This document shows, in pieces, positions 1 to 64,000 of a DNA stretch of 64,000 bases. Below the pieces are notes generated by a model that saw only the letters and a list, made by a program, of their open reading frames with translations, ran no database searches and was not told the origin of the DNA. Each line of letters starts with the position of its first letter. Position 1 is the first letter of the stretch. Source of the DNA: Chlorobiota bacterium (lineage in GTDB: Bacteria; Bacteroidota; Ignavibacteria; OLB7); contig JAQBOZ010000028.1 in assembly GCA_028287785.1 (NCBI GenBank), forward strand, positions 310,001-374,000, read 5' to 3'. The position numbers and the translations under genes were made by a program.

Positions 1-1
1 C

Positions 2-550
2 TCATCGGCCCTCTTCCCCCATACCGATCTCTTCTTCCCGAACAGCCTGGACACGCTGATCCGCGACGCCTCGGGATGGATATTCTGCCGGATGGAGGGG
101 GCATTTGTCGCGGTGCGACCCCTTGGCGGCACGGAATCGGGGATGACATGGACGGAGGAAACCGGATGCCGGCGCCTTCGGAACCGATCGCTGGCGAACG
201 GCTATATCGTCGAGTGCGCGTCCGGGCGGGAGATGAGCTTCGATCGGTTCATGGAGAAGCTCCGGCCGCTGAGCATCGCGGTCGCCGATCCGATGAAGGG
301 CTTCACCTACCGATCGCTCCGCGGAACCACCATCTCGGCGATCGCTCCGCGCTCCGATCCATCGGCCGGAAGTTCCCGCCTCCTCTTCTTCTCGATCGCC
401 GGAGCCGGTCGCAATGCCGGGCCGCAGGTGGGAAGCGATCTCTTTCACGGCCCGAACCTCCGGAGCGCCTACGATAGCGGCGTGCTGGAAATGCGCTGCC
501 ACGGCGCCACCCGCACGCTGGACTTCATCCGCAACGAGGTGCGCCGATGA
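2..550 (+). CDS. C-terminal part of an unrecognised protein (5' end outside window)
   Basis: The frame is open from base 2 to a TGA at 548-550, so only the last 182 residues are in the window. The sequence is soluble in character, with tryptophan- and glycine-rich stretches (GWIFCRMEGAFVAVRPLGG) that resemble the beta-sandwich tail of large carbohydrate-active or heparinase-like proteins; that resemblance is weak and no function is assigned. The stop codon overlaps the ATG of the next gene by four bases (ATGA), so the two are probably translationally coupled and work together at the cell surface. Confidence 0.6.
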   Translation, partial: SSALFPHTDLFFPNSLDTLIRDASGWIFCRMEGAFVAVRPLGGTESGMTWTEETGCRRLRNRSLANGYIVECASGREMSFDRFMEKLRPLSIAVADPMKGFTYRSLRGTTISAIAPRSDPSAGSSRLLFFSIAGAGRNAGPQVGSDLFHGPNLRSAYDSGVLEMRCHGATRTLDFIRNEVRR

Positions 551-1533
551 ATCTCGGGAAGATGCTGGCCGGCACGGCGGTGATTCTCCTTTCGGCGGCA
601 TGCGGCCTGGTCATCGTCCACCATTCCATCACCGGCGAATGGCCGGCGACCCCCGCCGATCTGGCCTTCTGGCACGATGACGCGGTCCGCGAGGGGGATG
701 AGACCAGGCGAAGCTGGACATTCCCGATGCGCGACTCCGCGACGATCGTCGTGGACGCCACCGACGCCGATATCCAGATCAGCCCCACCGACAGCGCCGC
801 CGCGACGGTGGAGATCTGGCTGGCCGGCATGACGACCGATCCCGACAACTACGCATCATCGGTCAGGATGGCCGACCCCGGCATGCTCCGCGTCAACGCG
901 AAGGCGACGGAAAGCTGGCAGAACTGGCAGGAGGGTCATGCGAGAATTATCGTCCATGTCCCGCGCGCGACGGCGATCACCGTCACCTCCATTCGGGGAA
1001 ACACGACGATCGGCGAGATGAAGGGGCGGACGATTGTTCAGGCATACGGCGGGGGAATCAGGCTGATGGCGGGCGAGGGGCCGATCGATCTGCAGAGCAA
1101 CGGCGGCTCGGTCGCGGTGGAACGGCATATCGGCGCGGGGAGAATCGTGGCGAAGAAGGGAACGGTGATGACGAACATGATGCAGGGAGCGCTGACGATT
1201 TCCGCGACCGGCGACATCGGCGTCCGCCGGCATTTCGGACGGCTTACCGCCACGTCCGATGGCGGAGCGATCACCGCCGATCTTCTCTCCGCCGACTCCA
1301 CCTGCACGCTGACAACCCATCTCGGCGATATCTCCCTCCGCATCCCCCAGGACGCGCAGACAACCGTGGATGCGTTCACGTCCGAGGGGACAATCATCAA
1401 CCAGCTTTCAGTCGGCGAACATCAGGGGGAACGGGTGGCCGGATCGTGGGTCCAGCTTCTCGGCGGCGGCGGATTTCCGATGATCCTCCGCTCCTACCGC
1501 GGCACCATCACCGTCGGCGAATATTTCGAATAA
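547..1533 (+). CDS. Putative secreted adhesin-like beta-helix protein (DUF4097-like)
   Basis: 328 residues. The N-terminus has a short hydrophobic segment (residues 8-26) with a cysteine in the context LLSAAC, which could be a lipoprotein cleavage site or a membrane anchor. The rest is a run of short glycine- and hydrophobic-rich strands (residues about 65-320) with periodic IxV, GxI and GG patterns, as in the DUF4097 putative adhesin fold that forms a parallel beta-helix. There are no catalytic motifs. The start overlaps the previous stop (ATGA), indicating an operon. Family assignment comes from the strand pattern, not from a search; the cell-surface location is inferred. Confidence 0.6.
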   Translation: MNLGKMLAGTAVILLSAACGLVIVHHSITGEWPATPADLAFWHDDAVREGDETRRSWTFPMRDSATIVVDATDADIQISPTDSAAATVEIWLAGMTTDPDNYASSVRMADPGMLRVNAKATESWQNWQEGHARIIVHVPRATAITVTSIRGNTTIGEMKGRTIVQAYGGGIRLMAGEGPIDLQSNGGSVAVERHIGAGRIVAKKGTVMTNMMQGALTISATGDIGVRRHFGRLTATSDGGAITADLLSADSTCTLTTHLGDISLRIPQDAQTTVDAFTSEGTIINQLSVGEHQGERVAGSWVQLLGGGGFPMILRSYRGTITVGEYFE

Positions 1534-1621
1534 ATACCACGATCGGGCGGGATGATTTTTTCGCCCGTTTTACCACCGATCCGGGCACGCCGAATTACCC
1601 GACGCAATTCGCGATTCAGCC

Positions 1622-1653
1622 TTGCGCCACCGCATCCGGGAATTGTAGACTTG
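1622..1653 (+). promoter_or_regulatory. Promoter-like element TTGC-N20-TAGACTTG
   Basis: TTGC at 1622-1625 and TAGACTTG at 1646-1653 match the layout seen at four other places in this window (7886, 45517, 46640 and 48095 regions). It lies about 55 bases before the ATG of the flavoprotein gene. It resembles the -33 TTG / -7 TAnnTTTG promoter of Bacteroidota primary sigma factor; function is inferred. Confidence 0.4.
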
Positions 1654-1708
1654 TGCCCGTTAAATAAGCCGGAAATTATCCGCACGATTAATTATCAGCA
1701 CCCAATCG

Positions 1709-3034
1709 ATGGCAGAAAAAATGCGTATCGGGATTCTCGGCGGCGGCATTGCCGGCGTGGTGGCGGCCAGAGAGCTTTCGAATGACCCGGATCTCGAGAT
1801 CGAGCTGGTGGAAAAGGCGGATCGGCTCGGCGGATTGCAGCGGAGCATGGAGGTGAACGGCGCGTGGTACGATATCGGCGCGTTCGTATTCGATCGGGAG
1901 CATCAACTGCTGAGGACATTTCCGGAACTCTACGAAATATTCGTGATGGTCGATCACTCCAACAAGGCGATCAAGCCGGGGGGCGGGCTCGATTATTATC
2001 CGATGACGCTGCACGGATATGCGCGGGAGAACGGGGTGACGGGCCTTGCGATCGCCGCGCTGGATCTGGCCTATTGCAAGATGCGCTACTGGAAGCGCGA
2101 CGATCTTATCGCCTATATAAAATATTATATCGGCGGCACGATATACGAACGGAGCGGCCTTCGATCCTATATCCAGCGTTTCTACAGAACCGGCGACGAC
2201 ACGATCGACCTGGAATTCGGACGGCAGCGGCTCCCCGGAATCCGCAATGAGTGCTCGCTGCGGAATAATGCGCGGAAAATAGTATCGAGAATTTTTCAGC
2301 GGGATTTCGCCGACCAGCACTGGCGCTGCTATGTGCGCCCGCCCGAGGGATTTGACCGCGTATATTCAACGATCGGCGATATTCTCGGCGCGCGCGGCGT
2401 GACGATCCGCGCCGGACGCGAAATCCGATCGATAACCCGGCGCGGCGATCAGTTCGATGTGAGGTTCGATGATTCCGAGCGATTATCGTACGACCGCATC
2501 ATCTCCACGATCCCCATCGCCACGGCGCTCGATTATATCGGCCGGCCGATCGAGCGCGATCTTGAATATATGTCGCTCAACTCCCTCTTCTACCGCTTCC
2601 GTGGCGAGCCCGGCTATGACTCCGCGATTCTCTACAATTTCACCCACGACGGCGACTGGAAGCGGATCACGAACTTCTCTCATTATTACGGCCTCAACCG
2701 CGGCGATTCCTATTTCTCCGTGGAGAGCACCATCCGCGCCGGAGAGACGCGGACGCTGGAGGAGGAACGGGATTCCTTCGAGCGGCATATCTCCCGCTTT
2801 CCGCTCCTCCGCGGCCAGCTCGATTATCAGGGAGGCCGGATCACCCCGAACGCCTACCCATTCTTCCGCCGTGGCGATACTGAACGGATCGGCGCCGCGC
2901 GCGCGCGGCTCGTGGAATTCGGGCTGGAGCTGGTGGGACGGCAGGGAACATTTGCCTATTCCACCGCGCATCAGACGGCGGAGAACGCCGTGGCGATGGC
3001 AGGCATGATCCGGGCAACGAAAGAGCCCGGCTGA
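1709..3034 (+). CDS. FAD-dependent oxidoreductase, UDP-galactopyranose mutase / protoporphyrinogen oxidase-like
   Basis: 441 residues. An N-terminal Rossmann motif GGGIAG (residues 11-16) is followed by an acidic residue at the end of the second strand and by the RLGG motif typical of the flavin amine oxidase / UGM superfamily. The C-terminal part (FAYSTAHQTAENAVAMAG) has the usual FAD-contact arrangement near the end of such proteins. The substrate cannot be read from sequence; sugar-nucleotide mutase-like and polyprenyl/amine oxidase-like activities are both possible. An ATG four codons later (1721) is an alternative start. It ends in two consecutive in-frame stops (TGATGA) just before a 13-base C run. 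No close partner gene lies downstream. Confidence 0.75.
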   Translation: MAEKMRIGILGGGIAGVVAARELSNDPDLEIELVEKADRLGGLQRSMEVNGAWYDIGAFVFDREHQLLRTFPELYEIFVMVDHSNKAIKPGGGLDYYPMTLHGYARENGVTGLAIAALDLAYCKMRYWKRDDLIAYIKYYIGGTIYERSGLRSYIQRFYRTGDDTIDLEFGRQRLPGIRNECSLRNNARKIVSRIFQRDFADQHWRCYVRPPEGFDRVYSTIGDILGARGVTIRAGREIRSITRRGDQFDVRFDDSERLSYDRIISTIPIATALDYIGRPIERDLEYMSLNSLFYRFRGEPGYDSAILYNFTHDGDWKRITNFSHYYGLNRGDSYFSVESTIRAGETRTLEEERDSFERHISRFPLLRGQLDYQGGRITPNAYPFFRRGDTERIGAARARLVEFGLELVGRQGTFAYSTAHQTAENAVAMAGMIRATKEPG

Positions 3035-3038
3035 TGAT

Positions 3039-3051
3039 CCCCCCCCCCCCC
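3039..3051. repeat. Homopolymer of 13 C
   Basis: Thirteen consecutive C residues start five bases after the stop codon of the flavoprotein gene. It is outside any coding region. Tracts of this length are prone to slippage and also to assembly error. Confidence 0.9.
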
Positions 3052-3152
3052 GTCGCCGCTGCCGGCCGAACAGCGACGGTACGCGCCTCTTCGAACCGTT
3101 TACGATGGCCCGGCATGTGCCGCACGGGCGCGGACGATGGTGATCCCGCCTT

Positions 3153-3438
3153 GGCAGTGACTCAGTTTAAGATGCTGTAGATGATGCCCGGAGTCATATA
3201 CGGCATCTGGCTTCCCGGCCCCATCGGGGCGTACCGGTTGCAGCAATGCCACGCCTCCCATGATTCCAGGCTCCATCGGGGCGTACCATCCCCGCATGCC
3301 GGCAGAATGGTACGCTCCTCTGGAGCTTGCGTGGGAAACGGGGGCATCGTTACTACAACCGGCACGCTCCTGACGGAGCTTGAAGAGAGGATCATAACGC
3401 TGTCAATCGGAGAGCTGGATTCAAATTGAGTCACTCCC
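3153..3438. mobile_element. MITE-like element, copy 1 (286 bp)
   Basis: The element is bounded by inverted termini: GGCAGTGACTCAGTTTAA at 3153 and, on the other strand, GGGAGTGACTCAATTTGA ending at 3438. It is flanked by CCCGCCTT (3145-3152) and TCCGCCTT (3439-3446), an 8-base target duplication with one mismatch. A second copy in inverted orientation lies at 25993-26296 with about the same interior. It holds no convincing ORF but contains several short palindromic units (CCCCATCGGGG, CTCCTCTGGAG, CTCCTGACGGAG). It must be mobilised in trans, if it is still mobile. Confidence 0.8.
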
Positions 3439-3726
3439 TCCGCCTTACAAGTTGTCAAACGCCGGGTATTTCATTACCTTTTTCCCGCTCCCCTGTCCAG
3501 GTAACCATCGCTTCTGTCATTCTGCAGACAGGCGATCTCTTGTCCACGCCGAATCCCGCCGATTGAACGATCGGGCGGCGGTCAGTGCTTCGTCTGATGG
3601 GCCACGTATCGCGCATTTCCGGATGCCGATGCGCCCATAAGACACTACCGTCCACGATCTTTTCCATCGCGCGCGTGACATTGGCACCATTGGCCGGTTA
3701 TCCGGTCATCTGACGGAGTAGGAGAG
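3439..3726. other. Intergenic stretch without recognised features
   Basis: About 290 bases between the MITE-like element and the kinase gene. I see no gene, no strong hairpin and no match to the TTGC-N19/20-TAnnTTYG promoter layout. The last bases (taggagag) form a Shine-Dalgarno sequence for the kinase gene. Confidence 0.5.
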
Positions 3727-6700
3727 ATGGAAGGGCGCACCAATACCACATCGTGCCGTGCCACGCGGCTGCTTGCAATCCTGGTGATGATCATCGCCGG
3801 CGGCGGAAGCATGCTCGCCCGGCAGAATAATCTCCGGTTCGACCGCATCACGTCCGAGCAGGGCCTTTCGGATAATTATGTCCTCTGCTCGATGCAGGAC
3901 AGGTACGGGTTCATGTGGTTCGGCACGCGCGACGGCCTCAATAGATTCGACGGCTACCGCTTCACCATCTATCGCCACGATCCCGCCGACACCAGCTCCC
4001 TCTCCGATGGAAGCGTCAACACGATCTTCGAGGATCGGGCCGGAAATCTCTGGATCGGCACGCATGGTCGCGGGCTGAATCTGTTCGATCGCGTTCACGA
4101 ACGGTTTATCCATGTGCCGCAGCCGCTCTACGACAGGCGCGTGGGAGATCCGGGGAACGTGACGGCGATCTGCGAGGACCCGCTCGGGAATCTCTGGGTG
4201 GTGACCGCCTCCACGCTCACCCGTCTGGACGCGGGAAGAGAGCATTACACGGTGTATCACCACAATCCCGCCGATCCGCACAGCCTGAACAGCAACAACG
4301 TGACAACCGTGACATGCGACAGGCACGGGACAATCTGGGTTGGCACGAAGGATCACGGGATCAACCGGTATCTCCCGGAGCGCGACGGGTTCATCAACGA
4401 TGGCGATGATCCCCACTACTCGCACGATAGGCTCGGATCGATCACCACCCTCTCCCCCGATCCCAACGGGTCGGTATGGGTGCGCGGCAGCAGCGCGACG
4501 GGAGCGAAGCTGACGGTGATCGACGGCAACGGCGGGAACGTGGAGGATTACAGGAGGAGCCATCCGGAACTGGCGCAACTGCAGCCGCTTGCGCCCAGTT
4601 GCCTCTACTGGGACCGCGACGGGCTCCTCTGGATCGGGACGTGGAGCGGCGGGTTGTCACTGCTGGACCGTTCGGATCTCAGCAGCTTCGTCAACAGCCC
4701 GTGCGATCCCCACAGCCTGAGCAGCAACAGCGTTTTCTGCATCTGCGCCGACGGCTCCGGCAATCTCTGGATCGGCACCGACCACGGCATCTGCAAGCTG
4801 GACAGGAGAAGCTGGAGCTTCGAACATTTTCTCTACGATCCGCTGAACTCCCGCGGGCTTTCCACCTCCCGCGTCCGCGCAATCTGCGAGGAGCCGAACG
4901 GAAGGCTCTGGATCGGCACGGCCGGCGGCGGGTTGGACAGGCTCGATCCCGGCGCTTCCGCCTTCACCCACTACACCAGCGTGACCGACGACGCCCGGAC
5001 TCTGAGCGAGAACACCGTGAACACCATCTATCGGGATGGCGATGGGGTTATCTGGGTGGGAACCAATCACGGCCTCAACAGATTCAACGCGGCAACCTCC
5101 ACATTCACCCGGTTCCTCAATAGTCAGGGCGATCATCGCACCATCGGCATCGCCGGCGTCTGGTCGATCATGGAGGATCGCGACCGCAATCTCTGGGTGG
5201 GAACGCTGGGCGGTGGGCTGAACAGGCTGGACCGCCGCACCGGCACGTTCTCCCATTTCTATCACGATCCGGCAGATCCCTCCAGCCTGGTGGACAACAA
5301 CATCCTCTGTCTTCTGGAGGATGAAAGGGGGATATGGATCGGGACCGATGTGGGACTGGACCGATTCGACAGAGCCACGGGAAGGTTCACGCACATGCTG
5401 GACCGGGACCCCGGAGGGAAGAATCATCTCGATCGCGTCTGGTATCTCCATGAGGACGCGGCCGGCGCGCTCTGGATAGCGACATCGGGGGGAGGATTGT
5501 GCATGTATCAGCCGCGAACCGGCGCATTTACCAGATATACGGAGCGCGATGGGCTGGCGCATAATATCGTCTGCGGGATTCTCGAGGACGGACGGGGAAA
5601 TCTCTGGATCAGCACCAACAAGGGGCTTTCGAAATTCGATCCGCGCACCGGAAAATTCAAGAACTACGGCATGAGCGATGGCCCGTATCTCCTGGAATTC
5701 CATTTCAAGACCTGCTTCAGAAACCGGAGCGATGCGCTCTTCTTCGGCGGCACCGATGGCGTGATCCGCTTTCATCCGGACAGCATCACCGACAGCCGGT
5801 ACGCGCCGAATGTGGTGCTGACATCGTTCAGGATTTTCGATCAGCAGGTGCGGCTGGACAGCTCCATCGGCCTGAAGAAGGAGGTTCATCTGGACCACGG
5901 AAGCAATTTCTTCACGATCGATTTCGCCTCGCTCGATCTCACCAACTCGCTCCGCAATCAGTATAAATACAGGCTGGAGGGATTCGACGCGGGCTGGAGG
6001 GAAACCGATGGAAGCCGCCCCTACGCCAGCTACACGAATATTCCCCCCGGACGATATACGCTGCATGTCATGGGCTCCAACTGCGACGGCATCTGGAACG
6101 GCCATGCCGCGACCATCGATATCATCGTGGAGCCCGCGTACTGGCAGACATGGTGGTTCAGCACATCCGCCGCCCTCCTCGGCTGCTCGCTCCTTGGGTT
6201 CGGCATGGTCGCACGAACGCGGAGCGTGCGGCGGAAAGGTTTTCTCGAACGGAAGCTGGTGGAATCGCAGGTGACGGCCCTGCGCGCGCAGATGAACCCC
6301 CATTTCATCTTCAATTCACTCAACTCGATTCTCCATTTCGTGGTGGGGCACGACGCGGAATCGGCGCATATCTATCTCTCGAAATTCTCCAAGCTGATCC
6401 GCTCCACGCTGGAGAATTCCGAAAGCGAATCGATTACGCTGGCGGAGGAGGTGGACGCGCTCAGGTTTTATCTCGATCTGGAAATGCTCAGGTTCGACAA
6501 CAGGTTCAGCTACGAAATCATCATCGATCCGATGCTCGATCTGCGCGACGTGACGATCCCGCCGCTGCTGATTCAGCCGTACGCGGAAAATGCGATCCGT
6601 CACGGCCTTGCCTGGCGGCACGACGGCGGCCTGCTGAATATCGATATCTGCCGCTCCGGCGATCGCGTGATCTGCTCGGTGACCGACAACGGCATCGGCA

Positions 6701-6972
6701 GAAAAAAATCGCGGGAATTGAACGGCCTTCGTTCGCCCGATCACCGGTCGCGCGGGATGAGCGTTACCAGGGACCGGCTCTACGTGCTGAACGCGCTGAA
6801 GGGGGGGGAATTCGGAATCGAGGTGACGGACCTGACCGATTCCACCGGCCACGCGGCCGGGACCAGGGTCGACATTCATATTCCGCTGAGAGCGGAGATC
6901 GGCGCGGGGGGAAATCGCGCGAGCGGCGTCCGCGCTGTTCTCCGCGGGCTATTTGCGCGCGCGGTTTCATAA
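3727..6972 (+). CDS. Two-component regulator propeller sensor histidine kinase (Reg_prop, Y_Y_Y, LytS-type kinase)
   Basis: 1081 residues. A signal peptide (about residues 1-31) precedes a long series of Reg_prop blades (residues about 40-680), recognisable from the repeated W(I/V)GT...GLxRxD pattern, then a Y_Y_Y domain (about 720-800), one membrane helix (about 812-833) and a cytoplasmic kinase of the PF06580 class. The phospho-acceptor is His859 in NPHFIFNSLN; the ATP-binding domain has PYAENAIRHG and DNGIG. A Shine-Dalgarno sequence (taggag) lies just before the ATG. The cognate LytTR regulator follows 41 bases downstream. The periplasmic propeller probably senses a ligand such as a glycan breakdown product, as in Bacteroides relatives; the ligand here is unknown. 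It lacks the fused response regulator of classical hybrid systems. Confidence 0.93.
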   Translation: MEGRTNTTSCRATRLLAILVMIIAGGGSMLARQNNLRFDRITSEQGLSDNYVLCSMQDRYGFMWFGTRDGLNRFDGYRFTIYRHDPADTSSLSDGSVNTIFEDRAGNLWIGTHGRGLNLFDRVHERFIHVPQPLYDRRVGDPGNVTAICEDPLGNLWVVTASTLTRLDAGREHYTVYHHNPADPHSLNSNNVTTVTCDRHGTIWVGTKDHGINRYLPERDGFINDGDDPHYSHDRLGSITTLSPDPNGSVWVRGSSATGAKLTVIDGNGGNVEDYRRSHPELAQLQPLAPSCLYWDRDGLLWIGTWSGGLSLLDRSDLSSFVNSPCDPHSLSSNSVFCICADGSGNLWIGTDHGICKLDRRSWSFEHFLYDPLNSRGLSTSRVRAICEEPNGRLWIGTAGGGLDRLDPGASAFTHYTSVTDDARTLSENTVNTIYRDGDGVIWVGTNHGLNRFNAATSTFTRFLNSQGDHRTIGIAGVWSIMEDRDRNLWVGTLGGGLNRLDRRTGTFSHFYHDPADPSSLVDNNILCLLEDERGIWIGTDVGLDRFDRATGRFTHMLDRDPGGKNHLDRVWYLHEDAAGALWIATSGGGLCMYQPRTGAFTRYTERDGLAHNIVCGILEDGRGNLWISTNKGLSKFDPRTGKFKNYGMSDGPYLLEFHFKTCFRNRSDALFFGGTDGVIRFHPDSITDSRYAPNVVLTSFRIFDQQVRLDSSIGLKKEVHLDHGSNFFTIDFASLDLTNSLRNQYKYRLEGFDAGWRETDGSRPYASYTNIPPGRYTLHVMGSNCDGIWNGHAATIDIIVEPAYWQTWWFSTSAALLGCSLLGFGMVARTRSVRRKGFLERKLVESQVTALRAQMNPHFIFNSLNSILHFVVGHDAESAHIYLSKFSKLIRSTLENSESESITLAEEVDALRFYLDLEMLRFDNRFSYEIIIDPMLDLRDVTIPPLLIQPYAENAIRHGLAWRHDGGLLNIDICRSGDRVICSVTDNGIGRKKSRELNGLRSPDHRSRGMSVTRDRLYVLNALKGGEFGIEVTDLTDSTGHAAGTRVDIHIPLRAEIGAGGNRASGVRAVLRGLFARAVS

Positions 6973-7013
6973 ACAGTTTCCGACAACAACCAGTCATCAA
7001 GAGGAATCCATCC

Positions 7014-7742
7014 ATGATACGCTCGGTCATCGTCGACGATGAGAGGAGAAGCCGGGAAACCCTCTCGACACTGCTCGAACAATACTGCCCGGCCATCGAG
7101 GTGATAACATTCGCGGATTCGGTGGAGTCCGGCGAGCGGGTGATCCGCTCGGAACGTCCGGATCTCCTTTTCCTTGATGTGGAAATGCCGTACGGCTCCG
7201 GGTTCGACCTGCTCCGTTCGTTGCAGGGATTGCGGTTCGAGGTGATCTTCACCACCGCTCACAGCCAGTACGCCATCAAGGCGATCAAATCCAGCGCGCT
7301 CGATTATCTGATGAAACCGATCGACCGCGACGATCTGGTGAACGCGGTGGAACGGGCGCGAAAAAAATTATCGGCGCCGACGGGGCCGGAACCGGAAACC
7401 GCGCCCGGAATCGAACGGAATCGTATCGCGCTGCCGAGCTTCGACGGGCTGATCCTTGTGGATATCTCCACGATCATCCGATGCGAGGCGCACGGCAACT
7501 ACACCACGTTCCATTTCGAACATCGCGATCAGATTCTGGTCGCCAGAACGCTGAAGGAATTTGACATCATGCTCGGGGATCTGAATTTCTTTCGCGTTCA
7601 TCACGGCCATCTCATCAACCTGCAACACATCAGAAAATATGTGCGGGGAGAAGGGGGGCATGTGATCATGAACGATAATACAATGGTGGCGGTGTCGCGC
7701 CGGAGGAAAGTGGATCTGATGAAACGCCTTGCGCGGAGCTGA
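7014..7742 (+). CDS. LytTR-family response regulator
   Basis: 242 residues. Receiver domain (residues 1-120) with the acidic pair Asp8/Asp9, phospho-acceptor Asp55 in FLDVEMP and the conserved lysine in LMKPID. A LytTR DNA-binding domain follows (about 140-240) with the pattern I.RCEAHGNYTTFHF and FFRVHHGHLINL. The frame is open far upstream, but the ATG at 7014 is chosen because it starts exactly at the receiver domain and is preceded by a Shine-Dalgarno sequence (gagga). It is the output partner of the propeller histidine kinase immediately upstream and would act as a transcription factor after phosphotransfer. Its targets are not visible; LytTR proteins bind pairs of short repeats. Confidence 0.94.
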   Translation: MIRSVIVDDERRSRETLSTLLEQYCPAIEVITFADSVESGERVIRSERPDLLFLDVEMPYGSGFDLLRSLQGLRFEVIFTTAHSQYAIKAIKSSALDYLMKPIDRDDLVNAVERARKKLSAPTGPEPETAPGIERNRIALPSFDGLILVDISTIIRCEAHGNYTTFHFEHRDQILVARTLKEFDIMLGDLNFFRVHHGHLINLQHIRKYVRGEGGHVIMNDNTMVAVSRRRKVDLMKRLARS

Positions 7743-7885
7743 CGGCGTCCCGCATATGGCCGTGACAATTGCTCCCACAACGTTTCCGACCGGATATTCC
7801 GCCCCGCTTCCCGCGACTAAAGCCGGACACGACGGGTGAATCGAAATAAAAGAATCATTATTCGTGCACTCCGGCAATATTCCTC
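7743..7885. other. Intergenic stretch without recognised features
   Basis: Between the response regulator and the promoter-like element at 7886. I see no gene or clear hairpin here. Confidence 0.4.
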
Positions 7886-7916
7886 TTGCCTTGCGCGTTT
7901 CTATGGCGTAGCTTCG
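7886..7916 (+). promoter_or_regulatory. Promoter-like element TTGC-N19-TAGCTTCG
   Basis: TTGC at 7886-7889, 19 bases, then TAGCTTCG at 7909-7916. The same layout occurs before tRNA-Leu and argC in this window. It would start transcription at about 7923, giving a transcript of about 190 nt that ends at the terminator at 8074-8110. Confidence 0.5.
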
Positions 7917-7986
7917 CTACTGATTCTTGTGCTGCGCTGGAGATGTACCAGGGAATTTTCGGCGTGTTTTTCGATCCCTGTTCAAT

Positions 7987-7998
7987 AGGAGGTGATCC
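7987..7998 (+). promoter_or_regulatory. Perfect extended Shine-Dalgarno sequence (AGGAGGTGATCC)
   Basis: Twelve contiguous bases complementary to the 16S rRNA 3' tail, far longer than the usual 4-6 bases, with optimal spacing (7 bases from GGAGG) to a GTG at 8000. Other genes in the window have only short or no such sites. Confidence 0.8.
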
Positions 7999-7999
7999 C

Positions 8000-8041
8000 G
8001 TGTCTAGTAATCTTTTGGGAGCCTCTGGTGATGCCTGCTAG
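8000..8041 (+). CDS. Candidate 13-residue peptide behind a perfect Shine-Dalgarno sequence
   Basis: GTG at 8000 to TAG at 8039-8041 encodes the short peptide VSSNLLGASGDAC (initiator read as Met). The reading frame is open upstream to an ATG at 7943, which would give a 32-residue product ending in the same sequence, but that ATG has no properly spaced ribosome site. The frame ends inside the following hairpin, so ribosomes that terminate here would affect its folding. A Cys is the last residue. Translation is inferred from the ribosome site only; no homologue is recognised. Confidence 0.4.
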   Translation: MSSNLLGASGDAC

Positions 8042-8064
8042 CGACAAGCTACAGTGGCTCCCAG
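8011..8064 (+). other. Stable RNA hairpin
   Basis: GGGAGCC (8018-8024) pairs with GGCTCCC (8056-8062), extended by CTG/CAG and an inner TAGC/GCTA stem around GACAA. It overlaps the end of the 13-codon ORF. Confidence 0.6.
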
Positions 8065-8073
8065 TGTAATCTC

Positions 8074-8110
8074 AAGGCCCCGTTTCCTCGGAAGCGGGGC
8101 CTTCTTTTTT
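8074..8110 (+). terminator. Intrinsic terminator
   Basis: AAGGCCCCG (8074-8082) pairs with CGGGGCCTT (8095-8103), with an additional TTCC/GGAA inner stem, followed by a T-rich run. This is the clearest intrinsic terminator in the window. Confidence 0.9.
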
Positions 8111-8216
8111 GATTTCGTTTCACACCATCCACTCTTCACTCTGCATTGTCGCGCGCGTTCGATCACGAACGATGAGATTCATTCCGAAACACATTTCCCC
8201 GCGAGGTGTATATTCG

Positions 8217-8346
8217 GCGCGCGGGACATCGCCCCGCGCAGCAGGGATTGCGCCCCTCCGGGGCTTGATGAAGAAAGGAGACAGCAGGATTCCGCCAGGC
8301 CCTGAAGGGGCGCCGTAGCTCCCGCATGGGGTACAACCCCATGCAC
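8217..8346. repeat. Two-hairpin GC-rich repeat, one unit in each orientation
   Basis: Unit A (8217-8272) has the GCG-rich palindrome followed by GCGCCCCTCCGGGGCTTG. Unit B (8296-8346) is the opposite orientation: CCCTGAAGGGGCGCC then a palindrome ATGGGGTACAACCCCAT. Unit B supplies two in-frame ATG codons (8326, 8341) upstream of the channel gene, which I do not accept as the start. Confidence 0.85.
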
Positions 8347-8388
8347 GTTGGTAAACAGTCCGCCAGCATACAATTCACAAGCGCGCTC

Positions 8389-9699
8389 ATGGGTTCCAGA
8401 CGCAACGCTCTCGACCGGCTCTGGGATATCATCATCTCGATTGCCGCGACAATCTCCGCGATCGATATCCCGCTGCGGCTGGTGCTGCCGCGCCACGGCG
8501 ACGGCTGGCTCTACACGGACTGGGCGCTCACCGCGCTCTTCTGCATCGATATCTTCATACGCCGCCGCCGCGCCGATGGGATCGCTCCAACATTTCTCGG
8601 ACGCCCCGCCGGGCCGGGATGGATGGCGCTCGATATTCTTGCGGCTCTCCCCGTTCAGATATTCGGTGTGGGAACGCCGCTGCATCTTCTCAGGCTTCTG
8701 AAGCTGCCGCGCGTGGCGCAGTTCATGCGCGTGCTCCGGCAACGCGGGGCATACAACGCCAATAAACTCCGGCTGATATTCTTCCCGTACTGGCTGGGCC
8801 TCTGCGCCCACTGGATCGCCTGCGGATGGATTGCCCTTCGCGCCGCCGGCGACTCCGATTCCTTCTCCACCTATTTTCACGCGATCTACTGGTGCGTCAC
8901 CACGCTTACCACCGTCGGCTACGGCGATGTGACGCCGGCAAATAATTCGCAGCGTTTCTATGCGATGATCGTGATGATCATCGGCGTCGGCGTCTACGGA
9001 TATGTCATCGGCAATATCGCGTCGCTGCTGGCGAATATCGATCCGGCGCGGACGAAATATATGGAAACCATGGAGCGGCTTACCGCGTTCATGCGCTATC
9101 GCCATATCCCGCACGATCTTCAGAATCGCATCCGCGATTATTATAATTACCTCTGGGAAAAACGCCTCGGCTACGATGAATCGGAAATCCTCGCCACCCT
9201 CCCCTCCAGCCTTGGCATCGAGGTCTCGATGTTTCTGAAACGGGATATCATCGAGCGCGTGCCGATGTTCAAGGGGGCAAGCCAGGAATTCATCAGGGAG
9301 ATCGCGCTGCGGATGCGGCCGATGATCTTCACGCCGAATGATTATGTCTTCCATGCCGGCGAGCCGGGACGCGAGATGTATTTCATAAGCCAGGGAGTGC
9401 TGGAAGTGGTCTCCGCCGATGGCGCCGATGTCTATTCAACACTCACCGACGGGGATTTCTTCGGTGAAATCGCGCTGCTGCTCGGCCAGCCCCGCACCGC
9501 CAGCATCCGCGCCGTCAGCTATTGCGATCTCTACCGGCTGGACAAGGAGATGTTCGAACGCGTCCTTGCGGATTATCCCGATATCGCCGAGCATATCGGA
9601 CGGATGACCAGGGAGCGACGCGAAAATGATGAGCGGCGGAACCAGGCGGCGGAAGCCACGACATCCGCATCCGCGACGGCCGAGGCGCCGACGGAATAA
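8389..9699 (+). CDS. Cyclic-nucleotide-gated potassium channel
   Basis: 436 residues from the chosen ATG. Membrane helices S1-S6 occupy about residues 10-230, with the selectivity filter TVGYGD at 175-180 indicating K+ selectivity. A C-linker and a cyclic-nucleotide-binding domain (about 290-410) carry the phosphate-binding cassette FFGEIALLLGQPRTAS, including the conserved Glu and Arg. The frame is open to 8326, but the first 21 codons there are repeat sequence, so the ATG at 8389 (MGSRRNALDRLW) is preferred. The S4 region has several Arg and Lys residues (LLRLLKLPRVAQFMRVLRQR), so voltage may also be sensed. The protein would sit in the inner membrane and couple cAMP or cGMP level to K+ flux. 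Confidence 0.93.
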   Translation: MGSRRNALDRLWDIIISIAATISAIDIPLRLVLPRHGDGWLYTDWALTALFCIDIFIRRRRADGIAPTFLGRPAGPGWMALDILAALPVQIFGVGTPLHLLRLLKLPRVAQFMRVLRQRGAYNANKLRLIFFPYWLGLCAHWIACGWIALRAAGDSDSFSTYFHAIYWCVTTLTTVGYGDVTPANNSQRFYAMIVMIIGVGVYGYVIGNIASLLANIDPARTKYMETMERLTAFMRYRHIPHDLQNRIRDYYNYLWEKRLGYDESEILATLPSSLGIEVSMFLKRDIIERVPMFKGASQEFIREIALRMRPMIFTPNDYVFHAGEPGREMYFISQGVLEVVSADGADVYSTLTDGDFFGEIALLLGQPRTASIRAVSYCDLYRLDKEMFERVLADYPDIAEHIGRMTRERRENDERRNQAAEATTSASATAEAPTE

Positions 9700-9839
9700 T
9701 TTCATCGATATTCCGCATTCCGCGCAACCAGCCCGAGCGCCGACGGAATTCTCCGCGAGATGGAAGGATGAGCCGGGACGATTGTCGTAACTTTCCCGGA
9801 ACTGTTGTCGGGAGAGCGATCAACAATCCCCTTGAGCCG

Positions 9840-10256
9840 ATGAAAAAAGAATGGAAGCCGATACTCCTCCGTGATGCGAACAGCATTGCGCTGCTGAATA
9901 CGCTTTTCGAGCACGGCTGGTATCTGCGCGAATATTCCGACATGTTCCCCCCCTATCTGCTGTTCGATGTTTCCCCGGCCGATCTGCGCGCGCAATTGCT
10001 GCCCGATGCTCCTCCCCTTTCCGTCAACCCGCGTAGAAAAAAAGTGCCGATACTCATGCTGGAACGCGGAGAATCGACGAAGCGGCAGATGGCGCTGGAG
10101 GTGGTGCGGAACGCGCAGGGCTACAAGGATCTTGGGCTTTTCGAGGAAACGCTCCGAAAGGAGGCGCCCGAATGGGAATCGAAAATGGTGATGTCGCTCC
10201 CCGGCATCTGCTTTGTGATCATCGAACAGAAATCGGGCAGCATGTCCACGGAATGA
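9840..10256 (+). CDS. Hypothetical protein, 138 residues
   Basis: Soluble protein without signal peptide or membrane segments. The frame is open from 9768, but the ATG at 9840 (MKKEWKPILLRD) gives a natural N-terminus. Its stop overlaps an ATG at 10253 of the next gene's frame, so the two may be co-transcribed. No family recognised; the pattern of hydrophobic and charged residues is that of a small alpha/beta protein. Confidence 0.6.
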   Translation: MKKEWKPILLRDANSIALLNTLFEHGWYLREYSDMFPPYLLFDVSPADLRAQLLPDAPPLSVNPRRKKVPILMLERGESTKRQMALEVVRNAQGYKDLGLFEETLRKEAPEWESKMVMSLPGICFVIIEQKSGSMSTE

Positions 10257-10306
10257 ATCGCCGCGGTTGTTCACGGATTATTTTCAACGGAATTTATTTT
10301 CACAGC

Positions 10307-10789
10307 ATGCAGAGACGCTCTTCGAATTTCCTTTCCGGCGGCATGTCCGCTCTGTTGTTCCCGATCGCAATGATGATCGCCATCTCCTCATGCACATCGT
10401 TCAACCCGGAGAAGCTGCGGAAGGAGATCACCAGCGAGGAATCCCTCTGGAGAGGAGCGGCGCTGCGTGATTATTCATTCTATTATCGGATCGGATGCCT
10501 CTGCCCGCCGGAAGCCCAGCGTCCGGTGATCATCACCGTTCGCAATGGCTCCGTGGCCGGCGCCATCTACAGCGATACGCGCGGGCCGGTCCCGGCCGAT
10601 CTTCTCCCCAATTATCCGACGATCGACAAGTTGTTCAACGATCTGCGCGATGGAAGCGACGGCGCAAAGGATATGGATGTGCGGTTCGATCCCACCTACG
10701 GTTATCCCCGTTCCATGAACATCGAGGTGGAGGATGTGCCTGAGGGGGTGAATTTCTTCAGAGCCGACAGCGTGCGGCCGATCCGGTGA
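10307..10789 (+). CDS. Putative lipoprotein, DUF6174-like
   Basis: 160 residues. A signal peptide with lipobox ISSC gives an acylated cysteine at about residue 29. The mature part has the pattern DYSFYYRIGCLCPPE followed by VIITVRNGSVAGAIYSD and a Pro/Asp-rich tail ending in FDPTYGYP, which matches the arrangement of DUF6174 lipoproteins of unknown function. An ATG at 10253, overlapping the previous stop, is also in frame, but it places the signal peptide 18 residues inside the protein. The product is likely to be attached to the periplasmic face of a membrane. Confidence 0.72.
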   Translation: MQRRSSNFLSGGMSALLFPIAMMIAISSCTSFNPEKLRKEITSEESLWRGAALRDYSFYYRIGCLCPPEAQRPVIITVRNGSVAGAIYSDTRGPVPADLLPNYPTIDKLFNDLRDGSDGAKDMDVRFDPTYGYPRSMNIEVEDVPEGVNFFRADSVRPIR

Positions 10790-10850
10790 TGGAGATACCC
10801 TTCCTGGGTATATTATCCGGCATCAGGCGGAGCGTCCGGCATCCGTCTCT

Positions 10851-10869
10851 CCAGCCCCATCGGGGCTGG
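10851..10869. other. Short palindrome downstream of trhO
   Basis: CCAGCCCC/GGGGCTGG, a perfect 8-bp stem just after the 3' end of the leftward trhO gene and after the rightward lipoprotein gene. It may terminate one or both; there is no clear T run. It resembles the palindromic core of the MITE-like element. Confidence 0.5.
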
Positions 10870-10884
10870 ACGGGGGGACATTGC

Positions 10885-11817
10885 TCACCGATAAAACCGA
10901 TAATGCTCGCCGGTTTTTTCGGGGGAAAAATCGTGACGCCGGGCGCTCCGGCATGGCTCCGAGCATGAACGACGGTTCGGGATTTCGCACGCATCGCAGC
11001 AGAAGAACTGCGTATCGCAATCGAGGTTCGCGCAGTTCACGTAACGGTCGGAGACGGCGCCGCAGTGGAGGCAGTGGGAGATCACCCGTTCCTCCTCCAT
11101 ATTGACCGGCACCGCGACGCGCTCGTCGAAGACATAGCATTTTCCATCGAACAGCCGCCCGCGCGTCTCCGCGTCCTTTCCGTAACTGACGATGCCGCCG
11201 TGAAGCTGCGCCACGTCGGAAAATCCCTCGCGCACGAGAAATCCCGAGAATTTTTCGCACCGTATTCCGCCGGTGCAATAGGTGAGAATGGTTTTATTCT
11301 TGTACGCCGAGAGATTTTCCCGCACCCACCGGGGAAATTCCCTGAACGTCCCGACGTTCGGGCGGATGGCGTTGCGGAAATGCCCCAGATCGTACTCGTA
11401 GGTATTTCGCGCGTCGATCACGATCACATCATCACGCTGAAGCGCCTCGTGAAATTCCGCCGGCGCAAGGTGGCGGCCGGTAATGGCGTTCGGATCGATA
11501 TCATCCTCCAGCCCCATCGTCACAATCTCCTTCCGATACCGCACGTGCATTTTCCTGAACGTGTGATCATCCACCTGATCGATCTTGAACTCCATCGTCG
11601 CAAATCGCGGGTCCATCCTGAGCGCGTACATATACGCGCTGGTCTGATCGACGGTGCCGGAAATCGTCCCGTTGATCCCCTCGGACGCTATCAGGATTCT
11701 CCCACGCACGCCGAGCGATTTGCAGAACGCCAGATGCAGCGCGGTGTACGCCTCCGGCTCTTCGATCCGGACGTAGTTATAATAGAGCAGAACGCGATAC
11801 GGTTTTGATGCGGTCAT
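10885..11817 (-). CDS. trhO: tRNA uridine(34) hydroxylase (rhodanese-domain protein)
   Basis: 310 residues. An N-terminal acylphosphatase-like domain (1-100) precedes a rhodanese domain (about 120-215) with the active-site loop Cys181-TGGIR-Cys187, characteristic of TrhO (YceA). TrhO hydroxylates U34 in tRNAs to form 5-hydroxyuridine, a precursor of cmo5U/mo5U. The C-terminal tail (about 240-310) is Cys-rich (CLHC, CANLDC, CCDAC, C..PC), consistent with zinc binding as in the longer members. The length and the double Cys signature match the family. It stands alone between a lipoprotein gene and mutL. Confidence 0.93.
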   Translation of the reverse strand: MTASKPYRVLLYYNYVRIEEPEAYTALHLAFCKSLGVRGRILIASEGINGTISGTVDQTSAYMYALRMDPRFATMEFKIDQVDDHTFRKMHVRYRKEIVTMGLEDDIDPNAITGRHLAPAEFHEALQRDDVIVIDARNTYEYDLGHFRNAIRPNVGTFREFPRWVRENLSAYKNKTILTYCTGGIRCEKFSGFLVREGFSDVAQLHGGIVSYGKDAETRGRLFDGKCYVFDERVAVPVNMEEERVISHCLHCGAVSDRYVNCANLDCDTQFFCCDACEIPNRRSCSEPCRSARRHDFSPEKTGEHYRFYR

Positions 11818-11895
11818 TGCGATAACGTGATATCTCTGATGCGTTTAGCGTTGCGTGACATTGCATGACGTCGTATGACACATCGTCAACGTACC

Positions 11896-11924
11896 GTCGG
11901 GGCGGTTTTTAAAACCGCCCCGAC
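11896..11924. repeat. Palindrome of the GGGCGGTTTAAACCGCCC family
   Basis: GTCGGGGCGGTTTT and AAAACCGCCCCGAC form a near-perfect stem just downstream of the leftward mutL gene. Related copies occur at 21795, 22973 and 39305. It may serve as a terminator. Confidence 0.7.
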
Positions 11925-11940
11925 CAACAGCAACATATAA

Positions 11941-13845
11941 TCATGACGTCCTGCCGAACCGCCGGTCCAACTCCGCCAGATCGACACGGATGACGATCGG
12001 CCGGCCGTGCGGACAGACATACGGCATCGACGTTGCGAAAAGCTGTTCGACGAGGTTGAGCATTTCCGGCTCGGTGAGCGGATCGCCGGCCTTGATGGAG
12101 GCGCGGCACGCGAACGACGCGGCGATAAGATCGCGCTGGCCGGTCATCCCCATCCGCTGATATTCCTGGTACTGATCCAGCAGCTCGCGGAGGATCTCCC
12201 CCTCCTGCCCCGGTCGCACGTCGTTCGGCACGCCGGTGATCATCACCCGCTCCCCCTTCTCCAGCGAGATATCGAATCCCAGCCCCATAAGGTCGGTACG
12301 GATCTCCCGGAGCAGCGCGATCTCCACCGGCGATGACTTCATCTCCAGCGGAAAGAGCAACTGCTGCGACATCGGCATCGATGTCTTCATGCTCCGCAGC
12401 GCCTGTTCGTACAGAATCCGCTCGTGCGCCACATGCTGGTCCACGATCATCACGCCGGAACGGATCTGCGACATGATATACTTGTTGTGAATCTGCCAGA
12501 GCCCCGCGTGTTCCTCCGCATGCGCGTCCAGCGGGCGGACCTGCTGCTGGATCGTGGCGCCGGATGTGAAGTCGGAATGGGCATCGGTTCCGCCGGATGG
12601 CGGCGTTATCTGCGCGGTATCGGTCCCGCGCGGCTCGCCGAACAGCTCGCGGAAGGTGTCGTTGTTCATTCCGCCGCCGCTTCCGCGTTCATTCCGATAT
12701 CCCGCGCCGCCGCCCCAGGCTTCCTCCCGTTTCCGCTCGGGAGCAGGCGTGGCGGTGGGAAATGTCTCGGCGCGATCGTACTGCGGCAGCGCGAACCGGA
12801 GCGCGGCGATCACGCTTTCGGCGGTGTCGCCGGCGGGCATGGTCATCGCCGGGGTCAGGTTGTGACTGCTCAGCGTGGCGCGCGTCCCATCGCGCAGCAG
12901 ATGGTAGATCGCGTTCTCATCATCGAACTTCACCTCCGATTTCGTCGGATGGACGTTCACATCGACCCGCTCGGGATCGATCTCAAGAAACACCACGTAG
13001 GGAGGATAGCTCTGCGCGTCCATCAGATGCTCGTAGCCGGTGAAGATGGCGTGCGAGAGGAGTTTGCTGCTGATATGGCGGCCGTTGAGAAACATGTACT
13101 GATCGCTCCGGGATTTCCGCGCGAAGTTCGGCCGGCCAATAAACCCCGACGCCCTGATCCCATCGCCGATCGCCTCGAACGGAAGGAGCGCGTTCATCAT
13201 CTCGCTGTTGTAGATCGCGCCGATCCGCTCCTCCATCGTCCCCGGCGCCACGTTCAGCACCACGGAATCATCATCCGAAAGGGTAAACGCAACCTCCGGA
13301 TAGCAGAGCGCGAACCGCTGCATCACCTCGACGATATGCTTGAACTCCGTGGCGTTGGACTTCAGAAATTTCCGTCGCGCGGGGACCGAGAAGAAAAGAT
13401 TTTTGATGGCGATCGATGTCCCCGGCTCGCATGCCGTCCTGCTCACCTCCAGCACCTGGCCGTTCTCCACCCGCACCTGCGTCCCCAGCTCCTGATCCGC
13501 CTGACGGGTTTTCAGCTCCACCTGCGCCACCGACGCGATGGCCGCCAGCGCCTCGCCACGAAAGCCGAGCGTCATGATCCGGTCCAGATCCTCGGACGTG
13601 GCGATCTTGCTTGTCGCGTGACGGAGAAACGCCGTCTGCGCGTCCTCCTCATCCATTCCCACGCCGTTGTCGCTGATATAAATCAATGATTTTCCCGCGT
13701 TCCGCACCACCACCGCCACCTGCGTGGCGCCGGCATCCAACGCGTTCTCCACAATCTCCTTCACCACCGATTCGGGACGCTGCACCACCTCGCCGGCGGC
13801 GATCTTGTTGGCGAGAGACTCGGGAAGTCTATGTATTCGGGACAT
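11941..13845 (-). CDS. mutL: DNA mismatch repair protein MutL
   Basis: 634 residues. The GHKL ATPase domain carries KIAAGEVV and ENALDAGA (motif I) and ISDNGVGM and TLGFRGEA (motifs II and III). The C-terminal dimerisation domain (about 440-630) holds the endonuclease motif DQHVAHERILYE near residue 468, with Val in place of the usual Ala at the fourth position, plus ACRASIKAG and CPHGRP metal-binding motifs. It is therefore an endonuclease-type MutL of a MutH-lacking organism. A variable Pro/Gly/Thr-rich linker joins the domains. It acts with MutS (not in the window) to nick the new strand. It lies downstream of crtC on the same strand, with a hairpin between. Confidence 0.96.
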   Translation of the reverse strand: MSRIHRLPESLANKIAAGEVVQRPESVVKEIVENALDAGATQVAVVVRNAGKSLIYISDNGVGMDEEDAQTAFLRHATSKIATSEDLDRIMTLGFRGEALAAIASVAQVELKTRQADQELGTQVRVENGQVLEVSRTACEPGTSIAIKNLFFSVPARRKFLKSNATEFKHIVEVMQRFALCYPEVAFTLSDDDSVVLNVAPGTMEERIGAIYNSEMMNALLPFEAIGDGIRASGFIGRPNFARKSRSDQYMFLNGRHISSKLLSHAIFTGYEHLMDAQSYPPYVVFLEIDPERVDVNVHPTKSEVKFDDENAIYHLLRDGTRATLSSHNLTPAMTMPAGDTAESVIAALRFALPQYDRAETFPTATPAPERKREEAWGGGAGYRNERGSGGGMNNDTFRELFGEPRGTDTAQITPPSGGTDAHSDFTSGATIQQQVRPLDAHAEEHAGLWQIHNKYIMSQIRSGVMIVDQHVAHERILYEQALRSMKTSMPMSQQLLFPLEMKSSPVEIALLREIRTDLMGLGFDISLEKGERVMITGVPNDVRPGQEGEILRELLDQYQEYQRMGMTGQRDLIAASFACRASIKAGDPLTEPEMLNLVEQLFATSMPYVCPHGRPIVIRVDLAELDRRFGRTS

Positions 13846-13880
13846 ATCAGTCTATTGAATTACTTCCAGTATTCGGATTG

Positions 13881-13905
13881 GCTCCCCCGGATGCCGGCGG
13901 GGGTC
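13881..13905 (-). other. Hairpin between crtC and mutL
   Basis: GGCTNNCCCCC pairs with GGGGGAGCC directly after the crtC coding sequence. It has no T run, so it is a weak terminator or mRNA-stability element. Confidence 0.35.
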
Positions 13906-14965
13906 AGCCGCGACGGACCCTGAACTTAACGAATGGCCTGAACGGGGCAACGCCAAGACGGGACGGACGGAGAAATTCGGTGATGCCGATCCCCTCGATA
14001 CTTTCCTCCCCTTCCCTCTCCACGCGGATGCTGGAGAGAAACCGGTGATAAAACGGGCCGGAATCGAGCGTGCTTTTTCGTTCCACGCGCATCCTGAGCC
14101 GGCCATCGGCGGCCGTGCCGGAAATCCCCGCCGGATAGGAGAGCGATGACCAGTGCCGACGGCGCGGACCCTCCAGCAGCGTAACATCGCCGATCATCCG
14201 CCCGGCGCGACCCTCCTCCAACAGCAGCATCCGCGTGAACGGCGCACCGCCATCATCCGGAAGGACCGCGAAGTAGACGAACACCTTCCCTTCTGAGTGG
14301 AGCCGTCCCCAATGCCAGTCGGCGTGAAGATGATGGAGCGGTTCCAGCCCGAAATTCCTGTCGTGATAGGCGCTGCCGGAAAATCTGACGCGCTGGACGC
14401 CGCGACCGAATCGCCAGAGATCGAGCCGCGCGGTGAAATCTCCGCCGGGAGCGGCCGGAACCCAGAAGTGCCCGCCGGATGTTGGGTGGTACGGAACGCC
14501 TGACGCAACCGAATCGGGCCGGTGCGGGACCACGGAGATATCCCCCACCAGCCGGCTCCGCCCGAATGGGAGCTTCGTGTCGAAATCGAGAAAATAATCG
14601 GTGCCGCCGGTTCGCCGGTTCTCCCCGCCACGCGCCGCGTTGCCGGCCAAGCGGACATCGGGAAGATGATCGCTCGCCGAAAAAAGTTCGCGCGGTCGCT
14701 CCTGGAGCGTATAGAAAACCCGCCGGCCGCGATGGTAGAGATTGAAGTTGAACGCGGCGTAATCCGCCGGATCGGGGGCCGTCCCGCCGGCCCGGTGCCG
14801 GTCGATGGCGGCCGTGTAGTACGGCGACATCGGGCAGCCGCGAAACCAGATGGCGACAAAGCCCCACTCGCCATCGTCCGACAATCCGTCGAAATAGCTC
14901 CACTCGTACGATCCCGGCGTATCCAGGTTGTGGAAATGATCCTCGGACGGCTGTAGAACGATCAT
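13904..14965 (-). CDS. crtC: Carotenoid 1,2-hydratase (hydroxyneurosporene synthase) CrtC-like
   Basis: 353 residues from ATG at 14965 (MIVLQPSEDHFHNLD). The sequence has the lipocalin-like beta-sandwich layout of CrtC/AttH proteins: GSYEWSYFDGLSDDGEWGFVAIWFRG at the N-terminus, a central GGHFWVPAAPGGDF and the HDRNFGLEPLHHLHADWHWG block with conserved His and Trp. CrtC hydrates the psi-end of carotenes to a tertiary alcohol. The frame continues upstream through three tandem copies of a repeat (giving a spurious 94-residue extension), which I exclude. The divergent neighbour is a CruC-like glycosyltransferase, so the two would act in series to make a carotenoid glycoside. Confidence 0.88.
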   Translation of the reverse strand: MIVLQPSEDHFHNLDTPGSYEWSYFDGLSDDGEWGFVAIWFRGCPMSPYYTAAIDRHRAGGTAPDPADYAAFNFNLYHRGRRVFYTLQERPRELFSASDHLPDVRLAGNAARGGENRRTGGTDYFLDFDTKLPFGRSRLVGDISVVPHRPDSVASGVPYHPTSGGHFWVPAAPGGDFTARLDLWRFGRGVQRVRFSGSAYHDRNFGLEPLHHLHADWHWGRLHSEGKVFVYFAVLPDDGGAPFTRMLLLEEGRAGRMIGDVTLLEGPRRRHWSSLSYPAGISGTAADGRLRMRVERKSTLDSGPFYHRFLSSIRVEREGEESIEGIGITEFLRPSRLGVAPFRPFVKFRVRRG

Positions 14966-14980
14966 GCGTTTTGCTGATGG

Positions 14981-15187
14981 GCGCCCGGGGCGATGCCCCG
15001 GGCGCCGGAATATTGCGCCCCGCTGGGGCTTGGGGGAGAATGCAGGCGCGGAAAATCGCCCCGGGCGCCGGAATATTGCGCCCTGTTGGGGCTTGGGGGA
15101 GAATGCAGGCGCGGAAAATCGCCCCGGGCACCAGAGTATTGCGCCCTGTTGGGATTTGGGCGAAAGTGTATGCGCGGAACCCCGCCC
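14981..15187. repeat. Three tandem 63-bp units of the two-hairpin repeat
   Basis: Copies of (CCCC)GGGCGCCGGAATATTGCGCCC followed by the TGGGGCTTGGGGGAGAA tail repeat at 63-base spacing (offsets 14998, 15061, 15124), the last one diverged. Since 63 is a multiple of three, the repeats stay open in frame with crtC. It lies between the divergent crtC and glycosyltransferase genes, where their promoters would be expected. Confidence 0.9.
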
Positions 15188-15250
15188 CGAGTGAATCCCG
15201 CACCCCTTTAAGGGGGCAGGGGGTAAAATAGCGGAAGGCCGTATCATTCC

Positions 15251-16429
15251 ATGGCGGCGCGCTCCGCGCGATCCAGGTTTCCGGAATTCCGAACGATGCT
15301 CCTCTATCAGATCATGATCACCGGGCTGCTGCTGATTCCATTCGCGGTGGCGCTCCGGAATTTTTTTTCATTCGCCGTGATCCGGCGGGATGATGTGCCG
15401 CACGCCTTTCCGCGCGTTTCCGTGCTGGTCCCGGCGCGGAACGAGGAGCGATCGATCGAGCGATGCGTCCGCTCGCTGCTGGCGCAGGAATATCCGGCGA
15501 TGGAGGTGATCGTGCTGAACGATGATTCGAGCGACGCGACCGGGAAAATCCTGGCGACAATCGCGCGGGATGATTCCCGGCTAAAGATGATCGACGGCGC
15601 GACGCTTCCGGCCGGATGGATCGGAAAGAACTGGGCGTGCCACCAGTTGAGCCGCGCCGCCGATGGCGACTGGCTGTTCTTCACCGATGCCGACACATGC
15701 CATGCGCCGCAAAGCATCCGCGCCGCCGTTGCGCTGGCAGAGCGTCGCAACCTGGCGCTTCTCTCCGGCGTCCCGCTCCAGCGGATGGAAGGTTTCTGGG
15801 AGCGGGCCATCATCCCGATGACGCAGTTTCTCTACTTCGCGTGGCTGCCGAACCGCTGGATCACCGAGCGCCGCAACCCGAAATTCTCCGCCGCCAACGG
15901 CCAGCTCCTGATGATCCGTCGCGACGCGTACGATGCAATCGGCGGGCACGCCGGGTGCCGGAGGAATCTTGTGGAGGATATCCTGCTGGGTCGCACCGCG
16001 AAGGAACGGGGATTCCGGACCGCGCTGGCGACCGCAGTGGAAACCGCGGAGTGCAGGATGTACCGATCGCTCGATGAGATCGTGGAGGGCTTTTCGAAAA
16101 ATCTTTTCCCTGGGCTCGGCTACAGTTTCGCGGCGCTGGCGTCCTTCATCATCTCATCGCTCCTTCTGTACACGGCTCCCGTTGTGTTCCTGATTGCCGG
16201 CATCATCACCGGCCGGATTTCTCCCGAGCTGACGTGGCTGCCGCTGGCGCAGCTCGCGCTTGCCGGAGCGATCCGCGGGATGCTCGCCATCCGTTTCCGG
16301 ATGGGATGGGATCAGATATTCCACCAGCCCGTTTCGGCGGCGATGGCCGCGCTGATCGGCATCAACTCCGCCCGCGTCTCCCGCTCGAAACGTGGGACAA
16401 CCTGGAAGGGGCGGGCGTATCGCCGTTGA
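15251..16429 (+). CDS. cruC: Family 2 glycosyltransferase, CruC-like (carotenoid glycosylation)
   Basis: 392 residues (377 from an alternative ATG at 15296, MLLYQIMITG). A membrane helix near the N-terminus precedes a GT-A domain with VSVLVPARNEE, NDDSSD, the metal-binding FTDADT and the acceptor region LVEDILLGRTAKERG; two or three C-terminal helices (about 280-370) complete the topology. This arrangement is that of hydroxychlorobactene/diaponeurosporenoate-type glycosyltransferases (CruC, CrtQ). Divergent from crtC: in Chlorobi, CrtC hydrates and CruC glucosylates the psi-end. Substrate assignment is inference from this neighbour. The upstream repeat array would separate the two promoters. 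Confidence 0.85.
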   Translation: MAARSARSRFPEFRTMLLYQIMITGLLLIPFAVALRNFFSFAVIRRDDVPHAFPRVSVLVPARNEERSIERCVRSLLAQEYPAMEVIVLNDDSSDATGKILATIARDDSRLKMIDGATLPAGWIGKNWACHQLSRAADGDWLFFTDADTCHAPQSIRAAVALAERRNLALLSGVPLQRMEGFWERAIIPMTQFLYFAWLPNRWITERRNPKFSAANGQLLMIRRDAYDAIGGHAGCRRNLVEDILLGRTAKERGFRTALATAVETAECRMYRSLDEIVEGFSKNLFPGLGYSFAALASFIISSLLLYTAPVVFLIAGIITGRISPELTWLPLAQLALAGAIRGMLAIRFRMGWDQIFHQPVSAAMAALIGINSARVSRSKRGTTWKGRAYRR

Positions 16430-16752
16430 ATATTCCGTGCATCTGAGCGTCCGGCGTGAGACAATCGATGCTGTTACCTCGGAGGACAACTCCAGCGATT
16501 CCACCAGCCACTGCACGGCGGCCGCCGGAACCCCGGCCTGGACCACGGTTTCCCGACCGATCGGTCGATTGATGGGAGTTATGAAGAAAACTTCATCGTA
16601 AAATCTGCATTTGTGCTGCTCGCGGGCTTGTCTGTGACCTGTATATGCAGTAATATCGTTACCTGGAAAAAGCCCTCTGTTGCGCGGTGGTGGCAGGTCT
16701 CCCGAACATCACTCCGATGACTTCATAAGACGACTTTCTACAAGGCATAATC
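16430..16752. other. Intergenic stretch
   Basis: No gene recognised. A weak promoter-like match TTGT-N19-TAATATCG lies at 16628-16658, about 95 bases before the small membrane protein gene. Confidence 0.4.
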
Positions 16753-17184
16753 GTGCTGCGACGATCCACACAATTCCGCATCGATGGTCCTCAGCGGCCC
16801 ACCGATCCCGTCGAGGGAGGGCGGCCGCGCCGTCGCGGGGATCGTCATACGCTTGGCTCGATTATCTGGCTGGCGATGATCCGCCTTACCATCACGATCT
16901 TCGTTGCATGGTATCTGAGGGATCATTTCTTCAGCCAGAACTATGGAGAGTGGTGGGCGATCACCATCGGCGCCATCTACGGCATCGCCATCTATCCCGC
17001 GCAGATCCAGTACGCATATTTCAAGCGGACCAGCAAGCGGCTGATCGAGCAGACCCTCTGCTCAAGCTGCCGCTACTTCAACCCAGAAGGTCTTCATTGC
17101 ATGCAGCTGGACGAACACGTCTCCGAATACTATCTCCCATGCGAGGGCGAAGGCTGGGAGCCGAAATCGTTCGACGATATCTGA
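16753..17184 (+). CDS. Small membrane protein with a C-terminal four-cysteine cluster
   Basis: 143 residues. A basic N-terminus (about 1-33) is followed by two hydrophobic segments (about 36-55 and 68-85), then a charged tail containing CSSC, a third Cys in GLHC and a fourth in YLPC, together suited to one zinc or an Fe-S site facing the cytoplasm. No family recognised. The first ATG is used; no Shine-Dalgarno sequence is apparent. It is followed by the phosphodiester glycosidase gene on the same strand, with about 106 bases between. Confidence 0.6.
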   Translation: MLRRSTQFRIDGPQRPTDPVEGGRPRRRGDRHTLGSIIWLAMIRLTITIFVAWYLRDHFFSQNYGEWWAITIGAIYGIAIYPAQIQYAYFKRTSKRLIEQTLCSSCRYFNPEGLHCMQLDEHVSEYYLPCEGEGWEPKSFDDI

Positions 17185-17290
17185 TCGCCACTCCGTGGGC
17201 TCACCGCCCCAGGATCACCGGTTCGCTCCATCCCTCCGTCCGCTCTTTCCGAATTCCACATCCTTGATCGCCGATATCCGATACAGAGCT

Positions 17291-19393
17291 ATGCGCCGTA
17301 CGTTCCCCCATTTCCTTTCCGTTGCGCTTGTCATCCTCGTCGCCTTGCTCGCCGGGCCGATGCTTCCGTCGTTCCACGATGGCGCCGCGCTGATCGCCGG
17401 CCAGCAGAAACAGAAGCCGAAAAAAGAAACGAAGCCGGTAAAGAAGGATTCGAAAGCGACGAAGAAGGATTCGAAAACCGCAAAGAAGGATTCGAAAACC
17501 GCAAAGAAAGAGAGCAAATCCTCCAGGAAAGATCCCAAAACAGCGAAGAAGGATTCGAAATCCTCCGCGAAAACCGCGTCGTTGAAGGAAAAGGGCAAGA
17601 AAGGGGCGAAGCTCTCGAAGGCTGAGCTGAAGCGGGAGAAGAAGAACAAGGAAACGGCGAGCAGCTCCTCGCGCGATCGTCGCGGGCGCCACCAGGAGAC
17701 CGCATCGGTGAAACGGGGGACGAAAAGAGAGCGGGAGCTTGCGGCGCGGCGCGAGCAATCGAAGCCGGCGGTGGCAAGCGTATCATCATCGCGCCGTCAT
17801 GGGCGCACGACGGTTGTCGAGAAACCCGCGGCTGAAACGGCGAGGGTGGCAACACCCGCCGTGGAAACGCCGGTTGCCACCAAGGGCACCGCCGCGAACA
17901 ACGGCGGAACCGCGTCGACGGCGAGCGGCAGCAGGAGAAACGGCGAAACCGCGTCGACGGCGAAGCCAAGCTCCGGCGCATCGATGGCCGCGCGCGGAGA
18001 GATCCCAGTCGATTCCATCGCCCACCCCCGCGCGCCGATCCAGTCAGCCGGCGGAGCGGCCAGCGAGCCACGTCGCGAGACGCGGAAGCCGGAGCTGCGG
18101 AGCGGCCCGATCCCGGTGGAGCAGCAGGTTCGCGCCGATTCCACGATCACCACCACGCTGGCCGAGGGCGTGACGCATCGCCGGATAGCGACGGCGGGGC
18201 ATCAGGTGGTAAATGTGGTGACGATCGATCTGAAGAGCGGCGCCCGGCTGAAAAGCTCCAAGGCGCTCGACCGCTGCGATGGATTGCAGACCGCGTGCGA
18301 TATCGCCATCAGCGCGAACTCCATGATGAAGGATACGGCGGTGCTGGTGGCGACCAACGCCAGCTTCTGGCGCGCCGGCACAAATTCCCCGATCGGCGCC
18401 ACGATCACCGACGGCGAAGTGGTGGAGATGCCCGGCTACAAACGCTGGTCATCGCTGATGATCTTCGATGACGGGATGGCGGAGATCAACCGGATAGAAC
18501 TTCGCGGGACGTTTGTCTGGGACGGACGCCGGTTTCCCCTCTCGGCCGTGAATCGTCGCGGTGGCGAGCCGGGGCTGATCGTCTACAATCGCTTCTACGG
18601 CGATTCCATCCCCCGAGGCTCCCGCAAGACCGACAGCGCGATCGTCGCCGAGGCGATGGCGAACCGCGTGAGCTCCGATGTGGGGGATGACACCGAGACG
18701 CTGGACACCGCCGCGATCGTCCGCGGATACCGGAGCGCGAAGGCGCTTGAGGATAGGGAATTTCCGAACCTGAAAATCGCATGCGCCCCGCTCCGCCCGA
18801 AACGGAAACGGGATATCGCGCGGCCGGCGATGGTGGGAGATACGATGCGGATGGTGGTGACGGCAATCGACACCGGCACGGTTGTACGACCGGAGAACGG
18901 CTGCGTCCTCTCGGCCGGCGAGCTGCGCGACGCGTTCCGCGATATGAAGGTCGGCGATACGGTATCGCTGGCGTACGCCATCACCCCCGATCCCGAAAAG
19001 CGCGTCCGCGAAGTGCTGACCGGCACGCCGCGCCTGGTGCGCGATGGTCGCGCCGGCCCGGAACAGGAGATCGAGGGATCGAAGGCGCGGCGGTTCGTGG
19101 ATGGAAAGCTGGCGCGAACGGCGATCGGCATCTCCCGCACCGGCGACACGATATTTCTTGTGACGGTGAACAGCCCGAGCCTTTCGCTCGGCACCACCGG
19201 CATGTCGCTGGAACAGCTCGCGGTCTTTATGAAATCGATCGGCGCGTATCAGGCGATGAACTTCGACGGCGGCGGGTCGGCATCGATGGCGATCAACGGC
19301 GCGATGATCAGCCTTCAGGGAAATCGTCCCTCCAGCCGTCGCGTGAGCAACGCGCTGATGGTGGTGCGACCGGAATCGGTGAAGAACCGGTAG
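17291..19393 (+). CDS. Secreted phosphodiester glycosidase family (NAGPA/DUF2233) protein with Lys-rich linker
   Basis: 700 residues. A signal-like hydrophobic segment (about 10-27) leads into a long lysine/serine-rich linker (about 38-160) built from repeats of the type KKDSK(T/S)AK, then a second Ser/Ala/Thr-rich region to about 275. The C-terminal part has the NAGPA (exopolysaccharide/phosphodiester glycosidase) pattern, with ATNASFWRAG near residue 355 and the conserved NFDGGGSASMAING and RRVSNALMVV near the end. The ATG at 17291 is used because the earlier one (17195) only adds a non-signal extension. It would hydrolyse a phosphodiester-linked sugar outside the cytoplasm; the basic linker may bind acidic polymer. 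The 3' end has been duplicated (see repeat). Confidence 0.8.
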   Translation: MRRTFPHFLSVALVILVALLAGPMLPSFHDGAALIAGQQKQKPKKETKPVKKDSKATKKDSKTAKKDSKTAKKESKSSRKDPKTAKKDSKSSAKTASLKEKGKKGAKLSKAELKREKKNKETASSSSRDRRGRHQETASVKRGTKRERELAARREQSKPAVASVSSSRRHGRTTVVEKPAAETARVATPAVETPVATKGTAANNGGTASTASGSRRNGETASTAKPSSGASMAARGEIPVDSIAHPRAPIQSAGGAASEPRRETRKPELRSGPIPVEQQVRADSTITTTLAEGVTHRRIATAGHQVVNVVTIDLKSGARLKSSKALDRCDGLQTACDIAISANSMMKDTAVLVATNASFWRAGTNSPIGATITDGEVVEMPGYKRWSSLMIFDDGMAEINRIELRGTFVWDGRRFPLSAVNRRGGEPGLIVYNRFYGDSIPRGSRKTDSAIVAEAMANRVSSDVGDDTETLDTAAIVRGYRSAKALEDREFPNLKIACAPLRPKRKRDIARPAMVGDTMRMVVTAIDTGTVVRPENGCVLSAGELRDAFRDMKVGDTVSLAYAITPDPEKRVREVLTGTPRLVRDGRAGPEQEIEGSKARRFVDGKLARTAIGISRTGDTIFLVTVNSPSLSLGTTGMSLEQLAVFMKSIGAYQAMNFDGGGSASMAINGAMISLQGNRPSSRRVSNALMVVRPESVKNR

Positions 19394-19611
19394 AGATGTG
19401 TGCCGCACAGAGCATTGGATTGTGCACAGGGCGATGCCCCGTGCAATAGAATATTGCGCCCCGTTGGGGCTTGGGAGAAGGAAAATGGTGGTGCGACCGG
19501 AATCGGTGAAGAACCGGTAGAGATGTGTGCCGCACAGAGCATTGGATTGTGCACAGGGCGATGCCCCGTGCAATAGAATATTCCGCCCCGTTGGGGCTTG
19601 GGAGGAGGAAA
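19358..19611. repeat. 127-bp tandem duplication covering the end of the gene and a two-hairpin repeat
   Basis: Copy 1 begins at 19358 and copy 2 at 19485, an exact 127-base offset; only a few mismatches are seen (GCGCC/CCGCC; GAGAAG/GAGGAG). The duplicated segment holds the last 12 codons and stop of the preceding gene and one unit of the GC-rich repeat. The second set of codons is silent, being downstream of the first stop. Confidence 0.95.
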
Positions 19612-19842
19612 GAGGACGGGACCGAGGTTCCAGCACAGGGCACCGCCCTGTGTATCATGTGCGTATCGTGCATGTATTGTGCCCGGAGCAATGCCCCACC
19701 CACCGGATCGGTAACAATTCCCACCCGACAGACATTCATTCAGGCGATCGCGCAAGCCAGTTGTCAACATGCCGGTACGGCCTGCGAGCGCGAATCCCCC
19801 CCACCCATCATGTTCGGCTCAACCTTATCAGAGAATCATTCG
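19612..19842. other. Intergenic stretch with a degenerate repeat piece
   Basis: A partial palindrome CACAGGGCACCGCCCTGTG (19634-19652) belongs to the two-hairpin family. No gene or promoter of the common layout was recognised before the oxidase gene. Confidence 0.4.
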
Positions 19843-21528
19843 ATGAATCAGAGATTCCTCCTGCCTCTTCTCTTGTTTATGATAACGGCGTCGGCCGCGA
19901 TCGCGCAGCCGTACAACACGCTCTGGATTCCCGACACGCTCTCGGGAACAACGTTCGCGCTGACGATGAACGCGGCCACGAAACAGTTCAGGACCGGCGC
20001 CGTCACCAACACCTACGGCTACAACGGCAACGCATATCTCGGCCCCACGCTGATCATGCACAAGGGGGATTCCGTGCAGATCCACGTCACCAACAACCTG
20101 ATGGATTCCACCACGCTCCACTGGCACGGATTCCATATCCCGGCGATGATGGATGGCGGGCCGCACCAGCCGATTCCGCCCGGCACCACGTGGTCGCCAA
20201 TGTTCAGAATCAGGAACAACGCCGCAACGTTCTGGTATCATCCGCATCTCCATATGATGACCGAGCAGCAGATGATGATGGGGCTTACCGGAATGATCAT
20301 CGTCCGCGACGATCAGGAATCCGCGCTCGCGCTGCCGCGGACCTACGGCGTCGATGATATCCCGCTGATCCTGCACGATCGCCGGTTCGACAACTCCAAC
20401 CAGCTCGTTCAGGATACCTACGGCGACAGCATGCTGGTGAACGGGACGCTGAGCGCGCAACTGGCGGCCCCGGCGCAGATGGTCCGCTTCAGAGTTCTCA
20501 ACGCCGCCAGCGAGCGCGCCTACAACATCGGCTTCAGCGATAACCGGACGTTCTATGTGATCGGCACCGATGGCGGGCTGCTGAACGCGCCGGTCCCGGT
20601 GACGCGTAAAGTTCTCGGCGTGGGGGAGCGGGTGGAAATCATCGTCGATTTTTCCGGCCAGTCCGGTCAGTCGGTGGATCTGATGGCCTACAACGCCGGG
20701 CAGAAGATGGGATATCCCGGCAGCGAGCCGCAGGCGAGCGGAAAGTTCGGCAGCGCGCTGAACAACAGAAACTTCCGCATGCTCCATATCGCCGTCGGCC
20801 CGTCCACAACCGCGCCGATCACCGTGCTGCCGAAACAGCTTACGACCATCACATTCCTGGACCCGACGGCTGTCAACGTCACGCGGCAGGTGAAGCTGAC
20901 CGATGGGTTCAACGGCTCGGCGTTCCGGTTCGACTCCACGTCGTTCAACATGGAGGTGATCAACAAGACAGTGCACCTGAACGATGTGGAGATCTGGGAG
21001 CTGAAAAATATCTCGGCGTTCTCCCACACATTTCATATCCACGACGTGGAGTTCAACATCCTCTCGCGCAACGGCGTGGCGCCGAACGCGGAGGAACATG
21101 GATGGAAGGATGTGGCGCTGGTGAATATGAACGAGACGGTGCGGTTTATCACGCGGTTCGAGGATTTTGCCGACCCGGAACATCCCTACATGTACCACTG
21201 CCATATCGGATTTCATGAGGATGGCGGGATGATGGGGCAGTTCGTGGTGGTGCAGAGCCCGAGCGGCATCGCGGAGGGGGGGATAACGACGGGAGGAAGC
21301 GGTCTGCGGATTGCGCCGAACCCGGCGACCGATCTGCTGACGGTGAGGATAAACGGCGGCGATATCGCGAAGGTTCAGATCATCAACTACGCCGGCATGA
21401 TCGTCACCGAACGGACGCCATCGGCGAACGGCGCGGTGGATATCGCCGGGCTTCCCGCCGGACTTTATTTCCTCCGCGCAACCGACACACGCGGAATTTC
21501 CCGCGTCGGAAAATTTATCAGGATGTGA
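19843..21528 (+). CDS. Multicopper oxidase with type IX secretion sorting domain
   Basis: 561 residues. Signal peptide (1-22, ending AIAQ), then three cupredoxin domains. Copper ligand motifs are all present: HWHG, WYHPHLH, HTFHIHD and the combined type 1/type 3 motif HCHIGFHEDGGM with a methionine axial ligand. The N-terminal region resembles bilirubin oxidase/CueO/CotA-type enzymes. The last 75 residues (starting LRIAPNPATDLLTV, ending GLYFLRAT...GKFIRM) match the type A C-terminal sorting domain of the type IX secretion system, so the enzyme should be exported to the cell surface. The ATG at 19843 is used; the frame upstream runs through repeats. Substrate (Cu+, phenols or Mn/Fe) is not readable. 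Confidence 0.95.
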   Translation: MNQRFLLPLLLFMITASAAIAQPYNTLWIPDTLSGTTFALTMNAATKQFRTGAVTNTYGYNGNAYLGPTLIMHKGDSVQIHVTNNLMDSTTLHWHGFHIPAMMDGGPHQPIPPGTTWSPMFRIRNNAATFWYHPHLHMMTEQQMMMGLTGMIIVRDDQESALALPRTYGVDDIPLILHDRRFDNSNQLVQDTYGDSMLVNGTLSAQLAAPAQMVRFRVLNAASERAYNIGFSDNRTFYVIGTDGGLLNAPVPVTRKVLGVGERVEIIVDFSGQSGQSVDLMAYNAGQKMGYPGSEPQASGKFGSALNNRNFRMLHIAVGPSTTAPITVLPKQLTTITFLDPTAVNVTRQVKLTDGFNGSAFRFDSTSFNMEVINKTVHLNDVEIWELKNISAFSHTFHIHDVEFNILSRNGVAPNAEEHGWKDVALVNMNETVRFITRFEDFADPEHPYMYHCHIGFHEDGGMMGQFVVVQSPSGIAEGGITTGGSGLRIAPNPATDLLTVRINGGDIAKVQIINYAGMIVTERTPSANGAVDIAGLPAGLYFLRATDTRGISRVGKFIRM

Positions 21529-21581
21529 TGGCACATAGAGATTTTTTTTCGCGAGCCATAGCCGATAATTGAATAACCCGC

Positions 21582-21625
21582 ATGGCCCCGTTCGAATATT
21601 TTCGGGCGGGGCCATTTCGTTTGCG
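21582..21625 (+). terminator. Terminator after the multicopper oxidase
   Basis: ATGGCCCCG (21582-21590) pairs with CGGGGCCAT (21607-21615), followed by TTCGTTT. Confidence 0.7.
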
Positions 21626-21981
21626 ATGGCATTCGCAATCCTTCGGATCTTCGTTGTGCTGAGAATGACAACGGTTCTTTTATTGATCGATCGGGCGGTT
21701 ATCGATAGAGTTGTCGAGTTTACAACCCCGTAACCCGGATCATTCCACCAGCGATTCCGCGTTCACCCCGAACACTTTGACGTTTCACCGATCGAGGGGG
21801 CGGTTTAAAACCGCCCCCTACAATTACGCCGCCCCCGACAATCACGCCCCCCGACAACATGGCGCAATCATCACGTTCGCGCGCGCTATGCAATCTCCCC
21901 CGTTCTTCATAATGTTGCAGCCGCCGCATCCAGATCCCCGCGATGCGCGTTCAATTCTCTTCGATACTTCATTTCCGTGAC
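21626..21981. other. Intergenic stretch with palindrome of the GGGCGGTTTAAACCGCCC family
   Basis: The palindrome GAGGGGGCGGTTTAAAACCGCCCCCTA occurs at 21794-21820, followed by degenerate half copies (GCCCCCGACAA, GCCCCCCGACAA) to 21858. No gene seen. Confidence 0.7.
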
Positions 21982-22944
21982 ATGCCCGAACCTGAAAGCG
22001 ATTCCCGTCAGCAACTCCGCAGGGTCATCTTTGCCGTCGGCATTCTCATCTGCCTTCTGGCGTTTGTCATTCCATCGATCATCTCGCCGCCGATCGCGCT
22101 CGCAATCGGCCTGCTGATCGGGATGACGGTGGGGAATCCGTATCCGAAGGAGACGAAGAAATGGACGAAGATTCTTCTTCAGGCGTCGGTGGTGGGGCTC
22201 GGCTTCGGGATCGATCTGGGGCAGGTGTTGCAGGCCGGTCGCGATGGAATCCTCTTCACGATCGCCACGATTTTCGGAACGCTGATCCTCGGCGCGCTCG
22301 TCGGAAAATGGCTGGGGCTTTCGAAGCGGACATCGCACCTGATCTCCTCCGGCACGGCGATCTGCGGCGGAAGCGCCATCGCGGCGGTGGGGCCGGTGCT
22401 CAACGCCGATGAAAAGGAGATGTCAGTAGCGCTCGGCACCATCTTCATCCTCAACTCGATCGCGCTCTTTCTCTTTCCCGCGGTCGGCCACGCGCTGCTG
22501 CTGACGCAGAAGCAGTTCGGCATCTGGGCGGCGATCGCCATCCACGACACCAGCTCGGTTGTCGGCGCGGCGACGGCGTACGGAAAGGAGGCGGCGGGGA
22601 TCGCGACGACCGTGAAGCTGGCGCGGGCGCTCTGGATCGTGCCGCTTGTCCTCTTCACATCGTTCGCGTTCCGGCAGAAGGATCGGAAGATCACCATCCC
22701 CTGGTTCATCGGATATTTTTTCATCGCCTCCGTCCTCCGCACCTACGTGGCGCCGATCACCGCCATCTCCAAGCCGATCACCGATATCGCCAAGGTCGGG
22801 CTGACGGTGACGCTGTTTCTGATCGGCGCGGGCCTGTCGATACCGATGCTGAAATCAGTCGGCGTCCGTCCGCTGGTTCATGGGGTTATTCTCTGGATCG
22901 TGATCTCGCTGGTGTCGCTGTACGCGGTGCTGCATCTGATATAG
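21982..22944 (+). CDS. YeiH/UPF0324 family putative sulfate exporter
   Basis: 320 residues with 9-10 membrane helices. The family pattern is present: SPPIALAIGLLIG, QASVVGLGFG near the second helix and LISSGTAICGGSAIAAVGPVL in the core. The ATG at 21982 (MPEPESDSR) is preferred to 21943 because it starts at the charged N-terminus. YeiH-like (Cons_hypoth698) proteins are thought to export sulfate or other sulfur compounds, for instance in taurine or thiol metabolism. No sulfur gene is adjacent, so a specific role is not assigned. It is in the inner membrane and probably monocistronic. Confidence 0.9.
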   Translation: MPEPESDSRQQLRRVIFAVGILICLLAFVIPSIISPPIALAIGLLIGMTVGNPYPKETKKWTKILLQASVVGLGFGIDLGQVLQAGRDGILFTIATIFGTLILGALVGKWLGLSKRTSHLISSGTAICGGSAIAAVGPVLNADEKEMSVALGTIFILNSIALFLFPAVGHALLLTQKQFGIWAAIAIHDTSSVVGAATAYGKEAAGIATTVKLARALWIVPLVLFTSFAFRQKDRKITIPWFIGYFFIASVLRTYVAPITAISKPITDIAKVGLTVTLFLIGAGLSIPMLKSVGVRPLVHGVILWIVISLVSLYAVLHLI

Positions 22945-22972
22945 CGGATTGTCGAAGATTATGATGATCTCC

Positions 22973-23041
22973 CCCGTCGGGGACGGTTTCAAACCGCCCC
23001 TCGCGAGTGGAGGGAGGGACGGTTTGAAACCGTCTCCGACG
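22973..23041. repeat. Two copies of the GGGACGGTTT palindrome
   Basis: GGGGACGGTTTCAAACCGCCCC followed after 16 bases by GGGACGGTTTGAAACCGTCTCC. Same family as 11896 and 39305. It lies directly before the ABC transporter gene. Confidence 0.8.
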
Positions 23042-23103
23042 CATGCACTGATTCACACGCGTTGCAGCATCTTCTGTGAGAACGATTTCACTACCTTGCC
23101 GGA

Positions 23104-24987
23104 ATGGCAAAACGATTTCGTGGCAATGAGGTGCGCGCCGGGGGAAAGCCTCCGACATGGCGCGAGAAAGTGGCGGCGCTCAAGTACGTCCCGCCGCTGG
23201 TGAAGATGGTGTGGGAAACGCATCGTGGCTACACGGTGACGATGGCGATGCTCCGGCTGGTGCAGGCGTTCGTGCCGATCGCGATGCTCTGGGTGGGAAA
23301 GCTGATCATCGATACGCTGATCGCGGCGCGCGCGGGGAACGATACGCTGCGGCATCTGCTGATACTGATCGGCGTGGAGATCGCGATCGCGGTGGCGCGC
23401 GATATTCTGGGGCGGGCGTCGTCGCTGGTGGAATCGCTGCTTGGCGATCTCTTCTCCAATCACACCAGCATCCGGCTGATGCAGCACGCCGCGACGCTCG
23501 ATCTCTATCACTTCGAGGACCCCGCGTTTTACGATCGTCTGGAGCGGGCGCGCCAGCAGACCACCAGCCGCATCAGGCTTCTGGCGATGATCTTTTCGAT
23601 GGCGCAGAACTCACTCACGCTCCTCTCGCTCGGCGCGGCGCTGGCCGCGTATTCCCCCTGGCTGCTGGTGCTCCTCGGCGTCACGCTGATCCCCAGCTTC
23701 CTCGGCGAAACCCATTTCGCATCGCTTGAATATTCTCTTCTCTTCAGTTGGACACCGCAACGCCGTCAGCTTGACTACATCAGATTTCTCGGCGCCAGCG
23801 ACAAGACGGCGAAGGAGATTCAGATGTTCGGGCTGGCGCCGTGGCTGGTGGCGCGCTACAAGACGCTGGCCGACCGATACTACGAGGAGAACAAGCGGCT
23901 CTCGATACGGAAGGGGATCGCCGCGACGGGGCTGGCGATGATCGGGAAGCTGGGGTATTACGGGGGATATGTTTTCGCGCTGGTCCGCGCGGTGGATGGG
24001 AGCATCACCATCGGATCGTTCACGTTTCTGGTGGCGTCGTTCGCGCAGGGGCAGGGGCTGATCGGTGGGCTGCTTCAGGGGGCGAGCGATATCTACGAGC
24101 AGAATCTCTACCTGAAGGATCTCTTCGAGTTCTTCGAGATGCGCCCGTCGATCGCGTCGGTCGCCGGCGCGCCGAAGGTTCCGATTCCGATCCGCGAGGG
24201 GTTTGTCTTCGAGGATGTCGGCTTTGTCTATCCCGGCTCCGAGCGGTGGGCGATCCGCCATGTGAACTTCACGCTCCGGCCGGGAGAACGTATCGCGTTC
24301 GTCGGCGAAAACGGCGCGGGGAAAACCACGCTGACGAAACTGATCGCGCGGCTCTACGATCCATCCGAGGGGAGAATTCTGCTGGATGGCCGCGATGTGA
24401 AGGAGTACGATCTTACATCGCTCCGCGCCACGGTCAGCGTGATCTTCCAGGATTTTGTCCGCTACGATCTTTCGTTCGAGGAAAACATCGGCGTCGGTGA
24501 AATCGAATCGGTCTCGGAATATCTCGATCGCGATCTGACAACGGAGACGGCGGCAACGATCCCCGAGCCGATCACCAGCGCGGCGGAAAAATCGCTCGCA
24601 AGCTCCCTCCTTCCGCGCTTCGCCGCGGGATACGGGCAGATGCTGGGGCGGCGCTTCACCGGCGGCGTGGATCTTTCCGGCGGCGAGTGGCAGAAGGTGG
24701 CGCTGGCCCGCGCCTACATGCGGGAATCACAGGTGCTGATCCTCGACGAGCCGACGGCGGCGCTCGACGCACGGGCGGAGTACGAAGTGTTCACGCGATT
24801 TTCCGAGCTGGTATCGGGTCGCATGGCGATCATCATCTCCCACAGATTTTCCACCGTCCGGATGGCCGACCGGATCGTGGTGCTGCGCGATGGAACCGTA
24901 ACGGAGGAGGGGACGCACGCTGAGTTGGTGGCGCATCGGGGGCTGTATGCCGAGCTGTTCGAGTTGCAGGCGGAGGGGTATCGGTAG
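23104..24987 (+). CDS. ABC transporter, fused permease and ATP-binding domains
   Basis: 627 residues. A six-helix permease domain (about 35-330) is followed by an ATPase domain (about 360-600). Walker A (GENGAGKTT) begins at Gly401, signature DLSGGEWQKVALARA precedes Walker B (ILDEPTAALD, Asp548-Glu549) and the H-loop SHRFST. The type is that of half-transporters of the MsbA/LmrA/HlyB-like class acting as a homodimer. Substrate not assigned; export is likely from the class. The TACCTTGC element only a few bases before the ATG suggests that the transcript could be leaderless, but this is speculative. It is followed by an unrelated SDR after a repeat. Confidence 0.94.
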   Translation: MAKRFRGNEVRAGGKPPTWREKVAALKYVPPLVKMVWETHRGYTVTMAMLRLVQAFVPIAMLWVGKLIIDTLIAARAGNDTLRHLLILIGVEIAIAVARDILGRASSLVESLLGDLFSNHTSIRLMQHAATLDLYHFEDPAFYDRLERARQQTTSRIRLLAMIFSMAQNSLTLLSLGAALAAYSPWLLVLLGVTLIPSFLGETHFASLEYSLLFSWTPQRRQLDYIRFLGASDKTAKEIQMFGLAPWLVARYKTLADRYYEENKRLSIRKGIAATGLAMIGKLGYYGGYVFALVRAVDGSITIGSFTFLVASFAQGQGLIGGLLQGASDIYEQNLYLKDLFEFFEMRPSIASVAGAPKVPIPIREGFVFEDVGFVYPGSERWAIRHVNFTLRPGERIAFVGENGAGKTTLTKLIARLYDPSEGRILLDGRDVKEYDLTSLRATVSVIFQDFVRYDLSFEENIGVGEIESVSEYLDRDLTTETAATIPEPITSAAEKSLASSLLPRFAAGYGQMLGRRFTGGVDLSGGEWQKVALARAYMRESQVLILDEPTAALDARAEYEVFTRFSELVSGRMAIIISHRFSTVRMADRIVVLRDGTVTEEGTHAELVAHRGLYAELFELQAEGYR

Positions 24988-25049
24988 ATGTCCCGCGCGG
25001 GGCGATGCCCCGCGCACCAGGGATTGCGCCCCTCCGGGGCTTGAGGAGA
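24988..25049. repeat. Two-hairpin GC-rich repeat (unit A)
   Basis: The palindrome GCGCGGGGCGATGCCCCGCGC then GCGCCCCTCCGGGGCTTG. It begins right after the ABC transporter stop codon and could end its transcription. Confidence 0.9.
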
Positions 25050-25093
25050 TTCCAGGGGGCCACGGGGGGGGTAAACATCCAATCATAGAGCAT

Positions 25094-25861
25094 ATGACTA
25101 TCTCCACGCTTTTCGATCTTCATGGCGCAACGGCGCTTGTCACCGGTGCGTCACGCGGGCTGGGAGCGGCCGCGACGGAAATCCTGGCGGAGGCGGGGGC
25201 GAATGTGGTGCTGATCGGTCGGGAGATGGAGACGCTGCGCGCTCAGGAGAAAAGACTTTCGGCGCGCGGAGTCGGGACGCTGCCGGTGGTCTGCGATATG
25301 GGGAGGCAGGATGATATCACGCGTGCCGTGGCGGAGTCGCGGGAGCGTTTCGGCGCGATCGATATCCTCGTCAACAACGCGGGGATCATCCGGCGCGGCG
25401 CGGCCGAGAGCTATACGATGGAGGACTGGAATGAGGTGATCGGCGTAAACCTGACCGGGCCGTTCATGCTGGCGCAGGAGGTCGGCCGGGAGATGATCGC
25501 GCGCGGGCGCGGAAAGATCATCAACATCGCATCGCTCCTCTCCTTTTCCGGCGGGCTGAATGTGATTGGCTACACCGCCAGCAAGAGCGGCGTGGCGGGG
25601 ATCACCCGCGCGATGGCGAACGAGTGGGCGCGGCACGGCGTCAATGTGAACGGCATCGCGCCGGGATATTTCCGGACGGAGGCCACCGCCGCGTTGCAGC
25701 AGAACCCGGAGCGCTACAACGCGCTGCTGGCACGGATTCCCGCCGGACGCTGGGGGGAGCCGGACGATCTGAAAGGGACGATACTGTTCCTTGCATCGCG
25801 CGCCAGCGATTATGTGAACGGCGCCATCATCCCGGTGGATGGCGGCTGGATGGCGGCGTAA
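25094..25861 (+). CDS. Short-chain dehydrogenase, gluconate 5-dehydrogenase/KduD-like
   Basis: 255 residues. The NAD(P) motif TGASRGLG (residues 16-23), NNAG near residue 94 and the catalytic Tyr and Lys in YTASK are all present, with catalytic Ser in NIASLLSFSG. The opening FDLHGATALVTGASRGLGAAA and the strand pattern fit gluconate 5-dehydrogenase or 2-deoxygluconate 3-dehydrogenase more than FabG, but substrate is not certain. The ATG at 25094 is used; the frame upstream runs through repeat sequence. The gene stands alone between an ABC transporter and MITE-like elements. It is cytoplasmic and probably tetrameric. Confidence 0.88.
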   Translation: MTISTLFDLHGATALVTGASRGLGAAATEILAEAGANVVLIGREMETLRAQEKRLSARGVGTLPVVCDMGRQDDITRAVAESRERFGAIDILVNNAGIIRRGAAESYTMEDWNEVIGVNLTGPFMLAQEVGREMIARGRGKIINIASLLSFSGGLNVIGYTASKSGVAGITRAMANEWARHGVNVNGIAPGYFRTEATAALQQNPERYNALLARIPAGRWGEPDDLKGTILFLASRASDYVNGAIIPVDGGWMAA

Positions 25862-25865
25862 CGAC

Positions 25866-26427
25866 GATGGATATCTCTCACGCGCATTCGGCATCACAGC
25901 CCCATGAGGGCGTAGCACTGCCATCATGCCTTCCATGATTTCAGGCTCCGGAGGAGCGTACCATTCGGCCTGGGTGCGAGGATAGTTCGCTCGGTAGTGA
26001 CTCAATTTGAATCCAGCCCTCCGGTTGACAGCGCAATGATCCATCGACAATCCTCTTATCACTCTTCAAGCTCCGTCAGGAGCGTGCCGGTTGTAGCAAC
26101 GATATATCCGTTTCACACTCAAGCCCCAGAGGAGCGTACTATTCTGCCGGCAGGCAAGGATGGTACGCTCCTCTGGAGCCTGGAATCAAGGAAGGTGTGG
26201 CGATGCTACCACCGGTACGCCCCGATGGGGCTGGAAAGACAGATGGCTGATATGACTCCGGGCATCATCCACAGCATCTCAACCTGAGTCACTACCATTC
26301 GCTCCGATGGAGCTTGAGTGAACAAGAGAACTTTCCTGCTGCAACCGGCGCGATCCTGACGGAGCCTGAAGAGCGATAAGCCGATGGAGGATTGTTCCTC
26401 AGACTGGAGGTTGGCTTCGCAATGAGC
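25866..26427. mobile_element. Older, decayed copy of the MITE-like element, split by a younger copy
   Basis: The segments 25870-25992 and 26297-26426 align, in order, with the left and right halves of copy 1 (3153-3438): for example AGCCCCATGAGGGCGTAGC and CATGATTTCAGGCTCCGGAG on the left, TGCAACCGGCGCGATCCTGACG and GCAATGAGCAGTTAC on the right. Its ends are eroded. Between them lies the inverted younger copy. The region fills the whole gap between the SDR and the dioxygenase genes. Confidence 0.75.
25993..26296. mobile_element. MITE-like element, copy 2 (304 bp)
   Basis: The inverted termini are GGTAGTGACTCAATTTGA at 25993 and, on the other strand, GGTAGTGACTCAGGTTGA ending at 26296. It is flanked by GTTCGCTC (25985-25992) and ATTCGCTC (26297-26304), an 8-base duplication with one mismatch. 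Its interior is the reverse complement of copy 1 over nearly the whole length. No ORF of significance. Confidence 0.85.
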
Positions 26428-26429
26428 AG

Positions 26430-27257
26430 TTACGCGATCTTCACCGACGTCATCGCTATCGATCCCATCACCAGCTCATCGCTGAAGAAGGTGGCGCGCT
26501 CGTTCTTCTCCTGAAGCGCCAGCACGTAGAGGAGCGGGAGATAATGCTCCGGCGTCGGGATGGCGAGCGTTGCGCCGGCGCCGATCAGCCCGTAGTTCGC
26601 AAGCGTCGCGTGGTCCCCGGCTTCGATCAGCTCCTTCATCTTCGCGCTTGTCTCCTCCGCCCAGTCGTATCCCCCGTTCGGATTTCTCCAGTCGATCACG
26701 CGGAGGTTGTGGACCATGTTGCCGCTGCCGAGAATCAGCACGCCGCGCTTCCGCAGGGACGCGAGATCCTTCGCCATCTCGTAATGCCACGCGGCCGGCT
26801 TTGTCCGGTCAAGGCTCAACTGCACCACCGGGATATCGGCAGCGGGATAAACATTCTCCAGCACGCTCCAGCAGCCGTGATCGAGCCCCCACGCGTGATC
26901 GGGCTGGATGTCGGCGTGCCGCGACAGCCGCCGGGTTTCCTCGACGAGACGCGGATCGCCGGGGGCGGGATACTGAACATCGAAGAGCGCCTGCGGAAAG
27001 CCGCCGAAATCATGAATGGTTTTCGGTCGCTCCATCGCGGTGACGAATGTTCCGCTGGTTTCCCAGTGCGCGGAGATGCAGAGAATCGCATCGGGACGTG
27101 GCAGCGTCTGCCCCAGCTCGTGCCAGGCCCTGCTGAACTCATTATCCTCGATCGCGTTCATCGGGCTGCCGTGGCCGACGAACAGCGCCGGAAGTTTTTC
27201 ATCGCGCTCGGGAAGCTCCCCGGCGAATCCCTTGAAATCGGAAAGTGTTTTCATCAT
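26430..27257 (-). CDS. ygiD: 4,5-DOPA extradiol dioxygenase-like protein (YgiD family)
   Basis: 275 residues. LigB-type extradiol dioxygenase with zinc/iron-binding His in GHGSPMNAI and SAHWET, and further His in GLDHGCWSVL and MVHNLR. The length and motif order match YgiD (DODA), which opens the DOPA ring in plants and some bacteria. In bacteria the physiological substrate is often unknown. The gene is transcribed toward the MITE-like elements and apart from neighbours. Start MMKTLSDFKG is at the first ATG, with a hydrophilic N-terminus and no signal peptide. Cytoplasmic. Confidence 0.9.
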   Translation of the reverse strand: MMKTLSDFKGFAGELPERDEKLPALFVGHGSPMNAIEDNEFSRAWHELGQTLPRPDAILCISAHWETSGTFVTAMERPKTIHDFGGFPQALFDVQYPAPGDPRLVEETRRLSRHADIQPDHAWGLDHGCWSVLENVYPAADIPVVQLSLDRTKPAAWHYEMAKDLASLRKRGVLILGSGNMVHNLRVIDWRNPNGGYDWAEETSAKMKELIEAGDHATLANYGLIGAGATLAIPTPEHYLPLLYVLALQEKNERATFFSDELVMGSIAMTSVKIA

Positions 27258-27505
27258 CGTGCTCTATTATCGTGAAACGATTGCCCCATCCCGGTCGTGA
27301 CAACGACGGCGATGGCGCCGGTATATGGTATCGCGATCCGCAACACCGGCTCTCATTCATCAGCCAGGGCGACGCGCGAAGGGGAAGATCCGAAACGGAT
27401 ATCATATCGTCATGCATGGCGGGCCGGCGTTCCATCCGATGAAAGATATCCCTTCCAAAGCGGTAGATTCGGTTTTCAGTCAGCAATTCATCTCAGCCAG
27501 CTCCC

Positions 27506-28240
27506 ATGCGTGATATTCTCGCTATCTCCGCACATCCCGACGATGTCGAACTCTGCGTGGCCGGAACGTTGATGAAGGCCCGCGATGCCGGGCGAACATT
27601 CGCAATCTGCGATCTTACCGAGGGGGAACGGGGAACGAGGGGAACGGTGGAGACGCGACGTGATGAGACGCGACGAGCGAACGACATTCTCGGGCTGTCC
27701 GCCGGGGATCGATGGAATCTGGGGATGCCCGACGGGAATATCCAGATCAACCAGGAAAACACGCTGAAGGTGGTGCGGGCAATCCGCCACTTCCGGCCAA
27801 AGGTTCTTCTCTTTTCGTGGGACAACGATCGCCATCCCGATCACGAGGATGTGAACCGTCTGGTCCGCCGCGCCGTCTTCGATTCCGGGCTCACGATGGT
27901 GGAGACCGCGTGGAACGGCGAGCGGCAGAAACCGCATCGTCCCGAGCGGATGTACTGTTTCTTTCACACCTACGAGCGGACGCCGGATTTCGTGGTGGAT
28001 ATCACCGAGCAGATCGAGCGGAAGATTCAGGTGATCGAGGCGTACGGAACGCAGTTCACAATGCCGGGACGGGAGAAGGATGATAACGAGCCGCAGACAT
28101 TCATCTCCACGCCGGCGTTCGCGGAATCGCTGCTGGCGCGGATGCGGCACTGGGGCTTTATGATCGGCGCGACGTACGGCGAGCCGTTCGTGACGGTGCA
28201 CGGGCCGATCAAGGTCAACGATCTGCTGGATACTGTGTAG
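27506..28240 (+). CDS. bshB1: Bacillithiol biosynthesis deacetylase, BshB1-like
   Basis: 244 residues. PIG-L/LmbE fold with metal-binding AHPDDVE (residues 9-15) and the second motif DRHPDHEDV, plus a C-terminal WGFMIGATYGEPF block. The overall sequence fits BshB1, which deacetylates GlcNAc-malate in bacillithiol synthesis; other LmbE deacetylases are possible, because bshA and bshC are not in the window. Its last 26 bases overlap the 3' end of the convergent metallophosphatase gene. The ATG at 27506 starts directly at the first strand of the fold. Confidence 0.9.
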   Translation: MRDILAISAHPDDVELCVAGTLMKARDAGRTFAICDLTEGERGTRGTVETRRDETRRANDILGLSAGDRWNLGMPDGNIQINQENTLKVVRAIRHFRPKVLLFSWDNDRHPDHEDVNRLVRRAVFDSGLTMVETAWNGERQKPHRPERMYCFFHTYERTPDFVVDITEQIERKIQVIEAYGTQFTMPGREKDDNEPQTFISTPAFAESLLARMRHWGFMIGATYGEPFVTVHGPIKVNDLLDTV

Positions 28241-29054
28241 ACTTCCCCCCCTTCCGGTGATACCGCGCGCCGAGGCTTTTCACGCTCTCGAATTCCAGCG
28301 CGGGATAGCGGAGCGCGGTCAGCGCGCCGCCGAAGACGCAGCCGGTATCGATGCCGATGGCGTGATCGTGCCGATACGGCAGATCGTACACCTGATGGCC
28401 GAACATCACCAGCTCCGGCCCCTCGAACCCCGGCGCCCAGTCTATCCGCTCGGGAAATCCCTCCGCTGTCTTCTTTCCGGTCGTCGGCCCGTACATCGTG
28501 TAGGCGCGGATGCGATCGCCGCTCCGCTCGGTGTGCAGCTCCGCGTGCCAGGCGGCGTGCGCCACGATCGCCCGTCCGCCGTCGATCTGAATTGCCCACG
28601 GCAGACCTCTCATAAACTCGATCAGCTCCTCGCGCCACCGCTCCAGCTCCGTGGCCGGCAGCGCGTGGAACTGCGCCACTGTCTCCTCCAGCCCATGCCG
28701 TATCTCAACCTGTTTTCCGCAGAGCCAGCGGAGAAATCGATCATCGTGATTTCCCACCACCGTCAGGGCGTGGCCGCGCGTGCAGAGGCGATAAACCAGC
28801 CGGAGCGCATCGACGATCCTGTCGCCGCGATCGACGATATCGCCGACGAAAATAATGCACGGCTTATCGTCCGGAGACGCGGGGGGAATGTCGGGATCGA
28901 GGAGATCGTGATGGCCGAGACGCCGGAGAAGCTCCGCAAGCTCATCATAACAGCCGTGGACATCGCCGATAACATCGCACCGGCGGATATCGTGACGACG
29001 ATGAATGCGCGGGTGCGGAGGGAGATCGCCGGGTTGGGAGCTGTTGGAGTTCAT
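28215..29054 (-). CDS. Metallophosphoesterase, ApaH/PrpE-like phosphatase
   Basis: 279 residues from ATG at 29054 (MNSNSSQPGD). Calcineurin-type motifs GDVHG, GDIVDRGD and GNHD in order, then a His in AHAAWH and GHQVYDLP with the terminal HxxxGIDTGC block typical of the bis(5'-nucleosyl)-tetraphosphatase (ApaH) and PrpE protein phosphatase group. It hydrolyses either dinucleoside polyphosphates or phosphoserine/threonine; sequence alone does not decide. The frame is open 58 codons further (to 29228), but that extension is low in conserved character. The 3' end overlaps bshB1 by 26 bases, tail to tail. Confidence 0.9.
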   Translation of the reverse strand: MNSNSSQPGDLPPHPRIHRRHDIRRCDVIGDVHGCYDELAELLRRLGHHDLLDPDIPPASPDDKPCIIFVGDIVDRGDRIVDALRLVYRLCTRGHALTVVGNHDDRFLRWLCGKQVEIRHGLEETVAQFHALPATELERWREELIEFMRGLPWAIQIDGGRAIVAHAAWHAELHTERSGDRIRAYTMYGPTTGKKTAEGFPERIDWAPGFEGPELVMFGHQVYDLPYRHDHAIGIDTGCVFGGALTALRYPALEFESVKSLGARYHRKGGKSTQYPADR

Positions 29055-29502
29055 CGGAGGAAAATACGCCGCGGAGATATTGATGGCAATCGCGGATGCC
29101 GATGGCGGGGGGAGAAAAAAGAACGGGCTCGCGCGTCGAACAGGGATATCGCCGTGCCATGCGCCAGACGGGCGCCGGGGGAGCCGTGAAGGAGGGGCAA
29201 CCGCAAGCCGAGGGATGAACGGCTTCACGGACGGGGATGGAGTACGTCAATGCCCGCACTCCTTCACGATCGCGACGATGGAACCTGTCCGGGCGCGAGC
29301 CCGGTTAACAATGAACAATGCTCTAGCAGACTGTTGAAGGACGTCATCTGCTGCGTTGGTCTGCGGCATCGAACTACGCCGGGCAATATCATCCGCAACG
29401 TCGTCCTTCTTCTCAAGCCCCGGAGGGGCGCAATCCCTGGTGCACAGGGCATCGCCCTGTGCACGCCTGTGATATTTCCGGCCGCCGGCCGGCCTGTCGA
29501 AT
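29055..29502. other. Intergenic stretch with repeats
   Basis: No gene. A degenerate palindrome-family-3 segment (CAGACTGTTGAAGGACGTCA, 29328-29347, then TCTGCTGCGTTG) and a unit of the two-hairpin repeat in reverse orientation (29413-29466, AAGCCCCGGAGGGGCGC then a palindrome TGCACAGGGCATCGCCCTG) lie here. Confidence 0.7.
29413..29466. repeat. Two-hairpin GC-rich repeat (reverse unit)
   Basis: AAGCCCCGGAGGGGCGCAAT followed by the palindrome TGCACAGGG/CCCTGTGCA. It is located about 40 bases past the end of the leftward DUF1501 gene. Confidence 0.85.
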
Positions 29503-30759
29503 CTAAACGATGACGCCTCTGAAATCCTTGCGGCTTCCGTTGAAGCGGGGAAAGATGGCGCCGATAATCGTTGCGCCCAGATGCCGCGTGGCAACCTCGC
29601 TGAAAACAGTTCTGAAGTCGGTTGTCAGCGCCAGATCGCGTCCCTCGTTCAACTGCTCGGGCGCCAGGCCGGGCCACGTTCCGAACACTTTTCCTCCCTT
29701 CACGGGGCCCCCGAGGAGGAACATCGCGCTGGCATGGCCGTGATCGGTTCCACCGGAGCCATTCTGTTTGAGCGTGCGACCGAACTCCGTCATAGTCATG
29801 ACGATTACGTTGTTCATCCTGTCACCGAGATCATTGTAAAGAGCTGCAATCGCGCCGCCGAACTCCCGCAGGCCGTTCGCAAGCTGGCCCCGCGCGCTCC
29901 CCTGATTTGCGTGCGTGTCCCACCCGCCGATATCGGCAAACGCGACCTCCAGCCCAACATCGGCCTTGATAAGCTGCGCGATCTGCTGAAGCGAATGGCC
30001 GAACGTCGTGTTCGGATAGCGCGCCCCATGCTCCGGCGCGTACTTCGCGGGATCGGCCTTCTTCAGCAGCTTCATCGCCTGGAACGTTTCAGCACCGGCG
30101 TTCGCCAGCATGTCATCGCCGTTCCCGGCATAGAGCGACTCGAACCCGTTTCCCCGCACGCCGAACTCCGCGAAGGTGGTCATCGCAAGGGCGGGCGCCG
30201 GCCCCATCATCGTCCGCGGCAGGCTCTGCCCGAACGCGACGGCGCGGAATGGGGATGCGGCCGCCGGTTCTCCCTGGAGCAGCCGGTTCACCCAGCCATC
30301 GCTCCCGCTCTTCTCCCCCGGCGTTCCCGATTCCATGTAATCCTGCGCGTCGAAATGGGAGCGCGTGCTGTCCGGCGAGCCGACGGCGTGGACCATGGCG
30401 AGATGTCCCGTATCGTAGATCGGCTTCAGATCGGCGAGCGCCGGGTGAAGGCCGAAAAATCCATCAAGATCGATTGCCCGCTCGGGATCGCCACGCAACG
30501 GCGCGGCAATGGCGATCTGCGGTCGCGAAGCGTAATAGCCGGGATCGCCGAACGGCACAACCATGGACATCCCGTCGGCGGCGCCGCGCTGAAAGACCAC
30601 GATCAGCACCGGGCGATCGGCGCCGCCGGATGTGCCGCGGGTTCCGGCAAATGCGGCGCGCTTCAGAAACGAGGGGATGGCGGCAAAGCCCACCAGCGCC
30701 ATCCCCGATGTTTTCATAAATGTTCTGCGTGTCTGTTTCATCGTATCGGCTCCTTTCAT
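29503..30759 (-). CDS. DUF1501 domain protein, Tat-type signal
   Basis: 418 residues (412 from ATG at 30741). The N-terminus has a twin-arginine motif TRRTFMKTSG followed by a hydrophobic stretch, so export by the Tat pathway is expected. The body has the sulfatase-like alkaline phosphatase superfamily layout of DUF1501: VFQRGAADGMSMVVPFGDP, FDAQDYMESG, GGWDTHANQG with conserved metal-like residues and MTEFGRTLKQNGSGGTDHGHA. DUF1501 genes are commonly paired with a DUF1800 gene, as here (next gene upstream on the same strand, 90 bases apart). The substrate is unknown. Confidence 0.9.
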   Translation of the reverse strand: MKGADTMKQTRRTFMKTSGMALVGFAAIPSFLKRAAFAGTRGTSGGADRPVLIVVFQRGAADGMSMVVPFGDPGYYASRPQIAIAAPLRGDPERAIDLDGFFGLHPALADLKPIYDTGHLAMVHAVGSPDSTRSHFDAQDYMESGTPGEKSGSDGWVNRLLQGEPAAASPFRAVAFGQSLPRTMMGPAPALAMTTFAEFGVRGNGFESLYAGNGDDMLANAGAETFQAMKLLKKADPAKYAPEHGARYPNTTFGHSLQQIAQLIKADVGLEVAFADIGGWDTHANQGSARGQLANGLREFGGAIAALYNDLGDRMNNVIVMTMTEFGRTLKQNGSGGTDHGHASAMFLLGGPVKGGKVFGTWPGLAPEQLNEGRDLALTTDFRTVFSEVATRHLGATIIGAIFPRFNGSRKDFRGVIV

Positions 30760-30849
30760 CCTCGCGCGGACCGCCGCGCGACCTGATCGTTCGTGATATC
30801 CATCGCAATCATCATCATGTTCTCTTTCATCAGCCCGGCATCCTTCCGG

Positions 30850-32580
30850 TCAGCGTCGCTGGAACTCTGGCGTTCCAAGCACCAGCCCGATAACCCGTGC
30901 GGCCTCCGAGGGAGCCCCCTGCCTGTTTCCGGCGGCGACGCCATCGTTCAGCGACCGTTGCAGGACCGCCCGCGTGCCGGAGGAGATATCGCCGCCGAGG
31001 AGGAGATTCACGGCGCGCTCCAGCAGCGCCTCCGCCCCGATCCCCGTGCCATCGCCGACAAGCAGCCCCGCGTTCACCGTGGTTCCGGGAATCCGTCCGG
31101 CAGCAAGCGCCTGGCCGAAGTTCAGCCGCTCGGCGAGCGCGCCGGTGTTCACCCACTGCGCCGCGCGATCCGGATATCCGGTCGGCGGCTGGTACATGTA
31201 GAGCGCCTCCCCCATTTTCGCGATGCTTCCGGCGATGCGCGGCGATCCATCCGTCCCGCCGTCGAGCGCGCGGATTGCGGAAACCGCAAGCTCGAACGGC
31301 GATTTGATCTTGGCGCGATAGGCTTCCGGCCCGCGGAATTCATTGGAGGTGAGGATGGTCCCGAGCATCGCCGCGATATCGCCGCCGGTGCGGGTGTAGA
31401 CATCGGCCACGCGGTTGACAAGCGACTGTGGCGGGCCATCGGCCACGAACCTGCGGACCAGTTTCGTGGCGATAAAGCGCGCGGTGCCGGGCTGACGCGC
31501 CAGGATATCGATCACCTTTTCTCCATCGCTTATCCCGCCCCCCGCCGGTATATCGACGCCGAGCACCTGTTTCGCGCCATCATCGTGGAGCTTCGGGCGG
31601 AAGATGAACCCGCCGTTGCTGCCCGCCTTATCGATCGTCCATCCGGTGAAGCAGCGCGCCACCTCCTGGACATCACGCTGCGTGTAGCCGCCATCGACTC
31701 CCAGCGTATGAAGCTCCATGATCTCGCGGGCGTAGTTCTCGTTGATCCCCGATTTCCTTCCGGCGCGCGCGCCGTTTCCGGCCCGCTGCGCGGAGGCGGA
31801 GAGATAATTGTCGAGATAGAAGAGCATCGCCGGGCTTTTCGCGGTCGCCATCAGAAGATCCCTGAAATTTCCGAGGGCGTTCGGTCGAATGGCGTTGGTT
31901 TCGAAGCTCGCCATCATCCATTTATCTCCCCCTTTTCCCCAGAAGATATTGAAGTGATTGAGCCAGAAATCGGTCATCACCTCCTGGAGCTGGCGCCCGC
32001 TGTGAACCGCGCGGACGATCCGCTGTCCCTGAAGTTCGTTCAGCATTTCCTTCGGAGCCTTCAGGTCATGCTCCTGATAATACTGTTGCAGCATGCGGCG
32101 CTCCGCCTTTACATCGACCGTATCACCGGCGACGGAATCAGCGGCGCGATTTTTTTCCGGCATCGCAAGGCCAAGCTGTTTGCGGATATCGGACTGCTGG
32201 GGATAATTCCGGTACGCCTCCGCTATCGGCATGGACATCACCGCAAACCCGGCCAGCCGCGCGGCGAGCGACCCGTCATCGATCCGTTCGGGGTGAAGCT
32301 GGAGCTCGATATAGGCATCGATTCCCATCCGCCGCACGCGCTCGGGATCGCCGGGACGGGGGCCGAAGCCGATACGGTTCAGCAGATGGATGATTTCCCG
32401 GTCGCTGGCGGGGATATCGGCCGGAAGGGGCCTGGGGACTGGCGGAGCGGGGAGCATCGCGCAGAAGAGGAGGACCGCCACGGATGCAGCCATCATGATT
32501 CCGCGACGGGAGATCATCCCGTCATCGCCTCGATGTATGTTCCGCGTGGAGGATTTCGCATCATCGGTTCGTTGCATCAC
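30850..32580 (-). CDS. DUF1800 domain protein, probable Tat signal
   Basis: 576 residues (555 from ATG at 32517). The N-terminus MISRRGIMMAASVAVLL has the RR of a Tat-like signal. The start at 32517 (MISRRG) would be the natural signal-peptide start; the upstream ATG adds 21 residues. The body matches DUF1800: IIHLLNRIGFGPRPGDPERV near the N-terminus, LNELQGQRIVRAVHSGRQLQEVMTDFWLNHF, and NENYAREIMELHTLGVDGGYTQRDVQEVARCFTGWT. It is translated before the DUF1501 gene and both products are secreted. Function unknown; these pairs are frequent in Planctomycetes and related secreted-protein-rich genomes. Confidence 0.92.
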   Translation of the reverse strand: MMQRTDDAKSSTRNIHRGDDGMISRRGIMMAASVAVLLFCAMLPAPPVPRPLPADIPASDREIIHLLNRIGFGPRPGDPERVRRMGIDAYIELQLHPERIDDGSLAARLAGFAVMSMPIAEAYRNYPQQSDIRKQLGLAMPEKNRAADSVAGDTVDVKAERRMLQQYYQEHDLKAPKEMLNELQGQRIVRAVHSGRQLQEVMTDFWLNHFNIFWGKGGDKWMMASFETNAIRPNALGNFRDLLMATAKSPAMLFYLDNYLSASAQRAGNGARAGRKSGINENYAREIMELHTLGVDGGYTQRDVQEVARCFTGWTIDKAGSNGGFIFRPKLHDDGAKQVLGVDIPAGGGISDGEKVIDILARQPGTARFIATKLVRRFVADGPPQSLVNRVADVYTRTGGDIAAMLGTILTSNEFRGPEAYRAKIKSPFELAVSAIRALDGGTDGSPRIAGSIAKMGEALYMYQPPTGYPDRAAQWVNTGALAERLNFGQALAAGRIPGTTVNAGLLVGDGTGIGAEALLERAVNLLLGGDISSGTRAVLQRSLNDGVAAGNRQGAPSEAARVIGLVLGTPEFQRR

Positions 32581-32920
32581 ACACCTCTGGATCTCCCCGG
32601 ACGAATCCGGTCGGGTTCATCAAAACAGGTTCACGTCTATCGTCGCATCAATGACGGAAGAGCGGCGGGATAATTCGATGATAGTGTCGATTCTCCCGGA
32701 TATGACACGGGCCGGACAAGCCGGCCCATGTGCAATTCGCCTATCCACCGGAAGCGTTTCGATCGAGTCACGACCGGCGCCGGTCGTCTCTCTCATCTAC
32801 TCCCATGATGTTCATCTGCTCTCTTCGATCGAGCACGCCACTCACGACGGATTCGGCATCTATGATTCAGCATCCGGGGATGCTCCTGTGTCTCTGACTA
32901 CTGCGTGGGATCGGGGGCTA
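32581..32920. other. Intergenic stretch without recognised features
   Basis: 340 bases between the leftward DUF1800 gene and the 3' end of the Spy-like gene. I see no gene, repeat or promoter of the common type. Confidence 0.4.
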
Positions 32921-33442
32921 TCAGTTCAGGTTGTCGTCGCCATTCGCGCCGCCCTTCTCCAGGCGATCCTTCCGCTTCTCCTGCCACTTCTCCTTACGAT
33001 CCTGCATCTTGGCCTTGCGGTCAGCCTTCAGCTTCTCGAGCTGTGCCTGCTGGTCGGGGGTAAGGATCGCCTTCATCTGGGCGCGGAGCTGCTCGCGGGC
33101 CGGCTTCATTGCTTCCATCTTCGCCTTCAACTGATCGCGGGTCGCCTTCAGGTTTGCCTCATCATGATTCTTCGCATATTCCTGCATCTTCTCGCGGAGG
33201 GCCTTGATCTCGCTCATCGAGCCGCTGTTCTGCGCCTTGAACTGATCGCGGAGCGCCTTCAGCTTCGCCTGCTGGTCGGCCGTGATATTGAGCTTCTGGA
33301 TCAGCTTGTCCTTCATCTCACCGCGCCGCGCCATGCGGTCCGCCTTGTCCGGCTTTCCCTGTGCGAATGCGGCGGATGCCATGATCATCATTGCTCCGAC
33401 GAGCGCTATTCCGAAGTTCCCGAGAATCGATTTCGTCTTCAT
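32921..33442 (-). CDS. Spy/CpxP-like periplasmic helical protein
   Basis: 173 residues from the ATG at 33442 (MKTKSILGNF). A signal peptide with AFA cleavage (about 1-27) leads to an almost wholly helical, Lys/Gln/Ala-rich body with repeated DQFKA/DQLKA/ADQQ patterns (LNITADQQAKLKALRDQFK, LTPDQQAQLEKLKADR). This matches the LTXXQ-type Spy/CpxP chaperone family: two copies of the LTxxQ-like motif are visible. Such proteins bind unfolded proteins or metals in the periplasm. The ORF continues 21 codons upstream, but a Shine-Dalgarno sequence (aagga) precedes 33442. Confidence 0.8.
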   Translation of the reverse strand: MKTKSILGNFGIALVGAMMIMASAAFAQGKPDKADRMARRGEMKDKLIQKLNITADQQAKLKALRDQFKAQNSGSMSEIKALREKMQEYAKNHDEANLKATRDQLKAKMEAMKPAREQLRAQMKAILTPDQQAQLEKLKADRKAKMQDRKEKWQEKRKDRLEKGGANGDDNLN

Positions 33443-33837
33443 GTGTCCTTGCCTCAATGATATTGGGTTATCGAATTTTTTTTCAGACTCTTTCCGAACA
33501 TTCACATGGAATCGGGTTCTGTGACAGAGCTTTGGTCACCAAGTTTAGCTCGTTTACATTTCATCGCGGTTCGGAGAGGTCGTTACCTGAAGCGGCTGTC
33601 GGGGATGTCGATGGTCCGTCATTTCCGCGTTCTGGAGGATTAGAGACGGGTGGTTTCGGTCGGTTCCCGGTGATACGTTCTGATAAGAAACACGGCGGAA
33701 CCGGCGACGATCTTCTCTCTAACTTCCCGCTCCGGAGCCACGCGAACACCGGCTCCACGCCGATGTAGAAGGGGGATGCCGCCGGGCCGTTCGCATCGCT
33801 CCCTGGCTTCCACGCTCCCCGATTCCGGACAGCACGC
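33443..33837. other. Intergenic stretch, divergent promoters expected
   Basis: 395 bases between divergent genes (Spy-like leftward, FAD oxidoreductase rightward). No gene. No exact match to the TTGC-N19/20-TAnnTTYG layout was found on either strand. Confidence 0.4.
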
Positions 33838-35424
33838 ATGATAACCGAACTTGAACTTGCAATCTCCCTGGACAGCGCCGACGATCCGGCGACGCTGAGA
33901 AGGCTCGCGGCCGGGCGGCTCGATCTGCCGGAGGAGAGGATCAGCGCCGTCCGCATCCGCCGCCGCTCGCTGGACGCGCGCCACCAGCCGGTGAAGGTGC
34001 TCCTGAAAACCGATGTCTATCACGATGAACCGGCCCCGGAGGATGATGCGCCCCGCGCGGAATATCCGCCGGTGACGGGGACCCGTCGCGTGGTGATTGT
34101 TGGCGCGGGGCCGGCGGGGATGTTCGCCGCGCTCCGGCTGATCGAGCTTGGGATACGCCCCATCCTGCTGGAACGCGGGAAGGATGTCCGCGCCCGCCGC
34201 CGCGATCTGGTGGCGATTCAGCGACAGGGGACGGTGAACCCGGACAGCAACTACTGTTTCGGCGAGGGGGGCGCCGGGACATATTCCGATGGAAAACTCT
34301 ATACCCGCGCCACGAAGCGTGGCAATGTCGATGGCGTGCTCCGAACCCTTGTGGCGCACGGAGCGCAGCCGGAAATCCTGATCGACGCGCACCCGCATAT
34401 CGGATCGAACAGGCTTCCCAACGTCGTTGCCGCGATGCGTGAGAGCATTCTGAACGCCGGCGGGGAGATCCGCTTCGAGACGCGGGTGATCGATCTGCTG
34501 ATTCACGACGGGGCCATCAGGGGGGTGGTGACGGCGGCCGGCGATGAAGTGATCGGCGACGCGGTGATCCTGGCGACCGGACACTCCGCGCGCGATATCT
34601 TCCACCTCCTTCACAATCGCGGCGTGCTTATCGAGCCGAAGGCGTTTGCGATGGGGGTCCGCATCGAACACCCGCAGCCGCTGATCGACAGCATCCAGTA
34701 TCACAACCCCGTCCGCGATCCGCGCCTTCCGGCCGCGAGCTATCGCCTGGCATCGACAGTGCGCGAGCGCGGCGTCTTCTCCTTCTGCATGTGCCCCGGC
34801 GGCTTTATCGTCCCATCGGCAACCGAACAGGATGAAGTGGTGGTCAACGGGATGAGCCTCTCCCGTCGCGATTCCCCGTTCGCGAACTCCGGCCTTGTGG
34901 TCTCGGTGGAAACCGAGGATCTGGCACCGTATGCCGAGCATGGGCCGCTGGCCGGAATGTACTATCAGAAGGCGATGGAGGTGATGGCCGCAACCGCCGG
35001 CGGAGGCGAACAGCGGGCGCCGGCGCAGCGCGTCCCCGATTTTATCGCCAACCGGACATCCGGCACGCTCCCCCCATGCAGCTACAACCCCGGCATCACC
35101 ACGGCCCCGTTGCACGATCTGCTGCCGGTTCCGCTGGCGCGGCGACTCCAGGGGGGATTGAAGAATTTCGGCAGGACGATGAACGGTTATGTGACCACGG
35201 ACGCGGTGATCGTGGGGGTTGAGACGCGGACAAGCTCCCCGGTGCGCGTTCCCCGCGATCCGGCCACGCTCGAACATCCGCTGGTCGGCCGGCTCTATCC
35301 GTGCGGCGAGGGGGCCGGCTACGCAGGGGGGATCGTCTCCGCCGCGATCGATGGGGTTCGCGTGGCCGAGGCGTGCGCGGGGCATCGCCCCGCGCACCAG
35401 GGACTGCGCCCCTCCGGGGCTTGA
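33838..35424 (+). CDS. Uncharacterised FAD-dependent dehydrogenase (COG2509-type)
   Basis: 528 residues. A short N-terminal domain (about 1-70) is followed by an FAD-binding motif GAGPAGM at about residues 89-95 (VVIVGAGPAGMFAALRL), then the unusual conserved region GEGGAGTYSDGKLYTR and the C-terminal NRTSGTLPPCSYNPGI and GEGAGYAGGIVSAAIDG. These match the COG2509 group of NAD-linked or quinone-linked FAD dehydrogenases of unknown substrate. The last 15-16 residues and the stop codon are derived from the inserted GC-rich repeat (35375-35424), so the natural end was replaced. Flavin-dependent redox role is certain in outline; substrate is unknown. Confidence 0.85.
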   Translation: MITELELAISLDSADDPATLRRLAAGRLDLPEERISAVRIRRRSLDARHQPVKVLLKTDVYHDEPAPEDDAPRAEYPPVTGTRRVVIVGAGPAGMFAALRLIELGIRPILLERGKDVRARRRDLVAIQRQGTVNPDSNYCFGEGGAGTYSDGKLYTRATKRGNVDGVLRTLVAHGAQPEILIDAHPHIGSNRLPNVVAAMRESILNAGGEIRFETRVIDLLIHDGAIRGVVTAAGDEVIGDAVILATGHSARDIFHLLHNRGVLIEPKAFAMGVRIEHPQPLIDSIQYHNPVRDPRLPAASYRLASTVRERGVFSFCMCPGGFIVPSATEQDEVVVNGMSLSRRDSPFANSGLVVSVETEDLAPYAEHGPLAGMYYQKAMEVMAATAGGGEQRAPAQRVPDFIANRTSGTLPPCSYNPGITTAPLHDLLPVPLARRLQGGLKNFGRTMNGYVTTDAVIVGVETRTSSPVRVPRDPATLEHPLVGRLYPCGEGAGYAGGIVSAAIDGVRVAEACAGHRPAHQGLRPSGA

Positions 35425-35535
35425 AGAGGGTTACGACAGGATTTAACTACGGGTCCCTGAGCCCCGGCGGGACGGCATTGCTCCCGCGTGTGGTATACCC
35501 CCAAGCATCAGGGACTGCGCCCCTCCGGAATATGA
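35375..35535. repeat. Two-hairpin GC-rich repeats (units A and B) overlapping a gene end
   Basis: Unit A (35375-35424) starts inside the FAD dehydrogenase and contains its stop TGA (35422-35424). A second piece in reverse order (35455-35535) contains TGAGCCCCGGCGGGACGGC and GACTGCGCCCCTCCGG. Confidence 0.9.
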
Positions 35536-35642
35536 TGGAAAGAATCAGCCACGATACCGGCGCAAAAACAGCACCGGGAATCGGATGCAATCGGGCATCG
35601 CAATGCTCCCGGTGCCGGACGGTCACTCACGAATCAACCAGC

Positions 35643-36482
35643 ATGCAGTTCCTGTTGTTGACGATCCTCAGCTCGCTTATCACCTCGGTAATCCTGAAGG
35701 TCAACGAGACGCGCGGCGGAAACCGGATGGTGGTGGCGGGGGCCAACTACGTCACCGCGGCGATCCTGGCGCTGGTGATGTCGGAGAGCGGGAAGCTGGA
35801 TATCGGCGGCAGATGGATCACGCTCGGCGTGGTGGCCGGCATCGGTTTCGTGGCGGGGTTTATCCTGGTCATGCGCGCGATGAGCACGATCGGCCTGGCG
35901 GTGCCGACCAGCGCGGCGCGCCTCTCGATGCTGATCCCGGTGACGGGCTCGATCCTCCTGTTCAACGAGCGACCCTCCGGGCTTCGGATCGCCGGGATCA
36001 TCGTCGGCATCGCGGCGTTTATCATGCTCGGGCTGGCGCAGCGGAAACGAAACGACGGCGAAGGGAACCGCCGGGGGGGCTTCGGGGGGGTCGCGGCGAT
36101 CTTTGCCATTGTCGGCTCCACCGATCTCTCGATGAAGGTGGCGCAGAGCAACGGCGTTGACAAGGATGCCACGGCTTTCTATATCTTCCTCACCGCCGCG
36201 CTCCTCTGCTGGATCGTGGTTGCCGTGCGCCGGATGCCGGTGAAGCGGAACGCCGTGATCCTTGGCCTTCTCCTCGGCATCCCGAACTATTTCAGCGTCT
36301 ATTATCTTCTTCTCGCCCTGAAGAGGCTCGATGGCTCGGTGGTGTTTCCAGTGGTCAGCGCGGGGGGGGTGATCGCCGTGACGGCAACCGCGGCGATCTT
36401 CTGGAAGGAATATCCCAACAGGGCGGCGTTGATCGGCCTTGCGCTGGCGACGGTGGCGGTGACACTTCTCGGATTTCAGTAG
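35643..36482 (+). CDS. EamA/DMT-family transporter
   Basis: 279 residues with about ten membrane helices in two EamA-type halves (TM1-5 about 1-140, TM6-10 about 150-279). The ATG at 35643 (MQFLLLTILSSLITSVILK) starts directly in the first helix; the frame upstream is repeat sequence. Such transporters move amino acids, nucleotide sugars or drugs; the substrate is unknown. The stop is 12 bases before the biotin ligase ATG, so the two genes form an operon, though a functional link is not obvious. Inner membrane. Confidence 0.85.
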   Translation: MQFLLLTILSSLITSVILKVNETRGGNRMVVAGANYVTAAILALVMSESGKLDIGGRWITLGVVAGIGFVAGFILVMRAMSTIGLAVPTSAARLSMLIPVTGSILLFNERPSGLRIAGIIVGIAAFIMLGLAQRKRNDGEGNRRGGFGGVAAIFAIVGSTDLSMKVAQSNGVDKDATAFYIFLTAALLCWIVVAVRRMPVKRNAVILGLLLGIPNYFSVYYLLLALKRLDGSVVFPVVSAGGVIAVTATAAIFWKEYPNRAALIGLALATVAVTLLGFQ

Positions 36483-36494
36483 GAGCAGGGAGCG

Positions 36495-37304
36495 ATGGAG
36501 GATACACTGACATTCCTCGGCAGGGACCGGAAGGCGCGCGAACAGCTTGCGAGCCTCTGGGGAATAGCCCGTTTCGATTTTCACGATGCCGTGGAATCGA
36601 CGCAGAATGTTGCCCGCACGCTGGCGATGGAACGTGCCCCGGAATGGACGATCGTGGCCGCGGACCGGCAGACCGCGGGACGGGGCCAGCATGGAAGGAA
36701 ATGGCAGGCCGGCGATGGATCATCGCTCATGTTCTCCCTTCTCCTCCGCCCGCGCGGGATCGAGGAGACGGCGCTGATGCCGATACGGATAGGGATGGCG
36801 ATTGCCAGGGCAATCGATCGTTTTCTGACGCACGGACGGGGCGGACCGGGAAAGACCATGATCAAGTGGCCGAACGATCTGGTGATCGGGAATGGCAAGG
36901 TGGGGGGGATCCTCTGCGAGGGACAGGCAACCGGCACCGCCGCGTGGATCATCGTCGGCGTGGGGCTGAACATCGGGCGGTTTCCGGTGCATCTTCCCGA
37001 TCGACGGTTTCTCCAGCCGGCATTTCTGGAAGAGCATATCCGCCCGCGGACAACCCGGCTCGATCTTCTCGAAGCGATCATCGTCGCCCTCCACGCCGAT
37101 CTTCCCACGCACACCGGCGAGCTGGATGACGCGGAGCTGCGCGAGTATTTCGATCGCGACTGGCTCTACGGCCACACGCTGAAAAGCCCGGTGGCGGGAA
37201 AGGCGATCGGCATCACGCGCAACGGTCATCTCCGCGTGATGAAGCCGGACGGAAGCGAGGAACCGGTGATCGCCGGGCATATCGTGCTGGACGATCATCA
37301 GTAA
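36495..37304 (+). CDS. birA: Biotin--[acetyl-CoA-carboxylase] ligase
   Basis: 269 residues. It transfers biotin to the lysine of the carboxyl carrier protein of acetyl-CoA carboxylase. Motifs of the ligase catalytic domain: AADRQTAGRGQHGRKW (biotin/ATP binding GRGRxGR type), SLLLRP, IKWPNDL and GKVGGILCE, and a C-terminal SH3-like domain with RNGHLRVMKPDGSEE. There is no N-terminal helix-turn-helix, so it cannot act as the biotin-operon repressor, in contrast to E. coli BirA. Residues 1-25 add a short helix. It is in an operon with the upstream transporter. Cytoplasmic. Confidence 0.93.
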   Translation: MEDTLTFLGRDRKAREQLASLWGIARFDFHDAVESTQNVARTLAMERAPEWTIVAADRQTAGRGQHGRKWQAGDGSSLMFSLLLRPRGIEETALMPIRIGMAIARAIDRFLTHGRGGPGKTMIKWPNDLVIGNGKVGGILCEGQATGTAAWIIVGVGLNIGRFPVHLPDRRFLQPAFLEEHIRPRTTRLDLLEAIIVALHADLPTHTGELDDAELREYFDRDWLYGHTLKSPVAGKAIGITRNGHLRVMKPDGSEEPVIAGHIVLDDHQ

Positions 37305-37314
37305 GCCCTTCCCG

Positions 37315-37599
37315 TCAGCCTTTTCCGAGGCTCTGATCGAGATATGCGTGGATCTGCGATTCCACCGGCCCCTTGAACGCGCTCAACACCAGCCCCAGCT
37401 CGATATCGATCGCCACGAGGGTATCCTCCACATCGATCGTCCCCTCGGCTCCGGGACGGGAGAACTGCAACCGATCGCCGTTCCAGTGATAGTCAACCTG
37501 CAACCGCTGCTTCAACTGCCGCCCGATATCCTCCACCGCCTTCCGCGCCTCCGCCTTCCCGAGTGTGTGATTCCGGCGTATATGAATCGATCCCATCAT
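37315..37599 (-). CDS. Polyhydroxyalkanoic acid system-family protein (PHA granule regulator-like)
   Basis: 94 residues, with start at MMGSIHIRRNH. The pattern IHIRRNHTLGKAEARKAVEDIGRQL, VDYHWNGDRLQFSRPGAEGTIDVEDT and ELGLVLSAFKGPVESQI is that of the small PF09650 family, sometimes linked to poly-hydroxyalkanoate granules. No phaC, phaP or other PHA gene lies in the window, so that role is not supported here. It is convergent with birA (10 bases between) and transcribed leftward. Confidence 0.75.
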   Translation of the reverse strand: MMGSIHIRRNHTLGKAEARKAVEDIGRQLKQRLQVDYHWNGDRLQFSRPGAEGTIDVEDTLVAIDIELGLVLSAFKGPVESQIHAYLDQSLGKG

Positions 37600-37759
37600 C
37601 GCTCCGAATAGTGTTGCTGAATAAACCGTTTTCCAGCCCGCAACGCGCGTGCCGATGCCGGAACATCGCCTCAAGATACCGATCCGAATGGCGATGGAAT
37701 TTCAGGAATCGCGACTGATGCGGTGGGATGGCGATCGGGCTTCCTTCCCGATACACGAA

Positions 37760-37782
37760 GGGCTCCCGGAACCGGGAGCCCC
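37760..37782 (-). terminator. Hairpin terminator after argH
   Basis: GGGCTCCCGG pairs perfectly with CCGGGAGCCC with a two-base loop, about 20 bases beyond the argH stop codon. The following bases on the minus strand are TTCGTG, so T-rich tail is weak. Confidence 0.65.
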
Positions 37783-37799
37783 GTGATTGCGATTTGCGA

Positions 37800-39185
37800 T
37801 TATCGATTCCGTTTCGCCAGATGTTCCCTCCATCCCGCGATCTGCCGTTCCACCTCGGCCGGTGACGTGCTCCCGGCCGAGCGTTTGCGGGCCACGCTGG
37901 CGCGCGGCAGGAGATAGTCAAACACATCCTGATCGAACGCCGGGGAGAACTCCCTGATCCCCGCCAGATCCAGATCGCCGAAGCCGATGCCGTTCTCCAC
38001 GCAGTGCCCCACCAGACGCCCGGCCACGGCGTGGGCGTCGCGGAAGGGGAGTCCCCTGCGGACGAGATAATCGGCAAGCTCGGTGGCGGTGGAGAGATCG
38101 GCAAGCGCCTCCGATTCCATCCGGTCGCGATTGAACGATGTGCTCTCCAGCAGATGAGCGAATATCTCCAGGCAGCCGAGCGTGGTATCGATCGCCTCGA
38201 ACATCGCCCCCTTGTCCTCCTGCATGTCGCGGTTGTAGGCCAGCGGCAGCCCCTTCATCATCGTCAGAAGGTTGACGAGCGCGCCGTAGACCCTGCCGGT
38301 GCGGCCGCGCACCAGCTCCGCCATGTCCGGGTTCTTCTTCTGCGGCATGATGCTGCTTCCGGTGGCGAACGCGTCGCCGATCGAGAGAAACCCGAACTCC
38401 TTGGTGGCCCAGAGGACGTACTCCTCCGCCATCCGGCTCAGGTGCATCATGATGATCCCGCACGCCGCCGCCGTCTCGATGATATAATCGCGATCGCTCA
38501 CCGCGTCGATGCTGTTCCCCACAATCCCGTCGAACCCGAGCGCGCCGGCCACCATCGCGCGATCGATCGGAAAGGAGGTGCCGGCAAACGCGGCGGCGCC
38601 GAGCGGCGAGAGGTTCATCCTGCGGGCCGCATCGTCCAGACGCCCGGCATCGCGACCGAGCATCGCCACGTAGGCAAGGAGATGATGGGCCAGAAGGATC
38701 GGCTGTGCGCGCTGCATGTGCGTGTAGCCGGGCATCACCACATCGGCATACTCCCCGGCCTTCGCCACCAGCACCCCCTGAAGAGCGGCGATGCGATCGT
38801 TCAGCTCCCGCAGCGCCGTCCGGAGATAGAGTCGCTCATCCAGCGCCACCTGATCGTTCCGGCTCCGCGCGGTATGGAGCTTTCCGCCGAGCGGGCCGAT
38901 CTTCCCGATCAGCCGCCCCTCGATCGCCAGATGAACATCCTCACCCGCCGGAACGAACTCGCCAGAGGCGATCTCCCCCTCGATCTCAAGCAGCGCCTCG
39001 CGAATCGTCGCCGCCTCCGCCGGGGTGATGATGCCGGTTGCCCCGAGCATCTCCACATGCGCGACGCTCCCGGCGATATCCTCGCGGTAGAGCCGGCCAT
39101 CGAGCGCGATCGATGTTGAAAATGCCAGGGCGATCTCCGCAAGCCCTTCCTTGAAGCGCCCGCCCCAGAGTGTCTGATGCGACAT
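37800..39185 (-). CDS. argH: Argininosuccinate lyase
   Basis: 461 residues. Last enzyme of arginine synthesis: argininosuccinate to arginine and fumarate. The fumarase/aspartase superfamily signature GSSIMPQKKNPDMAEL is present with catalytic Ser, as are LHTARSRNDQVA and GYTHMQRAQPIL. Full length for the family (about 460). Gene order is argG-argH leftward with a tandem repeat array of about 170 bases between them. A hairpin follows the stop codon. Cytoplasmic tetramer. Confidence 0.97.
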   Translation of the reverse strand: MSHQTLWGGRFKEGLAEIALAFSTSIALDGRLYREDIAGSVAHVEMLGATGIITPAEAATIREALLEIEGEIASGEFVPAGEDVHLAIEGRLIGKIGPLGGKLHTARSRNDQVALDERLYLRTALRELNDRIAALQGVLVAKAGEYADVVMPGYTHMQRAQPILLAHHLLAYVAMLGRDAGRLDDAARRMNLSPLGAAAFAGTSFPIDRAMVAGALGFDGIVGNSIDAVSDRDYIIETAAACGIIMMHLSRMAEEYVLWATKEFGFLSIGDAFATGSSIMPQKKNPDMAELVRGRTGRVYGALVNLLTMMKGLPLAYNRDMQEDKGAMFEAIDTTLGCLEIFAHLLESTSFNRDRMESEALADLSTATELADYLVRRGLPFRDAHAVAGRLVGHCVENGIGFGDLDLAGIREFSPAFDQDVFDYLLPRASVARKRSAGSTSPAEVERQIAGWREHLAKRNR

Positions 39186-39256
39186 TGATTATCGGATAAT
39201 GGATTGTGATCGATCGTATATGCGATCGATGCAGGAACGTTGCAGCGAACGCGTTG

Positions 39257-39326
39257 GGGGACGTGCAAGGGGACGTGTAAGGGGACGTGTAAGGGGACGT
39301 GTAAGGGGACGTTTTAAACGTCCCCC
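39257..39326. repeat. 12-bp tandem array ending in a palindrome
   Basis: Four copies of GGGGACGTGYAA (39257, 39269, 39281, 39293) run into the palindrome GGGGACGTTTTAAACGTCCCC (39305-39325). It lies between argG and argH, so it is in the shared transcript. The unit is half of the palindrome family that also occurs at 11896, 21795 and 22973. Confidence 0.95.
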
Positions 39327-39353
39327 GACGGACGGACAGATGATGCGATATCA

Positions 39354-40592
39354 TCAATGATGCGCTTCCAGCGATGACGATACATCCGCGAGCAGCGCGG
39401 CGTTGACGCGATGATAGGTCTTCAGCGGCAGGGAGAAGATCTTGATGAATCCCTCGCTCGCCTTGTGATCGAAGGAGTCCTCGTCGGTGTAGGTCGCAAG
39501 GCCGGTATCGTAGAGGGAGTTCGGCGAGGTACGGCCGGCGATCGTCAGATTTCCCTTGTAGAACTTCAGCTTCACCATGCCGTTCACCGTCTGCTGCGTC
39601 TGCTCGACAAACCCATCCAGCGCGCTCTTCAGCGGGGAGAACCAGAGGCCGTTGTAGATCAGGTTCGCGTAATCCTGCGCCACCTTCGCCTTGTAGTGGG
39701 CCACCTCCTTATCCAGCGTCAGCCGCTCCAGTTCCGTGTGGGCGAAGTGCAGCGCGACGGCGGCTGGCGCCTCGTAGATCTCGCGCGACTTGATGCCGAC
39801 CAGGCGGTTCTCCACCATGTCGATCCGGCCGATGCCGTTGGCGCCGGCGATCTCGTTCAGCGCATCGATCAGCTCGGAGCCCTTCATCCGCCGGCCGTTC
39901 AGGGCAACGGGGATTCCCTTCTCGAACTCGATCATCACATACGTCACCTCGTCGGGCGCATCGAACGGCGATACCGTCCGCTGGTAGGCGTCGGCGGGCG
40001 GCTCCACCATCGGGTCCTCCAGCACGCCGCACTCGATGCTCGTTCCCCAGAGATTCTCATCGATCGAATAGGGGCTGACGCGGGTGGCGGAGACCTGGAT
40101 GCCGTGCTCCTCGCAGTAGGCGATCTCATCCTCGCGCGATTTGAACTCCCAGCTTCTGACCGGCGCCAGCACCGTCAGATCGGGCGCCAGCGCCGCCACG
40201 GTCGCCTCGAAGCGGACCTGATCGTTCCCCTTGCCGGTGCAGCCGTGCGCCACGGCGTTGCAGCCTTCCTTCCGCGCGATCTCCACCAGCGTCTTCGCCA
40301 GCAGCGGGCGGCCGAGCGCGGTCGCCATCGGATAGATCCCCTCGTAGAGCGCTCCGGCCTTCAGCGCCGGAAAGACATATTCATCGACGAACCGATCCTT
40401 CAGGTCGAGCACGTGCGCGCTGGTCACGCCAAGGCTTCTCGCCTTCTCCTCGACGCCGAGAAGCTCCTTCTTCTGTCCCAGATCCCCGGTCACCGTCACA
40501 ACCTCGGCGCCGTAGTTCTCCTGAAGCCATTTCACCATGACGGAGGTATCGAGTCCGCCGGAATAAGCAAGTGCGATCTTCAACGTGTTCAC
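39354..40592 (-). CDS. argG: Argininosuccinate synthase
   Basis: 412 residues. Citrulline plus aspartate plus ATP to argininosuccinate. The PP-loop motif [11 protein letters not shown] (residues 9-19) and [15 protein letters not shown] are diagnostic. Full length for the family (about 400-410). It begins about 310 bases after the argR end, a gap that holds repeats; an own promoter (TATAAA at about 40607 on the minus strand) is possible, but no ARG box is seen before argG. Cytoplasmic. Confidence 0.97.
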
Positions 40593-40641
40593 GCTATCGG
40601 TCCTTTATATGTATTGAACGGTTATTGCGAAGAAAGGCCAC

Positions 40642-40832
40642 TGTGCACAGGGCGATGCCCCGTACACCGGCTGTTGCGCCCCTCCGGGGCCTGGGAGGAT
40701 TTGGCGTTGTCCAACAGTCTGAGATGCGGACTGTTGGACAACGAATAGATGCAAGGCGGCCGGGCCTGCCCCGTGCACCGGCTGTTGCGCCCCTCCGGGG
40801 CCTGGGAGGATGTGACGTTGTTCAACAGTCTG
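40642..40832. repeat. Two-hairpin repeats (two units) and a 15-bp perfect palindrome
   Basis: Two unit A copies (40640-40696 and 40760-40808, both ending in CCTCCGGGGCCTGGGAGGAT) surround a perfect inverted repeat CGTTGTCCAACAGTC (40705-40719) / GACTGTTGGACAACG (40729-40743). A related half site GTTGTTCAACAGTCTG lies at 40817-40832. All of this lies between argG and argR. Confidence 0.9.
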
Positions 40833-40902
40833 CCCGCGCCGGTCCGCCGGGGATGTCTGCGCAACCTCGGGGATATCGATACGATCCGTGGGAGCGGGAG
40901 GA

Positions 40903-41358
40903 TTATCTCGCCTGAGCTATAAGGCCGCGAATGCGCGCGACCAGCTCCGGGATATTGAGCGTGGAGGCTGGAGCGATGAAGATCGTGTTATCGCCGGCGA
41001 TCGTGCCGAGGATATCGGGGCTGTGGAGGCTGTCGAGGATTTCGGCAACCCCCTGGGCGCGCCCTGGAAGCGTCTTCACGATGATGAGCGACTCGTTGGC
41101 CCCAATCGATTCCACCTCGTAGCTGAGCAGAGCGGTAAGCCGTGGTTCATCGCTTTCGGCGCGAAGAACGTAGCGCATTCCATCAGCGGTATTGACCCGC
41201 GCGATCGCCAGTTCCTTGATATCGCGGGAGAGCGTGGCCTGCGTCACCTCCAGCCCCTCCTTCTCCAGAAGGAGCCGAAGCTCCTCCTGACTGGCCACCA
41301 CTTTCCGCGTTATAATCTGTCTGATCGTGAAATGCCGGCTCTGCTTGTTCATGAACAT
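40903..41358 (-). CDS. argR: Arginine repressor
   Basis: 151 residues. The N-terminal winged helix (about 1-75) with TQATLSRDIKEL is the DNA-binding helix; the C-terminal domain contains TIAGDNTIFIAP, the hexamer arginine-binding motif GDNTI. It acts as an arginine-dependent repressor; its likely operator (two ARG boxes) lies before argC, so it regulates its own operon. The argF stop and argR start meet (TAATG-type junction at 41358). An ATG two codons later (41352) may be the true start. Cytoplasmic hexamer. Confidence 0.95.
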   Translation of the reverse strand: MFMNKQSRHFTIRQIITRKVVASQEELRLLLEKEGLEVTQATLSRDIKELAIARVNTADGMRYVLRAESDEPRLTALLSYEVESIGANESLIIVKTLPGRAQGVAEILDSLHSPDILGTIAGDNTIFIAPASTLNIPELVARIRGLIAQAR

Positions 41359-42323
41359 TACGAGCTGAATAACGGGAGCTCGCCGGTTTCCATATACTGG
41401 AGAGGAGCTCCCACAAGGGCTCGGTTGTCGATCATCCTGGCGAGAAGCGCCTTCTGGACATGCAACCGATTTTCAGCCTGATCGAAGACGATGGAGTGTT
41501 TGCCATCCAGCACATCGGCGCTGATTTCCTCGCCCCGGTGCGCCGGCAGGCAGTGCATCACCACACAATCCCGATCGGCCTCCCCCAATAAACGAAAATC
41601 CACCTGATATCCGGCAAACGCCTTTTTGCGGGCGACCTGCTCCTCCTCCTGTCCCATGCTGGTCCAGACATCGGTGTAGAGCACGTCGGCGTCATGCGCG
41701 GCGGCCATCGGGTCCTCCACGATCTCGATCCGGCTGCGCCCGGCGGCCATCGCCTGCTGGAGAATCTTCGGGTCGGGGCCGTACCCGGCCGGCGCGGCCA
41801 GCACAAAGTGCATGGGGTAGAGCATGGACATCTCCAGCCAGGAGTTGACGATGTTGTTGCCGTCGCCAACGAACACCACCTTCACGCCGGGACGGAGCTT
41901 GCCGTGCTGGCGGAGCGTGTACATGTCGGCGAGGACCTGGCACGGATGGGAGAGATCGCTCAGGGCGTTGACCACGGGGATCGACGCGTTTTCGGCAAGC
42001 TCCAGCAGGACGTTGTGCTCGAACACGCGCGCGATCACCATCTGGCTGTATCGGGAGAGAAGCCTGCCGGCATCGGCGGCGCTCTCGCGCGAGCCTATGC
42101 CCACGCTCTCATGGGGAAGGAACACCGGATATCCGCCAAGCTGATGGATGCCGATCTCGAAGGAGACTCGGGTTCGCAGCGACGGCTTCTGGAAGATGAG
42201 GGCAACGACCTTCCCCTCCAGTGGTTTGAAGTGGTTGCCGAGCTTCAGCTCATCGGCCAGCTCGAACAGATCATTCAGCTCGCCTTGACCAAGGTCGAGC
42301 AGGGATAGAAAATCTTTCTTCAC
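41358..42323 (-). CDS. argF: Ornithine carbamoyltransferase
   Basis: 321 residues. Carbamoyl phosphate plus ornithine to citrulline. KPSLRTRVSFEIG (carbamoyl phosphate-binding SxRTR type), HPCQVLADMYTL and HCLPAHRGEE (ornithine-side Cys) are all present, so it is a normal OTC and not the acetylornithine form of Bacteroidetes. It overlaps the argB end by four bases and meets argR at its 3' end, so is co-translated in the operon. Confidence 0.97.
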   Translation of the reverse strand: MKKDFLSLLDLGQGELNDLFELADELKLGNHFKPLEGKVVALIFQKPSLRTRVSFEIGIHQLGGYPVFLPHESVGIGSRESAADAGRLLSRYSQMVIARVFEHNVLLELAENASIPVVNALSDLSHPCQVLADMYTLRQHGKLRPGVKVVFVGDGNNIVNSWLEMSMLYPMHFVLAAPAGYGPDPKILQQAMAAGRSRIEIVEDPMAAAHDADVLYTDVWTSMGQEEEQVARKKAFAGYQVDFRLLGEADRDCVVMHCLPAHRGEEISADVLDGKHSIVFDQAENRLHVQKALLARMIDNRALVGAPLQYMETGELPLFSS

Positions 42324-43216
42324 TTCAGTACTCCTTCCTCGAAGAAAATTGATGCGTTGATGCCGTTCACGATCGCCGTCCCGGTTCCCCGTCCGGAGAG
42401 AAGCTCCGGCAGGATATGCGGCACGCGCCCGTCGATGATGCGCACGCTCCTGACGCCCGCCTTCAGCGCCGCGAACGCCGAGCGAACCTTCGGGATCATG
42501 CCGCCGCTGATCGTCCCGCAGGCGATCAGCTCCTCCCCTTCCTCCGTCGTAAGAACCCCCGCCACGATTCCCCCCACGTCGATCCCGGCGATGTTGCTCA
42601 TGTAGATGAGCGCATCGGCGTTCAGCGCGGCCGCGATGGCCGCCGCCGCCGGATCGGCGTTGATGTTGTAGACCTCTCCATCCTTTCCAAGCCCCAGCGG
42701 AGCTATCACCGGGATGATCCCGCTGCCGAGCAGAAGCCTGATGAACTCCACGTTCACCGATTCCACTTCGCCGACCAGCCCCAGATCGCCGGCCTCGTGA
42801 TCGAGCTTGCGCGCGCGGATCAGCTCATGATCAACCCCGCACAGACCGATTGCCGCGGCCCCGGCAAGGTTGATCAGCCGCGTGATGTTCTTGTTCACCC
42901 GGCCGCCAAGGACCATCGTCACGATCTCGATCATCGTCTCGTCGGTCCGGCGGTGCCCCTGCACAAACTCCACCTCCACGCCGAGCCGAGCCGCCATCCG
43001 CGTGGTCTCCTCGCCGCCGCCATGCACCACCACCACGTTGACGCCGGCATTCCGCAGCGCCACCACGTCCCGCGCAAAGCCCGACTCGGCGGCCTCGCCG
43101 GACATCGCCGCGCCGCCGTACTTGATCACCACCGTGGAGCCGGCACGCAGCCCCGATGCGCCGAACGGCGCGGCAGCGCCGCCATGATGGATCATTCTGT
43201 CATCGTTGAACATCAT
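42320..43216 (-). CDS. argB: Acetylglutamate kinase
   Basis: 298 residues. Second step of arginine synthesis. KYGGAAM, VHGGGEETTRMAARLG and INADPAAAAIAAALNADALIYMSN are the amino-acid kinase motifs of ArgB. The pattern of the N-terminal region does not show the long arginine-sensing helix clearly, so feedback inhibition is uncertain. The first ATG (43216) is used, 12 bases after the argJ stop. Cytoplasmic. Confidence 0.97.
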   Translation of the reverse strand: MMFNDDRMIHHGGAAAPFGASGLRAGSTVVIKYGGAAMSGEAAESGFARDVVALRNAGVNVVVVHGGGEETTRMAARLGVEVEFVQGHRRTDETMIEIVTMVLGGRVNKNITRLINLAGAAAIGLCGVDHELIRARKLDHEAGDLGLVGEVESVNVEFIRLLLGSGIIPVIAPLGLGKDGEVYNINADPAAAAIAAALNADALIYMSNIAGIDVGGIVAGVLTTEEGEELIACGTISGGMIPKVRSAFAALKAGVRSVRIIDGRVPHILPELLSGRGTGTAIVNGINASIFFEEGVLK

Positions 43217-43228
43217 CGGGCCTGGCTC

Positions 43229-44449
43229 CTAGGAACGATAGCTTGCATTGATATGGACATATTCCTTCGTCAGATCGCAGGTCCAGAAATTGGCGCGATG
43301 CTCCCCCTGGTTCAGATCGATCGTGATCACGATGTTCTCGTTCGCCAGCACAACCTTCGCCTTCTCCTCATCCAGCACGATCTCGTAGTTCGGCAGAAGC
43401 ACCGGAAGCTCGTTCAGGGAGATCGATACCAGATCGGGATCGAAATCGATGCCGGAGTATCCCACCGCCGTGATGATCCGCCCCCAGTTCGCGTCCTCGC
43501 CGTGAACCGCCGTCTTCACCAGATTGGAGTTGGCGACCGAGCGCGCCGCGGCCGTTGCATCGGCCTCGCTCGCGGCGCCCGTCACCACCACCTCGATCAG
43601 CTTGGTGGCCCCCTCGCCGTCGCGGGCGATCATCTTCGCCAGCGTGATCAGGACGTACTCCAGCGCGTCGGTGAACTGGTCGTATTCCGGCGAGCCCTCC
43701 ACGATCGGCGCGTTGCCGGCAAGGCCGTTCGCCATCACCAGCACCATATCGTTGGTGCTGGTGTCGCCATCCACGCTGATCCTGTTGAACGATTTTCCAT
43801 TCGCCGACACAAGCATCTTCTGGAGCACATCGTTGGAGATGGCCGCGTCGGTGGTCACGAAGCCGAGCATCGTCGCCATGTTCGGGGCGATCATCCCCGA
43901 GCCCTTCGCCATCGAGCCGATGGTGACGGTCACGCCGCCAAGCGGGAAGCGGACGGCAAGCTCCTTGTGATACGTGTCGGTCGTCATGATCGCCAGCGCC
44001 GCCTCGTGCGCCCCTTCCACGTTCAGGTCGGGGGCCAGATCGGTGATCCCCTGAAGCACATTGTCGATCGGGAGATACTGGCCGATCACGCCGGTGGAGG
44101 AGACCAGCACCTGCTCCTCCGGGAGGTTCAGCGCGGCGGCGGTGGTCCTGACCATCGCCCATGCATCGTTCAGGCCACGCTCGCCGGTGCAGGCATTGGC
44201 GTTGCCGCTGTTGACCACCACGGCGGAGCAGAGGGGGGAGCGCTTCACCTGGATCTTGCTCACCAGAATCGGCGCGGCCTGCGCCTTGTTCGTGGTAAAG
44301 ACCCCGGCAACGGACGCCGGAACGGTGGAGGCCAGGATCGCCAGATCCGGCTTCTTCTTCCTGATCTTCGCGTGAATTCCTCCGGCGATAAATCCGGCCG
44401 GCGCGGTGATACCGCCATCTATCGTGTCGAGTTGAATATCCCGGTTCAT
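43229..44449 (-). CDS. argJ: Glutamate N-acetyltransferase / amino-acid acetyltransferase (ornithine acetyltransferase)
   Basis: 406 residues. ArgJ recycles the acetyl group from acetylornithine to glutamate; bifunctional forms also use acetyl-CoA. The self-cleavage site KGSGMIAPNMATMLGF is present (nucleophile Thr in MATML). The GNANACTGE and NSGNANA substrate motifs are at the N-terminal side. Thus no argE or argA is needed for the cycle, though whether this enzyme also uses acetyl-CoA cannot be read. It overlaps argC by four bases. Confidence 0.96.
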   Translation of the reverse strand: MNRDIQLDTIDGGITAPAGFIAGGIHAKIRKKKPDLAILASTVPASVAGVFTTNKAQAAPILVSKIQVKRSPLCSAVVVNSGNANACTGERGLNDAWAMVRTTAAALNLPEEQVLVSSTGVIGQYLPIDNVLQGITDLAPDLNVEGAHEAALAIMTTDTYHKELAVRFPLGGVTVTIGSMAKGSGMIAPNMATMLGFVTTDAAISNDVLQKMLVSANGKSFNRISVDGDTSTNDMVLVMANGLAGNAPIVEGSPEYDQFTDALEYVLITLAKMIARDGEGATKLIEVVVTGAASEADATAAARSVANSNLVKTAVHGEDANWGRIITAVGYSGIDFDPDLVSISLNELPVLLPNYEIVLDEEKAKVVLANENIVITIDLNQGEHRANFWTCDLTKEYVHINASYRS

Positions 44450-45474
44450 AGCAAGCCCTCCGTTTCGTCGAATCCGAATAAGATGTTCATGTTATGCACT
44501 CCCTGTCCCGCCGCTCCCTTTACCAGATTGTCGATTGCCGAGAGGAGTATGATACCCCCGTTCTCCCGGTCGATCCGGAAGCCGATGTCGATATAATTGG
44601 TATGCGTCACGTTCCTGATCTCCGGGATCGCCTCGGCCGACCAGCGGACGAACGGCTCATCGCCGTAATGAAGCCGGTAGATCGCGGCGATCCGCTCCTC
44701 ATCCACATCGGCCGCGATCGGCGCGTAGATGTTCGTGTAGATGCCGCGCGTGATCGGCATCAGATGCGGCGTGAACGTCAGCGAGACGTTCCGTCCGGAG
44801 GCCAGCTCCAGCCCCCGCGCGATCTCCGGGATGTGCTGATGCGTCCCGACCTTGTAGGCCCGCACCGACTCGTTCACCTCGCTGAACGATGTCTCCACCG
44901 ATCCTCCACGCCCGGCGCCTGAAACGCCCGACATGGAGCAGATAATAATCCCGCTGTCGCCGACGACCCCCTCGGAGAGGAGAGGCGCCAACGGGAGAAT
45001 GGCGCTCGTGGGATAGCATCCCGGATTCGCAACGAACCGGCTTGACCGGATCGCCTCGCGGTTCCATTCAGGCATCCCATAAGCAGCCTGCGACAGGAGA
45101 TGCGTTGCCGCATGCTCCCGTCGATAATACTTCCGGTAGACCGCCGGATCGGGGAGGCGAAAATCGCCGCTCAGGTCTATCACACGCTTGTTTCTCTCCA
45201 GCAGCTCCGGCACAATCGCCATCGCCTCTCCCGATGGAAGGGCCAGGAAGACCAGATCGCTCCCATCAACCAGCTCCGGCGCGTAGCTCTCATAGACAAG
45301 ATCCAGGCCGCCGCGGAACCAGGGATGGACCTCATCCACCCTCTTTCCCGCCGATGCCCCGGCGAACACGCGATCGATCCGTGCATGCGGATGCCGCGAG
45401 AGGATTTTCAACAGTTCCGCGCCGGAATATCCCGACGCTCCCACCACCGAAACCGAGATTGATTCTGCCACCAC
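44446..45474 (-). CDS. argC: N-acetyl-gamma-glutamyl-phosphate reductase
   Basis: 342 residues. Third step: reduces acetylglutamyl phosphate to semialdehyde. VGASGYSGAELLKIL (NADP Rossmann) and the active-site Cys in VANPGCYPTSAILPLAPL are present. First gene of the leftward operon; its promoter and two ARG boxes lie 40-95 bases upstream. The overlap ATGA with argJ indicates coupling. Cytoplasmic. Confidence 0.97.
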   Translation of the reverse strand: MVAESISVSVVGASGYSGAELLKILSRHPHARIDRVFAGASAGKRVDEVHPWFRGGLDLVYESYAPELVDGSDLVFLALPSGEAMAIVPELLERNKRVIDLSGDFRLPDPAVYRKYYRREHAATHLLSQAAYGMPEWNREAIRSSRFVANPGCYPTSAILPLAPLLSEGVVGDSGIIICSMSGVSGAGRGGSVETSFSEVNESVRAYKVGTHQHIPEIARGLELASGRNVSLTFTPHLMPITRGIYTNIYAPIAADVDEERIAAIYRLHYGDEPFVRWSAEAIPEIRNVTHTNYIDIGFRIDRENGGIILLSAIDNLVKGAAGQGVHNMNILFGFDETEGLL

Positions 45475-45514
45475 ACTCCGATCAGTTTCTCCCCCTGAAC
45501 CATTCCGGGGGGTG

Positions 45515-45545
45515 CGAATATAGAGCCTTCTGCATGTTTATGCAA
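45515..45545 (-). promoter_or_regulatory. Promoter of the argC operon: TTGC-N19-TATATTCG
   Basis: On the minus strand TTGC (45542-45545) and TATATTCG (45515-45522), 19 bases between. Alternatively read as TTGCAT-N17-TATATT. Same layout as the other promoters. The transcription start would be about 45509, 35 bases before the argC ATG. The upstream element lies inside ARG box 1. Confidence 0.7.
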
Positions 45546-45566
45546 TGTCTTGCATAATTATTCAAC
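45529..45566. promoter_or_regulatory. Two tandem ARG boxes (ArgR operator)
   Basis: Core box 1 TGCATGTTTATGCA (45531-45544) and core box 2 TGCATAATTATTCA (45551-45564). As 18-bp boxes they are separated by 2 bases, the spacing known for E. coli ARG box pairs. They cover the -33 region, so the arginine-bound repressor would block RNA polymerase. Confidence 0.85.
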
Positions 45567-45695
45567 GCGGATAAGATGATGGATAAGCGGAATCGATATT
45601 GTAGGGGGGTGTTGCGGCCCTGTCAGGGAAGTGGGTGACGATACGGAGAATAGCGTAACCAGGCGGGTTGGCGGTCGATCGATGTTCGAAAAAAG

Positions 45696-46502
45696 CTAGA
45701 AGCAGGCGGCGAGAAGCCATGCGATTCCCCCGCCGGTGGCGCAGCAGAGAAGGTTTACCAAATCGTTATTCATCCACCTGAACCCGGTCACAGGCTCCGC
45801 CGGGTCGCCGCAATGGATGCTTCGCTCGGTACGCATGCCGCAACGGCGACAGCGATAGCCGGCCTGAAGTGTGGCTCCCAGAAGGCTGTCGGCGAGCATG
45901 CCGGCGGTTCCCGCCACCACCGGAAGGATCGTCCGAAGAGGATCATCGCTCCACCACGCGGCACTGGCCGCCACGGAAGCGGCGCCGGCAACGGCCCCCA
46001 GGCTCCCCATCGCCGAAACCCCGCCTGACCTTCCCACCTCCACGCGCCGCAGCGTCAGAAGAGAGATGGTCCTTCCGCCGCTCATCACGCCGATCTCCGT
46101 CCCCCATGTATCGGCGGCGGCGGCGGCCAGCGCCCCCAGATAGGCGATGAAGATGGAGGGATCGGGATGGAAATGATGGATGATGACGATGATCCCGGCA
46201 ACCCCGCCGTTCGCCCAGACCTGACCGGCATCGCGCGTGGAGCCCTTCTCGAAGATCATCTCGGTCCGCTCCCGTTCCTTCCGTCCCCGTTGCGGCGACA
46301 GCTTGGAGAGGAGGCTGCTGAGGAGGAAGAAGGTGATGAGCGCGACGCTCCACTGAAGGCCGCCAAGCCCGAAGACCACGCTCCCCAGCGCGAAGGCGGC
46401 CCACGCCCCGGAAGGCTTCAGCAGACGAAGAGCAAACGCCAGCAGCGCCACGCTCCCCGCCACGGCAATACCGATGACAAGCCCGAGTTGAAAAGAGGAC
46501 AT
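45696..46502 (-). CDS. DUF92 family integral membrane protein (VTE6/phytyl-phosphate kinase-like)
   Basis: 268 residues with 6-7 membrane helices. MIFEKGSTRDAGQVWANGGVAG and the helix ALAAAAADTWGTEIGVMSGG are the DUF92 signature. DUF92 includes the plant/cyanobacterial VTE6 phytyl-phosphate kinase, which with VTE5 converts phytol to phytyl diphosphate. The ATG at 46502 is chosen because the longer form (46538) would overlap the tRNA terminator. A Cys pair (CRRCG) near the C-terminus is a likely family feature. Function here (isoprenoid-alcohol salvage) is inference. Confidence 0.85.
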   Translation of the reverse strand: MSSFQLGLVIGIAVAGSVALLAFALRLLKPSGAWAAFALGSVVFGLGGLQWSVALITFFLLSSLLSKLSPQRGRKERERTEMIFEKGSTRDAGQVWANGGVAGIIVIIHHFHPDPSIFIAYLGALAAAAADTWGTEIGVMSGGRTISLLTLRRVEVGRSGGVSAMGSLGAVAGAASVAASAAWWSDDPLRTILPVVAGTAGMLADSLLGATLQAGYRCRRCGMRTERSIHCGDPAEPVTGFRWMNNDLVNLLCCATGGGIAWLLAACF

Positions 46503-46507
46503 GGCGG

Positions 46508-46539
46508 AAAATAAAAATGCCTCGACGAATCGAGGCATC
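46508..46539 (-). terminator. Intrinsic terminator of the tRNA-Leu gene
   Basis: On the minus strand ATGCCTCG and CGAGGCAT (46531-46538 and 46517-46524) form a stem followed by TTTTTATTTT. Confidence 0.9.
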
Positions 46540-46543
46540 TAAG

Positions 46544-46626
46544 TGCGGAAGGCGGGACTTGAACCCGCACGCCTTGTGAGCACCACCCCCTCAAGATGGC
46601 GTGTCTGCCAATTTCACCACTTCCGC
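46544..46626 (-). tRNA. tRNA-Leu (anticodon GAG)
   Basis: 83 bases. The acceptor stem GCGGAAG/CTTCCGC, a D-arm with GGTGAAATTGGCAGAC, anticodon arm CCATC-TTGAGGG-GGTGG giving anticodon GAG, a long variable arm as expected for leucine tRNA, and a T-arm GCGGGTTCAAGTCCCGC. The CCA end is not encoded. It reads CUC and CUU codons. Confidence 0.95.
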
Positions 46627-46639
46627 ATTTAAGGGGCCA

Positions 46640-46671
46640 CAAATATACACCAGCGTTAACGGGACGTGCAA
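46640..46671 (-). promoter_or_regulatory. Promoter of tRNA-Leu: TTGC-N20-TATATTTG
   Basis: On the minus strand TTGC (46668-46671) and TATATTTG (46640-46647), an exact match to the Bacteroidota-type -7 element TAnnTTTG. The start of transcription falls about 8 bases ahead of the mature tRNA. Confidence 0.75.
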
Positions 46672-46704
46672 GAGCTGGGGAGAATTCTTTGCATTTGCAT
46701 ACAC

Positions 46705-46801
46705 CTTGGGCGCATGGGGCGATGTGCCCCATGCGCCAGCTATTGCGCCCCTCCGGGGCTTGGGAGGATTGTTGCGCCAACACAGCGGATGACGTTGTCT
46801 C
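46705..46801. repeat. Two-hairpin repeat plus a family-3 half site
   Basis: GGGCGCATGGGGCGATGTGCC palindrome (46708-46735) and GCGCCCCTCCGGGGCTTGGG (46744-46764) form a unit A. Then CAACACAGCGGATGACGTTG (46780-46799) resembles the palindromic motif at 54304. Confidence 0.85.
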
Positions 46802-46807
46802 ATTTCC

Positions 46808-47551
46808 CTAATGCCGCGCCACCCCGCCATCCACATTGATGGTCTGCCCCGTGATGATCGACGATTCCGGCGATGCGAGAAACGCCACCACCTCCGCGAT
46901 ATCCTCCGGCTCATCCGCGCGCTGCACCGCCTGCTGCGGCAGCAGATGCTCCAGGATGCTCCCCACCAGCTTCTCATTCGCCGGGCGCTGCGTGGCGGTA
47001 AGCCCCACGGTGATGGCGTTGACGGTGATGCCGTATTTCCCCACCTCGCTCGCCAGCGACCGCACAAAGCCGATCACCCCCATCTTGGAGGTGATGTAAT
47101 GAACCAGATACGGCGTCCCGAGCCAGATCGTATCGCTGCTCAGGGCGATGATCCTTCCAAACCCCTGCGTCTTCATCGTCGGCAGAACAGCCTTCGTGGT
47201 CAGGAACAGGCTGTCCAGGTTGACCGAGAGCATCCGCTTCCACTCGTCGAAGGAGATCAGCTCGAACGGCTCCTCATGATAGAACCCGACGTTGTTGACA
47301 AGAATATCGACCCGGCCGAACTGCTCGATCGTCTTCCGCACCATCTTCTGCGTCTGCTCCTCGCTGGTGGCATCCACCCGCACCGCCTCGATCTCCCCCC
47401 CGGCCTCGCGCACCCGCTCGATCGCCTCCGACGCATCGGCGATATCGGCAATCATGATCTTCGCGCCCTCGCGCGCCAGCCGCTGGCAGAACGCCTGCCC
47501 GTTGCCGACCGCGGCGCCGGTAACGATCGCGACCTTATCCTTCAATTTCAT
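46808..47551 (-). CDS. Short-chain dehydrogenase (FabG-like)
   Basis: 247 residues from ATG at 47551 (MKLKDKVAIVTGAAVGNGQ). Rossmann motif TGAAVGNG, NNVG, catalytic Ser in ALSS and Tyr-Lys in VHYITSK. SDR with a FabG/gluconate type layout; the substrate is unknown. The longer ORF to 47650 adds a low-quality extension. The end is 270 bases from the tRNA promoter. It is next to a small lipoprotein gene (on the same strand) upstream. Confidence 0.87.
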   Translation of the reverse strand: MKLKDKVAIVTGAAVGNGQAFCQRLAREGAKIMIADIADASEAIERVREAGGEIEAVRVDATSEEQTQKMVRKTIEQFGRVDILVNNVGFYHEEPFELISFDEWKRMLSVNLDSLFLTTKAVLPTMKTQGFGRIIALSSDTIWLGTPYLVHYITSKMGVIGFVRSLASEVGKYGITVNAITVGLTATQRPANEKLVGSILEHLLPQQAVQRADEPEDIAEVVAFLASPESSIITGQTINVDGGVARH

Positions 47552-47715
47552 GCTAGTCCTGTATGGTTGAGCTGAACCGGTTCGCGTGGGATCGCAACGC
47601 ATCTGTCGGCATCCCCCACGGGGCCGGCGGGCGGCCCAACGGCCCACCACCGCACCGGCTCAAGGCGGGCGAATATACGGGAAGTAGGGCCATCGCCATC
47701 GGGATGGAAACGATC

Positions 47716-48036
47716 CTACTCGCGGCGGATCGAGGCGAGCGTGAATGGTACGCCCCAGTAGCGCGCGTTATCGCTCATGGCTCTCGCCGTGCCGCTGAAG
47801 ACGACTCGAAGGCTGTCCACCCGAAACTCCGGGGGGAGGCTGTCGGGAGCATAGCGCGTGTTCCGGTCGGAATCGGGAATGATCGCGTACATGGTGGAAC
47901 CGACATGATGGATCATGCCGTGGAACTCCGGAACGGCCGTGGGATCAGCGGTGGTGACGTGGGCACAGCCGGAACCCGCCAGAAATACCGCCAGGGATAT
48001 AATGGTCGCAGCCGCGACCGAACTGAACGATTTCAT
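47716..48036 (-). CDS. Small putative lipoprotein
   Basis: 106 residues. Signal peptide with lipobox LAGSGC, so Cys24 is acylated and the mature protein is about 83 residues. The mature part has patterns of a small beta-rich fold (EFHGMIHHVGSTMYAIIPD, VDSLRVVFSGTARAM). No family recognised. Start at MKSFSSVAAATIISLAVFL. Located between two divergently arranged genes. Confidence 0.7.
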   Translation of the reverse strand: MKSFSSVAAATIISLAVFLAGSGCAHVTTADPTAVPEFHGMIHHVGSTMYAIIPDSDRNTRYAPDSLPPEFRVDSLRVVFSGTARAMSDNARYWGVPFTLASIRRE

Positions 48037-48094
48037 GTAATCTCCAATATCGATATGGGATGGGCCCGGAACCCACCGGTGGAATCCATCCCCA

Positions 48095-48125
48095 TTGCCA
48101 TATTACCAAACGTTCTCTATTATAG
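48095..48125 (+). promoter_or_regulatory. Promoter-like element TTGC-N19-TATTATAG
   Basis: TTGC (48095-48098) and TATTATAG (48118-48125) with 19 bases between. It would start a leader of about 155 bases for the 1262-residue gene. Confidence 0.45.
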
Positions 48126-48286
48126 CGCCGAATCCCTCTGAAACCGGCGCCATGCCGAGCCCCGCCGGCCCGCTCGCCGAGGCTCTTCCAGGGGAACCCT
48201 TACATATCACGGCACGCACCCGACCGACGCGCCATTGATATTCCCCGGCCTGAAATCACATTCCCCGCAGTTCTACCAACGACAAG

Positions 48287-51200
48287 ATGACGCAACGACA
48301 GTTCGAACAGGCGTTTCGTGCCATGGCGATCGCTATTGCCATGATCCTTCCACGGCTCGCGAACGCGCAGGCCCAGAATGGCTGGGAGCTGATCGGCCGC
48401 AATGATGACCGCGCGGCACGCAGGGCGTTTCTCGACGTATTGCAACGCGACAGCACCAACACCGATGCGCTTCGCGGAATGATTTACCTCTCGGAAGTGG
48501 AAGGGGATCAATTCCACTACGGCACATATATCAATACGCTGTTACGCCATAACCCGGACGAGCCCACACTCCTCCTCTTTCAGTCGATGTTCAGGGGGCC
48601 TTACGAAAACATCATCAATTCCGGGAACCTGAGCGAGGCGGGAAAAATATACGTCCGGATGCAGAAGGCAAGTGAGCTCCGCGCCGACAGAAAATTCGAC
48701 AGGCAGAACGCGATATACCAGGAATTGTTTCCCGCATATCGGTGGAGCGTGATAGGGCCGTTCAACAACCTTGCCGGGAGCGGGCATATCATCCCGTTTC
48801 CCGTGGAAGGGGAGAAATATGATCCAAGGAAAACATATATCGATGAAACCGGCATCAACCTGACATGGCTCACCCCGCAGCATTGCGGCGATTACGGCCA
48901 TCTTGTCTTTACCCGCCATCTCAACGGCGGCGATAACGACACCTATTATGCCAATTCATTTATCGAACTCCCGGAGAAAAAATCGATTCAGATCCGCCTG
49001 GCAAGGTCATCCCCGATGAAAATCTGGCTGGATGACTGTCTGGTATTCGACAGCCCTGATGCAGTCTCGCTGGATTACGATGGGGAGATCATCAAGGTCG
49101 ATGTGCCGGCCGGGATGCATCGGCTTTTTCTGAAATATTCCGATATGCCTTCCAGTGAGACTGATGGAGAGAGTGAGGACATCTTCAGTTTCTACGATCA
49201 TCCCGATTATTCAAGCTCGGATTTTTATCTCAGGATTACCGACAGCACGGGCGTCCCCATCCAGAATTTCAAATCCGCATATGCGGCGGATTATACCCCC
49301 CGGCAGTATGCGAGCACGGTCGAACGGAACAGAGCGATCGATTATTTCAAACAGCGCGTTGCCGCCGACCCGAAGAGCTGGTTCGATTATTATGCGCTCT
49401 GCAAGGCATATCTGGAGCGGGGAAAGATGACCGATGCCGAGGAATTCTTCGACGCGGCAAAACGCAAATTCCCCGACAATGTCCTGATCAAGTACCTTGC
49501 CGCCAAGTCGCTTGCCGCAAACGGGAAGCTGGAGACGGCGTATGAAGCGCTCCACGGGATCGATCTGGAGAAAAACCCGGTCTTCGCGATCCTCTACCAG
49601 AAGCTGGATGAGATCGATCCGAAGAACGATGAGGAGCATTATCTCTCGGCACTTGGAACGCTCAGGAACATCGCGCCATCGAACGATCAGATGATCGGCC
49701 TGTACATCCATTTCTATAAGCGGAGAGATCGCGACAAGGATCGCGACACGTTCATCGATGAGACGATCGCGACGTTTCCGGCATATGCCGAATGGCTGGA
49801 ACCGCAGAAATCAAATCATGATGCCGATGAAAATTCCGTCAGCGACGAGGAACGGAAAGTGCGTAACGACAGCCTGCTGGATGCCCTCAAAACGCATTTC
49901 GATGCAAACGATTATGATCGCGTGATCAGTTATTACGGCGAACAGAAAAATCACGACGCCCTTCAGAAGATCTACGACGAGTTGCTCGGCATTTTCCCCT
50001 TCTCAACCCGCAGGCGCATGGAGAAATCCCTCGATCTTTTCCAGGCGAAGAAATACGATGACGCTCTCCGCACCCTCGATACCGTGTTTACGATATCACC
50101 GATGGATGAGGAGGGATTGGAAATGGCCGGTGATATCTATAACGAGATGAAGGACAAGCAGCGGGCGCTGGAATATTATCGTCGTGCAAGGAACGCCTCC
50201 CGATCGCGATATGGAAGATCGTATTCCGTCGATACGAAAATCGAAAAGATCGAGGGGCCGAGAAGCTACAAGGCGCTCTTCTCCACGAAGCAGTTCAGCG
50301 ACATTCTGGATTCCACCAACTGGAACGATAAATTTCCGAACGATGAATCGGTGATTCTGATGTATACGAAGGATATCATGCTGGACACCAACCAGCAGAT
50401 CACGGAGTATCATCGCATGATGGTGAAGATTCTGACGGCGGCGGGGGCTGATTTCTGGACCCAGTACGACTTCAGCTTTATGGGATCGGTCGATTTCGTG
50501 AAGGTGATCAAGGCCAACGGCGCCGAAATCATTCCCGATCGGAGAGGGGAGTTCGTGGTGTTCAAGAATCTGGTTCCCGGCGATCTTATCCAACTGGAGG
50601 GACAATCGCGCGATCGCCCGTCGTACTATCTGAACAACGGATATTACGACATGTCGAATTTCTCGTTCGAGGTTCCGGTGAATTATGCAAAGCTCCAGGT
50701 TCTCCTTCCACGCGGGAATTATCTCGGCTATCGCATGCACAGGCTGGATGACCATCTTGCGAAATCCACCACCGGGCTCTATGATTCCTACACATGGGAA
50801 TATTCCGGCATCCCGAAAATCGAGCACGAGGAGGCGTTGATCGATCGCTCCGATACCTATCGAAACATTTTCCTCAGCACCGTGCCTGACTGGTCGCGCA
50901 TTGTAAAGTGGTACAACAGAATGACCTATCGGAAGCTGGAACCGACGTATGATATCCGGCAGCGGGTCGCGGATATCATCAGCAACGATATGTCCGACAG
51001 CGCGAAGGTGATTGCGATCTACAATTACGTCACCAGGGAGATCAATTATTCATCGGTTCCGTTTCTTCAGGGGGCATATATCCCCAAGCGCGCGGATCTG
51101 ACGCTCTCGGCGAAAATCGGCGACTGCAAGGATGTGGCGACGCTGATGATCACGATGCTCCGGGCGGCCGGGATCGATGCGAATTACGTGCTGGTGCGGA

Positions 51201-52075
51201 CAAATTCCTACTCGCATCAACGTTTTCTGCCGAGCCTCTATTTCAACCATGCCATCGTCGGCATGAAGTTGAACGGCACGATGCGGTATCTGGACCTGAC
51301 GACGAATTTCTGCCCGTATTACGTTCTGCCGGAGGATGACGCGGGAGCCTGGGGCCTGCTGATCAAGGATGGGGAAAAGGATCTGGTCCGGCTGCCCGAT
51401 GATTATATCGATCCCGCGAAAAACACGGTGAAGGTTGACGCGGATGCCCGGCTGAACCTGGATCGGTCGCTCGATCTGAACGTCACGGCCATCCATCCGG
51501 GAAACGCCGGTGAGGATATTCGTTCAAGGGTTTATTCGTGGACATCGACGGAGTTCAGGAATTATCTTCTTGCGTCGATGGGAGGAAATTCGATATCGGA
51601 TCTGAGCCTTGTGGAGTGGAAGCTGGAGAACCAGAAGGATATTACCGAACCGCTCCATTCCACCTATGTGTTCAATTCATCGCGCTATTCGGACAAGGTA
51701 TCGAACCTGCTGATCTTCCGGATTCCCTACATGATCTCCATTCCGTCCAGCAAGACGATCCTCGGAAAAGTCCGCCATAACGATCTGGATCTGAGGGATA
51801 TCGCGCAGATAGAGCCGGTCCGCCAGCGAATCGATCTCCATTTCCCGAAGGGATATGCTCTCACGGAATTCCCGAAGGACATCTCCGTCAAAAGCAAATT
51901 CGGCCTTTACACAGTATCCTTCAGGAAGCTCCCCGACGGCATCGCCATCGAGAAATACCAGCAATTTTTCATGAGCATCATCCCCGTAGATGAATTTCCG
52001 GCATTCAAGGATTTTTACCTGAAGATCCTCGATATCGATGCCACGAAATATGCCGTGATGGGGAAACGCCCGTAG
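48287..52075 (+). CDS. Large TPR / DUF3857 / transglutaminase-like secreted protein
   Basis: 1262 residues. A signal peptide (about 1-28, ANAQAQ) leads to an N-terminal TPR-type helical repeat region (about 30-100 and 360-680), with a beta-rich insert between (about 160-340). A DUF3857-like beta domain follows (about 700-870), then a transglutaminase-like domain (about 900-1030) with GDCKDVATLMITMLRAAGI (catalytic Cys1006-type context), and a C-terminal beta region. In DUF3857 proteins the transglutaminase core is often of unknown substrate. Followed by the ECF sigma gene after 195 bases and a likely hairpin terminator (52086-52104). Confidence 0.88.
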   Translation: MTQRQFEQAFRAMAIAIAMILPRLANAQAQNGWELIGRNDDRAARRAFLDVLQRDSTNTDALRGMIYLSEVEGDQFHYGTYINTLLRHNPDEPTLLLFQSMFRGPYENIINSGNLSEAGKIYVRMQKASELRADRKFDRQNAIYQELFPAYRWSVIGPFNNLAGSGHIIPFPVEGEKYDPRKTYIDETGINLTWLTPQHCGDYGHLVFTRHLNGGDNDTYYANSFIELPEKKSIQIRLARSSPMKIWLDDCLVFDSPDAVSLDYDGEIIKVDVPAGMHRLFLKYSDMPSSETDGESEDIFSFYDHPDYSSSDFYLRITDSTGVPIQNFKSAYAADYTPRQYASTVERNRAIDYFKQRVAADPKSWFDYYALCKAYLERGKMTDAEEFFDAAKRKFPDNVLIKYLAAKSLAANGKLETAYEALHGIDLEKNPVFAILYQKLDEIDPKNDEEHYLSALGTLRNIAPSNDQMIGLYIHFYKRRDRDKDRDTFIDETIATFPAYAEWLEPQKSNHDADENSVSDEERKVRNDSLLDALKTHFDANDYDRVISYYGEQKNHDALQKIYDELLGIFPFSTRRRMEKSLDLFQAKKYDDALRTLDTVFTISPMDEEGLEMAGDIYNEMKDKQRALEYYRRARNASRSRYGRSYSVDTKIEKIEGPRSYKALFSTKQFSDILDSTNWNDKFPNDESVILMYTKDIMLDTNQQITEYHRMMVKILTAAGADFWTQYDFSFMGSVDFVKVIKANGAEIIPDRRGEFVVFKNLVPGDLIQLEGQSRDRPSYYLNNGYYDMSNFSFEVPVNYAKLQVLLPRGNYLGYRMHRLDDHLAKSTTGLYDSYTWEYSGIPKIEHEEALIDRSDTYRNIFLSTVPDWSRIVKWYNRMTYRKLEPTYDIRQRVADIISNDMSDSAKVIAIYNYVTREINYSSVPFLQGAYIPKRADLTLSAKIGDCKDVATLMITMLRAAGIDANYVLVRTNSYSHQRFLPSLYFNHAIVGMKLNGTMRYLDLTTNFCPYYVLPEDDAGAWGLLIKDGEKDLVRLPDDYIDPAKNTVKVDADARLNLDRSLDLNVTAIHPGNAGEDIRSRVYSWTSTEFRNYLLASMGGNSISDLSLVEWKLENQKDITEPLHSTYVFNSSRYSDKVSNLLIFRIPYMISIPSSKTILGKVRHNDLDLRDIAQIEPVRQRIDLHFPKGYALTEFPKDISVKSKFGLYTVSFRKLPDGIAIEKYQQFFMSIIPVDEFPAFKDFYLKILDIDATKYAVMGKRP

Positions 52076-52085
52076 AATTTCCAGC

Positions 52086-52104
52086 GGGGGGCCTTCCCCC
52101 CTTT
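52086..52104 (+). terminator. G-rich/C-rich hairpin with T tail
   Basis: GGGGGG (52086-52091) and CCCCCC (52096-52101) followed by TTT, just past the preceding stop codon. Confidence 0.55.
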
Positions 52105-52269
52105 CCACCACTGCTCCGCACATCATATCGCGTTCCATCGCAACGGTTTCAACGCGCGGCGGCAACTGTCTTGCGCGTGAATGAAACAGAACCATCGATC
52201 GATGGTTATTGCAGACGAGTGGCGCAACCCGACATCTCCCGGATCGGGCGCCTTCCCCAGGAACAGCCG

Positions 52270-52833
52270 ATGGCGAACAGACTATCTGATCATAGCGACG
52301 CGGACCTCTACCGCATGCTCCGAGGCGATTCCTCCACGCGGGAAGCCGCGTTCGGCGAGCTTTACACGCGGCATGGTTCGCGGATCTATCTCTATTGCCG
52401 GAAAATCATGGGGGATCAGGCCGCCGCCGATGACGCGTATCAGCAGACCTTTCTCCGGTTTCTCCAGAGCGCGGAGCGTGACAGGCTGATGACCAACCTC
52501 CCGGCCTATCTCCTCAGGATCGCCAGGAATGTCTGTCTGAACGCCAAGAAACGGATGGGATATATCTCAGTCCCGCTGGAGGAATTCCAGCTTTCGGTGG
52601 AGGATGTCTCGCTGGAGGCGAAGGAACTTGCAACGATGATCAACGCGGCGCTCGATCTGCTTCCGGAGGATTATCGCGAAGCGTTCGTGCTCCAGGCCTA
52701 CAACGGGCTGTCGTACAGGGAAATCGCCGAGGTGATCGATCTCCCAATCACAACAGTGCGGAATAGAATCGTCAGGGCAAAACAGAAAATCAGGGAAATT
52801 CTCTCCCCCTATCTCGCCGATTATCGCGAATGA
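52270..52833 (+). CDS. ECF-type RNA polymerase sigma factor
   Basis: 187 residues from ATG at 52270 (MANRLSDHSDADLY); the frame upstream to 52171 is not needed. Sigma region 2 (DLYRMLRGD ... FGELYTRHGSRIYLYCRKIMGD..AADDAYQQTFLRF) and region 4 (LPEDYREAFVLQAYNGLSYREIAEVIDLPITTVRNRIVRAKQKIRE) are both clear. An AGGAAC stretch precedes the start. It is followed 18 bases later by an anti-sigma-like membrane protein, the usual arrangement. The regulon and signal are unknown. Confidence 0.95.
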   Translation: MANRLSDHSDADLYRMLRGDSSTREAAFGELYTRHGSRIYLYCRKIMGDQAAADDAYQQTFLRFLQSAERDRLMTNLPAYLLRIARNVCLNAKKRMGYISVPLEEFQLSVEDVSLEAKELATMINAALDLLPEDYREAFVLQAYNGLSYREIAEVIDLPITTVRNRIVRAKQKIREILSPYLADYRE

Positions 52834-52851
52834 ATCATAGCGGATATCAGT

Positions 52852-54144
52852 ATGGATGAGCCAACCAACTTTACACCGTCCGATCTTCTCTACCTGTTCC
52901 TCGATGGGGAGGCCAACGGCATGCAGCAGGCGATTCTCTTCGGCGCGCTCGCGGGAGATGGCGAGCTTCAGGCGGAGTTTACCCAGGCTCTCCACATGCG
53001 GTCCGCGCTGGAAAGCGAGCGGAACGACCTTCGTCCTCCCGTCGCCCTTACAAACGATCTCTTCGCGAAGGCAGGCTTCGGCGCGCCGGTCGCGGAATCG
53101 GTGGCCCCTGCGCTCTCCACGGCAGGCGGCGACGTTCTCGGTCGCCTCGGCATCCCCTTTCTCTGCGCCGTGGCCGGAGCGCTGATCACCGCCATCCTCT
53201 TCGGCTCGATCTATGGGCGGGAGATCGATGCGCTGAAGCGGGAGATGGCGATTGCAACGCGGGCTTCCACACTGCCGCATGGCAACGAAGCCCGGGCTTC
53301 GCGCAAGCCGATCACGACGCGGGACGCGCATACCGACGGTAATGTCGCCAATGCCGGCGGGGCCGACATGACGGCCCGGACGATCGCGGCACCGGTTCAC
53401 GCCGGACGCGGCGGAACAGGGGGATATTCTCCAGTGGATTCACGGGAAACGACCCGAGCCGCACGGAGCGCGCCCATCCCCGCAATCGCGCCGCGCGAAC
53501 CGGCAACCAGCGCCGCCGCCGGAACAACGATTGTCAGTTCAACAACCGCCCGGTCGCTGCCGATCGAGCTTCACCGGAACGCCGGGGCAGCGACGATCGC
53601 CTCCATCGCTCCAATCCCGCCCTTGTCTGATCCGCTCCTGATGCGCCGGGATGACGCGGATATTTCCGCGTATCCGTATTCGGCGCGGCTGCGGGGAATC
53701 ACCGATCTCCGGTTCTATCCCGATCGGGATCTCAACGGCGCGCTGCAACCCTGGTATGGCAACGCGAGCATCGGCGGAGAGTATCATCTTACTGAGAATC
53801 ATGCGGTCGGCATCGAGATCGGAGAGGACAGGATGCCGATGTACAGATCCAGCGGAACCGGCTTCGTGCGCGACGACAGGCTGTTCTGGGGAGGCGCCAC
53901 GTATCAGTTCCGAATGAACCGGATAGAGGTGATGGGAGGCGTGCAGCCATTTTTCGAGGGGATGGCCGGGGCAACGATGATGGGACCGATAGGCAAGGGC
54001 ACGGTGGGAATCAGTTATGCGCCGGAAGGACGCATCAGCATGGGGATCGGGATCGAGGGGACGGCGCTTCTCTATCAACTTCGCGGGCAGTGGTATTCCA
54101 CCCAGAAAACCGGCGTGGCATATCTCGTGAACGTGCATTTCTGA
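52852..54144 (+). CDS. Putative membrane anti-sigma factor with beta-rich C-terminal domain
   Basis: 430 residues. N-terminal cytoplasmic segment (1-90) with the pattern DLLYLFLDGEANGMQQAILFGALAGDGELQ seen in anti-sigma factors (LFLDGE). There is no HxxxCxxC zinc motif. One membrane helix at about 100-122. A variable Ala/Thr-rich linker (about 150-260) and a C-terminal beta-rich region (about 270-430) with WYGNASIGGEYHLTENHAVGIEIG, which looks like a short beta-barrel or an outer-membrane-type domain. The role of partner for the upstream sigma factor is inference. Confidence 0.7.
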   Translation: MDEPTNFTPSDLLYLFLDGEANGMQQAILFGALAGDGELQAEFTQALHMRSALESERNDLRPPVALTNDLFAKAGFGAPVAESVAPALSTAGGDVLGRLGIPFLCAVAGALITAILFGSIYGREIDALKREMAIATRASTLPHGNEARASRKPITTRDAHTDGNVANAGGADMTARTIAAPVHAGRGGTGGYSPVDSRETTRAARSAPIPAIAPREPATSAAAGTTIVSSTTARSLPIELHRNAGAATIASIAPIPPLSDPLLMRRDDADISAYPYSARLRGITDLRFYPDRDLNGALQPWYGNASIGGEYHLTENHAVGIEIGEDRMPMYRSSGTGFVRDDRLFWGGATYQFRMNRIEVMGGVQPFFEGMAGATMMGPIGKGTVGISYAPEGRISMGIGIEGTALLYQLRGQWYSTQKTGVAYLVNVHF

Positions 54145-54293
54145 AGCGGAAATATCGACCGGATAGTTCCAGAAAATTGGAATCGACGGGAGGGATGATT
54201 GTTCGGATTGCGTTTCAATGATTTCCGCGCATGCTGCATCGGAAAACATTAAAACGGGCTCCGTGGATGAACCCGCAGCATCTCCCGATCAAA

Positions 54294-54337
54294 CAGACGG
54301 TTCAACAACATCATCCGCCGCGTTGTTGAAGAGTCTG
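54294..54337. repeat. Inverted repeat of family 3
   Basis: CAGACGGTTCAACAAC and GTTGTTGAAGAGTCTG form a nearly perfect 16-bp stem. It is located between the anti-sigma-like and META lipoprotein genes. Motif (CAACATCATCCGCCGCGTTG) recurs at 29338 and 46780 regions. Confidence 0.8.
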
Positions 54338-54376
54338 ACACGAAAGAACATCAATCAATATCATAATGGAAATGTC

Positions 54377-55663
54377 ATGAAACGATCATTTATCCTGCTC
54401 GGGATATTCTTTCTCTCGCTGATGGCGGGGGCCTGCCGCGATGGCAGCATATTTCCGATCGATCCATCGACGGGACATCATCCAAAGGACAGCATCCCCA
54501 CGGTGACGAGCCCGATTCCCGCCGAATTCATCGGCAGGCAATGGGATCTTATGACGATCGAATTTATCGGCAGCGGAACGTTTATCCTGCCGGTGCAGCA
54601 GTTCACGCTGACGTTCAATGATGGCTCGCACCTCAGCGGCCTGGCCGACTGCAACAAGTACAACGCCGGCTATGCGACGAAATCGCCCGACGGCATTTCC
54701 ATCTCCGATCTCGTCGCCACGAAAATTGCCTGCGTCGCGGATGATGGAGCGCCGGAATATATGGAGGGGCTGCGGACCGCGATATCCTTCAGGATCGCGA
54801 ACAATACGCTCCGGATTTATTACGACAGTGGAAGGAAAGTCCTGAATTACAACCTTCACGCGGCGGTTATTTCCGACTCCGGCAGCACAAAAAAACTGAC
54901 CATCGGCCAGATCAAGGGCGTTCAGTGGGTGCTATCGACATTTGAGTCAATTCCGGGACACCTTGTGGGAGCGCGCACGCAGGACCCCGTGCCGGACGAT
55001 CAGAGATTTACGCTTCAGTTCGAGGGAAATGGAACAAATACGCTGACAGGATCGGCCAACTGCAACACCTACAGCGCCACGTTCGGCGAGGGAACGAATT
55101 ATTCGCTCGGCATTTCCGCCGTCTCCTCCACGAAAGCTCTCTGCGGAGTTCAGGCCGATCTGCAACAGCGATATTATGATGCGCTTCAGGGGGCCGTCAG
55201 CTACCTGGCAACGATCGAAGACGGGCAGATGATGCTCCGGATTTATTACGACAGCGGGCACGCGGTGCTGAATTTCCTCCAGGTGACTCCCCTTCCCGGC
55301 GCCGCCAGCCCGTTGAAGAGCCATTTCGGCGAAAAGTGGCGTCTGACGGGCTACGGCCCCACCGTTGGCGCAATCACCAACCCGGTGACATACGATGGCC
55401 GGACGCTGTTCATCACGTTCGTCGATGATCATACCCTTGTGGGAAATGCATACTGCTCCTCGTTCACCGGAGAATATTCGCTCCATGATTACATCGGGAT
55501 CTCCATGGTGGATCTCAACTGGCCCGCGACAACCATCTGCCAGGAGAACGAAGCATTCATGAAGGATGCTCTCACGTCGATGACGTTCTATGAAGTGGAC
55601 AACAACACGCTCCATATCTACTATCACGGAAAGAGCGATATGCTCTACTTCGTGAAGGAATGA
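54377..55663 (+). CDS. Lipoprotein with three META (DUF306) domains
   Basis: 428 residues from ATG at 54377 (MKRSFILLGIFF). Lipobox AGAC (acylated Cys about residue 21). Three repeats of the META/HslJ type follow (about 50-165, 185-310, 325-425): each starts with W.L/WDLMT and has the pattern (L/F)SGLADCNxYxA or GSANCNTYSATF and ends with IYYDSG..V/MLNF. META domains bind no known cofactor and are often linked to secreted or heat-shock factors. The three-domain form is longer than the usual single-domain HslJ. The ATG is chosen for its good signal peptide; the longer ORF starts at 54218. Confidence 0.85.
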   Translation: MKRSFILLGIFFLSLMAGACRDGSIFPIDPSTGHHPKDSIPTVTSPIPAEFIGRQWDLMTIEFIGSGTFILPVQQFTLTFNDGSHLSGLADCNKYNAGYATKSPDGISISDLVATKIACVADDGAPEYMEGLRTAISFRIANNTLRIYYDSGRKVLNYNLHAAVISDSGSTKKLTIGQIKGVQWVLSTFESIPGHLVGARTQDPVPDDQRFTLQFEGNGTNTLTGSANCNTYSATFGEGTNYSLGISAVSSTKALCGVQADLQQRYYDALQGAVSYLATIEDGQMMLRIYYDSGHAVLNFLQVTPLPGAASPLKSHFGEKWRLTGYGPTVGAITNPVTYDGRTLFITFVDDHTLVGNAYCSSFTGEYSLHDYIGISMVDLNWPATTICQENEAFMKDALTSMTFYEVDNNTLHIYYHGKSDMLYFVKE

Positions 55664-55719
55664 TAGAGCGGGACGCAGTGTGATACGGTGCCGGGGCGCG
55701 ATGCGATCATCCGCCCCGG

Positions 55720-56634
55720 TCACCCGCCGTTCAGATCCAGCCGCCGCAGCGCTCTCCGATAGATCAGCCACACCATCCCCCCCAGAATCAGCAGCCAGAT
55801 GCCGCCGCGCAGGAGCGTTGCCATGATCAGCGATGGCTCGGGATCGATCAGCAGTTTGGCGGGATAATACATCATCACCGGAAACGGCGTAAGCTCCACC
55901 GCCGCCCGCGCGCCGGCCGGCCAGAACCCCAGCGGAACCGCCCCACCGCCGAATGTCAGAATCAGCAGGCCGATGATCCAGACGAACGCCGTGGACCGCT
56001 CGATCCAGAATGTGGCGAGCCCCGCGATCGCCTGAAGAGCAAAGTAGAGGAGCGAGCGGAGAAGAAACGCCATGATGAACGCGACCACGCCGAGCGGTCG
56101 CACGGCGATGGCCCCGGAGGCGATCCACGCCACGATAAACGCCGCCGGAAACGCCACGGCAAACGAAAGGACGGTGTTCGCCATCACCACCGCGAAACGG
56201 GCCATCAGATAATCGTACGGTCGCGCAAGGGTGATCACGATATTGCCGGAGATCACATCGTTCTCGATATCGAGCTGCGCCTCCGTCTGCACGGCGAAAT
56301 AGAGCGTCTGCGCGGCCGCCAGAAACCATATCAGCTTTGTCCAGTCGAGCGCCTCCCCGTTCAACGACGAAACCGCGGCCGGGCCGACCGTCACCTTCCA
56401 GACCTGGAGAAGCACGTAGAAGAAGAGGACGATGGTGCCGTTGCTCAGGACGAAATCCCACGTGTACGCCGTAAGCTGCCGCAGCTCGATCCGGAAGATC
56501 GACCAGTATTTACCGGCCTCGCGAACGAGGGATGTGCGCGGGGCGATGCCCCGCGCACCAGGAATTGCGCCCCTCCGGGGCTTGAAGAAAGAAGACAAGG
56601 TAACTCCAACGGGGCGCCACGGCCCATGCACCAA
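55720..56634 (-). CDS. ABC-2-type transporter permease (DUF990-like), N-terminus rebuilt by a repeat
   Basis: 304 residues in the only long open reading frame. Residues about 35-304 are the usual six-helix ABC-2 permease (IELRQLTAYTWDFVLSNGTIVLFFYVLLQ ... TEAQLDIENDVISGNIVITLARPYDYLMARFAVVMANTVLSFAVAFPAAF), typical of COG4587-type permeases. The first 33-35 residues are encoded by the inserted two-hairpin repeat (56532-56590 and 56606-56640); no ATG, GTG or TTG lies between the end of the repeat and the first conserved helix in frame. The natural N-terminus is therefore lost or starts at a non-standard codon. No partner ATPase lies in the window. Confidence 0.75.
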   Translation of the reverse strand: MVHGPWRPVGVTLSSFFKPRRGAIPGARGIAPRTSLVREAGKYWSIFRIELRQLTAYTWDFVLSNGTIVLFFYVLLQVWKVTVGPAAVSSLNGEALDWTKLIWFLAAAQTLYFAVQTEAQLDIENDVISGNIVITLARPYDYLMARFAVVMANTVLSFAVAFPAAFIVAWIASGAIAVRPLGVVAFIMAFLLRSLLYFALQAIAGLATFWIERSTAFVWIIGLLILTFGGGAVPLGFWPAGARAAVELTPFPVMMYYPAKLLIDPEPSLIMATLLRGGIWLLILGGMVWLIYRRALRRLDLNGG

Positions 56635-56826
56635 GGGTTATGTCCCTCCGGGGATTGAAAGCTTTACCCTGAGCCCCGGAGGGGCGCCATAGCTCCTGCG
56701 CGGGGTACAACCCCCCGCGCACCTGAGCCCCGGAGGGGCGCCATAGCTCCTGCGCGGGGTACAACCCCGCGTACCTGAGCCCCGGAGGGGCGCCATGCCC
56801 CCTGCATGGGATGCAACCCCATGAGA
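56532..56826. repeat. Array of five two-hairpin repeat units
   Basis: Unit A (56532-56590), a diverged unit (56606-56662), and three unit B copies in tandem (about 56668-56720, 56721-56775, 56775-56823) with TGAGCCCCGGAGGGGCGCC each. It fills the gap between the permease and DUF71 genes and overlaps the permease start. Confidence 0.9.
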
Positions 56827-56832
56827 ATGGTA

Positions 56833-57513
56833 TTAAGAGAGACGGGTTTCGCTTCTCCCCTGCACCACCTTCCAGTAATCAATCTCCAGCCCCACGCTGC
56901 CGGTGGTTGCCCGGCGCTCGGCATGCGTCAGAATGATCTCCCCCTCCATCAGCGGGCTCCGGCAGACGAACGTATGATACTCTCCCGATTCGCCGCACGG
57001 GTCCAGCCCCTGCTCCCCCATATACTCGATGAATTCCTTCGTGATATCCCTGCCGAGATACGCCTCGCTGATTCGTCGCTCGATCTGGATGATGACCGAC
57101 CGCATGGCGCGGCGCTGCTCCTCGATCAGCAGCGCCGTCGGAATTCCCCAGAGAGGGAAGAGCGGGCGGATTGAAAAATCCGATGTGATGTTCTCGAACC
57201 ACTCGCGATGCTCGCGGAGATAGATATCGCCGAAGATGCCGCAGGTGATCCCGTCGGAACGGATATCGAACAGCGTGTTCCGGAGCGCCCGCTCATATGT
57301 GGCATAGGTTGCGCGGACTTTCAGCAGCGGGATTCCCACAAGCCGCGCCTGTTCCTCGATCAGCTCCGGCGGCAGGCGGTGGGACATCACCAGATCCGTC
57401 TCCTCATCGATGAACGTCACCAGCAGCTCGCACTCCATCCCCGCCTGCAACGCACGCTGAAGCGCGTAATGGGAGTCCTTGCCGCCCGACCACATCGCAA
57501 ATGCGCTGCTCAT
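56833..57513 (-). CDS. DUF71/Dph6-type ATP pyrophosphatase
   Basis: 226 residues. N-terminal PP-loop SGGKDS (residues 9-14) and the family motif GESGEYHTFV near residue 180 are diagnostic for the DUF71 diphthine-ammonia-ligase-like proteins. Bacteria lack diphthamide, so the substrate must differ; some bacterial homologues have been linked to B12 salvage, an established idea for part of the family. It overlaps the BFD-like gene by four bases (57510-57513), so both are co-translated and may work together. First Met is used. Cytoplasmic. Confidence 0.88.
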   Translation of the reverse strand: MSSAFAMWSGGKDSHYALQRALQAGMECELLVTFIDEETDLVMSHRLPPELIEEQARLVGIPLLKVRATYATYERALRNTLFDIRSDGITCGIFGDIYLREHREWFENITSDFSIRPLFPLWGIPTALLIEEQRRAMRSVIIQIERRISEAYLGRDITKEFIEYMGEQGLDPCGESGEYHTFVCRSPLMEGEIILTHAERRATTGSVGLEIDYWKVVQGRSETRLS

Positions 57514-57758
57514 CGCCTCCCCTCCGCCACAACGCCGGACATCGCGGTCCAGAGATCCATCTCCCGACTCCCGAGCACGGGAAGATCGGTTTCGCCGGTG
57601 GCAAGCGCCCGCTGCATGTACGGCACGCAGAGGCCGCAGCCGGTGCCGAGCGCGCAGAAATTCTGCAACGCGGCAACGGTCGCGCAGCCGTGCGCCCTCG
57701 CGGTCGCCAGCGCAGCCGCGAACGGCACGCCGTGACAGAGACAGCGGTTTACCGCCAT
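57510..57758 (-). CDS. BFD-like [2Fe-2S]-binding protein
   Basis: 82 residues from ATG at 57758 (MAVNRCLCHGVPFAA). Cys residues at CLCHG and at GTGCGLCVPY match the C-x-C ... C-x2-C motif of bacterioferritin-associated ferredoxin and the BFD domain of nitrite/nitrate reductases. The short length and the absence of a bacterioferritin gene suggest a partner role for a nearby enzyme. It is in a tight operon with the DUF71 gene (4-base overlap) and 69 bases after the aldo/keto reductase. The ORF to 57827 adds a non-conserved part. Confidence 0.85.
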   Translation of the reverse strand: MAVNRCLCHGVPFAAALATARAHGCATVAALQNFCALGTGCGLCVPYMQRALATGETDLPVLGSREMDLWTAMSGVVAEGRR

Positions 57759-57827
57759 CCTCTCCTCCAGCTCTGTTCGATCCGATTCATACCGTAAAAA
57801 TAGTGCAAAGCATCCGCCCCTCCCCAC

Positions 57828-59348
57828 TTACTCCCCCAGATGTATCCGTCCCCACGTTCCCTCGTCGCCGAGAGGACCGAGACGAAGCGCGTGGAGAACA
57901 TCATCCACATATTCCTCCCTCCGCATCCCCACCAGCACGGAGTCCACGCCATCCACGCCAAGCAGCAGCCGTATTGCCACCGATGACAACGTCCCCTCGG
58001 TCGCGACCCCAAGGGTCCCCTCCAGCTCCCCCCTGATCCTTGTGGAACGCTCCTGCGCGTCGCGACTGTAGTGCACGGCAATGGCCTGGAAGAGCGCCCG
58101 CGCGGCCGCCACGTAGCCGTTGTACCAGTCGAGATGTGCCGGCGTCCCATGTTCCCGGAAATACTGCGCGGCAAATCCCAGCCGGGGAGCGAAGTGCTGC
58201 GAAAGGATATCGTTGAAATGCTCTATCGAGCCGAAGGTCTCCCAGTGCTCCCGCATCGTGGCCCCCACGGAGATAAACTCCCGCAGTGCCCGCGTTCCCT
58301 CCGGATCGGCGGCGAAATGCGCCAGCGTGTTCCCCGCGAACTCCGTCTCCATCGCCGTCAGCTTCTCTATTCCATCGGCGATATGCGTTTCGCCCAGCGG
58401 CAACGAGGCGAGAGGGAAATCGGCAAGGCGCATCAGCTCCGGGCCGACGATCGCGTTCAGCGGACGGTTGATCAGCACGCCAAGATTTTTCCTCCGCGCC
58501 AGCTCTATCAGCGTCTCTCCTCCCCGCTGATTTTTCTCGGTCACAAACCCGCGCTCCGCAAGGTTGGCGGGGAACTGTATCGCGGCGAAATGATGCACCA
58601 GCGAAATCCTCTCGGCGATGCCGATGCATTCCTCCAGCGATGTGAAATCGGCAGCATCGGAGGGATGCGGAAAGCTGTTCGATGAGATCCCGTACCACGC
58701 TATCCGCCCGCGCTCCACCTCCGTCTCCAGATATGCGAATGCATCGTGGATGCGCCGGTAATATTCCTTCCGCGCCGCCTCAATGCCGATGCCGGCCCTG
58801 GCCGCCCAGCTCAGATAATACTCGGGATTGTGGAGCAGGTAAAGATCGATGGTGGAGAGTTTGAGCCGCGCCAGCGCCCGCGATATCTGATCTTCCAGAA
58901 ACTCCGGCGATATCGAATGCCAGAGACCCGGCGAATATTCCACCACGTCGGGAAATCCGCTCCCCGATCCGGCCCGCTCCCGCGCCATCGTGTAGTTGCT
59001 CCCCTGGATATATCCCCCCTTGGTCACCACCACGATCTGGCCGCGGGCAATCAATCCGGCCCGCTCAAGCTCATCGATCGTCTCGCCTATCAACTCCTCG
59101 CTCCCGCCATCGGCATAATTGGCCGATGTGTCGATCAGATTGATGCCGTTCGTCAGCGCCCGGCGAAGCCCCATATGGTGCGCCTCCACGCCGACCGATA
59201 CCCGATAGCCACCAAAGCCGGCGCCCGAAACCCGAAGGCCGGTGCGGCCGAGAATCGAGGAATAAAGGCCGGGATGAGCGACGTGATATTCCTCCGTGAG
59301 ATGTTCTGTTGCCCGCATCATTACCCTCTCTCGCGATATGCTGAACAT
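57828..59348 (-). CDS. Aldo/keto reductase with long C-terminal extension
   Basis: 506 residues (496 from ATG at 59318). An AKR (beta/alpha)8 domain (about 30-360) with the catalytic Asp-Tyr pair in DTSANYADGGSEELIGE and Lys in VVTKGGYI; RGRIAWYGISSNSF and NRPLNAIVG are also in the family pattern. Residues about 360-506 form an additional helical part that is not in the usual 300-340-residue enzymes, with LGVDGVDSVLVGMRREEYVDDVL at the end as in AKR. An ATG at 59318 (MRATEHLTEEY) is the alternative start. NAD(P)H-dependent reduction of an unknown carbonyl substrate. Confidence 0.88.
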   Translation of the reverse strand: MFSISRERVMMRATEHLTEEYHVAHPGLYSSILGRTGLRVSGAGFGGYRVSVGVEAHHMGLRRALTNGINLIDTSANYADGGSEELIGETIDELERAGLIARGQIVVVTKGGYIQGSNYTMARERAGSGSGFPDVVEYSPGLWHSISPEFLEDQISRALARLKLSTIDLYLLHNPEYYLSWAARAGIGIEAARKEYYRRIHDAFAYLETEVERGRIAWYGISSNSFPHPSDAADFTSLEECIGIAERISLVHHFAAIQFPANLAERGFVTEKNQRGGETLIELARRKNLGVLINRPLNAIVGPELMRLADFPLASLPLGETHIADGIEKLTAMETEFAGNTLAHFAADPEGTRALREFISVGATMREHWETFGSIEHFNDILSQHFAPRLGFAAQYFREHGTPAHLDWYNGYVAAARALFQAIAVHYSRDAQERSTRIRGELEGTLGVATEGTLSSVAIRLLLGVDGVDSVLVGMRREEYVDDVLHALRLGPLGDEGTWGRIHLGE

Positions 59349-59387
59349 GAACCGAAAAGCGCCGAACCCCTGATCGATGATGCCATG

Positions 59388-60098
59388 CTACGGAAGGTGC
59401 AGGAGCGCATCGATCGCGGGGGTTTTGAAGAAGAGGAAGAGCAGCCCCCACATCACCACGGAGAAGGAGGTCGGGATGGTGAGATTGTCGTCGATGTTGA
59501 CGCCGTAGCTCATCGCCTCGACAACCGCCGCGACAACCGAGGCCACGGCGCCGGCCGCGATAAACTGCCACGGCGCATGGAAGAGCAGCGCGACGATGAT
59601 CACCATCAGGATGGCGCTGACCGCGAACGCGCTCGATCCCTCCACGCTCTTCTCAAGAAAGCGATGCCGCCCGAAACGCCGTCCGATAAGCGCCGCAACC
59701 GTATCGCTGACGATCAGCACCACGAAGCCGGTAATCATCACCACTTTGGGAAAGAGGAGGATGCAGATCGTGGCCGAAAGAAGCACCCACGTTGCCCCGC
59801 TGACCCGTGCCTTGCCGCCACGCCGCTCGTGCGAGCGGAGCATGCCGCCGAAGAGCTTCTGAATCACCCGGTCCACCGGCTCCGAGCGAACCCGCAGATA
59901 CTCGATGACCAGCCCCAGCACCGTGGCCGGCACCAGCAGCCAGAGCATCGTCGATTTTGGGAGAAGGCTGTAGAGTATGGGAATGCCGAAGGAGCTGAGG
60001 TGGATCATCTTCCGCTGAAACTCGCTCCGCATCGAGATCTGCGTTGCGGCCGGGTCGGCCTTCGCTGCCGCCGGGGAAGGTTCGTTCTGTAGGGGCAT
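59388..60098 (-). CDS. Dolichol/phytol kinase-like membrane protein (SEC59/VTE5 family)
   Basis: 236 residues with 6-7 membrane helices. N-terminal FQRKMIHLSSFGIPILYSLLP is the family signature, followed by the CTP-type motif HERRGGKARVSGATWVLLSA and SDTVAALIGRRFGRHRFLEKSVEGS. The family includes dolichol kinase, VTE5 phytol kinase and phosphatidate cytidylyltransferase-like proteins. It would phosphorylate a polyprenyl alcohol with CTP. Together with the DUF92 protein at 45.7 kb this could form a two-step isoprenoid-alcohol salvage (inference). It is about 40 bases ahead of the AKR gene in the same operon. Confidence 0.85.
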   Translation of the reverse strand: MPLQNEPSPAAAKADPAATQISMRSEFQRKMIHLSSFGIPILYSLLPKSTMLWLLVPATVLGLVIEYLRVRSEPVDRVIQKLFGGMLRSHERRGGKARVSGATWVLLSATICILLFPKVVMITGFVVLIVSDTVAALIGRRFGRHRFLEKSVEGSSAFAVSAILMVIIVALLFHAPWQFIAAGAVASVVAAVVEAMSYGVNIDDNLTIPTSFSVVMWGLLFLFFKTPAIDALLHLP

Positions 60099-60221
60099 AA
60101 ATTGGATTCCGCGGGATAAGTAAGATCAGCCCTCCCGGCATTCGCCGACCGGGAAGCTTGGGCGATGCCGTGTTCGGAGGCTCTCCGCCTATCCGGAACA
60201 ATCCTCATTCCATAAGATGAA

Positions 60222-60254
60222 GCCGCCCGATCTCGAAGGACGAGAACGGGCGGC
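60222..60254 (-). terminator. Hairpin after ftsH
   Basis: On the minus strand GCCGCCCG and CGGGCGGC form an 8-bp stem, followed by TTCATCTT. It separates ftsH from the kinase-like gene. Confidence 0.7.
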
Positions 60255-60288
60255 AACATAATCAATTGATAATAACCGGCACGCCGGA

Positions 60289-62391
60289 TCAGTGCACGCT
60301 GGGGTCGGGGCCGGTGCTGATATCGCTTCCGCGCCCGCCGGCGCCCGGTCCGACAACCGTGGCGGAGGGACGCGAGGTGGATGGCTTGGTATCGGCCCCC
60401 TGGCCGCTGGCAAGCCGCGCCTGAAGCATCCTCTTCACCTCGATCGGTGAAAGCTCCTCGCCGCGGATGATCGCATCGATCTCATCGGAATCCAGCGTCT
60501 CCCGCTCCACCAGCAGCGCGGACATCTTGTGGAGGATATCCATATGCTCGCGAAGCACGCCCATGGCGCGGTTCATGCCGTTGTCCACGATCTCCCGCAC
60601 CTCCTTGTCGATCATCTCCGCGGTCGCCTCGCTGATATCCTTGTGCGCCGCGAAATCGCGTCCCAGGAACACCTCGCCGTCGTTCGAAGCGTAGTTGATC
60701 GGGCCGAGCTTCTCGGACATCCCCAGCTCGCAGACCATCTGGCGGGCAAGCTGCGTGACGGTCTTGATATCCCCCTGCGCTCCGGAGGTGTAATTGCCGA
60801 AGATCGTCAGCTCGGCGGCACGTCCGCCAAGGGCCATCGCGATCTTCGCCTCGAACCACTCGCGGGAACGGGAGTGCTGGTCATCGTCCGGCAGGAACGC
60901 CGTGACGCCCAGCGCGCGACCGCGCGGGATGATCGTCACCTTGTGGACCGGATCGCCATGCGGGACGAACTTGCCGACAAGGACATGGCCGACTTCGTGA
61001 TACGCGGTCATCTTCCGCTCCTCGTCCGACATCACCATCGACCGGCGTTCCAGGCCGAGCATCAGCTTATCCTTCGCCATCTCGAAATCGTACATCGTCA
61101 CCTTGTCGCCGTTGCGGCGCGCGGCGTTGATGGCCGCCTCGTTGGCAAGGTTGGCCAGATCGGCGCCCGAGAAACCGGGGGTTGCCCTGGCGAGCGTCAG
61201 CAGGTCCACGTTTTCCGCCAGCGGCATGTTCCGCGTATGCACTTTCAGAATTCCCTCGCGTCCGCGACGGTCCGGGCGGTCCACCACGACCTGGCGGTCG
61301 AAGCGGCCGGGACGGAGAAGCGCCGGATCGAGGACATCGGGTCGGTTGGTGGCAGCGATGATGATCACTCCCGTGTTCTGCTCGAACCCGTCCATCTCCA
61401 CCAGCAGCGCGTTCAACGTCTGCTCGCGCTCATCGTGACCGCCGCCAAGTCCCGCTCCACGCTGCCGTCCGACGGCATCGATCTCATCGATGAAGATGAT
61501 TGCCGGGGCGATCTTCTTGGCCTGCTCGAACAGGTCGCGAACGCGCGAGGCGCCCACGCCGACGAACATCTCCACGAAGTCCGCGCCGGAGATCGAAAGG
61601 TACTGCACCCCGGCCTCGCCCGCCACGGCGCGCGCCAGCAGGGTCTTGCCGGTTCCGGGAGGGCCAAGCAGCAGAACGCCGCGGGGGATCTTGCCGCCAA
61701 GCCGCTGGAACTTGCCGGGCTCGCGAAGGAAATCGATGATCTCCTGAAGCTCCTCCTTTGCCTCATCGGCGCCCGCAACATCGGCGAACGTGACGCGGGG
61801 GGAGGTTTCGCTCAGCATGCGGGCTCGCGATTTTCCGAAGGAGAAGATCCCCTTGGTGCCGCCGACCCCGCCCTGCATGCGACGGAAGACGAAGATCCAG
61901 ATCGCGATCAGCGCAAACCACGGAAGGAAGCTCACCAGCGGTCCCCACCATTCGTTCCCCTCCTGCTGGACGGAGACGACAAGGCCCCGATCCATCCATT
62001 CCTTCAGCACCGCGGCGTCGACCACCGGAAGCTTGGTGGCGATCAGGTTCGTCTGAACCATCTTGCGGCTTCCGCCGTCATCGACCGCCACATCGCTCCG
62101 CTCCGCCAGCTCGCCGCGGAATTCGAAATCGTTGAGCTGCGATTTGTAGACGATGGCTTTCTTGATGGCGCCGCTGTTGAGCAGGCGCTGATATTCGTTG
62201 TACGTGACCGGCGAGGGCTGCTGGCCGCCGTTCCGCACGATCACGAAGACGACGAACGCGCAGAGAAGAATCACCATCCACACCAGCACGCTCCGCACGA
62301 TGCGGTTTACATTCCCCTCATCATCCCCGTTGGGTCCACGGCGAGGCGGCACCGGCCGCAGCGGCTTACGTGAATTCATATCATCCTTCAT
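60289..62391 (-). CDS. ftsH: ATP-dependent zinc metalloprotease FtsH
   Basis: 700 residues. Two N-terminal membrane helices (about 28-50 and 155-175) flank a periplasmic domain; the AAA+ module has Walker A GPPGTGKT, Walker [11 protein letters not shown] and the second-region RPGRFDRQ. The zinc-binding protease motif HEVGH is near residue 462, with the third ligand Asp downstream (MTxxARxMV type). Length and motifs are normal. The protein degrades misfolded membrane proteins and regulatory factors. It follows hpt on the same strand, as in many bacteria. The alternative ATG at 62379 is also possible. Confidence 0.97.
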
Positions 62392-62473
62392 CGGAAGTCT
62401 CGATTATCTGTGTAAATGTTCCTCGAATTACCGGAGCGCCGCGCCCGGCCACGCGCGCGGCGTGGTATCCGGT

Positions 62474-63049
62474 TCAACCTTCGGCGGGAAGAATATCATC
62501 AAGGAGATACACGGCCGGAAGATTTCTCCCCTGCTGCCGGTAGTCCAGACCGAACCCGACCACAAATCGGTTCGGGATCTCGAAGGCGGCATACTCGGGG
62601 GGATTTCCCATCATATGCGCCTCGCGCTTGTAGAGAAGCGAGGCAACCTCCACCGACGCCGCCCCCCGTTCCATGAAATATCCTCTCAACCAATCGACCG
62701 TGCGCCCCGTATCGACGATATCTTCGACCACTATGACGTTCCGTCCCGTCAACTGAGTGCTGGCCGATGCTGTAAAAATTATCGTGCCGGAGGAGGAAAG
62801 CCCTCCATCGTAGCTCGAAACCCTGACATAATCCACTTCCAGCGCGATCGGCATCAACCGGATCAGGTCGGCGTGGAAGATGGCGGCACCGTTCAGCACG
62901 CAGATCATCAGCGGATTGCGATCGCGATATCGCTCGACCAGCGCGCCGGCAACCGCGGCAATTCCCCGGCTGATCTCCCCCGAGCCGATCATCGGCACAA
63001 AACGCAGGCCGTCGATCATCACCGGAGCGCCGATTGCCGGCTCATCCAT
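62474..63049 (-). CDS. hpt: Hypoxanthine phosphoribosyltransferase
   Basis: 191 residues from ATG at 63049 (MDEPAIGAPVMIDG), four bases past the tilS stop. It salvages hypoxanthine or guanine with PRPP. The PRPP-binding motif VIVVEDIVDTGRT is diagnostic; EVDYVRVSSYDGG and LNGAAIFHADLIRL are the flexible loop and N-terminal segments. The frame upstream overlaps tilS and is not used. The order tilS-hpt-ftsH is widely conserved. Confidence 0.95.
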   Translation of the reverse strand: MDEPAIGAPVMIDGLRFVPMIGSGEISRGIAAVAGALVERYRDRNPLMICVLNGAAIFHADLIRLMPIALEVDYVRVSSYDGGLSSSGTIIFTASASTQLTGRNVIVVEDIVDTGRTVDWLRGYFMERGAASVEVASLLYKREAHMMGNPPEYAAFEIPNRFVVGFGLDYRQQGRNLPAVYLLDDILPAEG

Positions 63050-63053
63050 CGGC

Positions 63054-64000
63054 CTAGTCCCCATTCCGGGACAGCCCGCGAATCTCCAGCCTGATGACGT
63101 TCTTCGTCTGCTGTTCCACTCGGTATCGGTCGTCCATCCGCATGCCACAGACCCAGACGATATTCTCCCCATCGGCCACGACCATGATGTCCTTCTTCCG
63201 GTCCAGCGGCACCTTGGAATCGACAAGGAAATCGCTCACCTTCTTCTCCCCCCCCAGCCCGATCGGGCGAAACCGGTCGCCATCGCGCCAGGAACGGAGG
63301 GTCAGGGTATCGGAGATCTTATCGGCATCGACGAACTCGACGTTGGTGTTCCGGGTGAAGCGGACATTTGCGCGCTCCAGCCGTTCGCTCGCCAGCGTCA
63401 CCCGTTCGGTCTTGATCGTCTCCCCCGGCTTGAACTTCTTATCCACCACGATTGGCGTGGGGGGATCGCACCGCACGGTAAGCGTATCGCGGTCGCGCAC
63501 GACGCTCAGGCCGCCTCCCAGCTCAACCCTGGACCCGGTTTCCCGGTAGACCAGCGAGAGGGTGCGCTCCACGGCGCTGTAGGAGATCGGCGGGATATCG
63601 AATGTCTTCGACACCGTCCGCTGCACGATCTCCGCCTGGATTGCCGGGAGATAGTGTTTGAGATGCGTCAGCGTCATCTCCACATGTTCGGTGTCCCTGT
63701 CGGTCACCACCCGCTTGATCGCCAGCTCCACCGCGTGGCTCAGATACTGCTCCAGCCCGCGCATGATCTCCGCCGTGGAGTTGAGCGTGTTGATGATGCC
63801 GGGGTTGTACTGCGCCAGCAGCGGCAGCAGCTCATGACGGACACGATTTCTCGTGAACTGGAGCGATGCGTTCGTGGCGTCCTCCCGCCACTGCAACTCC
63901 ACCTCCGCCGCATATGCCTCGATCGTGCTCCGATCCGTCCCGAGGAGGGGCCGGGCCAGCAGAACGCCCGGCGCCACCGTCCGCACCGGCGGGATTGCCG
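63054..64000 (-). CDS. tilS: tRNA(Ile)-lysidine synthase (N-terminal part outside window)
   Basis: Partial: the frame is open to the end of the window, so the N-terminal PP-loop part is missing. The visible 315 residues hold the family's middle and C-terminal regions: ARPLLGTDRSTIEAYA, ATNASLQFTRNRVRHELLPLL (tRNA-binding NRxRxxLLPxL) and the terminal TilS_C domain with DGDRFRPIGLGGEKKVSDFLVDSKVP. The enzyme makes lysidine-34 in the AUA-reading tRNA-Ile. The stop is four bases before the hpt start. Confidence 0.95.
   Translation of the reverse strand, partial: AIPPVRTVAPGVLLARPLLGTDRSTIEAYAAEVELQWREDATNASLQFTRNRVRHELLPLLAQYNPGIINTLNSTAEIMRGLEQYLSHAVELAIKRVVTDRDTEHVEMTLTHLKHYLPAIQAEIVQRTVSKTFDIPPISYSAVERTLSLVYRETGSRVELGGGLSVVRDRDTLTVRCDPPTPIVVDKKFKPGETIKTERVTLASERLERANVRFTRNTNVEFVDADKISDTLTLRSWRDGDRFRPIGLGGEKKVSDFLVDSKVPLDRKKDIMVVADGENIVWVCGMRMDDRYRVEQQTKNVIRLEIRGLSRNGD

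Follow-up and report, generated by a model that had tools for sequence, protein, structure and literature searches.

Dual-function sRNAs of the SgrS/SgrT type are small stand-alone RNAs with their own promoter and terminator and a short ORF, and in the preQ1 and SAM-II riboswitches a pseudoknot lies upstream of the Shine-Dalgarno (SD) sequence. Extended SDs of the Bacteroidota, in turn, have been noted chiefly in rpsU, which they reserve for bS21-less ribosomes. In Flavobacterium, such SDs (9-13 bp, -14 to -21 kcal/mol) have been shown to be typical of rpsU and to be used by ribosomes that lack bS21 and have a free 16S tail, and the same use has been predicted across much of Bacteroidota (McNutt et al. 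2023, PMC9976891). The same study reports that initiation complexes formed on rpsU mRNA with a strong SD are of unusual stability (PMC9976891).

The locus considered here lies in the window, i.e. the whole stretch of 64,000 nucleotides of a Chlorobiota bacterium that was analysed, and combines a promoter-like element, a 16S-tail complement, a 13-codon ORF and a terminator within positions 7886-8110 (+ strand). From our point of view, the reading to be slightly favoured is that of a tiny, possibly dual-function mRNA that encodes a conserved 13-residue peptide and carries a translation switch of its own. That the RNA belongs to a real and conserved family is a conclusion from genome comparison in which we place much greater confidence.

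Layout of the locus and its Shine-Dalgarno sequence

The anatomy and its conservation were established by comparing sequences, and the features of the window RNA are as follows.

7886-7916, + strand: promoter-like element of Bacteroidota type, TTGC (7886-7889), N19 and TAGCTTCG (7909-7916)
7934-7965, + strand: pseudoknot stem 1, 11 pairs, GCGCTGGAGAT (7934-7944) with ATTTTCGGCGT (7955-7965)
7949-7980, + strand: pseudoknot stem 2, CAGGGA (7949-7954, inside the stem 1 loop) with TCCCTG (7975-7980)
7987-7998, + strand: SD AGGAGGTGATCC, 12 bases perfectly complementary to the 16S rRNA 3' tail of the same organism
7988-8026, + strand: hairpin A, SD arm GGAGGTGATCCC (7988-7999) with ORF arm GGGAGCCTCT (8017-8026)
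8000-8041, + strand: 13-codon ORF, GTG start (8000-8002), TAG stop (8039-8041), peptide MSSNLLGASGDAC
8017-8062, + strand: hairpin B, GGGAGCC (8017-8023) with GGCTCCC (8056-8062)
8039-8051, + strand: stop-codon hairpin TAGC-GACAA-GCTA
8074-8109, + strand: intrinsic terminator, 13-pair stem (8074-8103) followed by a T-run

The promoter-like element (TTGC, N19, TAGCTTCG) and the textbook intrinsic terminator (13-pair stem and T-run) that an earlier note on this DNA had described are both present. The former resembles the Bacteroidota -33/-7 type by likeness to the consensus, and a TAnnTT box stands at a near-equal distance from the RNA in 10 of the 12 family members, the window counted; a sigma-70 scan of the window locus found no promoter. 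From the position of the element, we infer a transcription start near 7922-7926. Terminator-like stems and T-rich tails accompany the relatives as well. In the window, genes for a LytTR response regulator and a cNMP-gated-type ion channel flank the locus; the relatives have other surroundings, in line with the earlier statement that the transcript is not part of the neighbouring genes. Since the flanking genes differ between clades, the window RNA is, as judged from the genomes, a free-standing small gene with an RNA of ~185 nt. Between terminator and ion-channel gene, at window positions 8220-8330, a G+C-rich palindromic stretch (GCGCGGGACATCGCCCCGCGC, GCCCCTCCGGGGC) looks like an interspersed repeat.

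Compared with the 16S tail of its own genome, AGGAGGTGATCC is complementary over exactly 12 bases, so that the perfect match before a GTG proposed earlier holds. The predicted pairing amounts to -22.6 kcal/mol, whereas the 47 ORFs of the window reach a mean of -6.2 and at best -14.7 kcal/mol (mean of a mock region, -5.4), and the site is therefore a true outlier and the strongest predicted ribosome landing site among them, just as most genes of the window had been said to possess much weaker sites or none. In the window the exact 12-mer is found a single time, and the 4.75 Mb genome contains it at five sites in all, against none for a reversed-pattern control; of the other four, one lies opposite the 16S 3' end and three appear, from their flanks as read by eye, to be inside coding sequence. 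Across the family the 16S-tail complement measures 10-13 nt (12 in the window) and GAGGTGAT within the SD is kept in all 12 members, and SD strength varies among relatives (CGAGG in G101, AGAGG in G811, GATTC in G584).

The RNA family and its pseudoknot

Pattern and covariance searches identified 11 relatives in two classes of the phylum, which together with the window make a family of 12 RNAs, each the sole strong match in its own genome. The exact pattern AGGAGGTGATCCNRTG, searched in 294 genomes of the class, was found in G000, G003 and G004 only, the latter two being relatives from the same family as the window genome. Covariance model R1 added five relatives in the class (E 3e-13 to 2e-6), R2 two in another class of the phylum (E 1.6e-15 and 2.4e-15) and R3 two more in this second class (E 3e-19 and 1.4e-18). 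All 12 RNAs score 83-118 bits with R3, which was built from 10 of them, its own two new matches not included. The distribution is patchy (8/294 genomes of the class, 4/245 of the second class). Plain DNA similarity over 99 relatives gave a terminator-like match only, a looser 10-mer search was uninformative, and the ORF-core pattern had no match in viral contigs that would indicate a phage association. With the curated cut-offs of Rfam 15, neither the window RNA nor eight homologous loci had a match, nor did a known Rfam riboswitch or leader match the window RNA at gathering score, and a literature search on the family found no report on its function. As far as could be checked, the family is undescribed.

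The gene neighbourhood differs per clade, with rsmA in G003/G004 and other genes in f12 and in G584/G610. In G003/G004 (L021 5360-5604; L022 8283-8000) the RNA lies just upstream of rsmA/ksgA, the product of which dimethylates A1518/A1519, beside the 16S tail that is complementary to the RNA. Synteny with rsmA was rejected as a general trait, as it is confined to these two genomes. Among encoded proteins, a regulator-propeller sensor kinase with a PorZ-like match was noticed, and the C-terminal tail of a G004 protein resembles a T9SS sorting domain by eye, with no match in Pfam or NCBIfam. Together with the promoter type, these features point to Bacteroidota.

All 12 RNAs have in common an H-type pseudoknot directly 5' of the SD. 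In stem 1, 93% of the cells are paired and 8 of the 11 pairs show compensatory changes (12 sequences). Stem 1 and hairpin A together have 27 cells with both-side changes, compared to 8.0+-2.9 in shuffles and 2-8 in slid controls. Stem 2 (CAGGG/CCCTG) is nearly invariant, with three pairs fixed in 10 sequences and one pair changed from A-U to C-G. Since A5 and A6 are manual alignments with N spacers, and the covariance model served to fit A7, the pair counts lean towards the structure, which the slid and shuffled controls partly answer. Minimum free energy folding of the 5' part alone returned no pseudoknot, a fold that the program is unable to draw; the case rests on the comparison. This pseudoknot and the SD-masking pairing described below had both been overlooked in the earlier note. 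The covariance check in related genomes yielded 11 relatives in which stem 1 covaries and the SD core and the ORF are conserved, and the pattern that the note had named as contrary evidence, conserved flanks around an unconserved SD and hairpin, is the opposite of what was found, the RNA being conserved and the flanks not.

The mini-ORF, its predicted masking and competing explanations

A start, an in-frame ORF of 12-14 codons and a stop are retained in the 12 genomes, with part of the changes being synonymous, which supports the earlier idea of an independent gene for a small peptide, equipped with a promoter and a terminator. The peptides of the relatives include MNNTFMGASAAC, MSTNIGASGEAR, MKINIGASGKAC (twice), MKSNIGASGEVC, MSDSSMTWASFLNR and MSDSMTWASFLNR; the four of the second class read MSDMQKGASG[D/V/M/A]AC, and 10 of the 12 peptides end in GAS(G)xA-C/R. 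Indels within the ORF come in threes (G003/G004, G001), and even in G003/G004 the spacing between GCCTC and the stop is unchanged. Among the four second-class sequences, third codon positions account for 5 of the 7 variable columns (P=0.045), and in other clades this bias is not significant; it is modest because the RNA folds constrain the same bases. Start codons vary across the family (GTG, ATG, TTG), and in four relatives the start lies one codon further on or its homologous position carries ATC. In family f12 (L222, L223, L224, L225), ATC stands at the start-homologous place and TTG one codon later, which could represent either a rare start codon or a shifted start. Taken from these substitution patterns, the ORF is likely coding.

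In hairpin A (-15 kcal/mol), the SD and the start codon are predicted to be bound by GGGAGCCUCU of the ORF itself, which would mask them both. This pairing of the SD with GGAGCCTC of the ORF is common to all 12 RNAs, its core GAGG:CCTC being present in 12/12 with one compensatory pair (C-G/U-A/U-G). In G003/G004 the SD is masked by a different and longer helix, AAGGAGG..CCCAUGUC with GACGUGGGCCUCCUU. Hairpin B, at a predicted -22.8 kcal/mol, encloses the stop-codon hairpin and uses the same ORF arm, so that A and B are mutually exclusive. It is kept in most relatives and absent in its window form in G003/G004; covariation support for it was rejected, as there is no both-side change in relatives. 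The position of the TAG within a hairpin (TAGC-GACAA-GCTA), as claimed earlier, was confirmed, and a trace of this hairpin (TA(G)C..A-GCT) can be recognised in most relatives. Because the SD and start are predicted to be paired with the ORF's own segment, translation looks controlled, and the earlier claim of translation at a high rate is doubtful.

From this arrangement we infer a switch, a ribosome preference and a role for the peptide. During RNA synthesis, the SD and start would pair first with GGAGCCUC of the ORF, i.e. hairpin A would keep the RNA off by default; with the 3' part completed, hairpin B, the stronger of the two, would take over the ORF arm and release the SD, an exchange that the pseudoknot immediately 5' of the SD may hold or tune. 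Translation could also become possible when a ribosome with a free 16S tail competes. Given the strength of the pairing between SD and 16S tail, free-tail ribosomes, such as 30S subunits lacking bS21, should win on the window RNA. The product would be the 13-residue peptide, and an action of the RNA in trans is conceivable. It counts against this mechanism that a 12-bp SD can also trap the ribosome, as do the variable SD strength and start codons of the relatives, the weakness of the third-position bias and the lack of compensatory changes in hairpin B together with its different state in G003/G004.

One could also imagine that the RNA and not the peptide is the active agent, with ribosome loading on the mini-ORF merely setting the fold of a regulatory RNA that acts on other RNAs or proteins. 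The constraint on the RNA indeed exceeds that on the peptide, as GGA GCC TC is invariant even at third positions, clades have different N-terminal peptide halves and there is no fixed gene neighbourhood; however, synonymous changes (GGC/GGA/GGT, TGC/TGT) preserve the C-terminal GxAC and no conserved unpaired target seed was found, and we regard this explanation as possible but rather unlikely. Even less credit can be given to a sponge for the 30S subunit, in which the 12-base complement captures subunits or precursor 16S rRNA and thereby lowers initiation elsewhere. The exact complement (-22.6 kcal/mol) and the reported stability of initiation complexes on strong-SD rpsU mRNA (PMC9976891) would suit such a role, yet masking of the complement is predicted, a single short RNA facing thousands of ribosomes would need very high expression, and a sponge has no need of the start codon, frame and stop that are kept. 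As the ORF is conserved, translation is favoured over the sponge.

Equally improbable is a leader acting in cis, in which the pseudoknot would serve as ligand sensor and, with the mini-ORF and the terminator, exert attenuator- or riboswitch-like control over a downstream gene. A pseudoknot just 5' of an SD together with a terminator is a common leader layout, and in G003/G004 the RNA closely precedes rsmA/ksgA, a gene whose product methylates the 16S 3' region, but downstream and neighbouring genes differ in every clade examined and the terminator shares no sequence with hairpins A or B. A module resembling type I toxin-antitoxin systems, with a masked SD, a stable RNA and a small toxic peptide, would likewise explain the masked SD, the short ORF and the single stable-looking RNA; it is nevertheless hardly credible for a peptide that is short and not hydrophobic, at a locus where no antisense promoter or RNA was recognised. 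The reading as a switchable mini-mRNA remains the one that we prefer.

Comparison with CC2171, bS21 and other described systems

A scan of public genomes for AGGAGGTGATCCNRTGTCT returned at least 119 loci (L053-L171), almost all in records named Alphaproteobacteria and from several orders, in which a short ORF of mostly 14-25 codons stands directly behind a perfect 16S-tail complement, mostly in single copy (e.g. L064 3017-3191, L088 7250-7268, L145). When genomes were sampled without pre-selection for TCT, the longer pattern with RTG was present in 17 of 96, most with TCN (Ser) as second codon; one of the 17 is the centre genome, itself found with TCT. The alphaproteobacterial peptides are conserved within orders (MSHGSA.., VSHCH.., VSR.LERGVGT..) and different between orders. 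Two loci with the pattern, L128 and L164, lie in records named SAR92 and Gammaproteobacteria, by chance, misbinning or a wider spread.

Seven of 15 such alpha loci are matches to Rfam CC2171 (RF01867) at cut-off, which points to a conserved mini-ORF inside CC2171, a family listed as a non-coding sRNA; a literature search on the meaning of CC2171 found nothing on function. The window RNA reaches 26.5 bits with the CC2171 model, below the gathering cut-off of 75 bits, and there is no CC2171 match above cut-off in its own genome and 20 relatives or in the eight homologous loci. Common ancestry is unsupported (R3 over 60 alpha loci, best E 0.73), and a general SD-masking partner in the alphas was rejected (mean z -0.58, 15% at p<=0.05), such a partner being at most present in some clades.

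bS21 (PF01165) is encoded in five of the six genomes examined (G000, G001, G003, G025, G149) and was not found in G260 (94% complete). In the window genome, rpsU too is preceded by an SD, AGGAGGTGA, which is not as long as the one in the window RNA. At L227-L231 the rpsU SDs are long as well (AGGAGGTGA and similar), in line with bS21 autoregulation, and again shorter than the SD of the window RNA.

If the preferred reading is true, the window RNA would be a second, non-ribosomal gene with a comparably long SD, self-masked and as such a natural reporter of specialised ribosomes, and would open the idea of such ribosomes to a direct test. A further gain is an RNA family that is supported by covariation and has a conserved 13-residue peptide. 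One could speculate further, although we consider this unlikely, that a new class of RNA is at hand, in which a pseudoknot-headed, self-masked mini-mRNA senses the accessibility of the 16S tail, i.e. the state of the 30S platform, and answers with a 13-residue peptide, and that CC2171 and the related alpha mini-ORFs are an independent counterpart, making a general 'free anti-SD' sensor of lineages with low SD use.

By their sequences, the window and alpha RNAs appear alike in anatomy. Like CC2171, the window RNA has AAAGGAGGTGATCC directly before an RTG-TCT mini-ORF, a combination of 16S complement and RTG-TCT that is common to the window, G003/G004 and the second class and absent in the four f12 relatives and G001. 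Both are mini-ORF RNAs, with 14-25 codons in CC2171, mostly in single copy and with no fixed neighbourhood across orders; CC2171, unlike the window RNA, has a short leader in which a pseudoknot was not seen, and different peptides. With the SgrS/SgrT type it has in common that it is stand-alone, with its own promoter (by consensus), terminator and short ORF, but it has no recognised target or seed, and its ORF has 13 codons and its SD 12 bases. The H-type pseudoknot directly before the SD recalls preQ1 and SAM-II riboswitches, from which the window RNA differs in having neither an Rfam match nor a conserved downstream gene. Its closest likeness in the SD itself is to rpsU mRNA: a long SD to the 16S tail, far stronger than that of other genes, in what is inferred to be the same phylum, here below the -13 kcal/mol of extended SDs and an outlier among genes. 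Unlike rpsU mRNA, it encodes a 13-residue peptide and not bS21, stands alone and has an upstream pseudoknot, a self-masking ORF and a terminator. By analogy with rpsU, the SD of the window RNA is probably suited to ribosomes with an exposed 16S tail.
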